This document shows, in pieces, positions 1-64,000 of a stretch of DNA of 64,000 nucleotides. Within the stretch, counting starts at the first letter, position 1. The number at the start of each line of letters is the position of its first letter. This DNA is from Robiginitomaculum sp. (GTDB taxonomy: Bacteria; Pseudomonadota; Alphaproteobacteria; Caulobacterales; Maricaulaceae), in the NCBI GenBank assembly GCA_030949705.1, contig JAUZSF010000001.1:1-64000 (forward strand). The letters are read 5' to 3'. The translations under genes and the position numbers were made by a program. A model generated the notes under the pieces. That model worked only from the letters and a program-made list of their open reading frames with translations, made no database searches and had not been told where the DNA came from.

Positions 1-16
1 GGGTCCGCTTGTAGAA

Positions 17-839
17 CTACGCGGCTAGTTTCAGTTTCATAGCAGGAGTTATCCCACCGATGGCCATGTTGGGCCGGTCATTGTTGTAAGTCCATAGCCA
101 TTGTGTGGCTTGTTCTTGTGCCTCCTCTATGGTTTCAAGAATGTTTTGATCCAGCCATTCATGCCGAACCGTCCGATTGTATCGTTCGATATAAGCGTTC
201 TGCTGAGGTTTGCCGGGTTGGATATACTGGATGTAAATGCCCATCCTTTCAGCCCATGCCATAAGTTTGCCGCTGATATATTCTGGGCCATTATCGACCC
301 TGATTATCTGCGGCCTGCCACGCCATTCAATAATCCGGTTCAGGCTGCGCACCACCCGCTCGGCGGGCAGCGAGAAGTCGACTTCAATGCCCAATCCTTC
401 ACGGTTAAAGTCATCCAGCACGTTCAGGGTTCGGATCGGGCGACCATCCGCAAGCTGATCAGCCATAAAATCCATTGACCACGTATGGTTGGGTGCATCC
501 GGTACCGCCAATGCGTCCGGTCTATCTCGTTTCAAGCGTTTCCTTGGCCTGATACGCAAATTGAGTTCCAGCTCCCGGTAGATCCGGTACACGCGCTTGT
601 GGTTCCAGCCGAAGCCTTTCACGTTGCGCAAATACAGAAAACACAAGCCAAAGCCCCAGGTACGGCGGTTGCTGGTCAACTTCACAAGCCACCCCGCAAT
701 TTCGGCATTCTCATCACCCAGTTTACGGTCGTAACGATAACAGCATTCGCTGATCTGAAATGCGCGGCAGGCCAGCGCAATGCTGACACCACGGAACCGC
801 TTTCATGGCCATCTCTTTGCGCTGAGACGGCCTTAGCGC
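17..839 (-). pseudogene. IS3-family transposase OrfB (DDE integrase), frameshifted
   Basis: The open part (17-685 and its upstream extension to about 793) encodes an rve integrase core. Visible features are WSMDFM (first catalytic Asp), RVDNGPEY (second Asp) and an [14 protein letters not shown] block holding the catalytic Glu, with the common end MKLKLAA. Upstream, the expected OrfB N-terminus ([15 protein letters not shown]) is in another frame; it rejoins the integrase frame ([12 protein letters not shown]) if one C is removed from a CC pair at 793-794. As written, OrfB cannot be made intact, so the copy is probably inactive unless this is a sequencing error. Codons and motifs are otherwise undamaged, suggesting a recent lesion. 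Confidence 0.85.
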
Positions 840-1101
840 TTTTTCCAAGGGCTTCCTTCAGCAGATCATTCTGCATGCTCACATCCGCATACATCCGCTT
901 CAGGCGGCGGTTCTCTTCAGCCATCGCCTTCAGTTCCGAAATCATCGATGCATCCATGCCGCCGTACCTGGCCCGCCATTTGTAAAATGATGCGCTGCTC
1001 ATGCCATGTTCACGGCAAAGTTCAGATACCGGCACACCGCTTTCGGCCTGCTTCAATATCCCCATGATCTGCGCATCGCTATATCGTTTGTTCTTCATCA
1101 A
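682..1101 (-). CDS. IS3-family transposase OrfA
   Basis: OrfA is the DNA-binding part of the IS3 transposase. Residues 1-50 form the transposase_8-type helix-turn-helix ([17 protein letters not shown], then [17 protein letters not shown]). Residues 55-90 are a heptad-rich helix ending LLKEALGK. Real homology ends at about residue 88. The remaining 50 residues are out-of-frame reading of orfB, because the expected stop just after the A-run is lost in this frame. Relatives usually end with two basic residues at this point, so an A5 in place of an A6 run would explain the run-on; that is inference. ATG at 1101 follows an AGGAG at good spacing. Confidence 0.8.
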
Positions 1102-1186
1102 AATCTCCTCAGATTATCATGCCGAGAAAATTCTACCCGTGAACACCACTAATTTTCGGGGGGATTACCTAGGGGCAAGCCTTGTC

Positions 1187-1717
1187 ATGAAATTTCCACC
1201 GCCAACCCTCAAGACAGAACGCCTGGTGCTGCGGGCATTACAACACACAGATGCAGTTGATTTGCATGTCGCCTTTTCTGACGAAGAGGTTTGCAAATAC
1301 TGGACAAACGGCCCGTATACCACGTTGCAGCAGTCGCAAAACCGGGTCGATGAAACGATCGGTAAGACAGATAGTCTGACCTGGGCCATCACCAAAGGAG
1401 AAGGAGAGCCCGTCCTTGGCTGGGTGATGATCTATCCTGGCCGCAATGAAGGTATTGCAGAAATTGGGTATCTCTTGTGCCGCGATGCCTGGGGGCAGGG
1501 CATTATGGCTGAGGCCGCCAAAGCCGTGGTTACTTATGGGTTCGAGGTTGAAGGCATGCGGCGCATTTTTGCCGATATGGACCCTAACAATATCGGCTCC
1601 ATTCGCATTGCGGAAAAATGCGGCATGACCTATGAGGGCCGCCTGAAAGGCAATTGGGACACTCATATCGGGGTACGCGACAGCCTGATTTATGGCCGGG
1701 TTGAGCTGGCTAATTAA
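1187..1717 (+). CDS. GNAT-family N-acetyltransferase (RimJ/RimL-like)
   Basis: A 176-residue single-domain acetyltransferase of the RimJ/RimL type. Visible features are the opening LKTERLVLRAL, a central beta-strand IAEIGYLL, the acetyl-CoA loop WGQGIMAEAAKAV at about 105-117, and the closing NIGSIRIAEKCGM helix at about 140-152 typical of the family. The acceptor substrate cannot be predicted; relatives acetylate ribosomal protein N-termini or small amines. ATG 1187 was chosen because the family alignment starts there; the longer open frame upstream runs into IS sequence. The IS end lies within about 30 bases of the start, so the native promoter may have been displaced. Its stop overlaps the stop of the convergent aminotransferase gene. 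Confidence 0.85.
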   Translation: MKFPPPTLKTERLVLRALQHTDAVDLHVAFSDEEVCKYWTNGPYTTLQQSQNRVDETIGKTDSLTWAITKGEGEPVLGWVMIYPGRNEGIAEIGYLLCRDAWGQGIMAEAAKAVVTYGFEVEGMRRIFADMDPNNIGSIRIAEKCGMTYEGRLKGNWDTHIGVRDSLIYGRVELAN

Positions 1718-2865
1718 CCCAGCTCTTCCTGCAAAGCCCCCAGGCATTTTTCTACATTTTCCGGACAGGCACTGGCCCCCATCAGGCCGATGCGCCAGAC
1801 CTTGCCCGCCAGCGCGCCCAGCCCGGCGCCGATTTCAAGATCATGGTTTTCAAGAAGATTTTTACGGATCATGGCTTCGTCCGTAACCCGTTCAGGGATG
1901 CGCACCGTGTTCAGTTGTGGCAGGCGATAATCCGGCTCGACCAGGAATGAAAAGCCCAAGCCCTCCAAACCATCGCGCAGTGCCTCGTGCTGGCTTTGAT
2001 GGCGGGCAAAGGCGGCCTCCAGCCCTTCCTCGTGCAGCATCAACAGCCCTTCATGCAAGGCATACATGGCATTGATCGGCGCAGTGTGGTGATAGGACCG
2101 TCCGCCTTTTTTTGGTGCGCTACCGCTATCGCTATTTGAGCGCGGGCCCTGCCAGTAATTCATCACCAAAGAGAGATCCAAAAACCAGCTTTGCACCGGC
2201 GTAACGCGGGCTTCGACGGCGGCAATGGCGCGCGGGCCAAAACTGATCGGGGAAAGGCCCGGCGGCACGGAAAGGCATTTTTGCGTGCCTGAATAAATCG
2301 CGTCCACGCCCCATTCATCCACCTTAACCGGCACGCCGCCCAGCGACGTTACTGCATCGACTATGGTCAGACAGTCATGCTCGCGCGCCAGGGCACACAG
2401 GGCTTTGGCATCCGACAGGACACCGGTGGAGGTTTCGGCATGGACAAAGGCCAGAATTTTGGCTTCCGGGTGGGCTTTCAAGGTATCTTCCACCTTTTGC
2501 GGGTCCACCGGCTTGCCCCAGTCATCGCTAACCACCACGGCGGTGGCGCCTGCGCGAGTAACGTTTTCCACCATGCGCCCGCCAAAGACGCCATTAACGC
2601 ATACCACCACCGTATCGTCGGGCTCGATGAGATTTACAAAACAGGTTTCCATGCCTGCGGACCCTGGCGCGGAAACTGGAAAAGTAAGCGCATTTTCGGT
2701 TTGAAAGGCAAAGCGCAACAGAGATTTGATCTCGTCCATCAGGGCAATGAATTGCGGGTCCAGATGGCCCACCGTGGGGCGTGCCATGGCCTCTAAAATG
2801 CGGGCGGGAACATCGGATGGGCCGGGCCCCATCAGGATTTTTGGCGTGGGGTGAAGCGAGTTCAT
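1714..2865 (-). CDS. PLP-dependent aminotransferase, alanine-glyoxylate/serine-pyruvate type
   Basis: A 383-residue fold-type I class V aminotransferase. The N-terminus [17 protein letters not shown] and the region [15 protein letters not shown] are hallmarks of the alanine-glyoxylate / serine-glyoxylate / ureidoglycine aminotransferase group. The PLP-binding Lys is K196 in [13 protein letters not shown], and D170 in the [11 protein letters not shown] strand should contact the pyridine nitrogen. Length is normal. The likely reaction is transfer of an amino group from alanine or serine to glyoxylate in the cytoplasm; a purine-catabolic role (PucG-like) is possible, but no purine gene is adjacent. 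Convergent with the GNAT gene by a 4-base overlap. Upstream DNA holds a palindromic repeat rather than another gene. Confidence 0.88.
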
Positions 2866-2900
2866 GGGCTTTGGTCCTTTTTTTGGGGAGGCATCGATTT

Positions 2901-2980
2901 TGTCATTGCCGGACTCGTTCCGGCAATCCAGTAGAGAGTTAAATCCGATCTGGATTACCCGGACAAGCCGGGTAATGACA
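2901..2980. repeat. 80-bp intergenic palindromic element, copy 1
   Basis: The element begins TGTCATTGCCGG and ends with the near inverted complement CCGGGTAATGACA, with nested short hairpins (CCGGACTCGTTCCGG; CCCGGACAAGCCGGG) joined by AATCCAG/CTGGATT. A second copy lies at 37563-37640 with the same ends, the same CAATCCAG/CTGGATT arms and a different centre. It sits between the aminotransferase start and tRNA-Met. Confidence 0.8.
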
Positions 2981-3078
2981 AATATGTGTTTCCCGTGCTC
3001 ATATAGCGAAGCAATAGGGCAAGAAACTTTGGTAATTGTACGAGAATCACCGCCCCTGCCGGGGCATTCTTCGGCTTC

Positions 3079-3099
3079 AAAAGGTCCACCGGACCTTTT
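3079..3099 (-). terminator. Rho-independent terminator of tRNA-Met
   Basis: A perfect 9-bp stem (AAAAGGTCC / GGACCTTTT) with a 3-base loop, lying 30-50 bases downstream of the tRNA 3' end. On the minus strand the stem ends in TTTT. A GC-rich second hairpin (GCCCCTGCCGGGGC region) follows at about 3050-3068. Confidence 0.6.
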
Positions 3100-3127
3100 G
3101 ATTTGGCTTTGCCAAAGCGCCTGCGAA

Positions 3128-3206
3128 TGGTGGCGGGGGGGGGAGATTTGAACTCCCGACCTCAGGATTATGAGTCCTGCGCTCTAACCAACTGAGCTAC
3201 CCAGCC
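3128..3206 (-). tRNA. tRNA-Met (CAU), elongator type, irregular acceptor stem
   Basis: The D-arm (GCTC...GAGC), anticodon stem CAGGA/TCCTG with loop CTCATAA (anticodon CAU), variable loop AGGTC, T-arm GGGAG-TTCAAAT-CTCCC and a genomically encoded CCA are all present. The acceptor is irregular. The 5' strand is GGCTGGG, but the 3' side has nine bases (six C then GCC) where seven are expected, and position 4 (T) would face C. The run of nine G on the plus strand (3135-3143) is the obvious place for a homopolymer length error. Elongator Met is preferred because the initiator's three G:C anticodon-stem pairs are absent; a lysidine-type tRNA-Ile2 is the alternative. Confidence 0.85.
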
Positions 3207-3347
3207 ATACCAATGCCGTGATTTGAGACGCGGGATATACGCGCCCGTGCGCTTCCGCGCAAGGCGTTTTTCTGTGCTATCGCCTATTGGCTACATGAGC
3301 ACGTCCTTAGCGTGCTAACGCGATGCTAAAGCTCGCTACATGAGCAC

Positions 3348-4772
3348 TCACGCCTTGATATGCAGAGGTTGGCCAAGGGCGGCCATGGCACTTTCGGCAA
3401 AGCCTTCGGATAAGGTTGGGTGCACATGAATGGTCCCGGCAATGTCTTCCAGACGCGCCCCCATTTCCAGTGCCAGGGCAAATTCACCCGACAGCTCAGC
3501 CACATGCGCGCCAACCGCATGAATGCCCAAAATAACATGATCGGATTTGCGCGCCGTGACGCGCACAAAACCGCCATCACTGCCGCCTTGCATGGAAAGT
3601 GCTTTGCCCAGCGCCGCAAGAGGGAATTTGCCGGTGATAACGTCCTCGCCGGCGGCTTTGGCCTCGTCGGGGGTCAGACCCACGCCAACGATTTCCGGCT
3701 CGGTAAAGCAGACGGCGGGGATGGCCACCGGGTCAAAACGTGCCCGATGCCCGGCCAGAATTTCGGCCACCATTTCGCCCTGCGCCGTGCCTTTGTGGGC
3801 GAGCATCGGCTCGCCGATAAGGTCGCCAATGGCATAGACCCCGCGCATGGCGGTGGCACATTGATCATCTACGCGCACAAAGGGGCCGTCCATATCGACG
3901 CCCATATTTTCCAGCCCCCAGCCGGCGGTTACGGGCTTGCGGCCCACGGCCACCAGGACTTTTTCGGCGGCGATTTCCTGAACCTTGCCGTCCTTGTCTT
4001 CAAATTCAATGCCGGTTTTGGTCAGGCCCTTGGCCTTGGACGAGAGGTGCATATCCACCCCATGGGTTTTTAACCAGCGGGATACGGGCCGGGTCATGGC
4101 CACATCATAAAGCGGCAATATCCGGTCCAGGGCTTCGATAAAGCTGACCTTTACGCCGAGCTTGGCAAAGGCAATGCCCAGCTCCAATCCGATATAGCCC
4201 GCCCCCACCACAGCCAGAGTTTTGGGCAGTTTGTCCAGTTCCAACGCGCCGGTAGAAGAGATAACGCGCTCATCAGAAAAGGGCAGAAATGGTAATTCTA
4301 CTTCGGTGGAACCGGTGGCCAGCACCACGTTTTGTGCCTTGATGGTGACAGCTTCCCCGTCTTGCAGCGTCACCGTGCAGGTTTTGGCATCGGAAAATTC
4401 CGCCCAGCCGTTCAGCACTTCTGCCCCGGCGGATTTGAGCAGCATGCCAACCCCCGAGGTCAGCTTGCCGACCAGATCATCTTTCCAACTTGTCAGCGCC
4501 TTCATATCCACTTTTGGCTTGGCACAGCTAATGCCCATGGCGGGCGTGCTGGCATGATCCGAGATTTCTGCAAACCGACTGGCCGCATGGATCACCGCTT
4601 TGGAGGGGATACAGCCCCGGTTCAGGCAGGTGCCGCCAAGACCGCTTTTGTCCACCAGAATGACGCCCAGGCCCAATTGCGCGGCGCGAATGGCGCACGG
4701 ATAGCCCGCCGGGCCACCGCCAATGATGAGAACATCAGTGTGTTTGGTTTTGCTCATAACCGGGGCGCTCAC
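3348..4772 (-). CDS. lpdA: Dihydrolipoyl dehydrogenase (E3) of the branched-chain 2-oxoacid dehydrogenase complex
   Basis: A 474-residue FAD disulfide oxidoreductase that re-oxidises the dihydrolipoyl group of E2 using NAD+. The FAD-binding GGGPAG is at 18-23, and the redox-active pair is C49/C54 in GGTCLNRGCIPSK. The NAD-binding Rossmann motif VVGAGYIGLELG lies near 197-208, a second FAD motif GVYAIGDL near 320, and the C-terminal dimer-interface base pair is in HVHPTLSE. All key residues are present. Its start overlaps the E2 stop by four bases (ATGA-type), so it is the last gene of the bkd operon and its partner is that complex rather than the pyruvate or 2-oxoglutarate complexes, although E3 may be shared. 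Confidence 0.93.
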   Translation of the reverse strand: MSAPVMSKTKHTDVLIIGGGPAGYPCAIRAAQLGLGVILVDKSGLGGTCLNRGCIPSKAVIHAASRFAEISDHASTPAMGISCAKPKVDMKALTSWKDDLVGKLTSGVGMLLKSAGAEVLNGWAEFSDAKTCTVTLQDGEAVTIKAQNVVLATGSTEVELPFLPFSDERVISSTGALELDKLPKTLAVVGAGYIGLELGIAFAKLGVKVSFIEALDRILPLYDVAMTRPVSRWLKTHGVDMHLSSKAKGLTKTGIEFEDKDGKVQEIAAEKVLVAVGRKPVTAGWGLENMGVDMDGPFVRVDDQCATAMRGVYAIGDLIGEPMLAHKGTAQGEMVAEILAGHRARFDPVAIPAVCFTEPEIVGVGLTPDEAKAAGEDVITGKFPLAALGKALSMQGGSDGGFVRVTARKSDHVILGIHAVGAHVAELSGEFALALEMGARLEDIAGTIHVHPTLSEGFAESAMAALGQPLHIKA

Positions 4773-6043
4773 ATAAAGAGGGTTGCAGGGTTTTCCAGCG
4801 CGGTTTTCACCCGCTGGATCATCAGGGCCGCGTCATAACCATCGACAATGCGATGATCAAAGCTGGAAGACAGGTTCATCATCTTGCGTGGGGCAAAGGC
4901 CCCATCCTGCCAGACCGGGCGGATTTGCAGCTTGTTGACGCCGATTATCGCGACTTCGGGGGCATTGATCACCGGGGTGGAGGCAATACCGCCCAGCGCC
5001 CCCAATGAGGTGATGGTAATGGTCGAGCCGCTCAGCTCGTCTTTATGGGCCTTGCCATCGCGTGCCGCTGTGGTGACCCGGGCAATCTCGCTTGCCAGGG
5101 TCCAGATGTCCATGGCCTCGGCATGTTTCACCACCGGTACCATCAGGCCGTTGGGCGTTGCCGTGGCAATGCCCATATGCACCGCCTCAAACTTGGTGGC
5201 CACGCCCGCTTCGTTATCGTAATGCGCATTGGCGTTTGGAAAGTCCGGCAGCACTTTGATCAGCGCCATGGAGAGGAATGGCAACAGGGTCAGCTTGGGC
5301 TGGTCCTCTGTGCGATTGGCATTCAGATGCGCGCGCAAAGTTTCCAGCGCTTCCATATCCACCTCTTCGACATAGGCAAAGTGCGGGATGGTGCGTTTGG
5401 AATGGGCCAGGTTTTGTGCAATTTTACGGCGCAGGCCGATGATTTTTTGTGTGGATGTGCCGGTGCGTTTGGCACGGCCGGTATGGCTCGCGGCACGCGC
5501 GGTAAGGCGGCCACCGGCAGCAATAAAATCCTCAAGATCCTGATGGGTGATGCGCCCGGCCGGTCCGGTGCCCGGTACGTTGGCCAACTCAATGTCTGCC
5601 TCCAGTGCGGCTTTGCGCACGGCGGGAGAGGCGAGGGGTTTAGTATTAGATGTTGCGCCACCCTTCGAGGCGCCTTGCAGGCGCACCTCAGGATGAGGCG
5701 TTGGGGTGGGTTCAGGATGAGGTTTTTGGGGCGCCGGTTCTGGCTTTGGTTCTGGCACGGGTTTCGCCTGTACTGCGCTTTCTTCTTCCACCGCACCGGC
5801 ACCATCGGTTTCAATGGTGACGATCACCGTGCCAACGGCCAACACATCGCCCGGCTCGCCGGTGATGGATTTTACCACGCCCGTAACCGGCGAGGGAATT
5901 TCCACGGTGGCCTTGTCGGTCATGATATCCACAAGGTTATCATCTTCGGCAACGCGGGACCCGACTTTGACATGCCATTCGACAATCTCCGCCTCGACCA
6001 CGCCTTCGCCAACGTCCGGCAGTTTAATGCTCAGCAATCCCAT
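4769..6043 (-). CDS. bkdB: Dihydrolipoyl acyltransferase (E2) of the branched-chain 2-oxoacid dehydrogenase complex
   Basis: A 424-residue E2 core subunit that transfers the acyl group to CoA. Domains in order: one lipoyl domain (1-80, lipoylated K44 in MTDKATVEIP); a Pro/Glu-rich linker (about 82-136); a peripheral-subunit-binding domain (137-177, ASPAVRKAALEADIELANVPGTGPAGRITHQDL); and a catalytic domain (about 195-424) with the active-site DHRIVDG near the end. Residues 117-130 of the linker (HPEVRLQGASKGGA) are the translation of a palindromic DNA repeat also found between genes at 37.5 kb. The gene abuts E1 upstream (start one base after the E1 stop) and overlaps E3 downstream, so the three are surely co-transcribed. 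Confidence 0.93.
   Translation of the reverse strand: MGLLSIKLPDVGEGVVEAEIVEWHVKVGSRVAEDDNLVDIMTDKATVEIPSPVTGVVKSITGEPGDVLAVGTVIVTIETDGAGAVEEESAVQAKPVPEPKPEPAPQKPHPEPTPTPHPEVRLQGASKGGATSNTKPLASPAVRKAALEADIELANVPGTGPAGRITHQDLEDFIAAGGRLTARAASHTGRAKRTGTSTQKIIGLRRKIAQNLAHSKRTIPHFAYVEEVDMEALETLRAHLNANRTEDQPKLTLLPFLSMALIKVLPDFPNANAHYDNEAGVATKFEAVHMGIATATPNGLMVPVVKHAEAMDIWTLASEIARVTTAARDGKAHKDELSGSTITITSLGALGGIASTPVINAPEVAIIGVNKLQIRPVWQDGAFAPRKMMNLSSSFDHRIVDGYDAALMIQRVKTALENPATLFM
5658..5699 (-). repeat. Palindromic repeat unit captured in frame inside the E2 linker
   Basis: On the minus strand the unit starts CCTCATCCTGAGG, continues GTGCGCC-TGCAA-GGCGCC (a hairpin) and ends TCGAAGGGTGGC. The same unit occurs as an inverted pair at 37443-37539. 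Its length (42) is a multiple of three and it adds residues 117-130 to the disordered E2 linker without breaking the frame. A partial extra copy of its first 11 bases lies just upstream in the gene (the KPHPEPT part of the linker). Confidence 0.75.
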
Positions 6044-8323
6044 TTAAGCCTCCAGCGTTTCTTTGAGCGCGCGCATGACACGGGCCTGACCCGGGAAATA
6101 TTCCCATTCATGGGCGTGCGGGTAAGGGGTATCCCAGCCGGTGACGCGCTTGATCGGTGCTTCCAGGGCGTAAAAGCACTCTTCCTGGATTTGTGCCATC
6201 AGTTCGGCCCCAAAGCCCGAGGTGCGCGGGGCTTCGTGTAGAACCACACAGCGCCCGGTCTTGTTCACCGATTTGGCAATGGTTTCCATGTCATAGGGGA
6301 TCAGCGTGCGCAGGTCGATCACCTCGGCATCAATGCCCGCAAGGCGCGCCGATTCGAGGGCCACATGCACCATGGTGCCATAGGCCACCACGGTCAGCGC
6401 GCTCCCTTCGCGCACTACATCGGCCTTGCCCAAAGGCACGGTATAATGACCGGTGGGTACGGCGCCTTTTTCGTGGGCCGACCAGCTTAAGGCCGGTTTG
6501 TGTGGGTCGCCGTCAAAGGGGCCGTTATACAGCCGCTTTGGCTCAAAAATCAGGACCGGATCATCGCTTTCACTGGCCGCGATCAACATGCCCTTGGCGT
6601 CATAAGGGTTGGACGGCATGGTGATGACCAGGCCCGGAATATGGGTGAAAAACGCCTCTGGCGACATGGAATGGGTCTGGCCACCATAAATGCCGCCGCC
6701 GCACGGTGTGCGCAGCACCAAAGGTGCACTGAACGCGCCGGCGGTGCGATAACGCAGGCGCGTTAACTCGGATACGATCTGGTCAAACCCTGGGAAAATA
6801 TAGTCGGCAAACTGAATTTCTGCAATCGGGCGCATCCCATTGGCGGCCATGCCAATGGCCATGGCGACAATGGCCGCTTCGTTAATCGGCGTATCGAACA
6901 CTCTGGTTTTGCCGTATTTTTCCTGCAGGCCCTGGGTGCAGCCAAATACTCCGCCAAAATAGCCGGCATCTTCGCCAAAGGCGCAAACGCGCTCGTCGCG
7001 TTCCAGCAAAACATCGTGGGCCGAATTGATCGCCTGGATCATGGTCATGCGTGCCGTTTTGCTCATGATCAAACCCCCCAGGTCCTGACGTTGGCGGCGT
7101 AGGTGCCAGGGCTGTTCCACAAACACATCCTCGAACATGGTGGGCACGGGAGAGAGCGGCCCATCACGCAAGGTGCCATAGCTTTCGGCGGTTTTATAAG
7201 AGGCCAGCACTTCTTTGCTGAGAGCATCGGTTAAGGCCTCATGGCGGGCCTCGTCCCATTCCCCAAGCGCGATGAGATGGTTTTTCAGGCGTTCCACCGG
7301 ATCGCCCAGGGGCCAGGCCGCGGCTTCTTCCTTGGGGCGATACCGCGAAGGATCATCCGAAGTGGAGTGGGCATCAGCGCGATAGGTGACATGCTCGATC
7401 AGGGTGGGGCCGTGCCCGGCGCGGGCGCGATCGGCGGCCCATTGCGTTACCGCATAGACAGCCAGAAAGTCATTGCCGTCCACGCGTAATGTGGCCAGGC
7501 CATAGCCAATGCCCTTGGCCGCAAAGGTGGCGTTCAACCCGCCGGCAATGCCGGCAAAGGACGAGATGGCCCATTGATTGTTGACCACGTTCAAGATCAC
7601 CGGCGCCTGATAGGTGCTGGCCAGGGTGCAGGCGCCATGAAAATCGCCTTCCGCCGTGGTGCCATCCCCCACCCACGAGGCGGTTACCGTATCCTCGCCG
7701 CGTGCCGCACTGGCCATGGCCCAGCCCACAGCCTGGGGAAACTGGGTGCCCAGATTGCCGGAAATGGAGAAGAAATTACCTTCCTTCCAGGTGTAATGGA
7801 TCGGTAATTGCCGCCCTTTCAGATTGTCTTTGGCGTTTGACAGGCAATGGGTCATCATTGCCACCATGTCCCGATCCCGGGCAAAAAGAAGCCCCTGTTG
7901 GCGATAGGATGGGAATAACATGTCCTCAAACCGAAGGGCCATGCCAGCGGCACAGGCCACGGCCTCTTCGCCGCGGGCCTTCATATAAAAGGAAATTTTG
8001 CCCTGGCGTTGCAGCTTTAACATGCGGTCATCATAGAGCCGCGTTTTCAGCATCACATGCAAGCCCTGGCGCAGGGTTTTGGGCGATAATGCAGGATCCC
8101 ATTGCCCTTGCGCCTGATGCTCGCTATTCAATACGCCTATGAGGGCATTTGCCAGCATATGAGTGTCTTTGGCCGGGCAATCCGGATCAGGCCGTGTAAC
8201 GGGAATACCCCGTGCCAGCCCCAAGCTCGAAAAGTCCGGTTTTTCGCCGGGGCGGGCCGAGGGCTCGGGAACGGTAAATCCGGCTCTGTTGCGTGATGGC
8301 GCATGGGTCATAGGGTCACTCAT
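6044..8323 (-). CDS. bkdA: Branched-chain 2-oxoacid dehydrogenase E1, alpha and beta subunits in one frame
   Basis: The thiamine-diphosphate-dependent decarboxylase of the bkd complex. Residues 1 to about 415 match E1alpha, with the ThDP motif starting GDGTTAEGDFHGA and ending near NNQWAIS. Residues from about 420 match E1beta (MSKTARMTMIQAINSAHDVLL..., GEDAGYFGGVFG). E1alpha and E1beta are separate genes in the Pseudomonas bkd operon. Here they are joined by QDLGGLI across a C6 run at 7074-7079. With five C, alpha would end LGV-stop and beta would start at ATG 7066 two bases later. The fusion is thus probably a one-base artefact, and two subunits (6044-7066 and about 7067-8323) are likely real. 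Divergent Lrp gene upstream. Confidence 0.9.
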   Translation of the reverse strand: MSDPMTHAPSRNRAGFTVPEPSARPGEKPDFSSLGLARGIPVTRPDPDCPAKDTHMLANALIGVLNSEHQAQGQWDPALSPKTLRQGLHVMLKTRLYDDRMLKLQRQGKISFYMKARGEEAVACAAGMALRFEDMLFPSYRQQGLLFARDRDMVAMMTHCLSNAKDNLKGRQLPIHYTWKEGNFFSISGNLGTQFPQAVGWAMASAARGEDTVTASWVGDGTTAEGDFHGACTLASTYQAPVILNVVNNQWAISSFAGIAGGLNATFAAKGIGYGLATLRVDGNDFLAVYAVTQWAADRARAGHGPTLIEHVTYRADAHSTSDDPSRYRPKEEAAAWPLGDPVERLKNHLIALGEWDEARHEALTDALSKEVLASYKTAESYGTLRDGPLSPVPTMFEDVFVEQPWHLRRQRQDLGGLIMSKTARMTMIQAINSAHDVLLERDERVCAFGEDAGYFGGVFGCTQGLQEKYGKTRVFDTPINEAAIVAMAIGMAANGMRPIAEIQFADYIFPGFDQIVSELTRLRYRTAGAFSAPLVLRTPCGGGIYGGQTHSMSPEAFFTHIPGLVITMPSNPYDAKGMLIAASESDDPVLIFEPKRLYNGPFDGDPHKPALSWSAHEKGAVPTGHYTVPLGKADVVREGSALTVVAYGTMVHVALESARLAGIDAEVIDLRTLIPYDMETIAKSVNKTGRCVVLHEAPRTSGFGAELMAQIQEECFYALEAPIKRVTGWDTPYPHAHEWEYFPGQARVMRALKETLEA

Positions 8324-8423
8324 GGGTTTGACCGTGCTTAGGGGCTTTATGCCCCTTTATCGCGGTGCTTGGCAATTTCCACCCTCATTATGGCGAATAT
8401 GATTGCATTTGTCCTCTATAAAG

Positions 8424-8437
8424 TGCATTCATATGCA
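8424..8437. promoter_or_regulatory. Candidate Lrp/BkdR binding palindrome in the bkd/lrp divergent region
   Basis: TGCAT-TCAT-ATGCA in an AT-rich stretch (8395-8455) between the divergent starts of E1 and the Lrp-family gene. A further TTGCATTT lies at 8403-8410, and an AGGGGC/GCCCCT hairpin sits nearer the E1 start. Lrp proteins usually bind loose AT-rich palindromes, so this is only a candidate. Confidence 0.35.
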
Positions 8438-8472
8438 TAAATATTTTTTGAATTTTCCGGTGAGGATTCTCG

Positions 8473-8955
8473 GTGACCAGCGAAATTGATGACATTGATG
8501 CTAAAATACTCAAACTGGTGCAAAGTGATGCCTCCCTGTCGGTGGCCGACATTGCCACCAAGGTCGGGCTTTCTTCTTCGCCGTGCTGGCGGCGGATCAA
8601 GCGGCTGGAAGAAACCGGCATCATTGCCTGTCAGGTAACGATTCTGGACCGCGAACTTCTGGGTTTGAATTTTGAGGTCTATGTGGCGGTGAAACTGGAC
8701 CGGCCGACGCGTTCGAACCTGCGGGCGTTTGAGGCGGCGGTCAAAGAGTTTCCCGAAGTGCTGGGCTGTGCCACAGTCACCGGGGCGGTGGATTATGTTT
8801 TGCGCATCGTCACCACCGACATGCATACCTATGATGATTTTCTGCGCGATCAGATCTTGTCCATGGATCTGGTGCAAACCGCCGTTTCGCGCATTGTGAT
8901 TCGTTCGGTCAAAGATACAACAGACCTGCCATTGCATTTGATCGCGCCGGAATAG
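8473..8955 (+). CDS. bkdR: Lrp/AsnC-family transcriptional regulator, probable BkdR
   Basis: A 160-residue Lrp-family regulator with an N-terminal helix-turn-helix (IDDIDAKILKLVQSDASLSVADIATKVGLSSSPCWRRIKRLEETGII, residues 5-52) and a C-terminal RAM ligand/oligomer domain (about 65-155, with GCATVTGAVDYVLRIVTTDM). It starts with GTG at 8473 after GGTGAGG. It is transcribed away from the bkd operon; in Pseudomonas the bkd operon is controlled by an Lrp-type BkdR that responds to branched-chain amino acids, so the same role is inferred here. No other candidate target is adjacent. Confidence 0.88.
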   Translation: MTSEIDDIDAKILKLVQSDASLSVADIATKVGLSSSPCWRRIKRLEETGIIACQVTILDRELLGLNFEVYVAVKLDRPTRSNLRAFEAAVKEFPEVLGCATVTGAVDYVLRIVTTDMHTYDDFLRDQILSMDLVQTAVSRIVIRSVKDTTDLPLHLIAPE

Positions 8956-8961
8956 GCGCTT

Positions 8962-9903
8962 TTATTTTGTCTGGACCGGCACGTATTTGGACTGGCCGCC
9001 GGTTTCAAAATACTGGCGATCATTCATCAGCGCCGAAACGATATAGTCGTAGACCATTCTGATTCTTGCAGATTTTCGCAAATCTTCATGGGCGACCACC
9101 CATAGATCCTCTGAAAAATCCATTGCCGGCAAAACGCGCTCGACGGCGTCTGGCCTGCTGCCGGCAGGCCAGCTGAAATGGGCAAAAAGCCCGATGCCAT
9201 AGCCGGCCATCAGGGCATGGGCCTGGGTATGAAAAGAGTTGGAACGAAAAACGATGGGGTTGGGGCGTTTGCGTTCATGGTCCAGCTCATCCGGCCAGAA
9301 ATTGGAATTGGGGCCCAGGGTGACCATAACTCCCTTATGCTTTCCCAGATCATCCGGGCTAAGCGGTCTGCCATGTTTCTGTATATAGGCCTGTGCTGCA
9401 TACAGGCCAAACCCCGTGGATAACACTTTGCGGCCAATCAGGCTGTTTTGGTTGCCTGGCCCCATCCAGCGTATGGCAATGTCGGCTTCACGTTGCGCCA
9501 GATTGACCGAACGCTGATCGACAATCACTTCTATGCGGGTTTCCGGATGCTCTTCATGAAAAGGTTGCAAGGCATAGGGCAGCCACAAGTCCCCCAGGCC
9601 TTCGGTCCCGGAAATTCTGACCGTTCCGGCCAGGCTTTGATCCGCCCCGGCCCGGGCGCGGTCTATGGCATCGGCTTCTTCCTGCATGCGCCGGATTCGC
9701 AACAATATCGTATCGCCAAAGGCGGTGGGGACCAGCTGGTTGCCTTCCTTGGTTAGTAGTGGTGCGCCAAAATACTCTTCCAGCGCCCGGATGCGCCGCC
9801 CGGCGGTGGGCTGGCTGACACCCAGCTTGTCGCCGGCAGCTGTCAAACTGCCGGTTTCGGCCACCGCCAACAATATCGGGAAATCAGCCCAGTATTTATT
9901 CAT
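8962..9903 (-). CDS. LysR-family transcriptional regulator
   Basis: A 314-residue LysR regulator. The winged helix-turn-helix occupies residues 5-63 (ADFPILLAVAETGSLTAAGDKLGVSQPTAGRRIRALEEYFGAPLL). The effector domain runs from about 90 and contains VRISGTEGLGDLWLPYALQPF. ATG 9903 (MNKYWADF) is chosen because the HTH begins a few residues later; the frame extends upstream to 9975, but those residues look non-coding. It is convergent with the Lrp gene (7-base gap) and divergent from the exported TPR gene, whose upstream region carries two perfect or near-perfect palindromes. That gene is the natural first target to consider, but the ligand is unknown. Confidence 0.85.
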   Translation of the reverse strand: MNKYWADFPILLAVAETGSLTAAGDKLGVSQPTAGRRIRALEEYFGAPLLTKEGNQLVPTAFGDTILLRIRRMQEEADAIDRARAGADQSLAGTVRISGTEGLGDLWLPYALQPFHEEHPETRIEVIVDQRSVNLAQREADIAIRWMGPGNQNSLIGRKVLSTGFGLYAAQAYIQKHGRPLSPDDLGKHKGVMVTLGPNSNFWPDELDHERKRPNPIVFRSNSFHTQAHALMAGYGIGLFAHFSWPAGSRPDAVERVLPAMDFSEDLWVVAHEDLRKSARIRMVYDYIVSALMNDRQYFETGGQSKYVPVQTK

Positions 9904-10095
9904 GCAAGGACACCGTTCGTGTTTATGTTGGCGCAATATGTCGCCTTCATTCACGATTGAATGCCTAATCTGCATCTATAGTCAATGGAATTTAGCGGTC
10001 AATTGAGAGATGTTACACTTTATTTAATAACGCCTGTTGGCCACCTTTCGCCCATGTATACTGCCAAGATTTTTGGAATGACGGTGAAAAGTATA

Positions 10096-10146
10096 ATTCA
10101 ATATTGAATGACAAATATGCAGAAAGGTGAACAGTGTTCACTTTTC
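10096..10146. promoter_or_regulatory. Two adjacent palindromes upstream of the exported TPR gene
   Basis: A perfect 14-bp palindrome ATTCAATATTGAAT at 10096-10109 is followed, 12 bases on, by a longer dyad at 10122-10146. The core of the dyad is GTGAACA-G-TGTTCAC, with outer arms GAAAG/TTTTC. Their centres are about 31 bp apart (roughly three helical turns). They lie between the divergent LysR and TPR genes and look like operator sites. A TATATA at 10166-10171 could be a -10 box. Confidence 0.5.
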
Positions 10147-10200
10147 AAACGATGATTATGTCCCTATATAGAGGTGGTCATTCAATGAGGAGAACCAGAA

Positions 10201-10685
10201 TGTCTTACCGTAAAGGACTCGCCGTAACGACGGCCATTGCTGTTTTGGGCCTGATCAGCATTCCTGCTGCCCAGGCTGCGGCAGCAGCCCCGGAATTTGC
10301 TGTGCAAAGCGCGGCCAATTCCAACATTCGCGGTGGCTATAACGCCTATACCCGCGGTGATTATAAAATCGCCAAGACTTTCAACGTCAGAGCGACGGCC
10401 AAGGGCATTAAAAAGTCTCGCCGCTCGATTGCATATTCCAATCTATGCGCCACTCTGGGTCAGCTAAATACTCTCGATGAAGCCCTGGATGCCTGTAATT
10501 TGGCCGTGCAAATGGCACCAAATAACTGGCGGGCGTTGAATAACCGTGGTGTGGTGAATTATCTGGCCGGCAATAAAGACGCCGCGCTGGCTGATTTTAC
10601 GGCCGCTGCCGGTTCGCCGGATGCGGCGCTGGCCCAGGCCAATGCCGATCTTTTGTCTGGTACGAAACTGGCGACAAGCGAGTAA
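10201..10685 (+). CDS. Small exported TPR protein
   Basis: A protein of about 160 residues with a signal peptide (MSYRKGLAVTTAIAVLGLISIPAAQAAAAAP, cleavage probably after AQA or a few Ala later), followed by about 130 residues. Two tetratricopeptide-like helix pairs are visible (IAYSNLCATLGQLNTLDEALDACNLAVQMAP and WRALNNRGVVNYLAGNKDAALADFTAAAG). The protein is therefore likely periplasmic and acts as a small scaffold or chaperone; no enzyme motif is seen. ATG 10201 is chosen because GAGGAGA precedes it at 7-8 bases; in-frame starts at 10185 and 10134 are weaker. The gene is monocistronic, closed by a strong terminator at 10760. Confidence 0.75.
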
Positions 10686-10759
10686 GACCTTTTTTGACGG
10701 GCAAGGGCGAGCTTCCCCCGCACGACTTGCACACTTCTCCCCGGAGTACCGTCTTTTAG

Positions 10760-10790
10760 CCCCGTGCCCCCCCGGCACGGGGTCTTTCTT
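10760..10790 (+). terminator. Rho-independent terminator after the TPR gene
   Basis: A 9-bp GC stem (CCCCGTGCC / GGCACGGGG) with a C-rich loop, followed by TCTTTCTT. Confidence 0.8.
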
Positions 10791-11027
10791 ACCGGGGTTC
10801 AATCTCATTCACTTTTCTGAATAAAAACTGCAAGGGCATATGCTACTGCATTGTTTTTTAATGCATGCAAAACTGCACGCGCCGTCGCCCCGATTTTCAT
10901 CAGGGTGACGTTTGTTATTCGTTACTCTTCATTTTTCACTGTGGATGGCAAAAAGAATCACATAACGGGGTTTGCGCGCGCCCGGCAAAGCGTTATGGGG
11001 CATGATCAGACAAAGGGAAGTAAGACC
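10791..11027. other. Leader and promoter region of asd, no gene seen
   Basis: About 240 bases without a convincing reading frame. An AT-rich patch (10808-10865, with TTGTTTTTTAATGCATGC) could hold the asd promoter. The open frame running in from 10851 has no homology-like features before the asd ATG. I see no recognisable riboswitch. Confidence 0.4.
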
Positions 11028-12056
11028 ATGAGTATCAATGCAGCCCTGGTGGGCGCTACCGGCAATATCGGGCGCGAAATTCTGTCCATTCTGGATGAAC
11101 GTCTGTTTGCCATAGACAACATGCATGTGCTGGCCTCGCGGGCCTCCATGGGCCGTGAGGTTTCTTTTGGCGACCGCACCCTGGTTTGCGAAGATCTGGA
11201 ACGGTTCGATTTTTCATCTGTTGATCTGGTATTTATGGCCGCCGGTGGTGATGTGGCCAAAAAATGGGCGCCCAAAATTGCCGCTACGGGCGCTTTGGTG
11301 ATTGATAATTCATCGGCCTTTCGCATGGACAAGGATGTGCCCCTGATTGTGCCCGAGGTAAACCCGGATGCGGTGATGGGCGCGCGGGCCAAAAACATTA
11401 TTGCCAATCCCAATTGCTCGACCATTCAAATGCTGGTGGCCTTAAAACCCATCCATGACGCTGCCAAAATCAAACGCATTGTCGTTTCCACCTATCAGGC
11501 CGTATCGGGGGCTGGCAAAGCCGCCATGGATGAATTGTGGGATCAGACCAAGGGCATTTATGTCACCGACAGCCCAACCTCCGAGGTTTTTCCCAAACAG
11601 ATTGCCTTTAATGTGATCCCGCAGGTGGATGTCTTTATGGAAGATGGCGGCACCCGCGAAGAACATAAAATGATCAACGAAACCCATAAAATGCTGGATG
11701 AGAATATCCGGGTTAGCGCCACTTGTGTACGGGTTGCGGTATTTGTCGGCCATGGTGAGGCGGTCAATGTCGAGCTGGAACGGCCCCTAGGCGCGGCGGC
11801 GGCAAAATCGCTTCTGCGGGAAAGCCCGGGCCTGATGGTGATCGATAAGCACGAGGACGGCGGTTATATCACCCCGGTGGAATGCGCCGGTGAGTTTGCG
11901 GTTTATGTATCGCGTATTCGCGAAGACAAATCCGTGGATCACGGGCTGAGCCTGTGGGTAACGTCTGATAATTTGCGCAAGGGCGGCGCGCTGAACGCCG
12001 TGCAAATTGCCGAACTGGCGCTTAATCGCGGCCTGCTTTCCAAGGCCGGGGCCTGA
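11028..12056 (+). CDS. asd: Aspartate-semialdehyde dehydrogenase
   Basis: A 342-residue NADP-dependent enzyme that reduces aspartyl-4-phosphate to aspartate semialdehyde, the branch point to lysine/DAP, threonine and methionine. The nucleotide-binding loop is VGATGNIGREIL (residues 8-19). The catalytic Cys is C130 in ANPNCSTIQM, and the catalytic-His region is near GHGEAVNVEL. Length is normal for the alphaproteobacterial type. ATG 11028 follows GGGAAG; the frame extends to 10851, but this start matches the family. The rarD ATG overlaps its stop (TGATG), so the two are co-transcribed. dapE, a later step of the same pathway, lies 1 kb away on the other strand. Confidence 0.95.
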   Translation: MSINAALVGATGNIGREILSILDERLFAIDNMHVLASRASMGREVSFGDRTLVCEDLERFDFSSVDLVFMAAGGDVAKKWAPKIAATGALVIDNSSAFRMDKDVPLIVPEVNPDAVMGARAKNIIANPNCSTIQMLVALKPIHDAAKIKRIVVSTYQAVSGAGKAAMDELWDQTKGIYVTDSPTSEVFPKQIAFNVIPQVDVFMEDGGTREEHKMINETHKMLDENIRVSATCVRVAVFVGHGEAVNVELERPLGAAAAKSLLRESPGLMVIDKHEDGGYITPVECAGEFAVYVSRIREDKSVDHGLSLWVTSDNLRKGGALNAVQIAELALNRGLLSKAGA

Positions 12057-12934
12057 TGGCTGGCGACGAGCGTCGCGGCACGCTAGCGGCCTTTGGGGCG
12101 TTTCTGTTCTGGGGCGCGATGCCGCTGTATTTCTGGGCCTTTCCCGATGGGGTTGGCGCCTTTGAAATTACCCTGCACCGCATTTTCTGGACCTTTATCA
12201 TGTTGCTGGGGGTGCTTGGGTTTAGCGGGGCGCTGGGCCCGGCCTTGTCGCTGTTTCGCAAGCCAAAGGTCATCGGCACCCTCTTTGCCAGCACGGTGCT
12301 GATCTCGATCAACTGGATGGTCTATGCCTGGGCGGCGATGAATGGCCATCTGGCCGAGGCTTCGCTGGGCTACTTCATCAATCCGCTGGTCAATGTGGCC
12401 TTTGGCGTGGTGTTGTTGCGCGAACGGCTAAACACCTGGCGCTGGATGGCCGTGGGGCTGGCGGCCCTGGGGGTGCTGAACCAGGTAATTGTGGTTGGTA
12501 AAACCCCGTGGATTGCGCTCACACTGGCATTTTCCTTTGGTGGTTATGGGCTGTTACGCAAAACCGTGGCGGCGGAGGCAAAGGAAGGTCTGTTCATCGA
12601 AACCCTGATCATTTCGCCACTGATTTTGGGGGCCATTATCTGGATGGAAAATCAGGGCACGGGTCATTTGCTGCACGGCTCGCCGGGCACGGTATTTTTA
12701 TTGCTGGCGGCGGGCCTGACCATAACCATACCGCTGACCATGTTTAACTTTGCGGCGCGGCGTATCCCGCTTTCTACCTTGGGCCTGATCCAGTATATCG
12801 CTCCCAGCTCGACCTTTATCATGGCCATTGTCGTGGGTGAAAAACTCACCCTGGGCGGCTTGTTGACGTTCGTGCTGATCTGGATGGGACTGGCGCTTTA
12901 TTCGCTGGACCTGTGGCGCAAGCGAGGGTCTTAG
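12056..12934 (+). CDS. rarD: EamA-family inner-membrane permease, RarD type
   Basis: A 292-residue membrane protein with about ten hydrophobic helices in two EamA repeats. It opens RRGTLAAFGAFLFWGAMPLYFWAF and contains SINWMVYAWAAMNGHLAEASLGYFINPLVNV, which is diagnostic for the RarD branch. RarD proteins are drug/metabolite transporter superfamily members of unsettled substrate. Start ATG overlaps the asd stop by one base. It ends about 100 bases from the convergent dapE stop, with a hairpin at 12962-12982 between them. Confidence 0.88.
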   Translation: MAGDERRGTLAAFGAFLFWGAMPLYFWAFPDGVGAFEITLHRIFWTFIMLLGVLGFSGALGPALSLFRKPKVIGTLFASTVLISINWMVYAWAAMNGHLAEASLGYFINPLVNVAFGVVLLRERLNTWRWMAVGLAALGVLNQVIVVGKTPWIALTLAFSFGGYGLLRKTVAAEAKEGLFIETLIISPLILGAIIWMENQGTGHLLHGSPGTVFLLLAAGLTITIPLTMFNFAARRIPLSTLGLIQYIAPSSTFIMAIVVGEKLTLGGLLTFVLIWMGLALYSLDLWRKRGS

Positions 12935-12961
12935 CCCGTAAAGGCAAAGTGCTCGCATGGC

Positions 12962-12982
12962 CCCTCCGGTCAAGCCGGAGGG
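12962..12982. terminator. Hairpin between convergent rarD and dapE
   Basis: An 8-bp stem CCCTCCGG / CCGGAGGG with a TCAAG loop, centrally placed between two convergent genes. No T-tract follows on either strand, so termination is likely but not certain. Confidence 0.45.
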
Positions 12983-13033
12983 CGACGAATGGAGATGCTA
13001 TTCTTGCCTTTTTATGACGTGCGCCGGTTTTGC

Positions 13034-14221
13034 CTACCCATGCACAATCGGGCGCTTGGCCACCTCATATTCCTTGAAATACAGTACCAAAACCCGCTCA
13101 TAAATTTCGCTTAGCTGGTGAATGTCACTGACGGGGACGTGTTCATTGGCCTTGTGCATGCTGGCCCCGGTCAGGCCGAATTCCGCCACCGGCGCATAGT
13201 CCTTGATAAAGCGCGCATCTGATGTACCGCCCCCGGTGGTCAGGGCCGGGTGCCGCCCGGTTACGTCTTCAACCGCCTTTTGTAAAAGGGTGGTAAAGGG
13301 GCCGGGCGGGGTCAGGAAGGCCTCACCCATCACTTTCAGATCCAGTAAGACCGCACAGGTGTGTTCGCGCTCGGCGGCACGGGCTTCTTCCTCTATCCAG
13401 TCGCACAATTGCGCGCCGGTATGGGCGACATTAAAGCGGATATTGAAACGGGCGCTGGCGGCGGCCGGAATGATATTGTGGGCCGGATTATCCACATCAA
13501 TGCTGGTCACTTCCAGATTGGAGGGCTGAAACCCCGGCACGCCATCATCCAGCAGGCGCGCATAAAGCCGGTTGATCATGGTGATCAGCGGCGGGATCGG
13601 GTTTTGCGCCCGTTCCGGATAGGCCACATGGCCTTGCTGGCCTTTGATGGTGATAATACCGTTCAGCGATCCCCGGCGGCCGTTTTTGATCTCATCCCCA
13701 AGGGCCTTGGGGTTGGATGGCTCGCCCACCAGACAATGGGTGATGGTTTCGCCTTCTTCGGCCAGCGCTTTCAGTACTCGTTTGGTGCCGTTAATGCCTT
13801 CGCCTTCTTCATCGCCAGTGATCAGCAGGCTGATCGAACCATAAAGGGGATTGTGTGAAAGGTGACGCTGGGCGGCGGCAATAAAAGCGGCAATGGCCCC
13901 TTTCATGTCAGCAGCCCCGCGACCCCACAGAACCCCATCGCGCACCGTGGCGCCAAAGGGGTCATCGCGCCAGTCATCGGGATTGCCGGTAGGCACCACA
14001 TCAGTGTGGCCAGCAAAACAGAAATTGGGCACACCGGTGCCGATACGGGCATAGAGGTTATCCACTTCGCCAAAGGGATAGCGTTTGACAACAAAGCCCA
14101 GCGCTTCCAATTGGGCTTGCAGAATATCCAGTGCGCCGTCATCCAGGGGGGTGACTGAACGACAACGGATCAGCGCCTGGGCCAGCGCCAGCGGATCAAT
14201 ACTGTCCGCTCCATCGCTCAC
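13034..14221 (-). CDS. dapE: Succinyl-diaminopimelate desuccinylase
   Basis: A 395-residue M20-family metallohydrolase that removes succinate from N-succinyl-LL-DAP in lysine and peptidoglycan precursor synthesis. Metal ligands and catalytic residues are visible: FAGHTDVVP, GRGAADMKGAIA, ITGDEEGEGINGT (catalytic and metal Glu) and GGTSDARFI towards the C-terminus. Slightly longer than the usual 375-385 residues. It overlaps the stop of the upstream inositol-monophosphatase-family gene by four bases and is thus in the same transcript. Confidence 0.93.
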   Translation of the reverse strand: MSDGADSIDPLALAQALIRCRSVTPLDDGALDILQAQLEALGFVVKRYPFGEVDNLYARIGTGVPNFCFAGHTDVVPTGNPDDWRDDPFGATVRDGVLWGRGAADMKGAIAAFIAAAQRHLSHNPLYGSISLLITGDEEGEGINGTKRVLKALAEEGETITHCLVGEPSNPKALGDEIKNGRRGSLNGIITIKGQQGHVAYPERAQNPIPPLITMINRLYARLLDDGVPGFQPSNLEVTSIDVDNPAHNIIPAAASARFNIRFNVAHTGAQLCDWIEEEARAAEREHTCAVLLDLKVMGEAFLTPPGPFTTLLQKAVEDVTGRHPALTTGGGTSDARFIKDYAPVAEFGLTGASMHKANEHVPVSDIHQLSEIYERVLVLYFKEYEVAKRPIVHG

Positions 14222-15024
14222 GATGCGGCGGTCTCGGCAAGCAGGGCCTTCAAAAACGGCTGGATATTGGGATTGCCCGCTATGATCAGCGCTGGATTGA
14301 TGGCGGCCTTGCTATCGGATTCGCTGTCATCGCCGACAATGGCCCCGGCTTCACGGGCAATCAAAACCCCGGCGGCGACATCCCACAAGGCCAGATCACG
14401 CTCCCAATAGCCGTCATACCGGCCAGCGGCCAGCCAGGCCAGGTCCAGTGCCGCTGAACCAAACCGGCGCACACTGGAAACCTTGGGGGCGATGCGGTGC
14501 AGCTCCTTGAGGAAGCGCGCATGACCGGGTCTGCCCAGATGGGGGATGCCGGTGGCCAATACACAGTCCTGTAATCTGGTGCGGGCGGAAACTTCCAGGC
14601 GGCGTTCGTTCAAAAACGCGCCCTTAAAGCGCTCGGCCCGGAACATTTCGTCGCGAATGGGGTCATAAACTACGCCGGCGACAATCTCGCCCTTGCGTTC
14701 CAGTGCAATGGAAATGGCAAAATGCGGAATGGCGTGCAGAAAATTGGTGGTGCCATCCAGCGGGTCAATGATGAAACGGTGGGACGGGTCGGTACCTTTG
14801 ATCTCGCCGCCTTCTTCCAGCAAAAAGCCGTAGCCCGGTCGGGATTCAGAAAGCAGCCGCACCAGAATTTCTTCGGACTTGCGATCCGCCGCCGAGACAA
14901 AATCCGCGGGGCCTTTTTTGGAAACCTGCAGGTTTTCAACTTCGCCAAAATCGCGGTTCAATTTCCCGGCGGCGCGACGCGCGGCGCCGGTCATGATGTT
15001 TAAGAGGGCAGAGGCCTGTGCCAT
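14218..15024 (-). CDS. suhB: Inositol-monophosphatase-family phosphatase (SuhB-like)
   Basis: A 268-residue Mg2+/Li+-sensitive phosphatase fold. Metal-binding motifs are LLEEGGEI (Glu), IDPLDGTTNF and, near the C-terminus, LALWDVAAGVLIAREAGA. The family hydrolyses inositol monophosphates or related sugar and nucleotide phosphates; SuhB also joins rRNA antitermination complexes in E. coli. Which role applies here is not decidable from sequence. It sits between efp (11-base gap) and dapE (4-base overlap). Confidence 0.88.
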   Translation of the reverse strand: MAQASALLNIMTGAARRAAGKLNRDFGEVENLQVSKKGPADFVSAADRKSEEILVRLLSESRPGYGFLLEEGGEIKGTDPSHRFIIDPLDGTTNFLHAIPHFAISIALERKGEIVAGVVYDPIRDEMFRAERFKGAFLNERRLEVSARTRLQDCVLATGIPHLGRPGHARFLKELHRIAPKVSSVRRFGSAALDLAWLAAGRYDGYWERDLALWDVAAGVLIAREAGAIVGDDSESDSKAAINPALIIAGNPNIQPFLKALLAETAAS

Positions 15025-15035
15025 GATCTTGTCCC

Positions 15036-15599
15036 TTAATCCGCACGCTTGACATAGCTGCCATCAGCGGTGGAAACCACCACCTTTTCGCCAACGCCGA
15101 CAAAGGGCGGCACCGTGGTACGCACGCCGTTTTCCAAGGTCGCTGGCTTGAACGAATTGGCCGCCGTCTGGCCTTTGACCACCGGCTCGGTATCGGCAAT
15201 TTCCAAAACCACCTGATCGGGGATGGAAAGGGCAATGGGGCGTTCTTCGTGAAAATTGATCACCACGGTCATGCCGTCCTGCAGATAGGCCTGCATGTCA
15301 CCGACAAATTCCTTGGCCAGCTCGACCTGTTCGTAACTTTCAATATCCATAAAGGCCAGCGTGTCGCCATTGTCATAAAGATAGGTATGATCTTTTTGTT
15401 CCAAGCGAACCTTTTCAATGGTTTCAGAGGCGCGAAAGCGTTCATTCAGCTTGCGGCCATCTTCCAGGTTTTTCAGTTCGACCTGATTAAAGGCACCGCC
15501 TTTGCCTGGTTTGACGGCATTGCATTTCACCGCCACCCACAAGCCGTTCTGGTGCTCGATAATATTGCCCGGTTTGATCTCGTTGCCGTTGATTTTCAT
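15036..15599 (-). CDS. efp: Translation elongation factor P
   Basis: A 187-residue three-domain EF-P that relieves ribosome stalling at polyproline stretches. The KOW-like N-terminal domain carries the modified-residue loop [13 protein letters not shown], with Lys at position 33, so a beta-lysyl-type modification is expected. No modification enzyme (epmA/epmB) is in this window. The OB-fold domains II and III follow, with the signature region [18 protein letters not shown] and the closing [28 protein letters not shown]. Start ATG 15599 is clear. It heads the efp-suhB-dapE run. Confidence 0.96.
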
Positions 15600-15656
15600 C
15601 GTACTGCCCTCAAGGTGTTTATGTGTGAGGTGCTCTATCTGTGCGCCGCTTGCGGG

Positions 15657-16922
15657 TCAAGGCGAAGCAGTGTGCGAGAGGATCAGCAAAGGCTGTTTGG
15701 CAATCTCTTCAATGCGGCCGCGGGTCGGGCCGGGCAGGGCACTGCCCAGCGCCATGGCCAGGGCCCGGCGCTCGGCATTTTGCGGATCATGACGCACGGC
15801 GCGCACGGCCCATTCATAGGCCGCTTCGCGATCCATCATCACGCCTTCACCTTTGGCCAGCGCAATGGCGTAAAGGTACTGGCCTTCACCATCATCGGCC
15901 TCAGCCGCCTTGCGTAACCACCGGGCCGCTTCGGCGGGGCGCGGTGGTTCTTCATGCAGTGTAAAAATGGCCCAGGCAGTCATGGCATCGGGAAGGGCGC
16001 CTTTGGCCGCCTGCTCAATCAGAGGGGCGGCGGCGGCCTGATCGAAAAGGGGGCTTTCCGGGTCGGCCAGGATAATGCCGGCCTGATAGGCCGAGCGGAT
16101 ATCTCCTTCGCGGGCGGCTTCTTTATAGAGTCGCAAGGCGTCTTCATCCTCGCCCTGACTAAAGAGCAAATTGCCCAGCAATTGCTTGGCGTGCACGCTG
16201 CCATCATAAATAGCTTTTTTGAACCAGAATTTGGCCTGTTCGGTATCCAGTGGGCCGCCTAGGCCCGAGGAGAAGACCTGACCCAGTACAACCTTAGCCT
16301 CGGTGGAATCCTTTCTGGCGGCGTTCAGCAAAAACCGCCGACCATCACTGGCCGACAAGCCGCCTTGGTTGTCAAAGGCCATTTCCGCCAGAGATAACCA
16401 GGCATAGACCTCGCCGCCTTTGGCAGCTTTTTTGAACCAGTTAACCGCATTGGCGCTTTCTACCGGGCCGCCCTGACCCTTGCGCATCATGGTACCCAAC
16501 AGATATTGTGCCCGGGCATCGCCCTGGGCGCTTTGGGCACTTGCCAGGGTACGCGCCAATGCATATTCGCCGCGGGCATAGGCCTGGGCCGCATCAAAGT
16601 CATCATTGGCAAAGCTGCTGGTTGGAAATTCGGGTACATCGATCAGGGGCGGCAAGGCGTCTTCGCCAAGGATGATGCCTTCCTTGAATACGGGAGGTTT
16701 TTCCACCGGACCGGTTTGTGCCATTGCCAAGAACGGGCCGGCCCAAAGCGCGATGATTAAGCCGCCAAGGAGGCCTTTTGGATGGCGGCATTGAAGGCCC
16801 GCACCGCTTCGTCCGGTCCGTCCGGGGCATTCCAAACTCCGCCACAAACGGCCAAAAAGTCTGCCCCGGCCTGTACCAGAGGGGCGCAATTGTCTACTGT
16901 TATACCGCCGATTGCTACGCAT
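15657..16922 (-). CDS. Exported Sel1-repeat (TPR-like) protein, start uncertain
   Basis: A chain of Sel1-like repeats, for example [66 protein letters not shown] and [33 protein letters not shown]. Sel1 proteins act as scaffolds, often periplasmic. A signal-peptide-like core ([20 protein letters not shown]) begins only at residue 50 of this frame; the first 49 residues are thiE read in another frame and are unlikely to be protein. No ATG/GTG lies just before the core. If one base of the T4 run at 16776-16779 is spurious, ATG at about 16789 gives the compact start MPPSKGLLGGL. The true gene therefore probably begins near 16790. Confidence 0.75.
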
Positions 16923-17404
16923 GGAATTTCAAAAAGCTCCGACCACCAGGAAAGAAGATCTGTTGTTGCCTGTGTTTTAGGCGTTTTCGTGGCACTTTCA
17001 AAAAAAGCCCCAAAGGCAACATAATCGGCACCGCTTTCCCCCGCCAGCATAGCCAGATGCCGTGAGTTATGCGCCGTGGCTCCGATCATGGCCTGGGGAC
17101 CCAGGATTTTGCGGGCCTCGCGCAGAGGCATGTCGTCCTGGCCCAGGTGCACGCCGTCGGCACCCAGTTCCCGGGCCAGATCCACCCGGTCATTGATCAG
17201 CACCGCCACATCGGCACCATGAGCAATCGGAGCGAGGGTTTGATAAGCGTCACGGATTTCAGCGTCCGATACGTCTTTAAGACGAATTTGCAGCGCCGCC
17301 ACATCACCGGCGGCCAGGGTGACCTCTAAGTCCTTGGCAAAGGTGCCCAGGTCATCAAGACGCGGCGGCGTCAACAGATACAGGCGACAGGGTTCGATAC
17401 GCAT
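16757..17404 (-). CDS. thiE: Thiamine-phosphate synthase
   Basis: A 215-residue TIM-barrel enzyme joining HMP pyrophosphate and thiazole phosphate. Visible family features are [10 protein letters not shown] at the start, [11 protein letters not shown], the phosphate/Mg2+ region [50 protein letters not shown] and the glycine loop AIGGITVDN. Length is normal. Other thi genes are not in this window. Its 3' end overlaps the start region of the Sel1 gene, so the exact end depends on the T4 run discussed there. Confidence 0.92.
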
Positions 17405-17492
17405 GCCGCCTCATAGCGCGCCTATGCACGAAGTAAAGAGGCAAGCTCATTTGACCTTGACCCGGTGGTCGGCTCACCGTAAGCGCCGTGCC

Positions 17493-18353
17493 ATGACACA
17501 GCTGCCCCAAACCCCTGCTGGCCTAGGTGAATTGGCACCGCACTATGATGCGCTTTTGTGTGATGTCTGGGGGGTAGTGCATAATGGCAAGGCCGCCTTT
17601 GCGGCGGCCACCCAGGCATTGACCCAGTTTCGCCAGGCCGGAGGGATTGTGGTGATGCTGACCAATGCGCCGCGACCATCCACAGAAATACCGGCACAGT
17701 TTGCGGCGCTGGGTGTTCCCGATACCAGTTGGGACGGTATTGTTACTTCGGGAGATGCCACCAAGGCCCTGTTGTCGCAAAACGCCCCCGGTCCGGCCTT
17801 CAAGCTGGGCCCGCCCAAGGATGATCGCCTCTATGACGGCACCGGCATGACGTTTGCGAAACTGGAAGACGCAAAGCTGATTTCGTGCACCGGTTTTTAT
17901 GACGACAATCGGGAAACCCCGGGAGATTACGATGCCTTGTTGGCCCGCGCCGCGGCGCTGGATTTGCCCATGATCTGTGCCAACCCGGACAAGGTGGTGC
18001 ATTTTGGAGATCGACTGATTTACTGCGCCGGAGCACTGGCCGAAAACTATGCGGCGCTGGGGGGCAAGGTGGTGTATACGGGCAAGCCGCATGATACCAT
18101 TTACCAGCTTAGCTATGAACGTCTTGCGGCTTTGCGCGGCCATTCGGTGGATAAAAGCCGTATTCTGGCCATTGGCGATGGCCTGCCCACTGATATTCTG
18201 GGGGCGGCTTCACAATCCTTGGATTGTCTGTTTATCACTGGCGGGATTCACGAAGCGCATTTTTCAGGCCGTGCCTATGCCGAAGAAGTGGGGCATTTGT
18301 TGCAGGAGCATCAAACCCGGGCGCGTTACGCCATGCCGATCTTGCGCTGGTAA
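17493..18353 (+). CDS. HAD-superfamily class IIA hydrolase (NagD-like)
   Basis: A 286-residue HAD hydrolase with the nucleophile motif DALLCDVWGVVHNG (residues 18-31), motif II in GGIVVMLTNAPRP, the substrate-cap region TSGDATKALL and motif III/IV in ILAIGDGLPTDILGA. The DVWGV form matches a family of NagD-like proteins common in alphaproteobacteria, whose substrate is not known. ATG 17493 is chosen because the family begins about 20 residues before the Asp motif; the frame runs back to 17319 across the divergent thiE start. Convergent with the HK-receiver gene (2-base gap). Confidence 0.85.
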   Translation: MTQLPQTPAGLGELAPHYDALLCDVWGVVHNGKAAFAAATQALTQFRQAGGIVVMLTNAPRPSTEIPAQFAALGVPDTSWDGIVTSGDATKALLSQNAPGPAFKLGPPKDDRLYDGTGMTFAKLEDAKLISCTGFYDDNRETPGDYDALLARAAALDLPMICANPDKVVHFGDRLIYCAGALAENYAALGGKVVYTGKPHDTIYQLSYERLAALRGHSVDKSRILAIGDGLPTDILGAASQSLDCLFITGGIHEAHFSGRAYAEEVGHLLQEHQTRARYAMPILRW

Positions 18354-18354
18354 A

Positions 18355-19452
18355 TCAGGCGGTTTTGGCCAGTTTCATTTTTCTGACGCGGGTCGTGCTC
18401 ATACTGGCCTGAATGGTTTCGGATAATTTGGTGACATCCAGGGGTTTGGTCAGATAGGCATCCATGCCGGCTTCCAGCACCTTGGCGGGCATTTCCGGGC
18501 GTACATCGGCCGTTAGAGCGATCACCGGTACCAGTGCAGAAATTTCATCATCCAGCTCGCGGATTTTCTGACAGGCCGCCATGCCATCCATTTGCGGCAT
18601 ATGCAGGTCCATCAACACCATATCAAAATGGTTATTCCTGACCGCTTCGACGGCCTCGATACCATTGGCGACCAGTTCAAAATCATGACCGAGCTTGTTT
18701 AATATCAAGCCGATCAGTCGCTGGTTGGCGCGACTGTCTTCGGCAACCAGAATGCGCGCCGGACGGTCAATTTGGCCGGCTTCCTCTTTGGGGGTTTCCA
18801 CCAAAATGGTGAGTTGGCCGTATTCTGACTGATTTTCATCCATATCCAGGCTAACCTCTCCACCCATCAGGCGTGCCAGCCGGCGGGTAATTTCCAAGAC
18901 GTCCACATTGTCGCTCTCTTGTACTGATGTTCCGTTAAAGCGGGCATTAGAGGTAATGGTGACGTGCAGGGTATCGCTCCATTGCCCTTCCCGGATATTG
19001 GCGGCCATGCGTAAAATACCGTCCGAATGGCGGGCAATCAGATGGGCCGCCAGATTGTAAACCGCCTGTGATAACCGCGCCTTGTCACAATGAATTTTGG
19101 TGCCAATGTCGGGGGCAAATTCCAGGCTAATCCCCAATCCTTTGGCTGCTGCGGAAGGGCGCAAGCGTTCAACCATCACCAGCAGCGCTTCGGTAATGCC
19201 GAAATATTCTTCCTGTACGCCCAGGGCATCATTGTTCAGCTGTGCCTGATCCAGATGATTGTCAACATGAACCAGCAATTCATGGCTGGCCCGCATGATG
19301 GCTTGTACATACTCTTTCTGATCCTGTTCCAGCACCGTATCATCCAGCAGATGCGCCATGCCCAGAATGTCCGTTAACGGGGTACGTAACTCATGGCTCA
19401 GGCTTTCCATTCGGACAGTGGGCGGATGGTCGGGGTCGACGGTAACGGGCAT
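18355..19452 (-). CDS. Degenerate hybrid histidine kinase with C-terminal receiver
   Basis: A 365-residue cytoplasmic protein without sensor or membrane segment. Residues 14-75 are a HisKA dimerisation domain with an intact H-box (SLSHELRTPL, H20). Residues about 85-220 correspond to the ATPase domain but are degenerate: the N-box reads YNLAAHLIARHS, with His137 where the Mg2+-binding Asn should be, and neither the DxGxG nor the GxGLGL ATP-lid motif is seen. Residues 233-350 form a good receiver (phospho-acceptor D282 in VLMDLHMPQMDG, K336 in LTKP). It probably cannot autophosphorylate and may serve as a phosphorelay or scaffold; that is inference. Monocistronic, convergent with the HAD gene. 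Confidence 0.82.
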   Translation of the reverse strand: MPVTVDPDHPPTVRMESLSHELRTPLTDILGMAHLLDDTVLEQDQKEYVQAIMRASHELLVHVDNHLDQAQLNNDALGVQEEYFGITEALLVMVERLRPSAAAKGLGISLEFAPDIGTKIHCDKARLSQAVYNLAAHLIARHSDGILRMAANIREGQWSDTLHVTITSNARFNGTSVQESDNVDVLEITRRLARLMGGEVSLDMDENQSEYGQLTILVETPKEEAGQIDRPARILVAEDSRANQRLIGLILNKLGHDFELVANGIEAVEAVRNNHFDMVLMDLHMPQMDGMAACQKIRELDDEISALVPVIALTADVRPEMPAKVLEAGMDAYLTKPLDVTKLSETIQASMSTTRVRKMKLAKTA

Positions 19453-19640
19453 AAGATATCTCCAAGTTTATATTAATTGTCATAAATAACGCAAAAAGGG
19501 TAAAATAATTCATAATCATCTCTTAGTTGTGTAAATGATACAAACACTATCTGTGCCCCCCCTTTTCATTCTTTGGTTAGTCCGGCTATAGGTGTGCAGT
19601 GAAGCCACTGTCTTGTTGATGGGGGCACATTGGAGTGTTC

Positions 19641-20618
19641 ATGCCAATTCTCGTGCATTTTCTCTGGCTAGCCGCCGGTGTTTTTATTCTTCTGTTTGCA
19701 GGCGATATTCTGGTGCGTGGTTCGGCGGCGCTGGCTCGCCGGTGGGGCGTTCCGTCGCTGATTATCGGCTTGACGGTGGTGGCGCTGGGCACGTCTGCAC
19801 CCGAAATGGTGGTCAGTGTTGGGGCGGTTCTCAAGGGCGCACCGGGTCTGGCCATGGGCAATATTGTTGGCTCGAACATTGCCAATATGCTGCTGGTGCT
19901 GGGTGTACCGGCCATGATTGTACCCATCGCCACCAATGCGCCAGGCACCGGGCGCAATGTCATGTTTGCGCTTATGGCCTCGATCATTCTCACCGTGATG
20001 TCTTGGAATGGTGTGATCAGTTTCTGGCAGGGCGTGGTGCTCTTTTCGCTGATTATCATTTATCTGGTTTATCTGTTTACCCAGGCCCGTGCCGGCATGG
20101 AAATGGCCGCCGATATTCAGGAATTGGCCGATGTGGATCACATGCAGGGCCTGCCATCCAGCAACATGAAAATCGCACTCTTTATTCTGGTTGGCATTGT
20201 AGGCCTGCCATTTGGTGGGCACTTGGTGGGGGGCAATGCGGTCGCCATTGCCGAGTTAATGCATGTCTCCACAGCCATTATCGGTCTGACCATTGTGGCG
20301 GTTGGTACGTCTTTGCCCGAATTGGCGACCTCGGTCATTGCGGCCTTGCGCCGTCATGGCGACCTGGCGGTGGGCAATGCCTTTGGCTCTAATATTTTTA
20401 ATGTTTTTGCCGTTGGCGGGGCCTCGGCCATGGCGGGCAAGCTGACCGTGCCTCCCAGCTTTATGCAATACGATTTCTGGGTGATGATCGGCGCCAGCGT
20501 ATTGCTTGGTGGTTTTGCTCTGGCCAAACTCAAAATCGGCAGACTGGCCGGCGTGTTATTGCTGGTTGCCTATGGGGCCTATCTGTTTGGATTAATGGCC
20601 CAGGAAGGGCTGTTGTGA
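19641..20618 (+). CDS. CaCA-family Na+/Ca2+ (cation) antiporter, YrbG type
   Basis: A 325-residue inner-membrane exchanger with ten to eleven helices and the two alpha repeats that form the ion-binding site: VVALGTSAPEMVVSVGAVLKG...GNIVGSNIANMLLVLG near 45-85 and VAVGTSLPELATSVIAALRRHGDLAVGNAFGSNIFNVF near 215-255. Both acidic residues (in APEM and LPEL) are intact. ATG 19641 with GGAG six bases upstream is preferred to the GTG two codons earlier. Its stop overlaps the GTG start of the SDR gene, so the antiporter, SDR, folB and perhaps uvrC form one transcript. Confidence 0.9.
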   Translation: MPILVHFLWLAAGVFILLFAGDILVRGSAALARRWGVPSLIIGLTVVALGTSAPEMVVSVGAVLKGAPGLAMGNIVGSNIANMLLVLGVPAMIVPIATNAPGTGRNVMFALMASIILTVMSWNGVISFWQGVVLFSLIIIYLVYLFTQARAGMEMAADIQELADVDHMQGLPSSNMKIALFILVGIVGLPFGGHLVGGNAVAIAELMHVSTAIIGLTIVAVGTSLPELATSVIAALRRHGDLAVGNAFGSNIFNVFAVGGASAMAGKLTVPPSFMQYDFWVMIGASVLLGGFALAKLKIGRLAGVLLLVAYGAYLFGLMAQEGLL

Positions 20619-21373
20619 GTGCGCCTGGCGTTTTGATCACTGGCGCTGGCGCGCGGGTTGGCAAAGCGCTGGCACTGGCGTTGGGTGGCGATGGCTGGCG
20701 CGTGGCGGTGCATTACCGGCATTCTGCGGAACCAGCACAAGAGGTGATCGCTCAGATCATTGCCGATGGCGGCCAGGCCGCAGCAGTGCAGGCGGACCTG
20801 ACAGATCGGGAGGCGGTGGCATCGCTAATCCCAAAGGCGGTGGATGCCATCGGGCCGATTCAGGCGTTGATCAACAATGCCTCCCATTTCGAAGACGACC
20901 GGTTGGAAGACCTGTCCCACGATCTGTGGGATATTCATATGGATACCCATTTGCGTGCCCCGGTATTTCTGGCCTCGGCTTTTGCCAATCAATTGTCAGG
21001 AACTGATACCGGCGCCATCATCAATCTGATTGACCAGCGGGTGCGCAAACCCAACCCCAAATTTTTTAGCTATTACCTTTCCAAGGCGGCGCTGAACTGT
21101 GCCACCGTAACCATGGCACAGGCGCTGGCCCCGCGCATTCGCGTCAATGCGGTGGCTCCGGGGCCAACCCTGCGCAATGCCCGCCAGAGCGAAGCGGATT
21201 TTGACCGGCAGGTATCGGCAACCCTGTTGGGTACCGGCTCGCCGGTTGAAGAGATTGTGGATGCAGTGCGGTATTTCCTGTCGGCCAAGGCGGTCACCGG
21301 GCAAACGCTGGTGGTCGATGGCGGCCAGCATCTGTTATGGCGCACGGCCGATGTACAGGGCGTTGGCGAATGA
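20615..21373 (+). CDS. SDR-family oxidoreductase, pteridine-reductase-like (possible FolM)
   Basis: A 252-residue short-chain dehydrogenase. The NADP-binding start is VLITGAGARVGKALALALGGDGWRVAVHYRHS; an Arg/Ser-containing loop at the end of strand 2 suggests NADPH. NNAS is present, and the catalytic YxxxK is in FFSYYLSKAAL. The closing VTGQTLVVDGGQHLLW is also typical. The form GAGARVGKALA and the DGGQHL end resemble pteridine/dihydromonapterin reductases. It overlaps folB by four bases, which supports a role in pterin reduction. The substrate remains inference. GTG start at 20615 overlaps the antiporter stop. Confidence 0.82.
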   Translation: MSAPGVLITGAGARVGKALALALGGDGWRVAVHYRHSAEPAQEVIAQIIADGGQAAAVQADLTDREAVASLIPKAVDAIGPIQALINNASHFEDDRLEDLSHDLWDIHMDTHLRAPVFLASAFANQLSGTDTGAIINLIDQRVRKPNPKFFSYYLSKAALNCATVTMAQALAPRIRVNAVAPGPTLRNARQSEADFDRQVSATLLGTGSPVEEIVDAVRYFLSAKAVTGQTLVVDGGQHLLWRTADVQGVGE

Positions 21374-21750
21374 GCATCCGGCAAAGTACCATTTTTGTGC
21401 GCGGCCTGCGTGTGGATGCCTCCATTGGCGTATACCCGCACGAGCACGAAAGCACCCAGCCCATTTTTATTGATGTGCAACTTGATCTGGGCAATACCCC
21501 GCCGCCCGTTGAGGATCGCCTGGGCGAAACCATTGATTATGAGGCCGTGGCCAATCAAGCCAAAGCACTTGCCAAAGAGGGCCATGTGCAATTGGTAGAA
21601 ACCCTGGCCGAGCGGCTGGCCAATTGGTGTCTGGAGGATCCCCGGGTCAAGGCGGTGACCGTGCGCATTGAAAAGCCCAATGCCCTGGCCGCTGCCGATG
21701 CGGCGGGAGTGGAGATAACGCGGGTGTGCGATGGAAAAGAAACCCGTTAA
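21370..21750 (+). CDS. folB: Dihydroneopterin aldolase
   Basis: A 126-residue T-fold enzyme of folate synthesis that converts dihydroneopterin to 6-hydroxymethyl-dihydropterin. Visible family features are FVRGLRVDASIGVYPHEHESTQPIFIDVQLDL (catalytic/pterin-binding region), ETIDYEAVANQAK, LVETLAERLANWCL (substrate Glu) and VTVRIEKPNAL. It starts ATGA-overlapped with the SDR gene. The uvrC start follows after nine bases. Confidence 0.92.
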   Translation: MSIRQSTIFVRGLRVDASIGVYPHEHESTQPIFIDVQLDLGNTPPPVEDRLGETIDYEAVANQAKALAKEGHVQLVETLAERLANWCLEDPRVKAVTVRIEKPNALAAADAAGVEITRVCDGKETR

Positions 21751-21759
21751 ACTCGCCCC

Positions 21760-23638
21760 ATGACCCGCGCCGATGATACACCACCGCTCTTAACCGGGGC
21801 GGCTCTGATTGCCGATCATGTGCGTCGCCTGCCGGCCAAACCCGGGGTCTATCGCATGATGGATGCCCATGGGGCGGTGCTGTATGTGGGCAAGGCCAAA
21901 AGTCTGAAGGTGCGTGTTAAAAACTATACCCGCATCGATAAACAGCCCAATCGCATTGCGCGCATGATCACCGCCACCCGGTCGATGGAATTTATTGTTA
22001 CCGACACCGAAACCGAGGCATTATTGCTGGAAGCCAATCTGATCAAACGGCTCAAGCCACGCTATAATATTTTGCTGCGGGACGACAAATCCTTTCCCTA
22101 TATTGTGTTGCGCCACGACCATGAGGCCCCGCAAGTGCTGAAACACCGGGGCGCGCGATCGCTCAAGGGCGATTATTACGGCCCCTTTGCCAGTGCTTCG
22201 GCGGTCAACCGTACGCTGGACACCCTGCAAAAGGCATTTTTGCTGCGCACCTGTTCGGACCCGGTCTATGAGGGACGCAGTCGCCCCTGCATGCTGCACC
22301 AGATCAAACGCTGTTCAGCACCCTGCACGGGGGGAGATCCTGCCCGAGGACTATGCGGAGCTGGTGGCCCAGGCCAAGGCTTTTCTTAGTGGAAAATCCA
22401 ACGAACTGGGCGATGCCTTGAATATACAGATGCAACAGGCCGCCGCGGTGCAGGATTATGAACGGGCCGCCGACCTGCGCGATCGGATTCGGGCGCTGGC
22501 GGCGGTTACTGCCCATCAGGGGGTTAATCCGGGCAGTACCGAGGATGCCGATGTGGTGGCCCTGCATATGGATGGCGGGGCCAGTTGCGTGCGGGTGTTT
22601 TTCTATCGGGCCGGGCAAAACTGGGGCGAGCGGGCATTTTTCCCTCGCCATGATAAATCCGCCGAGGCCGGCGAGGTGCTGGGCGCCTTTCTGGCACAGT
22701 TTTATGAAAACAAGCGCCCGCCCAAAAACCCTGATCATCAGCCATGATTTGCCCGAACAGGAACTGCTTGGCGAGGCGCTGGCGGTGCGTGCGGGCCGTC
22801 ATGTACAGATCATACGGCCACAGCGCGGCGAAAAGCTGGACCTGTTGCGTCAGGCGCTGAATAATGCCCGCGATGCGCTTGGTCGGCGACTTGCCGAAAG
22901 CACCAGCCGCACGGCGCAATTGGCCGGCGTGGCCAAGGTGTTTGCTCTGGAACACCCGCCCCAACGCATCGAAGTGTATGATAATTCACATATATCCGGC
23001 ACCCATGCAGTGGGCGCAATGATTGTGGCCGGTCCCGAAGGGCTGGAAAAAAAATCAATACCGGATTTTTAATATCAAATCCGAAGAGCTGACCCCGGGT
23101 GATGACTTTGCCATGATGCGCGAAGTGCTGACCCGTCGTTTTTCCCGCTTGTTGAAAGAAAAGCAAAAGGGCACAGCCCTGGTGCCGGATCTGGTGCTGG
23201 TGGATGGTGGTGCCGGCCAGCTAAAAGAGGCGGTGCAGGTGATGGCTGATCTGGGCATCAGCCAGGACGAAATTAAAGTCGCCGGCATTGCCAAGGGGGT
23301 CGAGCGCGATGCCGGGCGGGAACAGTTTTTTTATCCCGGGCCGTGCGCCATTTCGGTTGGAACACCGCGACCCGGTTTTGTATTATTTACAACGCCTTCG
23401 CGACGAGGCGCATCGCTATGCCATTGGCGCGCATCGCCGCCGCCGGGCCAAGGGGGCCAGGGAAAACCCGCTGGATGCCATTCCGGGGGTTGGTCCCTTG
23501 CGCAAAAAAGCCTTGCTGGCGCGCTTTGGCTCTGCCAAAGCGGTAGGCAATGCCACGCTTGGGGATCTGGCATCTGCGGATGGTGTCTCCCGGCAAATGG
23601 CCAAGACCATCTATGATTTTTTTCATGATGATGTGTGA
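21760..23638 (+). CDS. uvrC: Excinuclease ABC subunit C, broken by four +1 frameshifts as written
   Basis: UvrC makes both incisions in nucleotide excision repair. All domains are present across shifting frames: GIY-YIG nuclease (KPGVYRMM...[19 protein letters not shown]), UVR motif ([19 protein letters not shown]), RNase H-like C-terminal nuclease ([35 protein letters not shown]) and HhH ([25 protein letters not shown]). The frame is restored each time by deleting one base from a run: G6 22329-22334, A5 22724-22728, A8 23047-23054 and T7 23326-23332. Corrected length is about 625 residues, normal for UvrC. Conservation on both sides of every break argues for base-calling errors over a decayed gene. 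Confidence 0.9.
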
Positions 23639-23649
23639 GGAATAAACCG

Positions 23650-24453
23650 GTGAAGCCTTTTTCTGAAATGCCTGCCTCGACCCTGGCCAGAGTGCGTTAT
23701 CTGCTTTCCGATATTGATGACACCCTGACCGAGGACGGGGTGTTTCCGCCAGACAGCTTTTCGGCCTTGCAAAATTTGCGCGACAGTGGCCGCACTGTGG
23801 TCCTGATCACCGGGCGGCCTGCCGGGTGGTGCGATATGATCGCCCGGTTTTTCCCGGTGGATGCGGTGGTCGGGGAAAACGGGGCCTTGTGTTTTTACCG
23901 GGACGGGGATCGGGTATGCCAGCTCTGGCATGATACGGCCAAAGATCGGGAACAAAACCTGCGCCGCCTGCATGAAATTGCCAACCAGATTGTGGGCGAA
24001 TTTGCCGGTACCGCCCTGGCCCAAGATAATCCCTGGCGGGCCAGCGATGTGGCGGTGGATTTTGCTGAAGAGGTGGAGCCCTTGCCGCTGGCCACGGCAG
24101 AGGCCATCCGGGCGCGTTTCGAAGATCATGGGGCCACCGCCAAGGTCAGTTCCATTCACGTCAACGCCTGGTTTGGTCGTTATGACAAGCTTTCCATGTT
24201 CAAACGCTGGCTGAAAGATGTGCGCGGCCAGAGTATTGAGGATGTTCTGGACATGAGCATCTATACCGGCGATTCGCCCAATGATGTGCCCATGTTCAAA
24301 CAATTTCCACTTTCCACTGGCGTACAGGGCATAGAAAATTATACCTTGCCTCCAGGGGATTTACCGGCCTTTGTTACCCGCCAGGATGCGTCATCGGGGT
24401 TTGCCGAAGTGGCAAAGGCCCTGTTGTCCACCCCTCTAAGCCTGAAGGATTAA
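23650..24453 (+). CDS. HAD-superfamily class IIB phosphatase
   Basis: A 267-residue HAD hydrolase with nucleophile motif LLSDIDDTLTEDG, motif II in TVVLITGRPAGWCDMI, a class IIB (Cof-type) cap, and motif IV in YTGDSPNDVPMFKQF. GENGAL is typical of sucrose-phosphatase / mannosyl-phosphoglycerate-phosphatase / Cof relatives. The substrate is probably a phosphosugar and is not predictable. GTG 23650 is chosen because AGGA lies about 10 bases upstream; an earlier GTG at 23635 overlaps the uvrC stop. The phosphatidyltransferase gene starts four bases after its stop. Confidence 0.8.
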   Translation: MKPFSEMPASTLARVRYLLSDIDDTLTEDGVFPPDSFSALQNLRDSGRTVVLITGRPAGWCDMIARFFPVDAVVGENGALCFYRDGDRVCQLWHDTAKDREQNLRRLHEIANQIVGEFAGTALAQDNPWRASDVAVDFAEEVEPLPLATAEAIRARFEDHGATAKVSSIHVNAWFGRYDKLSMFKRWLKDVRGQSIEDVLDMSIYTGDSPNDVPMFKQFPLSTGVQGIENYTLPPGDLPAFVTRQDASSGFAEVAKALLSTPLSLKD

Positions 24454-24456
24454 TCC

Positions 24457-25005
24457 ATGAACCAGTCCAGTACGCCCGGTTTTTTCACCGCCCCCAATCT
24501 GTTGACCTTGTTACGTGTCGTACTGGGGTTTGGTATTTATTATTTGCTGGCCACTCATTCGCCTTTGCTGTGGGTGGTGCTGGTCTTGGCCATCCTTAGC
24601 GAAATTTCCGATGTGCTGGATGGGGCGTTGGCGCGCAAGATGGGATTGTCCAGCGGTCTTGGACAGGCGCTGGACCCCCTGTGTGACAGCCTTTACCGGC
24701 TTACCGTTTTTCTGGCCTTTGCCGCGGCCGGCTGGATGCCGCTCTGGCTGGTTTTCCCGTTTTTGTTTCGTGATATTATTGTCTCTTATGCCCGTATCAT
24801 GGCGGCCTCGCGCGGGGTTAGCACTGGCGCGCGCGTTTCCGGAAAAATCAAGGCGGTCATCCAGGGCGCGGCACAAATCGGTGTGGTGGCGTTTCATATG
24901 CTGGGGCTGGCCAATAACCTTGGCCTGATCCTGATCGGCATTGCCGCTGCGATGACGCTTTATTCACTCTATGATTATGTGCAAGGTTTCTCAAACGCAC
25001 GCTAG
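24457..25005 (+). CDS. CDP-alcohol phosphatidyltransferase
   Basis: A 182-residue inner-membrane enzyme with about five helices. The full family motif DG(x2)AR(x8)G(x3)D(x3)D is present as D55-G56...A59-R60...G69...D73...D77 (DVLDGALARKMGLSSGLGQALDPLCD). These enzymes join a CDP-diacylglycerol-type donor to an alcohol. pgsA often lies next to uvrC in proteobacteria, so phosphatidylglycerophosphate synthase is a reasonable reading, but the sequence FFTAPNLLTLLRVV is also seen in paralogues, and here a HAD gene lies between the two. The product name is therefore kept general. Confidence 0.85.
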   Translation: MNQSSTPGFFTAPNLLTLLRVVLGFGIYYLLATHSPLLWVVLVLAILSEISDVLDGALARKMGLSSGLGQALDPLCDSLYRLTVFLAFAAAGWMPLWLVFPFLFRDIIVSYARIMAASRGVSTGARVSGKIKAVIQGAAQIGVVAFHMLGLANNLGLILIGIAAAMTLYSLYDYVQGFSNAR

Positions 25006-25142
25006 GATAGTATTTTCCAATTAATAATAAATCATAATAATTTGGTAACCAAATCAAGTTCAAGTGAAAAAGCTCGGGGATAAAAGCCGGTCTGTGCGTT
25101 AGGCATTGGCCAGCAATAGGCTGAAAAACAGGTGTTTCTATC

Positions 25143-26498
25143 ATGACAGACAGCATTGCCATCGACGAGCGATTGAAATTTATGGATTTGCAGCGTGGGC
25201 GCTGTGGCGGCGCCTTACAGGAAATGCAGCCCTATATCAGGGAGTGGTTACCCGAAATTCTTGATCGGTTTTATACCCATATCGGTCAATGGCCTCAGGT
25301 GAACCAGTTCTTTGGCAATGAGGCGCAGAAAACCCATGCCAGCCAAAAACAGTTTGATCACTGGATGAATATTACCAGCGGTAAATTCGATGATTCCTAT
25401 GTGCAATCGGTGCGCAAGATTGGCAAAGTGCATGCCAAGCTGGGGCTGGAGCCACGCTGGTATATCGCGGGCTATGCCTTCATTGTTACCGAACTGGCAC
25501 AAAAAATTTCCTCTGCTTTTGTGTCCAAAGGCATGGGCAAGGACAAGCTGGCCGACAAGCGGGCGCTGTACCTTACCGCGCTGAACAAGGCCGCCATGCT
25601 GGATATGGACTTTGCCATTTCCATCTATCTGGAAGAAATTGAAATACAAAAACGCAAGGATATGGAAACCTTGGCCAGTGCTTTTGAACAAAATGTGCTG
25701 GGGATTGTGGAATCCGTGGCAGCGGCTGCAACCGAGCTGGAAACCACGGCCCAGACCATGGCCAGTACCGCCGAACACACCTCGGAAAAATCAACCACCG
25801 TGTCTGCCGCCGCCGAAGAGGCGACGGCAAATGTTTCGGTGGTGGCTACGGCGGCTGAGCAAATGGGCGCATCGGTCAGCGAGATTGCGCAACAGGTTTC
25901 CCATTCCACCGAAATTGCCGGTCAGGCGGTTGAGCGGGCACAAACGACTAATGATACTATCGAATCCCTGGCCCGTGCCGCCGAAAAAATTGGCGAAGTG
26001 GTCAATATGATTTCCGACATTGCCGAACAGACGAACCTTCTGGCGCTGAATGCCACCATTGAATCGGCCCGCGCCGGCGAGGCGGGGCGCGGCTTTGCGG
26101 TCGTGGCCTCCGAGGTGAAATCCCTGGCCACGCAAACCGCCAAAGCCACCGAAGACATTGCCGGACAAATCCAGAGCATGCAGACCATTACCGGTCAGTC
26201 CGTGGAGGCCATCGGTGCCATTCGCAGCACCATTGATGAAATGAACGAGGTCTCTGTCGCCATTAATGCCGCGGTCGAGGAACAGGCCGCCGCCACCCAG
26301 GAGATTGCCCGCAATACTCAGGAAGCGGCCACTGGCACCCAGGATGTTTCACGCAATATTGTCGAGGTTCTGGAAGGGGCCAATGAAACCGGCGCGGCCT
26401 CTGGCAATGTGGTCGAAGCCGCGGGCGAGCTGGGCAGGCAGGCCGAAACCCTGCGTTCCCAGGTCGAGGACTTCCTCAGCAATATCCGCGCCGCTTGA
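25143..26498 (+). CDS. Soluble globin-coupled methyl-accepting chemotaxis sensor (HemAT-like)
   Basis: A 451-residue cytoplasmic chemoreceptor. Residues 1-170 are a protoglobin-type sensor; H97 in [22 protein letters not shown] is the expected proximal haem ligand, so O2 or another gas is the likely signal. No transmembrane helix or HAMP domain is seen. Residues about 185-451 are the coiled-coil MCP signalling domain, with the conserved hairpin tip [44 protein letters not shown] that contacts CheA/CheW. No che genes lie in this window. The gene stands alone, after a 137-base AT-rich leader and before a strong terminator. Confidence 0.93.
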
Positions 26499-26537
26499 GA
26501 TGCGATAGACGGCATCCGGGAGACACATCAGAAAGAA

Positions 26538-26575
26538 AGGCCGTCGGCATGCCGACGGCCTCTTTGCTGTTTTTT
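26538..26575 (+). terminator. Rho-independent terminator after the globin-coupled sensor gene
   Basis: An 11-bp stem (AGGCCGTCGGC / GCCGACGGCCT) with a 2-base centre, followed by CTTTGCTGTTTTTT. It also faces the convergent small exported gene. Confidence 0.85.
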
Positions 26576-26594
26576 CCCAAAACGGGTTCAGCGA

Positions 26595-26855
26595 TCAGTG
26601 CGTATCGTGCTTTTTCTTTTTTTGCTTGACCACTTGACCCTTGCCATGTGGTTTGGCGATCGGGCACGGGCCCCAGCCACCAGCAGGTTCGAAGCCAGTG
26701 CCCTCATCGGCGGCTTCCCAGGTATCTTCCAGGCATTCACCTCCTCTGCCGTAATAGTGATAGACATCTCCTTCCTTCGGTGGCTTGGCCATAGCCGCAC
26801 TGGCACCTGCTAAAATGATGGCAACTCCCAAGAAAGCGGTCGTGGTCTTTTTCAT
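26595..26855 (-). CDS. Small exported protein with Lys-rich tail, unknown function
   Basis: About 86 residues: signal peptide MKKTTTAFLGVAIILAGASAAMA, then about 63 mature residues beginning KPPKEGDVYHYYGRGGECLEDTW, with two Cys (GGECLE and WGPCPI) that could form a disulfide, and a basic C-terminus GQVVKQKKKKHDTH. I do not recognise a family. ATG 26855 is chosen since GGAG lies nine bases upstream; the ATG three codons earlier has no spacing from that site. Monocistronic, between the convergent sensor gene and the divergent acyltransferase. Confidence 0.65.
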   Translation of the reverse strand: MKKTTTAFLGVAIILAGASAAMAKPPKEGDVYHYYGRGGECLEDTWEAADEGTGFEPAGGWGPCPIAKPHGKGQVVKQKKKKHDTH

Positions 26856-27073
26856 GATCGTCATCTCCAGTTTGCAAAGCGGTTGATATGTATGTGTGCC
26901 GTATCAGTACGACTTTGAAAATTTAGCGAGCATGACATGAACGGTAAATGAAGGAAAGTACACAACAGGCTTGGTCATTGTCTTGCCGCTCTGCACGGTG
27001 CAGATGCGCTTTTTTGATGGCCCGGGGATGAAACCAATGTAATGGTGTTGCGCCATCAAAGTGAAAGCGGATC

Positions 27074-27895
27074 ATGCCTGAACGCCAGCATATTGTTGAC
27101 GAATTAATTGAAGAACGCTGTGTGCATTTGCGGCGCAATCAGGTGCTTTGGGCCATGCTGCACAAGCTGCTTTACCGGGCACTGGGCTATAAGAGCGCCT
27201 GTGCCATGGCCAATCAGATAAAAGACCTGAATGGGTTTCAGGCCTTCGAGGCGGTATCGCATATTCTGGGTTTGAAACTGAATATCGAAGGCCTGCACCA
27301 TGTGCCCAAAACCGGGCGGTTGGTGGTCATTGCCGATCACCCCACCGGGTTGGCCGACGGGGTGGCGGTGTTTGACGCGCTTAAAGCCCATCGCCCGGAT
27401 CTGATCTTTCTGGCCAATGCCGATGCTTTGCGGGTGGTGCCTAAGGGGGCCGACCTGATCATTCCGGTGGAATGGGTGCTGGAAAAGCGCTCTCGCGAAA
27501 CGGCCAGACAGACGCTAGGCGGGGTAAAAAGAGCGATGGCGGATGAGCGCTGTATCGTCATGTTTCCGGCGGGCAAGCTGGCCAGCCTGACCCTGAAGGG
27601 CCTGAAAGACAAACCCTGGGCCGCCAGCGCCACCAGTCTGGCGCGCAAATACAAGGCCCCGATCACGCCGCTGCATATTCGGGCTCGAAATTCGGCACTT
27701 TATTATCTCTTTTGCATGCTCAATGGTGAATTGCGCGATATTACGCTGTTTTACGAGTTATTGAACAAGGCGGGCAAAACCTTTGAGATGACCTTTGGCC
27801 CCTTGATCGAACACACGCATTTGCCCGCCGGTGCCGAAGCGGCGATACAATATGTCCGCCAGATCGTAACCCGTGACCTGGCGATCACCGAATAA
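27074..27895 (+). CDS. PlsC-type lysophospholipid/1-acylglycerol-phosphate acyltransferase family protein
   Basis: A 273-residue member of the PlsC superfamily, which transfers acyl chains to lysolipids at the inner-membrane face. The catalytic block is VVIADHPTGLADGVAVFDAL (His and Asp separated by five residues rather than the usual four). The glycerol-phosphate-binding block reads CIVMFPAGKLASL instead of the classic FPEG-T-R. These variants occur in the hemolysin/OlsA-like branch and make the exact acceptor uncertain. No transmembrane span is obvious. The gene is preceded by a 200-base gap and closed by a bidirectional terminator. Confidence 0.82.
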   Translation: MPERQHIVDELIEERCVHLRRNQVLWAMLHKLLYRALGYKSACAMANQIKDLNGFQAFEAVSHILGLKLNIEGLHHVPKTGRLVVIADHPTGLADGVAVFDALKAHRPDLIFLANADALRVVPKGADLIIPVEWVLEKRSRETARQTLGGVKRAMADERCIVMFPAGKLASLTLKGLKDKPWAASATSLARKYKAPITPLHIRARNSALYYLFCMLNGELRDITLFYELLNKAGKTFEMTFGPLIEHTHLPAGAEAAIQYVRQIVTRDLAITE

Positions 27896-27911
27896 TTTTC
27901 TTTGGGGGAAC

Positions 27912-27948
27912 AAAAAAGTGCCGCTCAACCGAACGGCACTCTTTTTTT
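27912..27948. terminator. Bidirectional Rho-independent terminator
   Basis: Stem AGTGCCG / CGGCACT with an A6 run before and a T7 run after, between convergent acyltransferase and helicase genes, so it should work on both strands. Confidence 0.85.
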
Positions 27949-27961
27949 GACAATTCTGTAA

Positions 27962-29266
27962 TTAAGCGGCTTTGTGATTTCCGCGGCGTTTTGGCTTTTG
28001 GCCATGACGACCTTGCGCCGCTTTGGGGCTGCCGTGCTGGCCACTGGATCGGCCACCCTGGCGGCGGGGTTTCTTTTTGAACGTATTGCCAAAATTGCGC
28101 GGATTGGCGGGCTTGCCTTCCTGGCTGGCATCATAGGTTTTGCCGTATTCGCTTTCCATACGCTCCAGCGTAATGCCGGTCAGCTTTTCAATATCGCGCA
28201 AAAAGCCCCGTTCCGTGCCATCCATGAGCGAAATGGCAACGCCGCTTTTGCCGGCGCGGGCGGTGCGGCCAATACGGTGCACATAAGACTCGGGGATATT
28301 GGGCAGTTCGTAATTGATGATGTGGGAAATATCATCAATGTCGATGCCGCGTGCCGCAATGTCGGTGGCAACCAATATGTTCAGCTCGCCCGAACGAAAC
28401 GCGTTTAGGGTTTTCTGGCGCTGGTTCTGGCTTTTATTGCCGTGAATGGCGGCGGCTTGCAGCCCGCGTTTTTGCAGATTGATCACCACCTTGTTGGCCC
28501 CATGCTTGGTACGGGTAAAGATGATGGTGCGCTCGATTTGGGGGGACAGGACCAGTTCTTCCAGCAATTGCCGTTTGGCCTGTTTGCCAACAAAATAAAC
28601 TTTTTGCGTAATGCTCTCAATCGGGCGGGATTGTGGGGCCACGCTGATCTCGGACGGGTTGGACAAAAAATCGCTGGCCAGGGCGCGAATTTGCTTTGGC
28701 ATGGTGGCCGACAACAGCATGGTTTGGCGTGCCTTTGGCAATTGCTTCATGATGCGGCGAATGGCAGGCATAAAACCCAGGTCCATCATCTGGTCGGCTT
28801 CGTCGAGCACGACGGTATTGGTGCGTGTCAATGTAATCGCGCCGGTGTTGATATGATCTTCCAGACGGCCCGGTGTCGCCACCAGAATATCCACGCCGCG
28901 TGCCAGGGCACGAATTTGCGCGCGGGGCTTCACGCCGCCGACCACAACGGTCACGGAAAGGCCCAGAAACTGGCTGTAGCTGCGAACATTATCGGCGATT
29001 TGCATGGCCAGTTCGCGGGTAGGCGCCAAAATCAATGCGGCGCAGGTTTTGGGTGCCGGACGTTCCAGCTTGTGTAGCTTGTGCAGGATGGGCAGCACAA
29101 AGGCTGCCGTCTTGCCGGTGCCCGTCTGGGCTATGCCGACAATGTCGCGCCCGTTCATCATGTCGGGTATAACGCCCGCCTGAATGGGGGTCGGTTTGGT
29201 ATAGCCTTCGGCGGTAACCGCACGAAGGATGGGCTCGGCCAGGCCGAGATCGGTAAAAGATGTCAA
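27962..29266 (-). CDS. DEAD-box RNA helicase (RhlE-like)
   Basis: A protein of about 434 residues with all helicase motifs: Q motif (FTDLGLAEPILRAVTAEGYTKPTPIQ), I (AQTGTGKT), Ia (PTRELA), Ib (TPGRLEDH), II (VLDEADQM), III (SAT), V (ATDIAARGIDID) and VI (YVHRIGRTARAG). The basic, glycine-rich tail (KKKPRRQGGRSSGQHG...) is typical of RNA-binding C-termini in the RhlE group. A TTG at 29266 (then TSFTDLGL) matches the family N-terminus; the open frame starts further up at 29323 with residues that look unrelated. Likely role: rRNA/mRNA remodelling at low temperature. Faces the acyltransferase gene. Confidence 0.92.
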   Translation of the reverse strand: MTSFTDLGLAEPILRAVTAEGYTKPTPIQAGVIPDMMNGRDIVGIAQTGTGKTAAFVLPILHKLHKLERPAPKTCAALILAPTRELAMQIADNVRSYSQFLGLSVTVVVGGVKPRAQIRALARGVDILVATPGRLEDHINTGAITLTRTNTVVLDEADQMMDLGFMPAIRRIMKQLPKARQTMLLSATMPKQIRALASDFLSNPSEISVAPQSRPIESITQKVYFVGKQAKRQLLEELVLSPQIERTIIFTRTKHGANKVVINLQKRGLQAAAIHGNKSQNQRQKTLNAFRSGELNILVATDIAARGIDIDDISHIINYELPNIPESYVHRIGRTARAGKSGVAISLMDGTERGFLRDIEKLTGITLERMESEYGKTYDASQEGKPANPRNFGNTFKKKPRRQGGRSSGQHGSPKAAQGRHGQKPKRRGNHKAA

Positions 29267-29635
29267 AAGAATACTCTCAATATAAGGGCGCCCAATGCCA
29301 AAAACGGCATGGGCAAATGGCATTATGCCAATGTTGGGGGAGCTAGCGTAGAACAGCTGCCGGTGGGATGGCGTGCTTTCGCACGGTGACTTGGCAAAAC
29401 CCGATGGGCTTTTGCGTCAACAGACCCTCACCGTAAACGACATGATCGTTATCCACGCGCGGTAAAAGTTGACGTCCTGTCCCACGGATTGCCGCACAAA
29501 GCAAATACTATTTACTGTTACTTTTTAGTCCCAGTTGGTTTTGCGCTACATTTTTGGTGTCCAAAGCGGATGCAAAACCCTTGCATGGTGTATATCGTCG
29601 CAGGGTTTTTGCGAGACTGTGGACGGATCGGGCCA
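29267..29635. other. Divergent promoter region, helicase / ABC importer
   Basis: About 370 bases without a supported gene. It contains two short hairpins, CGTGC-TTTC-GCACG near 29371-29384 and CAAAACCC-GAT-GGGCTTTTG at about 29395-29414. On the helicase strand these could be structured 5' leader elements. The part nearest the importer is AT-rich. Nothing else recognised. Confidence 0.4.
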
Positions 29636-31123
29636 ATGCTAAAATATATTCTTTTGGCGCTTGTGCCTGTCCTTGTCTGGTCGTGCGGCGCACAACCAAC
29701 CCGCCATGGGGATGCTGGCAAGGTGGTGCTGGGCATGCAACTGGAACCGCCGGGGCTGGACCCCACACGCGGTGCCGCCGGGGCCATTGATGATGTGGTC
29801 TATGCCAATATTTTCGAGGGCCTGACCCGCATTACCGAAGATGGCAGCGTCAAACCGGCGCTCGCCAAATCCTGGACGGTTTCACCCGATGGTCGCGAAT
29901 ATACCTTCACCTTGCAAGACGGCGTGCACTTTCATGATGGCAGCACCTTTGACGCGGCGGATGTGAAATTCACGCTGGACCGTGCCCGGGCCGCCGATTC
30001 GGTAAATGCGCAAAAGGCGCTGTTTACCCCGATTGAGCGTGTAGAGGTGCTGGATCCCCTGCACGTCAAAGTGACGTTGTCCCATCCGGTTGGGGATTTC
30101 CTCTTTAACATGGGGCTGGGCGATGCCGTGATGGTGGACCCAAAGTCTGCGGCCAACAATGCGGTGCACCCCATAGGCACCGGGCCATTTTTGTTTTCCG
30201 AGTGGCGCAAGGGCTATGCCATCACGCTTCGCCGTAATGATGACTATTGGGGCGCGCCGGCAAAATCAAAAACCATCCAGTTTGTTTTTATCACCGATCC
30301 GGCGGCGGCCTTTGCCGCGCTGATGGGGGGCGACGTGCATGGCTTTGGCGGTTATCCGGCTCCGGAAAATCTGCCCGCTTTTGAGGCCGATCCGCGCTTT
30401 GACGTGGTCATTGGTGCCACCGAGGGGGAAACCATATTGGCCATCAATAATGGCCGCGCGCCTTTTAACGATATACGCGTGCGTCGCGCCATTGCCCATG
30501 CCCTGAATCGGCAGGAAATCATAGACGGGGCCATGTTTGGCCGGGGCATTCCCATAGGTTCGCATTTCTCACCTGGCCATCGCGCCTATGTGGATCTGAC
30601 CGGCATGTACCCTTACGATCCAGTCCGTGCGCGGGCGTTGCTGGCAAAGGCCGGGTATCCGGACGGCTTTGCCGCCACGCTGAAATTACCGCCGCCCAGC
30701 TATGCGCGACGCTCTGGCGAGATCATAGCCGCGCAACTGGCCAAAGTTGGCATTCGGGTGAGCATTGAAAATATTGAATGGGCCCAGTGGCTGGAACAGG
30801 TCTTCACCAACAAGGATTATGACCTTAGCATCGTTGCCCATACCGAACCGATGGATATTGGTATTTATGGGCGCGATGACTATTATTTTCAGTATCACAG
30901 CGATGCCTTTAAGGGCCTGATGAGCAAATTGGCGCAAACCAGCGATCCGGCGGCGCGTGACCGGCTCTATGGCGAGGCCCAACGTCTGATTGCCAAGGAC
31001 AGCGTCAACGGGTTTTTGTTCCAGCTGGTCAAGATGGGGGTTTGGGACAAGCGCCTGAAAGGTATGTGGGCCAATGCACCGATACAAGGGGCCGACCTGC
31101 ACGATGTCTATCTTGAAAACTAA
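29636..31123 (+). CDS. ABC transporter substrate-binding lipoprotein, peptide/nickel (SBP_bac_5) family
   Basis: A 495-residue periplasmic solute receptor. The N-terminus MLKYILLALVPVLVWSCGAQ is a lipoprotein signal with the lipobox Cys at about residue 17. The SBP family-5 signature lies around GLTRITEDGSVKPALAKSWTVSPDGREYTFTLQDGVHFHDGSTFDAADVKFTLDRA, with NRQEIIDGAMFGRGIPIGSHFSPGH in the middle. ATG 29636 is chosen for the signal peptide; the frame runs back to 29489. It heads an operon with two permeases and a fused ATPase. The substrate is probably an oligopeptide or related compound. Confidence 0.9.
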   Translation: MLKYILLALVPVLVWSCGAQPTRHGDAGKVVLGMQLEPPGLDPTRGAAGAIDDVVYANIFEGLTRITEDGSVKPALAKSWTVSPDGREYTFTLQDGVHFHDGSTFDAADVKFTLDRARAADSVNAQKALFTPIERVEVLDPLHVKVTLSHPVGDFLFNMGLGDAVMVDPKSAANNAVHPIGTGPFLFSEWRKGYAITLRRNDDYWGAPAKSKTIQFVFITDPAAAFAALMGGDVHGFGGYPAPENLPAFEADPRFDVVIGATEGETILAINNGRAPFNDIRVRRAIAHALNRQEIIDGAMFGRGIPIGSHFSPGHRAYVDLTGMYPYDPVRARALLAKAGYPDGFAATLKLPPPSYARRSGEIIAAQLAKVGIRVSIENIEWAQWLEQVFTNKDYDLSIVAHTEPMDIGIYGRDDYYFQYHSDAFKGLMSKLAQTSDPAARDRLYGEAQRLIAKDSVNGFLFQLVKMGVWDKRLKGMWANAPIQGADLHDVYLEN

Positions 31124-31138
31124 CCGCCGGGCAGGGCA

Positions 31139-32104
31139 ATGACCCATTGGCTGATACACAGGGCAGTTTCTTTGGTGCTGACACTGTTGGCGGCCTCTTT
31201 GGTGATTTTTGTGCTGATCCAGGTGTTGCCGGGTGATCCGGCGCGCCTGATGCTGGGCCTGAATGCCAGTCCCGAGGCGCTGGCCAGCCTGCGTACCCAA
31301 ATGGGGCTGGATGCACCCTTGCCGCTGCGCTATCTGCACTGGCTTGGCGGGCTGTTGCAGGGTGATTTCGGGCTTAGCTATACCTATCGCGTGCCGGTGG
31401 GTGATCTGATTGCCGAACGTCTGACGGTGTCTTTGCCATTAGCGCTTTATGCGTTGGCGATCTCCATTGTGCTGGCCTTTCCGATTGCGGTTTTCGCCGC
31501 CGCGCGCCGGGGCCGCGCCGCCGACATGCTGGTCATGGGGGGCACGCAAATTGGCATTGCCATTCCCAATTTCTGGCTGGGGGTGTTGCTGGTCTTGCTG
31601 TTTTCCACACAATTGCACTGGTTTTCGGCGGGTGGCTTTCCCGGCTGGCAGGCGGGGATATTACCGGGATTAAAGGCACTGACCCTGCCGGCATTGGCGC
31701 TGGGCCTGCCACAGGCCGCCATATTGGCGCGGGTGATGCGCGCCGCTCTGGTTGAGGCTTTGGCCGAGGATTATGTGCGCACGGCGCGGGCCAAGGGCCT
31801 GAACCGTTCGCAAGTGATCTGGCGGCACGGGGTGCGCAATGCGCTGATTCCGGTGCTGACCATTATTGGGATGCAGCTTTCTTTCCTGCTGGCCGGCAGC
31901 ATCATTATCGAGAACGTATTTTTCCTGCCCGGTCTTGGCCGTCTGGTGTATCAGGCCATCCTGCAACGCGACCTGATGGTGGTGCAAGGTGTGGTGATGG
32001 TGCTGGTTCTGGCCGTGGTGATGGTCACGTTTTTGGTGGATATTGCCTATCATCTGGTGGACCCACGTCTGCGCCGTCCGGTACAGAAAGGGCAAGGCAT
32101 ATGA
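31139..32104 (+). CDS. ABC transporter permease, DppB/OppB type
   Basis: A 321-residue inner-membrane subunit with six helices. It shows the DppB-type N-terminus (LIHRAVSLVLTLLAASLVIFVLIQVLPGDPARLMLG) and the cytoplasmic EAA loop that docks the ATPase (LVEALAEDYVRTARAKGLNRSQVIWRHGVRNALIPVL). It follows the substrate-binding protein by 15 bases and overlaps the next permease by four. Confidence 0.92.
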   Translation: MTHWLIHRAVSLVLTLLAASLVIFVLIQVLPGDPARLMLGLNASPEALASLRTQMGLDAPLPLRYLHWLGGLLQGDFGLSYTYRVPVGDLIAERLTVSLPLALYALAISIVLAFPIAVFAAARRGRAADMLVMGGTQIGIAIPNFWLGVLLVLLFSTQLHWFSAGGFPGWQAGILPGLKALTLPALALGLPQAAILARVMRAALVEALAEDYVRTARAKGLNRSQVIWRHGVRNALIPVLTIIGMQLSFLLAGSIIIENVFFLPGLGRLVYQAILQRDLMVVQGVVMVLVLAVVMVTFLVDIAYHLVDPRLRRPVQKGQGI

Positions 32105-32918
32105 GGCGGGCCTATTTTGCGTTGTGGGGGGGCGCAGGTCTGGCCGTGCTGGTCACCGCCATGGCGGCCTTGTCGCTGTTCTGGACACCCTATGATCCAA
32201 CCGTGCTGGATGTTCAGGCGCGCCTGCAGGGCCCGTCCGGAACGCATGTTTTTGGCACGGATCATCTGGGCCGGGATGTGCTCTCGATGATTATGGCCGG
32301 GGCGCGCAATTCCATCATGGTGGCGCTAATTGCCGTAGGGATTGGCATGGGGGCGGGGGTACCGCTGGGTCTTTTGGCGGCGGCAAAAGGCGGCTGGCTT
32401 GACGATGTGCTGATGCGTATCAATGATCTTTTATTTGCCTTTCCGGCGCTTATTCTGGCCATTCTGATCACCGCAGCCTTTGGGCCGGGGGCGATCAATG
32501 CCATTATTGCCATTGGTATTTTCAATATTCCGGTTTTTGCCCGGCTCACCCGGGCAACGGCCCTGTCGCTCTGGCAGCGGGATTTCATTCTGGCGGCACG
32601 CCTTAGCGGCAAAAATGCGGCGCACATTTCGATCGAACATATATTGCCCAATATTACCGGGCTTTTGCTGGTCCAAGGCAGCATCCAGTTTTCCATGGGC
32701 ATCATTGCCGAGGCCGGGCTTTCTTATCTCGGGCTGGGGGTACAGCCGCCAGCGGCCAGTTGGGGGCGAATGCTGTTTGATGGGCAAACCATGACCGGCT
32801 TTGCGCCGTGGCTGGCTATTTTTCCGGGACTGGCCATTTTGATCAGCGTGCTTGGCTTTAATCTTCTGGGCGATGGTCTGCGTGACCTTCTGGATCCGCG
32901 CACCCGGCGGGGGCGAAA

Positions 32919-32922
<4 letters not shown>
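32101..32922 (+). CDS. ABC transporter permease, DppC/OppC type
   Basis: A 273-residue partner permease with the DppC hallmark GPSGTHVFGTDHLGRDVLSMIMAGARNSIMVALIAVG near the N-terminus and an EAA loop (LWQRDFILAARLSGKNAAHISIEHILPNI). It has about five to six helices. The LGFNLLGDGLRDLLDPRTR ending is typical. It overlaps both neighbours by four bases, so translation is probably coupled. Confidence 0.92.
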
Positions 32923-37410
<4,488 letters not shown>

Positions 37411-37442
37411 ACCTCACGCCCTCCCCGGCGTTTTGTTTTAAA

Positions 37443-37539
37443 CCTCACCCTGAGGCGGCGCGCAGCGCCCTCGAAGGGCGCACGGCCAGGCGGCGTTTGC
37501 ATCCTTCGAGGCTCCCTTCGGTCGCACCTCAGGATGAGG
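37443..37539. repeat. Inverted pair of the palindromic unit also found in the E2 gene
   Basis: Two copies of one roughly 40-bp unit face each other. The first begins CCTCACCCTGAGG and ends CTCGAAGGGCGC on the plus strand. The second, on the minus strand, begins CCTCATCCTGAGG and ends CTCGAAGGATGC. Together they could form a long cruciform in the gap between the nitrilase-family and NCS1 genes. The minus-strand unit aligns with the copy at 5658-5699 (HPEVRPKGASK here, HPEVRLQGASK in E2 when translated). Confidence 0.75.
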
Positions 37540-37562
37540 TGATGAGAAAACGTTTCGCCTCT

Positions 37563-37640
37563 TGTCATTGCCCGGTTTATCCGGGCAATCCAGCCTTATT
37601 TTGTTTTTGCTGGATTGCCGGGACAAGCCCGGTAATGACA
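37563..37640. repeat. Intergenic palindromic element, copy 2
   Basis: Same element as 2901-2980: starts TGTCATTGCCCGG, ends CCCGGTAATGACA, with GCAATCCAG/CTGGATTGC arms and hairpins around CCCGGTTTATCCGGG and CCGGGACAAGCCCGG. It lies 24 bases beyond the inverted repeat pair and 6 bases before the stop of the nitrilase-family gene, where it may act as a transcript-processing or stabilising structure. Confidence 0.8.
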
Positions 37641-37646
37641 GGTTTT

Positions 37647-38516
37647 CTATTTACTCTCCACCAGCTTGCCATAGGTGTCCGGGCGGCGATCGCGGAAGAA
37701 CTGCCACAGATTACGCACTTCGCGCACCATATCCATGTCCATATCGTGGATCAAAAGCTCGTCCTTGTCGCGGCTGGCTTCGGCTTCGATCTGGCCGCGC
37801 GGATTAACAAAATAGCTCTGGCCATAAAACTCGCCAATATCCCAGGGCTGTTCGCGGCCAATGCGGTTGATCGCGCCAATATAACAGCCATTGGCCGCCG
37901 CCGAGGCCGGTTGTTCCAGCTTCCACAGGTATTCGGAAAGTCCTGCCACCGTGGCCGATGGGTTGACGATATATTCGGCGCCGTTTAGCGCCAATGCCCG
38001 CCAGCCTTCGGGGAAGTGGCGGTCATAACAGATGTAAACGCCCAATTTGCAATATTTGGTCTGGAACACCGGCCAGTTGGACTTGCCGGGCTTGAAGAAA
38101 AACTTCTCCCAAAAGCCGGCCACTTGCGGGATGTGGGTTTTACGATATTTGCCGAGGTACTCCCCATCGGCATCAATAACCGCGGCGGTGTTATAATAAA
38201 CCCCGGTGATATCGTCGGCCTCATAAATCGGCACGACGATGACCATGTTATATTTTTTGGCGTAGTCCTGCATCAGGCGCGTGGTCGGCCCGTCCGGGAT
38301 TTTTTCGGCGCTATCAAACCATTTCACATCTTGCGAAGGGCAGAAATAGGGCTGGGTAAACACCTCCTGAAAGCACAGCACCTGCACGCCCTTTTCCCCC
38401 GCTTCCTCGATATAGGGGATATGTGCCTCGATCATGGCCCGGGTTATTTCGACCGGGCTTTCATCGGTGGAGGCTTTCAGGGCCATCTGGATCAGGCCGC
38501 CGCGTAATTTTGTCAT
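37647..38516 (-). CDS. Beta-ureidopropionase (N-carbamoyl-beta-alanine amidohydrolase), nitrilase superfamily
   Basis: A 289-residue CN-hydrolase with the catalytic triad visible as E51 (VLCFQEVFTQ), K126 (GKYRKTHIP) and C163 (VYICYDRHFPEG). It should split N-carbamoyl-beta-alanine (or the methyl analogue from thymine) into the beta-amino acid, CO2 and ammonia, the third catabolic step. Its place between the dehydrogenase and the transporter/dihydropyrimidinase genes supports this over other nitrilase substrates. Twelve bases separate it from the upstream mmsA. Confidence 0.92.
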   Translation of the reverse strand: MTKLRGGLIQMALKASTDESPVEITRAMIEAHIPYIEEAGEKGVQVLCFQEVFTQPYFCPSQDVKWFDSAEKIPDGPTTRLMQDYAKKYNMVIVVPIYEADDITGVYYNTAAVIDADGEYLGKYRKTHIPQVAGFWEKFFFKPGKSNWPVFQTKYCKLGVYICYDRHFPEGWRALALNGAEYIVNPSATVAGLSEYLWKLEQPASAAANGCYIGAINRIGREQPWDIGEFYGQSYFVNPRGQIEAEASRDKDELLIHDMDMDMVREVRNLWQFFRDRRPDTYGKLVESK

Positions 38517-38528
38517 CGTGTTTATCCT

Positions 38529-40026
38529 TTATCCCATGCTTGGAAAGGTGAATTGTGCGCCCGCGCGAATGCCGGTGGGCCAGCGTGCGGTGACGGTTTT
38601 CAGGCGCGTATAAAAATGCACCGCTTCCTTGCCATAAATGCCGTGCGCGCCAAAGATAGAGCGCTTCCAGCCGCCAAAACTGTGATAGGCTACGGGCACG
38701 GGTATGGGCACATTAATGCCCACCATGCCCACCTGAATACGCTTGGCAAAATCACGCGCCGCATCGCCATCGCGGGTGAAAATGGCGGTACCGTTACCGT
38801 ATTCATGAGCGTTGATCAGGTCCACTGCCTCGGCGTAATCCTTGGCCCGCAAAATGCTGAGCACCGGGCCGAAGATCTCGGTTTTGTAGACGCTCATGTC
38901 CTTGGTCACATGGTCCAGCAAGGTACCACCCATCCAAAAGCCATTCTCATAGCCTTGTAAGTGAAGGCCGCGCCCATCAACCACCACTTTCGCGCCTTCG
39001 CGTTCGCCCGCCGCAATGCAACCCGCTATACGGTCGCGGGCCTCCATGGTGATGATCGGGCCCATTTCGGCGGCACTATCGGTGCTGGGGCCTATGTTGA
39101 GTGCCGCCACGCGGGGGGGTGAGCTTCTCAACCAGCGCATTAGCGGTTTCTTCGCCAATGGGCACCGCGACCGAGATCGCCATACAGCGTTCTCCCGCCG
39201 AGCCAAAGCCCGCGCCCATCAGGGCGTCGGCGGCCTGATCAAGATCAGCATCCGGCATGATGATCATATGGTTTTTCGCCCCGCCCAGGGCCTGTACGCG
39301 TTTGCCGGCGGCGCAGCCACGGGTATAGACATACTCGGCAATCGGGGTTGAGCCGACAAAGCTAACGGCTTGAATGTCTTTATGGTCCAGCACGGCGTCC
39401 ACGGCGTCCTTGCCGCCATGGACAACATTTAAGACCCCGTCCGGCAGGCCCGCCTCGCGAAAAAGGTCATAGATCAAATTGGCGGAGGAGGGGTCGCGCT
39501 CTGAGGGTTTCAAGATAAACGTATTGCCACAGGCCAGCGCCATGGGGATCATCCACAGCGGCACCATGGCCGGGAAGTTAAAGGGCGTAATGCCCGCCAC
39601 CACGCCCAGCGCCTGACGCTCGGCAAAGCTGTCAATGCCGGGCCCCACCTCGCGGGAAAAATCGCCCTGAAGGTGCGACGGGATGCCGGCAGCAAATTCC
39701 ACCACTTCCAACGCGCGGGTCACCTCGCCCAGGGCATCGTCATGGGTTTTGCCATGCTCGGCGCTAATGGTGCGGGCAATCTCGTCGGCGCGCTGGATCA
39801 TCACGTCGCGTAAATTGAACATCACCTTGGCGCGTTTGGCGGGCGCGGCCTCGGCCCAGGCGGGCAGGGCTGCCTTGGCGGCTTTAACGGCGGCGCTGAT
39901 TTCGCCCGCGCCGCCCAGAACCACTTCGCCGGTTTGCTCGCCCGTGGCCGGGTTGTAAATGGCCTGGGTTTGGCCGGTGCCGCCGGCGGTTTCCTGACCA
40001 CCAATGATATGAGGGATGGTTTTCAC
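38529..40026 (-). CDS. mmsA: Methylmalonate-semialdehyde dehydrogenase (CoA-acylating), one +1 frameshift as written
   Basis: An aldehyde dehydrogenase that turns malonate or methylmalonate semialdehyde into acetyl-CoA or propionyl-CoA. The first part (40026 down to about 39113) has the N-terminus [16 protein letters not shown], the NAD region [22 protein letters not shown] and the catalytic Cys in [11 protein letters not shown]. The second part resumes [22 protein letters not shown] and runs to the end. The frames join if one base is removed from the G7 run at 39113-39119, giving about 498 residues, the family length. It completes the pyrimidine pathway after transamination of beta-alanine or beta-aminoisobutyrate. 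Confidence 0.92.
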
Positions 40027-40035
40027 GGCGATTTC

Positions 40036-41356
40036 CTACTCTATGGATTTGAGCACATCGTGCATGGTTTCAAACATGAAATCGATATGGGGTTTTTCGA
40101 TAATCAAAGGTGGTGAAAAGGCAATAATATCGCCGGTCGTGCGGATCAGCAGCCCTTTTCCATAGGCCTTCAAAAAGGCCTCCGTGGCACGTTTGGTGAT
40201 GTGGCCGGGAATGCTTTCCAACTCCACCGCGCCGATCATGCCCATATTGCGAATGTCAGTCACATGAGGCAGACCGCGCAGGGAATGCACCGCATCCTCC
40301 CAATAGGACCACAGCTCGGTGCCTTTATAAAAAAAGGCCGTCCTGTTCATAGGTGTCTAATGTGGCCAGCGCCGCGGCGCAGGCCACCGGATTGGCCGAA
40401 TAGGTGTAGCCGTGGAACAGCTCGATCAGCTCTTCCGGCCCCTGCATGAAGGCGTCATAGACATGGTCGTGGGCAAATACCGCGCCCATGGGGATAACCC
40501 CGTTGGCAATGGCCTTGGCGGTGCAGACAATATCGGCATCCAGATCAAAATAGTTAGAGGCAAAGGGCTTGCCCATGCGCCCAAAGCCGGTGATGACCTC
40601 ATCCAGGATCAGTAAAATACCGTGCTTTTTGGTGATGGCGCGCAGGCGTTCCAGATAGCCCTTGGGCGGCATGATCACCCCGGCGGATCCGGCGATGGGT
40701 TCCACAATCACGGCGGCAATGGTTGAGGGGTCGTGCAGATCGCACAATCGTTCCAGATCATCGGCAAACTCGACGCCGTGTTCAGGCTGGCCCCGCGTAA
40801 AAAGGTTTTCTTCCAGCCCATGCGTGTGGCGTAAATGATCGACACCGGTGACCAGCGCGCCAAACATTTTGCGGTTGGCCGGCATGCCGCCCACGGACAT
40901 GCCGCCAAAATTGACCCCATGATAGCCCTTTTCGCGCCCGATCAGGCGCACGCGATGACCTTCGCCGCGGGCGCGGTGATAGGCAATGGCGATTTTCAAC
41001 GCCGTTTCCACACTTTCGGAGCCGGAATTGACAAAGAATACATGGTTCAGATCGCCGGGCATGATGGATTTAAGGCGGTTGGCCAGCTCGAACGCTTTGG
41101 GGTGGCCCATTTGAAAGCCCGGCGAATAGTCCAGCTCGGCCACCTGCTTCTGCACCGCTTTGACGATGCGAGGCTGGTTATGACCGGCATTGCAACACCA
41201 CAGGCCGGCAATGCCGTCCATCACCTGTCGGCCATCATGGGTGGTGTAATACATGCCATCGGCGGCGACAAACATACGCGGTTTTTTTTTAAAGGCCCGG
41301 TTGGGGGTGAACCCCATCCAATAGGCTTCCAAATCGTTCGGAACAGGGGCGTTCAT
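40036..41356 (-). CDS. Omega-amino acid:pyruvate aminotransferase, one +1 frameshift as written
   Basis: A class III PLP aminotransferase. Residues include the N-terminus DLEAYWMGFTPNRAFKKKPR, FVNSGSESVETALKIA, the PLP aspartate block LLILDEVITGFGRMGKPFASNYF and the Schiff-base Lys in VCTAKAIANGVIPMGAV. Frame is lost at the A7 run 40329-40335; removing one base joins TYEQDGL to FYKGTELWSYWEDAVHSLRGL and gives a chain of about 439 residues. In this cluster it should move the amino group of beta-alanine (or beta-aminoisobutyrate) to pyruvate. The start is four bases after preA; the next gene, mmsA, follows after nine. Confidence 0.92.
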
Positions 41357-41360
41357 GAGA

Positions 41361-42635
41361 TCACTCCACAGCTTTGAGAACGTTTTTCGGGTGCTCGGGC
41401 CAGGTCAGATACGGCAAGTCGTTTTCTTGTGGCACCATGGTGATGCAGTCTGGCACCGGGCACACATGCTGGCACAGATTACACCCCACACATTCGGCGT
41501 CTACCACGGTGAAATCCCGTCCGCCTTTTTCATTGGCCTGCATCCGTATTGCCTGATGCGAGGTGTCTTCGCAGGCGATATGGCACCGCCCGCATTCAAT
41601 GCATTTATCCTGATCGATTTTCGCCTTCAGGTCGTAATTCATGTTCAGGTCATTCCAGTTGACCGTATTGGGGATCGCCCGCCCGCGAAAATCCGCGATG
41701 GATTTATACCCTTTGGCATCCATAAAGTCTGAAAGGCCATCATGCAGATCTTCGATAATGCGAAAACCATAGAGCATGGCAGCTGTACAGACTTGCAGCG
41801 CATTGGCCCCAAGGGCGATGAACTCGGCCGCATCGCGCCAGGTGGTAATGCCGCCAATGGCTGAAATGTCGAGATCCTTTGTGGCCCCATTACGGGCAAT
41901 TTCGGCCACCATATGCAGGGCGATGGGTTTGACTGCCGATCCGCAATATCCCCCATGGGTGCCCTTGCCATCCAGTACCGGGTTGGGGGCCATTTGATCC
42001 AGATCCACGCCGATAATGGAATTGACAGTGTTGATCAGCGCCACCGCATCGGCACCGCCCGCCAGCGCGGCTTCCGCGGGCAGCAAGATGTCGGTGGTGT
42101 TGGGGGTGAGCTTGGTAAAGACCGGAATATCGACGACTTCGCGTACCCAGCGGGTGGTGTCCTCGACCATTTGCGGCACCTGGCCAATGGCCGAACCCAT
42201 GCCGCGTTCGCACATGCCGTGGGGGCAGCCAAGGTTAAGCTCGATGCCATGCACACCGGTATTGGCAATCTTGATGGCGAGGCTTTTCCATAGCTCTTCT
42301 TCGACCGGTGCCATCATCGAGCCAATAATGATGCGATCGGGGTAGTTTTTGCGCACTGCCTCGATCTCGCGCAAATTCACTTCCAGCGGGCGATCGGAAA
42401 TCAGCTCGATATTATTAATGCCCAAAATGCCGCGCGATGTGTCCTTGTGTACGCCATAACGGCTGGTCACATTGACCACCGGCGGGTCTTCGCCCAGCGT
42501 TTTCCACACTACGCCGCCCCAACCGGCGGCAAAGGCGCGTTCCACATTATATTGCTTGTCAGTGGGCGGGGCCGAGGCCAGCCAAAAGGGGTTGATGCTT
42601 TCAATGCCGGCAATGGTGCATCCCAGATCAGCCAT
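41361..42635 (-). CDS. preA: NAD-dependent dihydropyrimidine dehydrogenase subunit PreA
   Basis: A 424-residue FMN/Fe-S subunit that reduces uracil and thymine. The dihydroorotate-dehydrogenase-like FMN barrel (MADLGCTIAGIESINPFWLASAPPTDKQYNVERAF...GIELNLGCPHGM) is followed by a C-terminal ferredoxin domain with two 4Fe-4S sets (CIECGRCHIACED and CVGCNLCQHVCPVPDC). ATG 42635 is used because the family starts MADL and this ATG overlaps the preT stop region by eight bases; the frame is open to 42689. It acts with PreT as the first catabolic step. Confidence 0.95.
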   Translation of the reverse strand: MADLGCTIAGIESINPFWLASAPPTDKQYNVERAFAAGWGGVVWKTLGEDPPVVNVTSRYGVHKDTSRGILGINNIELISDRPLEVNLREIEAVRKNYPDRIIIGSMMAPVEEELWKSLAIKIANTGVHGIELNLGCPHGMCERGMGSAIGQVPQMVEDTTRWVREVVDIPVFTKLTPNTTDILLPAEAALAGGADAVALINTVNSIIGVDLDQMAPNPVLDGKGTHGGYCGSAVKPIALHMVAEIARNGATKDLDISAIGGITTWRDAAEFIALGANALQVCTAAMLYGFRIIEDLHDGLSDFMDAKGYKSIADFRGRAIPNTVNWNDLNMNYDLKAKIDQDKCIECGRCHIACEDTSHQAIRMQANEKGGRDFTVVDAECVGCNLCQHVCPVPDCITMVPQENDLPYLTWPEHPKNVLKAVE

Positions 42636-43974
42636 TTTGTTCCCCAAGATAGGTGTGAATGCCAGCGGCAGCCACTTTGCCATCCTCAACCGCTTGCACG
42701 GTCAGGTCTTCGCCAGAGGCGATGCAATCGCCCCCGGCAAAGACACCGGGCAGGGAGGTGTGCCCGGCCTCATCGACCATGATTTTGCCGCTTTCGCAGC
42801 GAAGGCTGGCAAGGCCCTGATCGTAAAGTTCCTGTCCAATGGCGGTATAAACCCGATCGGCCAAAAGGGTGAAATGATCGCCCGTGCCAACCAGATTTCC
42901 GTCTTGCAGGCAGGTGCGCTCGAAATGCACGGTGTGCACCACATCCTCGCCAATCAGGCGTTCCGGCTTGGCCCAGTGCATCATGGTTACCCCATTGATG
43001 GCTGCCAGATCCTGTTCCCATTGGGTGGCGCCCATCTGCGTGGGCCCGCGTCGATAGACCAGAGTCACGGAGCGCGCGCCCAGGCGTTTGGCCTGTATGG
43101 CCGCATCAATGGCGGTATTGCCGCCGCCAATGACCACGACATTTTCGCCGGGGTCCATTTGTGCCGGATCATCGGCCTGGCGAATATCCTCAATGAATTG
43201 CAGGGCGTCCATGACGCCGCCAAGGTTTTCCCCGGCAAGGCCAAGTTTTCGCGGGCGGCCAAGGCCTATGCCCATGAACACCGCATCAAAGCGCGTTTGC
43301 AGATCGGCAAACGCAATATCTCGGCCCAATGCCTGATTGTAATGCAGGGTGATGCCGCCAACCTTAAGAATAAAATCCACTTCGCGAGCGGCAAAGTCCT
43401 CGGCCATTTTATAGGCCGCCAGGCCATATTCGTTCAGGCCACCGGGTTTTTGACGGGCTTCAAAAATTTCGACCGTGTGTCCTTGCACTGCCAGGGCATG
43501 GGCACAGGTTAGCCCCGCCGGACCGGCCCCGATGACGGCAATGCTTTTGCCGGTCTTGGGGGCGCGGGCGAAAGGATGCGGTCCGCCTTTGGCGATCTGG
43601 TGGTCCACCGCATGGCGTTGTAATGCGCCAATTTCGATGGGGTCATGCTCGCCGGTGTTTAACACACATTTTTGTTCGCACAGAATTTCAGTGGGGCAGG
43701 CGCGTGCGCAGGTGCCGCCCATAATATTGGCGCTCAAAATGGTGCGCGCAGATCCGGCCAGATTGCCGGTGGCGATCTGGCGGATGAATTTGGGAATATC
43801 AATCGAGGTCGGACAGGCCGCTACGCAAGGGGCATCATGACAAAACAGGCACCGGCTGGCCTCCACACTCACCTGCTCGGCGTTTAGCGGCGGGTGTAAA
43901 TCCTCAAAATTGGCGGCAATATCTTCTGCCGATAACGCCTTGCCAGTTTTGCTAACCACTGGATGCTCGCCCAT
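42628..43974 (-). CDS. preT: NAD-dependent dihydropyrimidine dehydrogenase subunit PreT
   Basis: A 448-residue FAD/Fe-S subunit that takes electrons from NADH for PreA. The N-terminal domain carries the Fe-S ligands in EASRCLFCHDAPCVAACPTSIDIPKFIRQIATGN and GGTCARACPTEILCEQKCV. The FAD site is AVIGAGPAGLTCAHALAVQG, the NAD site VVIGGGNTAIDAAIQAKRLGA, and GVFAGGDCI lies near the C-terminus. It is the first structural gene of the cluster, 111 bases downstream of the TetR gene, with a RutR-type operator between them. Confidence 0.95.
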   Translation of the reverse strand: MGEHPVVSKTGKALSAEDIAANFEDLHPPLNAEQVSVEASRCLFCHDAPCVAACPTSIDIPKFIRQIATGNLAGSARTILSANIMGGTCARACPTEILCEQKCVLNTGEHDPIEIGALQRHAVDHQIAKGGPHPFARAPKTGKSIAVIGAGPAGLTCAHALAVQGHTVEIFEARQKPGGLNEYGLAAYKMAEDFAAREVDFILKVGGITLHYNQALGRDIAFADLQTRFDAVFMGIGLGRPRKLGLAGENLGGVMDALQFIEDIRQADDPAQMDPGENVVVIGGGNTAIDAAIQAKRLGARSVTLVYRRGPTQMGATQWEQDLAAINGVTMMHWAKPERLIGEDVVHTVHFERTCLQDGNLVGTGDHFTLLADRVYTAIGQELYDQGLASLRCESGKIMVDEAGHTSLPGVFAGGDCIASGEDLTVQAVEDGKVAAAGIHTYLGEQNG

Positions 43975-44061
43975 TTGCGTGCCTTTTCCCTTGATTCTCC
44001 GACACTTTTACCAGTGCCAAACCATACCATCGGCAAAACCGGAGGAAGGGTCAAGCACTTT

Positions 44062-44077
44062 CTGACCAAATGGTCAG
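44062..44077. promoter_or_regulatory. RutR-type operator upstream of preT
   Basis: A perfect 16-bp palindrome CTGACCA-AA-TGGTCAG. It matches the E. coli RutR consensus (TTGACCAnnTGGTCAA) except for the outermost pair. It lies between the TetR stop (44086) and preT, about 8 bases upstream of a TTGACC that could be a -35 box (44054-44049, minus strand). Confidence 0.8.
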
Positions 44078-44085
44078 CTTTTTTA

Positions 44086-44748
44086 TTAAGACTTCAATCC
44101 AATACCGGTCAGGATGATCTTACAGACCTGATCTGTGGCATTTGAAAACTGTTCGTCGCTAAGGGGGCGGTCATGGTTCAACACCCTGATCTGGCTGTCA
44201 AAATCTGCATAATGCTGGGTCGTGGCCCAGATCATAAAAAACAGGGCCTGGGTATCGATAGGGTCCATTTTACCGGCGCGGATCCATTCCTTCAGTTTTT
44301 GATTTCGGGCTTCGTACCAGGGTTTCAGGACGGTGTGCAGATAGCCATCAATCACCGGGGCACCGCGGATCACCTCCATGGCCCAGACCCGGGATCCAAA
44401 TGGGCGCGTCCGCGCCTGATCCATTTTGGCCTTGATATAGCCGCGCAGCGCCGTCCGTGGATCATCGGTTTCATCAAAAGGTTGCGCGGCGGCCAGCCAG
44501 TGCTCGCATACGTCCTCAATCACCCGGCGGTATAGCGCCGCCTTGGTGGAAAAATAATAATGCAGATTGGCCTTGGGTACTCCGGCGCGGCGTGCAATGG
44601 CATCGGTGGTGGCCCCCTTGAAACCTGACAGGGCAAATTCCTGTTCTGCCGCTTCCATAATCAGGCGCTCATTGGTTTCGCGAATGGCGCGCTTGCCCTG
44701 ACTTTTTTGCGGATTTTGTGGGTCCAGTGCCTGGATGGCATCACTCAT
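44086..44748 (-). CDS. rutR: TetR-family regulator, RutR-like, of pyrimidine catabolism
   Basis: A 220-residue TetR regulator. The helix-turn-helix is at residues 47-66 (TTDAIARRAGVPKANLHYYFSTK), a form shared with RutR. The C-terminal domain (PRTALRGYIKAKMDQARTRPFGSRVWAMEVIRGAPVIDGYL...DSQIRVL) resembles the RutR ligand domain, which binds uracil/thymine. The RutR-type palindrome just downstream, in front of preT, fits control of the pre cluster. Inferred action: repression relieved by uracil or thymine. It is transcribed in the same direction as the cluster and may be part of it. Confidence 0.88.
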   Translation of the reverse strand: MSDAIQALDPQNPQKSQGKRAIRETNERLIMEAAEQEFALSGFKGATTDAIARRAGVPKANLHYYFSTKAALYRRVIEDVCEHWLAAAQPFDETDDPRTALRGYIKAKMDQARTRPFGSRVWAMEVIRGAPVIDGYLHTVLKPWYEARNQKLKEWIRAGKMDPIDTQALFFMIWATTQHYADFDSQIRVLNHDRPLSDEQFSNATDQVCKIILTGIGLKS

Positions 44749-45111
44749 AACGCACCTGTTTCCAGCCCCTGATCTGTAAACCCGAAAACCATTTTATACA
44801 TATTTCAAGGCTCGTATAAGACTTGATAATGGGGACAGCATAACCGCTTCCTGAATGATAACAAACCGCTATGCCGACATTATTATTACCGATATGATCC
44901 GTGTTTATATTGCAAAATAACTATAATAACAACGTGTTGAGACGGGTTGCGGCGGTATGGGTGAAAGGCATGGGAAAATGCTGAATACACTTTTGGCTGA
45001 CCGCGATGATTGTGGGCGGGTTTTTTACTATGCAGGGAATCATCAATGCGTGACTGTCCTGTAATGCATCATCACACCCTCTAAGGGCATGCAGATCCCA
45101 GCATAGGCTGA
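44749..45111. other. Intergenic region upstream of the TetR gene, no gene seen
   Basis: About 360 AT-rich bases (especially 44790-44940) with no credible reading frame. It should hold the TetR promoter and the 3' end of the decarboxylase transcript. No copy of the RutR-type palindrome and no clear terminator was found here. Confidence 0.45.
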
Positions 45112-46506
45112 TTAAGATTTAGTGATCTCGTCCACAAGAATATCTATATCTGCCATGGTAGAGTGGCCATTGGTTACACAGGCGCGCAATACCGCTCTTC
45201 CTTCAAAGCGTGCCACCGAAACCCAGGCTTTGCCGCTCTGCACCACCCGCTCGACAATGACCTCCACCGGGTCTGCCCCTTTGGGCGGGGTAAAACAGCC
45301 TACCGCCATGGAAGAGGCATTCTCGTGGGTCCAACCCAAGGCGGTAAGCCGGGTTATCAGATGCTCCATCAGTTGAATGGCATTTTCCATATGCCGGGCA
45401 TAGCCATCCCAACCGGCCGCCCCCAGCGACAGAAACAGGCGCAGGCCGACAAAGCGTCGCGACCATTGCACCGATGTGACATAATAATCATCGACCACAT
45501 TACTGTCCGGCATATAGTCGGTGGAGACCCGAAACGCTTGTGCCAATATGGCGGTTTTGCGGGTTAGAAACATGCCGGCCCCCATGGTGGTGGCGAACCA
45601 TTTGTGAGCATCAATGGTGATGGAATCGGCGCGGCTCAAGCCATCCAGAACGGCGCGGTATTTTGGCGAGGCGATCAATGCCCCGCCCCAGGCGGCATCA
45701 ATATGATACCAAAGGCTGTGCCGCTTGGCGATGTCGGCGCAGGCGTTCAGCGGATCAACCATGCCCGCATTGGTCGTCCCGGCGGTGGCAGCAATCATCA
45801 CCGGCACATCACCGGCAGTGATATCGGTTTTGATGGTCTGGGCCAGGGCATCTTGGTCCATGCGCCCGCTGCCGTCGGTGGCGATCAGGCGCACCGCCGT
45901 GCGGCCAATGCCGTTCATATGGGCAATCTTCAGCCAGGCCAGATGACTTTCTGCTGAGGCATAGAGCCGAGGCTGACCTGCAAAAGCGCGAGCGCCCTGT
46001 TCAGCATAATCAGGACTGGCGGCACTAAGGGCACAAATCAGGGCGGTGTTATTGGCTTCGGCACCGCCGCTGGTGAAATGCCCACCCGATCCGGCGGGTA
46101 AGCCGGCGCGCTGGGCAATATGGGCAATGACATGTTTTTCAATCTCCACGGCCACCGGCGCATGGGACCATACACAGATTTGCGGATTAAACGCCGAGGC
46201 AATGCGATCGGCGCATTCTGCGGCAAAACTGGGGGAGGGGTTAAACAGGCCAAAACAGCCCGGGTGGGTCATCTGCACCATACCATGTTTCAAACTTTCA
46301 ATGGTCCAGTTGATCAGTGTGTCCAGTTCTTCGGGACGATCAAAGGTTTTCTCTGCCAGGGCGCGGCGAAAGGCGTCCAGATCAATATCCGGGGCAACGG
46401 AGCGGCCACCTGTGCGCTGGCGAACCATCTCCAAAACGTGTGAAAGATGCGCTTCGCTATGCTGGCGGGTTTGGTGATCTGGAAACAGTGGTGGGTTGAT
46501 GGCCAT
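45112..46506 (-). CDS. Group II PLP-dependent amino-acid decarboxylase
   Basis: A 464-residue decarboxylase of the aromatic-amino-acid/glutamate/histidine family. Family features are THPGCFGLFNPSPSFAAECADRIASAFNPQICVWSHAPVAVEIE, GHFTSGGAEANNTALICAL, WYHIDAAWGGA and the PLP Lys in SITIDAHKWFATTMGAGMF. The substrate cannot be set from sequence; aromatic L-amino acids are the most common in this branch. ATG 46506 has GAGGGA upstream and is preferred to the TTG at 46521. No partner genes (transporter, amine oxidase) adjoin it. Confidence 0.88.
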   Translation of the reverse strand: MAINPPLFPDHQTRQHSEAHLSHVLEMVRQRTGGRSVAPDIDLDAFRRALAEKTFDRPEELDTLINWTIESLKHGMVQMTHPGCFGLFNPSPSFAAECADRIASAFNPQICVWSHAPVAVEIEKHVIAHIAQRAGLPAGSGGHFTSGGAEANNTALICALSAASPDYAEQGARAFAGQPRLYASAESHLAWLKIAHMNGIGRTAVRLIATDGSGRMDQDALAQTIKTDITAGDVPVMIAATAGTTNAGMVDPLNACADIAKRHSLWYHIDAAWGGALIASPKYRAVLDGLSRADSITIDAHKWFATTMGAGMFLTRKTAILAQAFRVSTDYMPDSNVVDDYYVTSVQWSRRFVGLRLFLSLGAAGWDGYARHMENAIQLMEHLITRLTALGWTHENASSMAVGCFTPPKGADPVEVIVERVVQSGKAWVSVARFEGRAVLRACVTNGHSTMADIDILVDEITKS

Positions 46507-46597
46507 GGAAATCCCTCGCAAATTTGTGCAACCCTACCCTGCCGGTTCTTCGTTCCCCACCCGGATATTGCGCTTAGGCGTGCAATGCCTTGATGCT

Positions 46598-49560
<2,963 letters not shown>

Positions 49561-49639
49561 GCCAATTCAAAGCCGTCATGGTGACCGGGCAAGAGGCGTT
49601 GTGCCTCGTTGAAAATGAAAATAACCACGGAGAAAAACA

Positions 49640-50110
49640 ATGACTTATCGTTTCGCACCCCGGTTTTCAAAAACCTGTCTGGTTCTTGGCATCGCCTTGT
49701 CACTGGCGGCCCAGATTGCCAGTACCCAAAGCGCCGCCGCCGCGTCCTTAAAAGTGGATGTTCAGAACATTGCACAACCCAAAGGCACCCTGATGGTTGC
49801 GATATTCAATTCACAGGACGGCTTTTCCAAAAACGAGGCCGTGCAAGGCCAGCGTATTGCGGTAAAAGGCAACAAGATGGCGATCCGCTTTGAGGATCTG
49901 CCGTCGGGCATCTACGCCATTAAAATGTTTCAGGACGTCAATGATAACGGCCAGCTGGACATGCAAGATGGGGCCGTTCCCACCGAACCATTTGGGTTTT
50001 CCAATGATGCCCCGGCCATTCATGGTCCGGCCAGCTGGTCCGATGCGCGCTTTGCGGTGCATGACGGCCAGAACCGGCAGACCGTACATCTGAAAACCTT
50101 GTCGTTCTAA
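49640..50110 (+). CDS. Exported DUF2141-family protein
   Basis: A 156-residue protein with a signal peptide (about residues 1-35, ending QSAAAA) and a beta-sandwich-like mature part. The segment MFQDVNDNGQLDMQDGAVPTEPFGFSNDA is the DUF2141 hallmark, with an acidic DVNDNGQLD loop that looks like a Ca2+-binding loop. Function unknown. ACGGAG lies upstream of ATG 49640. The membrane-protein gene follows after 13 bases. Divergent from the LytTR regulator. Confidence 0.85.
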   Translation: MTYRFAPRFSKTCLVLGIALSLAAQIASTQSAAAASLKVDVQNIAQPKGTLMVAIFNSQDGFSKNEAVQGQRIAVKGNKMAIRFEDLPSGIYAIKMFQDVNDNGQLDMQDGAVPTEPFGFSNDAPAIHGPASWSDARFAVHDGQNRQTVHLKTLSF

Positions 50111-50123
50111 AGTGGGGTATCGG

Positions 50124-50519
50124 ATGTCACTTAATCTGCTTCTGGAAGCTCCCATGGCTGTGCAAGTACACGCCTTTGGGGCCATCAGTGCCTTTGGCCT
50201 GGGCAGCGCTCAAATGGTGCTGCCCAAGGGGCGCACCGCCCATATGGTGATGGGCTGGATATGGGTGGGCCTGATGGTTCTGGTTGCCATCAGTGCGTTT
50301 TTCATCCGGGGGATCAACCATGGATCGTTCAGCCCCATTCATCTTTTTATCCCGCTTACCATTTTTGGGCTCTATGGCGGCCTGTCGGCGCTTTATCGGC
50401 AGGATGGCCATGGCCATGGCCGGGCCATGCGCGGCCTGTTTACCAGAGCGCTGGTTTTGGCCGGATTATTTGCATTTTTGCCGGGCCGCTTAATGTGGGT
50501 CAGTGTGTTTGGCAGTTAA
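50124..50519 (+). CDS. Small membrane protein of the DUF2306 type
   Basis: A protein of about 131 residues with four predicted helices. The features AVQVHAFGAISAFGLGSAQMVLPKGRTAHMVMGWIWVGLM and GINHGSFSPIHLFIPLTIFGLYGG fit the DUF2306 group of uncharacterised membrane proteins; conserved His residues (VHAFG, AHMVMGW, SPIHLF) suggest metal or haem binding, but this is inference. ATG 50124 is preferred; a GTG at 50112 is the alternative. Probably in one transcript with the DUF2141 gene. Confidence 0.75.
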   Translation: MSLNLLLEAPMAVQVHAFGAISAFGLGSAQMVLPKGRTAHMVMGWIWVGLMVLVAISAFFIRGINHGSFSPIHLFIPLTIFGLYGGLSALYRQDGHGHGRAMRGLFTRALVLAGLFAFLPGRLMWVSVFGS

Positions 50520-50543
50520 AGGCGTGGCACCCAATAAAGAGCA

Positions 50544-50635
50544 TTTTTCCCGTTTTGAACCGTGTGCCGTTTTGAAACTCGCCTGAGGCGCGATTCTTGC
50601 GATGTCGGCATGTTCAGGCTTCAAAACGGGAAAAA
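50544..50635. repeat. Large inverted repeat with 16-bp perfect arms
   Basis: Arms TTTTTCCCGTTTTGAA (50544-50559) and its exact inverse complement (50620-50635) enclose 60 bases, which themselves contain another CCGTTTTGAA (50567-50576) and a CGCCTGAGGCG hairpin. The right arm ends four bases before the ATG of the next gene, so the structure would occlude its ribosome-binding region. Confidence 0.75.
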
Positions 50636-50639
50636 GAAC

Positions 50640-51754
50640 ATGTTGGACACTGTATCGGTAGTACGCCCAGACGCGGTGCCTTTTGCCGTAAAATTGCGTT
50701 GGCGGGCGGCCTTGATCGGCCAACCCGGTTGGTCCAGCCCATTTCTGACCCCGGAATTTACCATTGCCGTGGGGGCCGTGCGCCAGGACGCCCGTATTAT
50801 CATTGCCCGCGATCATAATGGGCAGATCGGCATTTTGGCGGTGCATCTATGTTTGGGCGGCTATGCCCGCCCCTTGGCCGCCCCCATGAGCGACCACCAA
50901 GCCCTTATTACCGAAGCCGGTTTTGCTGCTGATATTACAGACATTCTCAAGGCGGCGGGCCTGGGGGCCTTGCCTTTCACGGCACTGAACGATCCCAGGG
51001 GACAGGTCTGCCATCAGCCGACCACCAAGGCAGTTTCCCATCTGGTCGATCTGCGCGCGGGCTCTGCGTCGTATTTCGCCCGGCAGGGCAAAATTCATGG
51101 CCGCCATTTCAAAAAAAATGCGCCAGCGCGCCCGCGCCGCCCAGCGTGATCATGGAACGGTAGAGCTGGTACTGGATTCCCAACGAGAAGAGGATTTTGC
51201 CTTTCTGGTACAGCATAAGCGCGCCCAATATCGCCGTACCCGCAAAGGCGACGTACTGGCCTCGCGCTGGATCCCTGCTTTGCTGCGTCATCTCTGGCAG
51301 GAGGGGGGGCCGGGTTCGGGTGGTGCTGAACATGCTGTATCTGGGCGGCAAACCGGCAGCAGCCGAAATCGGGCTTTATTGCGAAGGTATCTACCACTCC
51401 TGGATTGCCGCTTATGATCCGGTCTTTTCCCGTTATTCGCCGGGTCTTTTATTGCTGGAAGGGGTTATACAAAACGCCAGAAAACTCAGCATCAGCCAGA
51501 TCGATCTGGGGGCCGGTCACGACCATTATAAAAAATACTATGCCAATGACCAAATTGCGTTAGGCACCGCCAAGGTGCTGGGCGAGGGCTTTGTCGCCCG
51601 TCAGCACCACTTCATCGATCGCTATGGGGCTAAAATTCTGGCGGGGGTGCCCCTGCGTTTATATAATGCGTTCGAATTTATGGCGGCGTGTCACCCCAGC
51701 TGGCGCGGTAAAATGCGCGGGCTGGCCGGGCGTTTTGGCCAATTCGTCACTTAG
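50640..51754 (+). CDS. GNAT-superfamily protein of the CelD/BcsL (BioF2-like) type, two +1 frameshifts as written
   Basis: Three open segments join into one chain of about 370 residues. Removing one base from the A8 run at 51111-51118 links GRHFKK to MRQRARAAQRDHG, and removing one from the G7 run at 51303-51309 links LWQEGG to RVRVVLNMLYLGGKPAA. The second half has the acetyltransferase_6 pattern (GGKPAAAEIGLYCEGIYHSWIAAYDPVFSRYSPGLLLLEGVIQNA and IDLGAGHDHYKKYYAND). Such proteins act in polysaccharide or cell-envelope acylation; no glycan genes adjoin it here. ATG 50640 lies directly after the large inverted repeat. Confidence 0.78.
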
Positions 51755-51766
51755 CCTAAGGGCTGT

Positions 51767-52723
51767 TTAATCCAGGCAATAATGTTCGCCAGTTTTCGCC
51801 ACCTTAAACCCGGCCTTGCGTATGGTTTGCGACGCTTCACTGGTTGGATCGTGGGCCGGATTTGAATGATTGAGGTGGATAAAGCGTATTTTGGTTTTTT
51901 GCGCTGTGGGCATGGATTTTAGGCGGTTCATGGTGTGGGTTATGGTCGGGTGCGGGATTTTGCTCATGTCCCGGCCGGGCAGTTCATCGCCGCTATAAAA
52001 CGTTGCATCCAGATACAGCAGGTCATTGTCCGCAATGATATCTTCCAGATGGGTGCCGAGCTCATCCCATTGCGCCCAGCTATCGATGTCGGGAAGGTAG
52101 ATGACGCTTTTTCCCTCCGTTTTAATTCGATAGCCTACGGTCTCGGTATATTCGGCGCGGTGGGGCACCAAAAACGGGGTGACTTGCAGACCGCCATCAA
52201 GGGAGATGGTTTGCCCATTTCCCAAGGGCATCAGGGCGATATTCTTTAGGCGTACCAACAGGCTCCACGGCCCGTTATTGGTCAAAAAGGTCTGCATTTT
52301 TGGCATGACGTAAACGGGAATGGATTTTGCCCCCATGGCCTCGCGGCCCAATTGCGCTAGGCCCAGATAGTGGCCGATATGCGCATGGGTAAGAAATATG
52401 CCGCTCAGTGCAAAGCCGCCTTTGTCGGTGGCGCGATCCAGCGCGTATAGCTGGGCCTTTATGTCTGGCGTGGCATCAAAAAGATAACGCGCGCCAGACT
52501 GCTCATCGGTGATGGCAATCGCGCTTGCTGGCTCGGCCTGCGCCGGGTCTTGCCATGCGGGATCTTCATTATGGCCGATTTGCGGCTTGCCGGCGTCCTG
52601 GGCAATACCCAGTACAATAAGGCCTAACCGACATGTCTCTGGTGCTTCGGCCCGGGCATATTGTGGATGAGCCACAACACCGAACATCACCATAACGCCC
52701 AGCCAGAGAAACCGGTGCCTCAT
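51767..52723 (-). CDS. Exported metallo-beta-lactamase-fold hydrolase, PqqB-like
   Basis: A 318-residue protein with a signal peptide (MRHRFLWLGVMVMFGVVAHPQYARA) and an MBL fold related to PqqB: LGIAQDAGKPQIG, an FDATPDIKAQL segment, and FLTHAHIGHYLGLAQLGREA. The metal motif HxHxDH reads HAHIGH, with Gly for Asp, a change known in this subgroup. Downstream His/Asp positions (VPHRAEYTE, YLPDIDSW, LYLDATFY, IHLNHSNP) are present. No pqqA-E genes are nearby, so PQQ synthesis is unlikely. The reaction is unknown. ATG 52723 gives a good signal peptide and lies just after the LysR stop. Confidence 0.82.
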   Translation of the reverse strand: MRHRFLWLGVMVMFGVVAHPQYARAEAPETCRLGLIVLGIAQDAGKPQIGHNEDPAWQDPAQAEPASAIAITDEQSGARYLFDATPDIKAQLYALDRATDKGGFALSGIFLTHAHIGHYLGLAQLGREAMGAKSIPVYVMPKMQTFLTNNGPWSLLVRLKNIALMPLGNGQTISLDGGLQVTPFLVPHRAEYTETVGYRIKTEGKSVIYLPDIDSWAQWDELGTHLEDIIADNDLLYLDATFYSGDELPGRDMSKIPHPTITHTMNRLKSMPTAQKTKIRFIHLNHSNPAHDPTSEASQTIRKAGFKVAKTGEHYCLD

Positions 52724-52727
52724 GAAG

Positions 52728-53624
52728 TTATATTCCAAAATCATTACGCCAGAGACGGGTCTGGCGGGTCAGAAAATCTGAAAACGCCTTTACCCGTTTC
52801 GAGCGGCGCAATTCCTCCGGATAGACAAAATAAATGTCAAATTCCGGGCCGCTAACGTCGGGCAAAATTTTGACCAGTTCGGGATTGCCGCTGGCGACAT
52901 AGTCCGGCAGGCCGGCAATGCCGACGCCAAACTGCACTGCCTTCATCACCCCATAAATATTGTCCAGGATCAGATTGGGTTTGCGCGGATTGCCTGGCCT
53001 GCGCCCCAAGGTGGCCAGCCAGTCGACGTTCTGCAACGGCCCAGTGGCCCCATAAAGCACAATCGGATGCTTATCCAGATCGGCAATGCTGCTGGGGCTG
53101 CCATGCTGGCTGAGATAGGTGCGCGAAGCATACAGGCTCTGTCCCACAGTGAAGAGTTTGCGCTGTATGAGGTCCGCTTGGGTCGGGCGCAACAGGCGGA
53201 TGGCGCAATCGGCCTCCAATTTGCCAAGGTCCAGGCTTTGATCGGTCAGTCTGAAATCCAGAATGATATCTGGATAGTCGCTGGTAAACTCAACCAGACG
53301 CGGGGTCAGCCAGATCGAGCCCAGCGCCACCGTGGTGGTTACCCGCAAGGGGCCAAAGGGTTTTTCGCGGCTGTCGCGCAGGCGCGATTGCGCCAAGGCC
53401 ACCCGTTCGCTCATGCCCGCGGTGGTGTCTTGCAATATTTGCCCCTGTTCGGTCAGCAACAGGCCCCGCGCATGCCGGTGGAACAGCGGCATGCCCAGAT
53501 CTTCTTCCAGCGCGGCAATCTGGCGCGAAACCGCCGATTGTGACAGGTCCAGCCGTTCTGCCGCTGCGGTCAGCGACCCGGTTTCCGCCGCGGCCTGAAA
53601 GGTTTTCAGTTTATCCCAATCCAT
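52728..53624 (-). CDS. LysR-family transcriptional regulator
   Basis: A 298-residue LysR protein. The HTH is at residues 3-60 (DWDKLKTFQAAAETGSLTAAAERLDLSQSAVSRQIAALEEDLGMPLFHRHARGL). The effector domain begins at about 92 (GPLRVTTTVALGSIWLTPRLVEFTSDYPDIILDFRLTD). Compact and complete. The MBL-fold gene starts next to its stop in the same direction, so the two are probably co-transcribed. The effector is unknown. Confidence 0.88.
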   Translation of the reverse strand: MDWDKLKTFQAAAETGSLTAAAERLDLSQSAVSRQIAALEEDLGMPLFHRHARGLLLTEQGQILQDTTAGMSERVALAQSRLRDSREKPFGPLRVTTTVALGSIWLTPRLVEFTSDYPDIILDFRLTDQSLDLGKLEADCAIRLLRPTQADLIQRKLFTVGQSLYASRTYLSQHGSPSSIADLDKHPIVLYGATGPLQNVDWLATLGRRPGNPRKPNLILDNIYGVMKAVQFGVGIAGLPDYVASGNPELVKILPDVSGPEFDIYFVYPEELRRSKRVKAFSDFLTRQTRLWRNDFGI

Positions 53625-53671
53625 GCTTTGTCTTGCTCAGATCACGTCGCCGGGATGGCCGTGTACGTGTA

Positions 53672-56122
53672 TCAGAGCGTTTCCTCCAGCTCTTGTAAGG
53701 CAAGCTCGGGGGCGGCATTGGTGGTGCTGGCCAGACGCGGCAGTAAACAGGTGACTTTGGTGCCTTTGCCCTTGGTCGATTCCAGCTGCACCAGACCGCC
53801 ATGCAGATCGATGAAGGAGCGCACCAGCGCCAGCCCCAGACCGGCCCCGCCGCCTTTGCCGCTTTCAAATTCTTCAAAAACGCGGGCGCGTTTTTCCTCG
53901 TCAATGCCAACCCCATCATCGGCCACCCAGAACCGCACCATGTTTTCCTCGGCCTTGGCGCCCACCTGTATGGTGCCTCCGGCCTCGGTATAGGTCAGGG
54001 CATTGCGCATCAGGTTGTACAATACCTGTTTCAGGCGCGGCCCATCGGCGCGCAATTTGCCAATATCCTCGGGGCAATCGACCTTGATATGCACGCGGGT
54101 CTGCTCGGCCCGGGTCTGTACCAGCGAGACCACGCCCTCAATGATCGCGGCCGGGTCCACATCCGCCAGATCCAGCGCCAGGGTGCCAGCCTCCACGGCA
54201 GCCACGTCCAGAATGTTTTCCAGCATGGTGGCCAATTGTGCCGAGGCGGCATGGATGGCATCCACCGGGCCTTTCAATTTGTCATTCAGCGGTCCCGCAT
54301 AGCCGCTTTCCAGCAAATCGGCATAACCGCTAATGGTGGTGAGCGGGGCGCGCACCTGATAGGAAACATGTTCCACAAAATGCGATTTCAGATCGGCGGC
54401 GGCCTGAATGGCCTCGGCCCGGTCTTTTAGCGATTTTTCCACCCGTTTACTGTCGGTCACATCTGACCAGGCCACCACGCTGGCCCCATCGGGCAGCGGA
54501 TGAGACAACCAGGTCAGTATGGAGCCATCGGTGCGCTTGATCTCGCCAGTAACATGACGGCGCATTTCCGCACCGGGGTCGGTAATGCGCGCTTTCATAT
54601 CGGCCCAGTATTTACCACCGGGAAACAGGGTGCGGCATTTTTCGGCAATGGCATCAAAGGGTTCGCCCTCGGCAATGTCTTTGCTGCCCAACTGCCACAG
54701 GGATTCAAAGGCGGCATTATGCAGGCGGATACGCCCGTCCGAGCCAAACACCGCCACCGCCTCGATCAGTTTGTCCAGGGTGGCCTTTTGCACATTGATC
54801 AGGGTGGTGAACTGGGCCTTCAGATTGATCTGATCCGTCATGTCCTCAAAAATAAAGAGCAAACCGCCCAGCGGGTGGTGCAAGCGGGTCATGCGCAAAA
54901 TACGCCCATCAGGCAGATGCCATAATTCGTCGGGGGTTTCGCTTTGCGGTCCGGCGGTATATTGGGCCAGTTCGGCCTGTTTCCATTCGCTGTATTTGGC
55001 CTGTTCGGGAATGCGCCGCCGCTCGCGCAGAAAATCCAGCCAGTCCCCGTGGCTGGGCGCGGTGGCCAGCCAGTTTTCATCCAGACCAAACAATTGTGCA
55101 AAGGCGGTATTGTGAAAAATCAGTTTTTGCTGGGGCGAGAAAATTGCCACCGCATCGGCCAGATGGTTCAGGGTTTCATCGTGGGCGCGCGATTGAAGGT
55201 CCAGCTGCTGGCGCAGCGTTTCCGCCTCGGTCACATCATTGGCGATGCAGGCCACCCCCCCCGAAACGGGAAAGCAGGTAATGGCATAATGATGATTGGT
55301 GCCGCCGCTGACTACGCCCAGGGTCAGGTTTTGGGCGCTGCCGCTTTCAATGACCGAACGGGCCAGGGCCTGCGCCTTTGGATCAAGGGCCAATTGGCGT
55401 TCAATGGCATGATCCAAATCCCGGGCTTCTACGGCACGCAAATAAGCACCATTGGCCCAATCCAGCTTCAGGCCAGAGGAGAGCCGCCACACCGGCTGTG
55501 GGGCCTTGGACAGCATGTCGATAAAGGCCACCGGGTCTTTGGATATGGTATGACGCAGCTCTTCCAGGCGACCGCGGGCGCTGGATTCTTCAAGGCCCTT
55601 AATGGTGGAATCGGTCAGCCACAGGGCGATCTGTGCCCCGGCGGCACGCCCATCGGCCTCCAGAAAATGGCCATTGGGGCCAATAATAGTCAGGGAAAAC
55701 GGCTCGCCCCGGCTGTGCAACGCCTTTAAACGCTCTCGCAAAGTGGTATCGGCACCAGACGCATCGCGGGCTTCAAAATCGGCCAGTCCTTGCAAGATGG
55801 AACCGGCGGGATCGGCGCGATTGCCGTTCTGGGCAAATTTCAGCATGCTGCCCAGGGCGACCTGGCTGCCAAATATGCGCGGTGTTCCCCATGCCTCTTC
55901 TTCGGTATTAACGATGTCGGACCACACCATGACCAGGCCGGGATGGGCCGCAAAAAGAGAATCCGCATGGTTGATCTTGTCTTCCAGTTCTTCGGCACGG
56001 CGCCGCCAGCGCAGATTGGCCTCGCGTACCCCTCTGGTCAGGCGGACCGCCCATAAGGTTACGGCAATGGCAAAGAAGACTGCGCCAAGGGTAACGATGA
56101 TGGATGCTGTTTGCGCGCTCAT
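53672..56122 (-). CDS. divL: PAS-domain sensor kinase homologue, DivL-like (Tyr at the phospho-acceptor site)
   Basis: An 816-residue protein with one N-terminal transmembrane helix (about 7-27), a coiled coil, three to four PAS-like regions (about 130-560), a HisKA-like helix and an ATPase domain. The H-box reads FVEHVSYQVRAPLTTISGYADLLE: Tyr588 stands where histidine kinases have His. The N-box (LYNLMRNALTYT), DDGVGID and GGGAGLGLALV lid are intact, so ATP may still bind. This combination is that of DivL, the alphaproteobacterial pseudokinase that controls CckA-CtrA signalling and cell-cycle polarity. Orthology is inferred from architecture and Tyr substitution. Divergent from the antiporter gene. 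Confidence 0.85.
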   Translation of the reverse strand: MSAQTASIIVTLGAVFFAIAVTLWAVRLTRGVREANLRWRRRAEELEDKINHADSLFAAHPGLVMVWSDIVNTEEEAWGTPRIFGSQVALGSMLKFAQNGNRADPAGSILQGLADFEARDASGADTTLRERLKALHSRGEPFSLTIIGPNGHFLEADGRAAGAQIALWLTDSTIKGLEESSARGRLEELRHTISKDPVAFIDMLSKAPQPVWRLSSGLKLDWANGAYLRAVEARDLDHAIERQLALDPKAQALARSVIESGSAQNLTLGVVSGGTNHHYAITCFPVSGGVACIANDVTEAETLRQQLDLQSRAHDETLNHLADAVAIFSPQQKLIFHNTAFAQLFGLDENWLATAPSHGDWLDFLRERRRIPEQAKYSEWKQAELAQYTAGPQSETPDELWHLPDGRILRMTRLHHPLGGLLFIFEDMTDQINLKAQFTTLINVQKATLDKLIEAVAVFGSDGRIRLHNAAFESLWQLGSKDIAEGEPFDAIAEKCRTLFPGGKYWADMKARITDPGAEMRRHVTGEIKRTDGSILTWLSHPLPDGASVVAWSDVTDSKRVEKSLKDRAEAIQAAADLKSHFVEHVSYQVRAPLTTISGYADLLESGYAGPLNDKLKGPVDAIHAASAQLATMLENILDVAAVEAGTLALDLADVDPAAIIEGVVSLVQTRAEQTRVHIKVDCPEDIGKLRADGPRLKQVLYNLMRNALTYTEAGGTIQVGAKAEENMVRFWVADDGVGIDEEKRARVFEEFESGKGGGAGLGLALVRSFIDLHGGLVQLESTKGKGTKVTCLLPRLASTTNAAPELALQELEETL

Positions 56123-56238
56123 GTTTTATCGCCCTGGATCGAATCAATACCATAGCGCGTTGCGAAGGTGCAGGCGAGAAGAATTGAACCCCGATCGAAA
56201 GAGCTTTGGCGAGGGGATTTGCCACGCTATAAGGCCTT

Positions 56239-58107
56239 ATGGATGCACATTTCACTCTGGATATGACTGCCAAGCTGGCATTGATCATCAGCGCCGGTAT
56301 CGGTGCGCAATGGCTGGGCTGGCGTCTGCAATGGCCAGCCATTGTATTGATGAGTGTGGCCGGTCTGATCCTGGGGCCGGTATGGGCACTGGTCTTTGGC
56401 GATCCGCTGATCGCCCCGGCGCAGGATTTTGGCCCGCTTTTGCGTCCGGCCATCGCGCTGGCGGTGGCGGTGATCCTGTTTGAAGGTGGACTGGGACTGA
56501 ACTTTGCCGAGGTGCGCGCCACCTCGGGCGCGGTGATCCGGCTGGTGCTGGTGGGGGCGCCGCTGGGTTGGCTGCTGGGCACTGGCGCGGTGCATTACAC
56601 CATGGGATTGCCCTGGGATCTGGCGGCGCTGTTGGGGGGCATATTGGTGGTTACCGGGCCAACGGTGATCATCCCCTTATTGCGCCAGGCCCGGCTGAGC
56701 GCCCGCCCGGCGTCGGTGCTAAAATGGGAAGGCATTATCAACGATCCCCTGGGGGCGGTGTTCGCCGTCCTGATTTTCGAATTCATCATGCTGGGCAGTG
56801 CCCTTGGCACCCATGAAGGCGGGTTTGGCACGGCCATCCTGATGCTGGTGCTGGCGGTAATCGCCGGGACGGTGGTTGGTATGGCTGCCGGTTATGCGCT
56901 GGCCGCCGCGTTTCGTCGTGGCTGGGTGCCGGAATATCTCAAGGCGCCCCTGATGCTGATCACGGTGATGGGCGTTTATGTTCTGGCCGAACTGATCGCC
57001 CATGAAACCGGGCTGGTGGCGGTCACGGCGCTGGGGGTGACACTGGCCAATGTGCGCTTTGCCGCCATCGAGGAATTGCGTCGTTTCAAGGAGGGCATCG
57101 CCACCTTGCTGGTGTCCGCGCTGTTTGTGATCCTTACCGCCGGACTCAGCCAACAGGACCTGATGGCCTTTGACTGGCGCATGCTGGGCTTTGTGGCGGC
57201 CATGCTGTTTGTGGTTCGCCCATTGGTGGTGTGGGTTTCCACCTTTGGTACCGATCTGAACTGGCGCGAAAAGGCACTGGTCGGTTGGATTGCGCCCCGG
57301 GGCATTGTGGCCGTGGCCGTGGCCGGGTATTTCGCCGCCGAACTGGTGGCCCGGGGGCGCCCGGACGCGGCTATCTTGACGCCGCTGATCTTTGCCATTG
57401 TGTTTGCCACGGTGCTGGCCCACGGTTTTACCATTGCGCCCTTGGCGCGCTGGCTGGGCCTGTCCCATGCGGGGCCACAAGGCCTGTTACTGGTGGGGGC
57501 CAATCCGTGGAGCATTGCGCTGGCCAAAACCTTGAAAGAGGTTGGCACCCCAGTGATTTTGGCCGATCAAAGCTGGCAAAATCTGCGCCCGGCGCGCCTG
57601 AACGGCATCAAGGTTTTTCACGGTGAGGTGCTTTCGGAAAATGCCGAGGAAAAATTGGACCACACCCAGATAGACTGGTTGCTCTGCGCCTCATCAAACG
57701 AGGCGTATAATGCGCTTGTCTGTGTGGAATTTGCCCCCGAGCTTGGTCGCCACAAAGTGTTTCAGTTCAGCGTCCATGATGATGCAGACAGCACCGAACA
57801 CCAGATTATCTTTACTGCCCGGGGGCGCACCGCCATGGCCCGGGGGCTGACCTATGACACCCTGATCCGCGATTACTGGCAGGGCTGGCGCTTTGCGGCC
57901 ATTACGCTGGACGATGAAAATACGCTGGAAACGGTGCTGGCGGTCTTGCCCGAAGGGGCCGTTTTGGTGGCCGAGCGCGCGGCCAATGGGGCTATGGCGC
58001 TTCTTGGGCCATCACGGGCACCCAAAGGCGGCGAAGGCGCGGTGCTGATTGTCTTTGCCCCCAAGGGCGTCAATACCAACAATCAGTCCGGGCCGTCGGA
58101 TTCATAA
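56239..58107 (+). CDS. CPA1-family cation:proton antiporter with C-terminal RCK-like domain
   Basis: A 622-residue protein. The first 400 residues form 12-13 membrane helices with the antiporter core ILVVTGPTVIIPLLRQ, FEGGLGLNF and EGIINDPLGAVFAVL (the ion-binding ND pair). After GLSHAGPQGLLLVGANPWSIALAKTLKEVGTPVILADQSW comes a TrkA-N/RCK-like Rossmann domain that probably regulates transport by nucleotide binding. It exchanges Na+ or K+ for H+ across the inner membrane. The 3' end overlaps 25 bases of a convergent XRE gene. ATG 56239 follows a short 116-base divergent region shared with the DivL-like gene. Confidence 0.92.
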   Translation: MDAHFTLDMTAKLALIISAGIGAQWLGWRLQWPAIVLMSVAGLILGPVWALVFGDPLIAPAQDFGPLLRPAIALAVAVILFEGGLGLNFAEVRATSGAVIRLVLVGAPLGWLLGTGAVHYTMGLPWDLAALLGGILVVTGPTVIIPLLRQARLSARPASVLKWEGIINDPLGAVFAVLIFEFIMLGSALGTHEGGFGTAILMLVLAVIAGTVVGMAAGYALAAAFRRGWVPEYLKAPLMLITVMGVYVLAELIAHETGLVAVTALGVTLANVRFAAIEELRRFKEGIATLLVSALFVILTAGLSQQDLMAFDWRMLGFVAAMLFVVRPLVVWVSTFGTDLNWREKALVGWIAPRGIVAVAVAGYFAAELVARGRPDAAILTPLIFAIVFATVLAHGFTIAPLARWLGLSHAGPQGLLLVGANPWSIALAKTLKEVGTPVILADQSWQNLRPARLNGIKVFHGEVLSENAEEKLDHTQIDWLLCASSNEAYNALVCVEFAPELGRHKVFQFSVHDDADSTEHQIIFTARGRTAMARGLTYDTLIRDYWQGWRFAAITLDDENTLETVLAVLPEGAVLVAERAANGAMALLGPSRAPKGGEGAVLIVFAPKGVNTNNQSGPSDS

Positions 58108-58298
58108 TCCAGAATGTCGCCGGGCTTGCATTCCAGCGCTTCGCAGATTTTTTCCAGCGTGGAAAAGCGCACGCCTTTGACCTTGCCGGTGCGCAATAGA
58201 GATAAATTCTGTTCGGTAATGCCCACTTTTTCAGCCAGATCCCGGGCCTTCATCTTGCGACGGGCCAACATGACATCAAGCGTTACAATAATCGACAT
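58083..58298 (-). CDS. Small XRE-family DNA-binding protein
   Basis: 71 residues, essentially one Cro/C1-type helix-turn-helix (VTLDVMLARRKMKARDLAEKVGITEQNLSLLRTGKVKGVRFSTLEKICEALECKPGDILDY). It resembles the YozG-like group, often found next to small membrane-protein genes; no such partner is seen here. The 3' end runs antisense into the antiporter stop. Divergent from the PBP1A gene 124 bases away, which could be a target. Confidence 0.85.
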   Translation of the reverse strand: MSIIVTLDVMLARRKMKARDLAEKVGITEQNLSLLRTGKVKGVRFSTLEKICEALECKPGDILDYESDGPD

Positions 58299-58422
58299 GG
58301 TCAGACCTTAAGAAACTTATTGCCAAACAGCAAGGCGAAATGCCGGTGGATACGTGTCGATTCACTTCCCCTTAACAGGGGGTGCGCGAGACTGTTGGGA
58401 TACTTTTCATGGGGACCAGTGC

Positions 58423-60484
58423 ATGCCGGGACGCGGTACCAAAAAGCCCAGCACCACCGCACGGCCAAGACGCCGCGGCACAACTGCGCGTAAACGCCCC
58501 CCCACCATTGGTCGCCCGGCGCGGCCCAATACCGGCAATCGTCGCCGGCGCAAACGTAAACCGGCCGCGGGCAAATGGCGCCGCGCCTTTGGACAGATGT
58601 TTTATTGGGGCATGGTGGCCAGTCTGTGGATTGGTCTTATCAGCGGGGCGGGGCTGTTATTACTGGCCTCTAACCTGCCCGATACGTCCAGCCTGTGGGA
58701 GGTGGAACGCCAGCCCAGCATTACTTATGTAGATATCAAGGGTCGCCAGATCGCGGTGCGCGGGGCGGCCTATGCGCCCCCCGTTCATGTGGATGAATTG
58801 CCGCCCCACCTGGTGGATGCGGTGCTGGCCATTGAAGACCGGCGATTTTACCATCATTTTGGTGTAGACCCCATCGGTCTGGCTCGGGCCATGTTTACCA
58901 ATGTGCGCCGCGGCGGGGTGGTGCAGGGGGGCTCGACCCTGACCCAGCAATTGGCCAAAAACCTGTTTCTGACCAATGATCGCACGTATAAGCGCAAGGC
59001 GCAGGAAGTGTTGCTGGCCTTCTGGCTGGAAAGCCGCTTCTCGAAAAAGGAAATTCTCTCTCTCTATCTGAACCGGGTGTATTTTGGTCGCGGGGCCTGG
59101 GGGGTCGAGGCGGCGGCCCAGCGCTATTTTGGCAAGCCGGCAACCGAATTGAACCTGGGTGAATCGGCGATGATTGCCGGGCTATTGAAAGCCCCCAACC
59201 GATATAGCCCGACGGCGGACCTGGCCCGGGCTGAGCGCCGTGCCACCGTGGTACTGGACGTGATGGTCAAGTCAAAAAAAGATCACGGCGGCCGAGCGTG
59301 AGGCGGCCTTTGCACAGCCGGTGCATGTGCGCCGCTCGCAGGCCAGCCCGGCGGCTTCGTATTTTGTTGACTGGCTGGCCCCCAAAGTGCGCGAACTGTC
59401 GGGGGATGTGGACGCGGACCTGTTGATTGAGACCACTTTGGATCTGGATGACCAGCGTGCCGCCGAGCGGGCCATTTTAACGGCGCTGGATGCCAAGGCG
59501 AAGGCACGCGGCGCCACCCAGGGCGCCATGGTGGCGTTAAATGCGGATGGGGCAGTGCGGGCCATGGCGGGCGGGGTTTCCTATGCCCGCAGCCAGTTTA
59601 ACCGCGCCACCCAGGCGCGCCGCCAGCCCGGCTCTGCTTTCAAGCCTTTTGTCTATCTGGCGGCGATCGAGGCCGGCCTGTCCCCCTGGACCGTGCGCGA
59701 GGATGCGCCGGTGCGCATTGGCGACTGGCAGCCGCAAAACTATTCGGGCAAATACGCCGGGGACATGGCGCTGATCACGGCGCTGGCCAAATCCGTAAAC
59801 ACCGTGGCCGTGCGGGTGGCCAACGAAGTGGGCCGGGACCGCATTGCCGAGGCAGCGCACCGGCTGGGCTTTACCTCTCCCATTGGTCTGACCCGCTCCA
59901 TGCCACTGGGTTCTAATGAAACCAGCCTGATCGAACTGACCTCGGCCTATGCACCCTTTGCCAATGGTGGCGTGCTGGCCCGTCCCTATGGGCTGGTGCG
60001 TATATCCACCCGTGAAGGCGATGTGTTATGGACCCATAAAACACCGCCGCGCAAAGTGGTGCTGGACCCGCGCACCTATGCCCTGATGAATGTCATGCTG
60101 GAACGGGTGATGAGCGATGGTACCGGGCGTCGGGCGCGCTTGACCGACCGGCCCAGCGCCGGAAAAACCGGCACTACCAATGATTTTCGCGATGCCTGGT
60201 TTGCCGGCTATGCCAGCGGCCATATTGCCGGGGTTTGGGTTGGCGATGATAAAAACCGCGCCATGAAAAAGATTACCGGTGGTTCTTTGCCGGCACAGAT
60301 ATGGCATGCCTATATGGTGCAGGCCCTCAAAGACGTACCGCCCAGCGCCCCGGCCGCCGTGCCACCCACACCTGGTGTGGCGATTGCTACGCGGTCACCA
60401 AGCCCACAATCACAGGCCCGGGTTGAGGCTTCGCCCCGATCAGACGATCCTTTGGGGGATTTGCTGGGAAGCCTGGGGGAATAA
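58423..60484 (+). CDS. Class A penicillin-binding protein (PBP1A/1C-like), one +1 frameshift as written
   Basis: A bifunctional peptidoglycan synthase. A very basic cytoplasmic tail (about residues 1-50) is followed by one membrane anchor (about 58-78). The glycosyltransferase domain has EDRRFYHHFGVDPIGLARA and QGGSTLTQQLAKNLFLTNDRTYKRKAQE. The transpeptidase domain has SxxK in RQPGSAFKPF, SxN in KSVNTVAV and KTG in SAGKTGTTNDF. The frame breaks between the two domains at the A7 run 59274-59280; removing one A joins VMVKSKK to ITAAEREAAFAQPVHVRRSQ and gives about 686 residues. ATG 58423 has GGGGAC upstream; the frame reaches back to 58354. Confidence 0.9.
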
Positions 60485-60506
60485 TCCCTGTCCGGCCTTT
60501 TGGGGG

Positions 60507-63003
60507 TCAGGCGCGCTTTGTCTGTACGTTTGTCAATGAAGAAGAACGCGATGTCGCCTTGCTGATTTCCAGGATCAGGTCTTTGGGATTGATCGGCTTG
60601 GAAACAAAGCCGCACATGCCTGCCGCCAGATAGGCCTCTTTGTCCCCGGCCATGGCATTGGCAGTAATGGCAATAATGGGGGTGTTGGCATTCGGCCCCG
60701 TGCCAGTCTGGATCATCCGTGTCGCCTCAATACCACCGATATTTGGCATTTGTATATCCATCAGGATCACGTCAAAGTAGGCGGTATCGGCCATTTTATA
60801 GGCTTGGGCACCATCCTCGGCAAAGCTGAGATCATACGGCATTTTAGAGAGGATCGCCCGCATAACCTTTCGGTTGATGGCATTGTCTTCGGCAACCAGA
60901 ATTTTCAGCTGTCGGGGTTTTGGGGCGCTTTGTGGGGTCGTTTTATCACCGATGGATTTGGCGCTGTCGGTTTTTTTCAGGGCCAGCTTGAACACAAAGG
61001 CCGCCCCCTGTTCATAGGCGCTATCATATTTAAGGGTGCCCCCCATAATATTGGCCAGATTGACGCTGATCGAGAGGCCCAGCCCGGTACCACCATGGCG
61101 GCGTGATACGCTTTGATCTTCCTGGGAAAACGGCTTGAAAATTTCTGCTACTTTATAACGGTTGATCCCGGGGCCAGTGTCTTCGATACGAAATTCCAGC
61201 TGTTTTACATTTTCAACATCATGGGCCTTTACCGTCAGGGTAATGTAACCGTTTTGGGTGAATTTACAGGCATTGGACAACAGGTTGGACAGGATCTGAC
61301 CCAGGCGGGTTTCATCCCCCAAAACCATATCGCTGATATCGCCCTCGATTACGGTGTTCAGCGTCAGGCCTTTTTGCTGGATCGGTTGTTGCCATAACGC
61401 GATGGTGCGGTTGATCACGTCCTGAACGCAAAGGGCGCGACTTTCCAGAGTCATTTTTCCAGCTTCGATTTTGGATATGTCCAGAATGTCATTCAAGATG
61501 ACCATCAAGGCCTTTGCCGACTGTTTGATCACCCCCACATTCTCGTGCTGTTTCTCGGATAATTCACCGCCCAGCACCGCCTCGGTCATGCCGATCACCC
61601 CGTTCATGGGGGTGCGGATTTCATGGCTCATGGCGGCCAGAAACTCTGACTTGACCTGATTGGCTTTCACGGCATCGTTAAGGGCCTTGTTCAACAATTG
61701 AGTTCGTTCGTTAACCCGCTGTTCCAGCCATTCATTGGTCTGCGACAATTGTTTGCTCAGGTCCTCGGTATGGCGAACCGTGCGGTTGATCCGGCGGCCC
61801 AGCGTGGTGGCCTGGGCGATAATACTGGTGATCAGGGCCACATAGATGAGCAACCATCCTGGCGCACCGCTGACATGGTGCGCGACAATGCCGATGGATA
61901 CGACAATGAAGGAAATGCCAAGGCCGACCAGCAAAAAAGTTGCATCATTCAGGCGTGCCCTCGCCGCCATCCACAGCCCGATCATGGCCGCCAGCGCGGT
62001 AAGCATCATGCCGGCTTCGTAAACATAAACCGCCGAAGAAAAATGATAGGTGCTCAATACCAGCAAGGACAGGGCCGCCGCGCCATTATAGATCAGAATG
62101 GCCCGATGTACGGTTTTGCTGAAAAATTGTGGGTACAGACTGGCGATGAAGGCAAATCCGGCATAGGCGCCAACCACCATGGAAAGGTATTCAAGACGTA
62201 ACAGGGTCTGACCGGAAATAAAGGGAAAGGCCTCGACAAACACGCCCTTGCTGGTACCGATATGGGTGGCGATCGCCAGCAGATAGAGGGCAAAATACAG
62301 GGGCGTACGAAAAGAACGCTGGGTAAAATACATCACCAGACAATAGCCCATCAGAGCCAGCATGCCGCTGACCAGGGCTACAAGAAAAATCTCATAGCGG
62401 GCCTGCCCGGTCATGATTTCCTTGGCTGATCCCAGAATCAAAGCGGTGGTCATACCGCCTCGGGCGTGAAAATGATTGGAAATATAGATGTCCAGGTCCA
62501 GGGTGTCCTGATTGATGGCTGCGCCAGGTAATGCAAAGGCATCAACAATATAATAGGGTTTCTCTTTGGCCTTGGTGCTGCTGGGTTTGCCGATCATCCG
62601 GACCAGCTCTCCATTGGCAACGGTGGCCGTTGCATAGGTCAGGCCAGGTAATTTCAGGGCCAGATGCGGGACGTTTTTGGGGAGTAGGATGTGTAATCGG
62701 TAGGTGCCATAACCCCGCCCGTCAGAGATGTCCCCGTTAAAATTTGTGCCCCGCCATGGGTGGGGCACATTGACCATAGAGAAGGCATTCTCATTTGCCG
62801 CTGCACCCTCGTGAATGAAATGTTTCCAGGTAAAATTCCACTCCCCCCTTCAAAGGGATGGCGCTATGGGGTTTACTGAAATCCCAGTCTCGAAGGTCCA
62901 GAATACCATTTTTGGCTGCGGGTACGGGGCGATCCGCGCTGGCCCGGAACGGACTGGCAATTATCACCACACAGGCCAACAGCAGGAACATAAACGTTCG
63001 CAT
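60507..63003 (-). CDS. 7TM-DISM hybrid histidine kinase, one frameshift as written
   Basis: Domains in order: signal peptide (MRTFMFLLLACVVIIASPFRASA, from ATG 63003), periplasmic DISM-type domain (NGILDLRDWDFSKPHSAIPLKGGVEFYL...VNVPHPWRGTNFNGDISDGRGYGTYRL), seven membrane helices, coiled coil, HisKA (AMSHEIRTPMNGVIGM), HATPase (LLSNACKFT, EDTGPGI, GGTGLGLSI) and a receiver (ILMDIQMPNIGG; SKPI). The frame breaks at about 62818-62820 (AAA on the plus strand); removing one base joins EFYLETF to IHEGAAANENAFSMVNV. Total is about 831 residues. The ligand is probably a carbohydrate or envelope signal. The separate open frames are 62791-63030 and 60507-62777. Confidence 0.88.
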
Positions 63004-63102
63004 TATTTCTCCCCGAGCTTTACTGCACAAATTCAGTAAAGGTCCGGCGTGTCTAAATGCAAAGTGCTGAAATTCTTTTAATGCGCCCCTAAAAATATTT
63101 TT

Positions 63103-63669
63103 TTAATGGGGGGCGCGTTTGGCCAATATACGCTGCAAGGTTCGTCTATGCATGTTCAGCCGCCGGGCGGTTTCTGAAACATTGTGATTACACAGCTCGT
63201 ACACCCGCTGAATATGCTCCCATCTCACCCGGTCAGCACTCATCGGGTTCACTGGCGGTTCGGGGGCTGATCCGGGCATGGCCAATAAGGCCTTGACCAC
63301 ATCATCGGCGTCGGCGGGCTTGGCCAGATAATCAATGGCCCCGGCTTTGACCGCGGCCACGGCGGTGGCAATATTGCCATAGCCGGTCAGCATGATGACG
63401 CGGCAATCGGGGCGGCGGGTGTGCAGATCATTGACCACTTCCAGGCCATTGCCGTCTTCCAGACGCATGTCCAGCACCGCAAAGGCGGGCGGGTTCATGC
63501 GGGCAATGTCCATGGCTTCGGCCACGGTGCTGACCGCGCTGACAATAAAGCCGCGGGCGGTTAATGCTCGGCCCAGACGCGTGCGAAACGGGGCATCGTC
63601 ATCCAGTATCAGCAAGGTGTGATCGGCAGGAAGATCAAGTTTGCTCTGTTGGCTATCCATGGTTTCCAT
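63103..63669 (-). CDS. actR: Response regulator of the RegA/ActR/PrrA type
   Basis: A 188-residue regulator. The receiver (residues about 15-130) has acidic pocket ILDDD, phospho-acceptor D67 (AVLDMRLEDGNG) and K near LAKPAD. The C-terminal Fis-type HTH is NVSETARRLNMHRRTLQRILAKRAPH, the invariant RegA/ActR signature. RegA proteins control photosynthesis, nitrogen fixation, CO2 fixation or respiratory genes according to redox state. It lies 29 bases downstream of the ActS-type kinase in the same orientation. The first three codons (METMD) leave a choice between ATG 63669 and ATG 63660. Confidence 0.92.
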   Translation of the reverse strand: METMDSQQSKLDLPADHTLLILDDDAPFRTRLGRALTARGFIVSAVSTVAEAMDIARMNPPAFAVLDMRLEDGNGLEVVNDLHTRRPDCRVIMLTGYGNIATAVAAVKAGAIDYLAKPADADDVVKALLAMPGSAPEPPVNPMSADRVRWEHIQRVYELCNHNVSETARRLNMHRRTLQRILAKRAPH

Positions 63670-63698
63670 TATGCTTGCCTTTGTATTGTTTGTGGCCC

Positions 63699-64000
63699 CT
63701 ATATAGTGGTCTGTGTCTCAACGTTCACGCGCGGCCAAATGACGCGGACCATAGCGCCACCCAGTCTATCACTTTTTCCCAGCTTTATCACGCCGTCGGT
63801 GCGTTCAATCAGGGTGGTGGCAATAAAAATGCCCAGGCCCATACCTCCATGGCCTTGTGAATCCCCCCCGGCGCGAGTGGTGACATATGGCTCGCCCAGC
63901 TTTTCCCGGATCGAATCCGAGAACCCCGGGCCGTCATCACTGATGACAATTTCAATCCAGTTATCATCCCAAAATCCGCTCAGATCCACTTTTGAGCGGG
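63699..64000 (-). CDS. actS: Redox sensor kinase of the RegB/ActS type, C-terminal part only
   Basis: Only the last 100 or so residues are in the window; the gene continues past the right edge. Visible is the ATPase domain end: WIEIVISDDGPGFSDSIREKLGEPYVTTRAGGDSQGHGGMGLGIFIATTLIERT. The EPYVTTR and GGMGLGIFIA strings are characteristic of RegB/ActS/PrrB. The redox-active Cys and quinone-binding membrane part lie outside. It pairs with the adjacent ActR. Confidence 0.9.
   Translation of the reverse strand, partial: RSKVDLSGFWDDNWIEIVISDDGPGFSDSIREKLGEPYVTTRAGGDSQGHGGMGLGIFIATTLIERTDGVIKLGKSDRLGGAMVRVIWPRVNVETQTTI

Follow-up and report, generated by a model that had tools for sequence, protein, structure and literature searches.

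Palindromic repeat units translated in frame in the E2 linker of a Robiginitomaculum genome and in linkers of related species

The E2 gene and its linker

The analyzed window, i.e., the whole 64,000-nt stretch of Robiginitomaculum sp. (assembly GCA_030949705.1, contig JAUZSF010000001.1, positions 1 to 64,000 of the forward strand), carries a gene for the E2 acyltransferase of a 2-oxoacid dehydrogenase (Table 1). It is flanked by an E1 ORF (6044-8323, minus strand) on one side and an E3-like ORF (3348-4772, minus strand) on the other. This operon layout, used here in place of a family model, suggests that the enzyme is of the branched-chain (BCKDH) type. Pfam analysis distinguished three domains, all intact: lipoyl (residues 6-77), E3-binding (136-171) and catalytic (196-424). 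Among named genomes, the nearest E2 proteins are those of Robiginitomaculum sp. MAGs, followed by those of Maricaulis, Woodsholea, Oceanicaulis, Glycocaulis and Marinicauda.

The linker between the lipoyl and E3-binding domains, the place that bears palindromic units in sister species as well, contains a complete palindromic unit of a long type, to which the preliminary description had assigned a few additional flanking bases (5658-5699). The unit is translated as PHPEVRLQGASKG, inside PHPEVRLQGASKGGA, with the frame open. Just upstream of it lies the head half of a further unit, a weak match (E 0.14) to the nhmmer models described below; the same stretch, PHPEPTPTPHPE, is present in the related genome G005. 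The near-identical inverted pair noticed earlier between genes at 37443-37539 is also present, and its second unit lies in the same strand sense as the E2 unit.

Table 1. Features of the E2 gene and related repeat units in the window
Feature	Position	Strand	Description
E2 acyltransferase gene (2-oxoacid dehydrogenase)	4769..6043	-	424 aa; ORF listing and Pfam
Linker, lipoyl to E3-binding domain	5636..5803	-	residues 81-136; borders set by motifs
Long-type palindromic unit in E2 linker	5662..5698	-	CCTCATCCTGAGG-TGCGCCTGCAAGGCGC-CTCGAAGG; inner stem GCGCC/GGCGC; folds at -14.5 kcal/mol (RNA parameters)
Head half of a unit (CCTCATCCTGAAC) in the same linker	5710..5722	-	translated PHPE; 2 mismatches
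Intergenic unit of the same family	37443..37477	+	one head mismatch
Intergenic unit of the same family	37503..37539	-	32/37 identical to the E2 unit

The repeat family in the genome and the genus

The genome to which the window belongs (G000; 2.83 Mb, 29 contigs, 92% complete) was found to carry 40 exact copies of the long type (pattern CCTCATCCTGAGGN{5,35}TCGAAGG) and 9 exact copies of a short type (CATCCTGARCNNGTCGAAGG), with no match to the reversed pattern in either case. The proposal that the E2 segment belongs to a repeat with copies elsewhere in the genome was thus borne out. Within the window alone, the 13-base head gave five matches (at most 2 mismatches) vs. 1.4 expected, which is less striking than the genome count. 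The inner part of the units is variable, with 34 distinct segments among the 40 long-type copies. The long type occurs in all eight genus members searched (1 to 16 copies). Of the 18 genus genomes, 13, G000 among them, have the short type (0 to 69 exact copies); outside the genus, it occurs in two of the 19 genomes searched, both of the same order (9 and 20 copies).

Eight of the nine neighboring pairs of exact copies in G000 (at most 150 bp apart) have their CCTC ends directed inward, with a spacing of 19-26 nt in seven of them and 120 nt in one. When decayed partners (within 60 nt) were included, 29 of the 49 own copies were partnered on the inward-CCTC side and 5 on the other; the corresponding figures for G005 are 30/59 and 10/59. 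The intergenic pair of the window has its CCTC ends outward, opposite to most of the exact-copy pairs. Its second unit is one of the two best-scoring matches to the E2 unit in the genome, and all five differences between them fall in the inner stem. Beside this pair, at 37561-37640, there is a different inverted palindrome pair, TGTCATTGCCCGGTTTATCCGGGCAATCCAG ... CTGGATTGCCGGGACAAGCCCGGTAATGACA, which, with its TGTC-AT stem and CCA tail, by eye comes closer to the description of CGTC-type REPs than the studied unit does.

According to a codon-usage score, for which 39 long window ORFs served as the training set, and to Pfam checks for part of the proteins, 46 of the 49 exact copies lie outside coding-like frames. 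The remaining three touch genes: one lies in E2, one in carB, and one at the end of an M15 peptidase gene. The spread into coding regions, suggested in the preliminary description, is therefore real and narrow.

Units in lipoyl-domain genes

Nhmmer models, built exclusively from copies of G000 and G005 outside coding-like frames (55 short, 38 long), were used to search 36 distinct lipoyl-domain genes of the genus: (i) 17 E2 genes of the window type, (ii) 11 PDH E2 genes and (iii) 8 PDH E1-beta genes. The PDH genes derive from 14 loci, of which L274 and L275 gave no parsed gene and L277 only one, while PDHE2_L310 (= L269) was dropped; scans of the whole loci L274, L275 and L277 revealed no unit at E ≤ 0.01. 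All 24 distinct stretches found at E ≤ 0.001, which come from close kin and do not represent independent events, are located in linkers (borders placed by motif, to within a few bases), and so are all 30 found at E ≤ 1. The linkers make up 5,895 of the 45,996 bp searched (13%), and 16 of the 36 genes carry a stretch at the stricter threshold. Short units in plus orientation all use the HPE..VEG frame, and those in minus orientation all use the LRQAQDE frame. Purifying selection may be the cause of this restriction to linkers in the genes tested.

All three lipoyl genes tested in G000 carry units. The unit of E2 is of the long type, and that of PDH E2 is a decayed copy of this type whose core is CCGG (E 2.7e-6). 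PDH E1-beta has a fragment of a short-type unit (E 0.0002) as well as a copy of a second palindrome, CCTCACCC...CCCTCTCCC...GGGAGAGG. Exact copies of the latter number 12 in the genome (control 0); among the eight looked at, only the PDH E1-beta copy lies inside a well-supported gene.

The search was extended to 80 E2 loci of named genomes, of which 72 were parsed. At E ≤ 0.05, stretches were found only in five genus members (the same genes as in the lipoyl set) and in Marinicauda salina, whose E2 linker contains an exact inverted pair, ARSFETPASPAPQDEG...APHAEERATASVSKREG. A slightly looser pattern has 48 copies in the M. salina genome (control 0), two of which constitute the E2-linker pair. 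Since several assemblies agree and this named strain has a pair within the linker, the possibility of a pure MAG artefact was dropped. The E2 linkers of L084 and L085 (Alkalicaulis satelles and an alphaproteobacterium) contain the peptides PPPPAGEV and SPASGGG/SPAGGGG, which, judged from their sequence, perhaps represent a further translated palindrome pair.

Comparison of E2 linkers between species

Short-type units at E ≤ 0.001 occur in the E2 linkers of G002, G005, G004, G003, G010 and G017. In the first five of these genomes, an ILRQAQDE-like unit is placed near the start of the linker and an HPEPVEG-like unit near its end; the linker of G017 has the end unit and a changed start unit, and that of G007 a decayed end unit. 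In addition, G004 holds a decayed long-type unit, and the linkers of G002, G010 and G017 contain an in-frame CCCCGG palindrome. Plain linkers with no clear units were found in G011, G008 and seven members of the other half of the genus. Because G011 and G008 lie inside the clade, loss or repeated gain must be assumed.

The segment of the window is absent from the other 29 E2 loci compared, a part of all genomes with a matched E2 gene (G004 has the decayed long-type cousin), so it is not a shared element of related E2 proteins, a circumstance that would have spoken against the insertion proposed earlier. In a tree based on E2 and its flanks with the linker removed, G000 pairs with G002 (97/97), next to G005 and G007; G000, G002 and G005 are among the rows flagged in this tree for unlike letter composition. 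These four genomes share the stretch ACC CCA ACG CC(T/G) CAT CCT GAG, and after CAT CCT GAG the sequence continues as the long type in G000 and as the short type in G002, G005 and G007. As a shorter unit of related sequence (HPEPVEG) is found there in the closest species, one type probably replaced the other, and the sequences make it most likely that a short-type unit in the G000 linker was exchanged for a long-type one. The unit had been described as adding 14 residues in frame; it is indeed in frame, but the tree favors a replacement between unit types over a simple addition, since a shorter related unit occupies this place in G002, G005 and, decayed, in G007.

Genus-wide, unit-bearing E2 linkers are somewhat longer than the others (8 vs. 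9 linkers, P 0.03, not corrected for kinship). An E2-linker unit is present in 6 of the 7 genus members with at least 9 exact short copies vs. 1 of the 10 others (Fisher P 0.004, with the cut-off picked after seeing the data and kinship uncorrected; rank test P 0.01). G010 has linker units yet no exact short copy and one long copy in its genome, and G007 has 31 short copies, yet its E2 unit is decayed.

Origin of the E2 unit

In our judgment, the E2 segment is with good probability a copy of a REP-like family occupying an older site, at which a short unit gave way to a long one. A chance or codon-bias likeness of a Pro/Glu-rich linker to the repeat was dropped as practically negligible: PHPE, found twice, is plausible as a linker peptide, but all 37 bases of the unit fit the pattern with 40 genomic matches and none in the reversed control, and the unit matches the model built without in-gene copies at E 1.7e-9. 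It is also quite improbable that units are kept in linkers for a function, as an mRNA hairpin slowing the ribosome at a domain boundary or as a protein-binding DNA site. Domain boundaries are hit repeatedly, by at least three palindrome kinds, and the inner segment of the E2 unit is more stable than all but 1.5% of mononucleotide shuffles. Such a function is, however, at odds with the plain linkers of 9 of the 17 genus members in this E2 and with the decay of linker units (G007 E2, PDH E1-beta of G000). Moreover, only 17 of the 34 distinct inner segments beat 95% of the shuffles; other long-type inner segments have weaker or interrupted stems, and the commonest one (5 copies) forms no stem by standard pairing.

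The remaining alternative, that a long-type unit was newly inserted into E2 in this species, independently of the units of its relatives, we consider unlikely. The long type is the commoner one in G000 (40 vs. 9 exact copies), and among the 30 E2 loci it occurs only in this species and, decayed, in G004. On the other hand, the boundary of the long-type sequence coincides with CCTCATCCTGAG, the head of the short unit of the sister species, and the G000 linker (56 aa) is no longer than that of G002 (62 aa) or G005 (57 aa); the linker of G007 has 45 aa. What speaks against the exchange is that an identical donor for the E2 unit was not found, the closest copies in the own genome differing at 5 or more of 37 positions. 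Exchange and loss followed by reinsertion give indistinguishable outcomes in these data.

The REP-like palindromic family (CCTCATCCTGAG - variable inner stem - TCGAAGG) is mostly intergenic, with many copies arranged as inverted pairs about 20 nt apart. According to the exchange scenario, its copies would occasionally reach genes and persist only at places where an open frame is kept and the added peptide does no harm, i.e., in interdomain linkers, post-membrane linkers and protein ends. An inverted short-type pair (ILRQAQDE ... PHPEPVEG) may have entered the E2 linker once, in an ancestor of about ten related species. In the species of the window, the upstream arm would then have been lost and the downstream unit swapped for the long type, with the shared head as one end of the exchange. 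We infer that this change occurred by recombination with another copy via the shared head rather than by excision and new insertion. The movement of the units, including their original mobilization, is a candidate process suggested by the sequences.

CarB, TPR proteins and M15 peptidase

A comparable situation was found in a protein whose motifs suggest CarB (carbamoyl-phosphate synthase). The comparison covers 29 of 30 loci (L367 missing). The joint between the two halves of this protein is (i) short, with neither palindrome, in G002, G007, G008 and G010, (ii) occupied by a long-type inverted pair with an open frame in G011, G004 and G017, and (iii) occupied by another palindrome-like pair (TPPPHAGEE...SSPVHGG and similar) in G005, G003 and G001. 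The joint is thus a single site with presence or absence of two repeat kinds. The corresponding place in G000 holds a long-type pair, and carB is read there in three overlapping frames (L017 1-3040 = G000:C14:2303-5342), which reflects either an assembly indel or a real frameshift; in the sister genomes the frames are open (1123-1134 codons). That the second kind of pair also occurs outside these genes is suggested by uncounted BLAST matches obtained with a similar stretch from the PDH E1-beta gene of G003. By eye, occupancy of the joint in nine genomes (L345-L353: G000, G002, G011, G004, G005, G017, G003, G007 and G001) does not follow the E2 tree.

In G005, for which 58 of the 59 short copies (one on contig C78 left out) and 1 of the 9 long copies were examined, 12 of 59 touch coding-like frames and 11 lie inside them: one in E2, one in the PDH E1-beta linker and nine in TPR proteins just after the membrane helix (helix by eye). 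For G007, where the examined set comprised 28 of the 31 short copies and one of the four long ones, 5 of 29 were flagged; three of these lie in TPR proteins and one at an M15 peptidase end, and the fifth is doubtful. A short copy outside this sample, C5:5320, lies in a PDH E2 linker. L231 (G005, at an ORF start) and L332 (G007) are doubtful as in-gene units, possibly reflecting 5' extensions or spurious frames, and were not counted.

In G000, the M15 unit supplies the C-terminal residues of a Peptidase_M15_4 protein of 154 aa; this protein end alternates between the types, with ILRQAQDEGAK in G007 and PSRFPSVAPQDEGVN in G000. The TM-TPR proteins show the same alternation of short and long types. 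A family of membrane TPR proteins of approx. 630 aa (L206, L219, L220, L234, L236-L265) is expanded, with 17 matched stretches in G005 and 24 in G007; no match was found in G000 and G002. Translated palindromic pairs, which may be short, long or mixed in type, are frequent though not universal in the post-membrane linker of this family.

Tentatively, the disordered interdomain linkers of central enzymes in this genus and its kin (three lipoyl-bearing subunits and CarB), together with the post-membrane linkers of TPR proteins, may be viewed as permanent docking places for several unrelated palindrome families, such linkers evolving by exchange with the genome-wide repeat pool rather than by point mutation.

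Mobilization

The Y1_Tnp domain (PF01797) is absent from the 92%-complete G000. Among the Y1_Tnp loci of relatives (flanks up to 1.5 kb, some ending at contig ends), all ten compared lack a unit of either type; four further matches were left out. Mobilization by a RAYT in G000 was therefore rejected, and no mobilizing enzyme for the family was identified in G000 or at the Y1_Tnp loci of relatives. One of the relatives' genes, L182 (G007:C32), encodes a RAYT-like Y1 transposase whose neighborhood encodes a repeated peptide, YGDSNRNY, and contains no unit of the family studied; this transposase may therefore have repeats of its own.

Comparison with known palindromic repeats

Intragenic REPs of the GTAG and CGTC types have been listed, and their tolerance in flexible linkers, maybe as neutral insertions, has been suggested in the parts of PMC3733652 compared here. 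The CGTC superfamily of alphaproteobacteria was described in 2013 as having no associated transposase (PMC3733652). The units studied resemble CGTC REPs in being short, mainly intergenic palindromes that frequently form dimers and sometimes occur in genes. The traits given for CGTC REPs in the same source are a CGTC tag (or TGTC/CCTC), a stem of 8-9 bp starting from AT, a loop of 4-5 nt, an unpaired 3-base tail, mostly CCA, and dimers mainly with tags outward (HH), inward ones (TT) being rare. The units begin with CCTC, a variant listed there, although the long-type pattern itself required CCTC. The short type, ATCCTGAG-CTTGT-CGAAGGAT, fits the stem only if two G.A pairs are allowed, and the long type of the window has a longer, variable stem (>9 bp). 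The CCA tail is lacking, GGAT being followed mostly by GGN, GAN or AAN (by eye), and eight of the nine pairs are directed inward, the 37443 pair being outward. Since they differ in tail and pair orientation, the units were not filed in the CGTC superfamily. They share imperfect palindromes, inverted pairs and high copy number with the RAYT-mobilized GTAG REPs (PMC3733652), but no GTAG end was seen, G000 lacks Y1_Tnp, and the RAYT gene is not flanked by the repeat at any of the ten relatives' loci.

Rickettsia palindromic elements (RPEs), reviewed in PMC10969869, are about 150 bp long, encode a conserved peptide and lie inside ORFs in nearly half of the cases (PMC3733652, PMC10969869); the CGTC-4 and CGTC-1 repeats of Rickettsia conorii have been equated with RPE-4 and RPE-6 (PMC3733652). 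The RPE-like character attributed to the E2 unit in the preliminary description was upheld in one respect, the in-frame translation of a palindromic family in a flexible linker. Like RPEs, the units occur in frame in unrelated genes (E2, PDH E2, PDH E1-beta, CarB, TM-TPR proteins, M15 peptidase), but they are shorter (approx. 35-55 bp, pairs approx. 100 bp) and only 3 of the 49 exact own copies lie in or at the end of genes; this comparison is by published description.

As in the known systems, the underlying principle is that palindromes are tolerated in frame. In-frame REPs and RPEs are already known, and what stands out here, measured against the compared parts of both papers, is the recurrent use of the same interdomain linkers, the substitution of repeat types for one another and the free-living lineage. 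The case of recB, with different REPs at about the same site in two Xanthomonas species (PMC3733652), hints at recurrent linker use with type exchange, which was otherwise not found in those parts of PMC3733652 and PMC10969869. The main-text parts of PMC3733652 compared, which do not include its target-ORF list (Additional file 3), mention neither lipoyl linkers nor CarB. In the open-licence literature searched, no paper was found on the repeat letters and translated peptides, on translated palindromes in linkers, or on palindromic elements in carbamoyl phosphate synthase.

Significance

The E2 finding is one instance of a broader pattern. With a repeat in this linker and other repeats in the same linkers of relatives, repeated DNA seems to renew protein linkers. 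In this free-living lineage, with an exact case in the named strain Marinicauda salina, the idea that palindromic DNA supplies proteins with new sequence can be traced through empty, occupied and exchanged sites of one gene across near species. There is also a warning for protein annotation: peptides like HPELVEG, LRQAQDE or SPQPSPQGEG may stem from translated repeats instead of representing conserved motifs.
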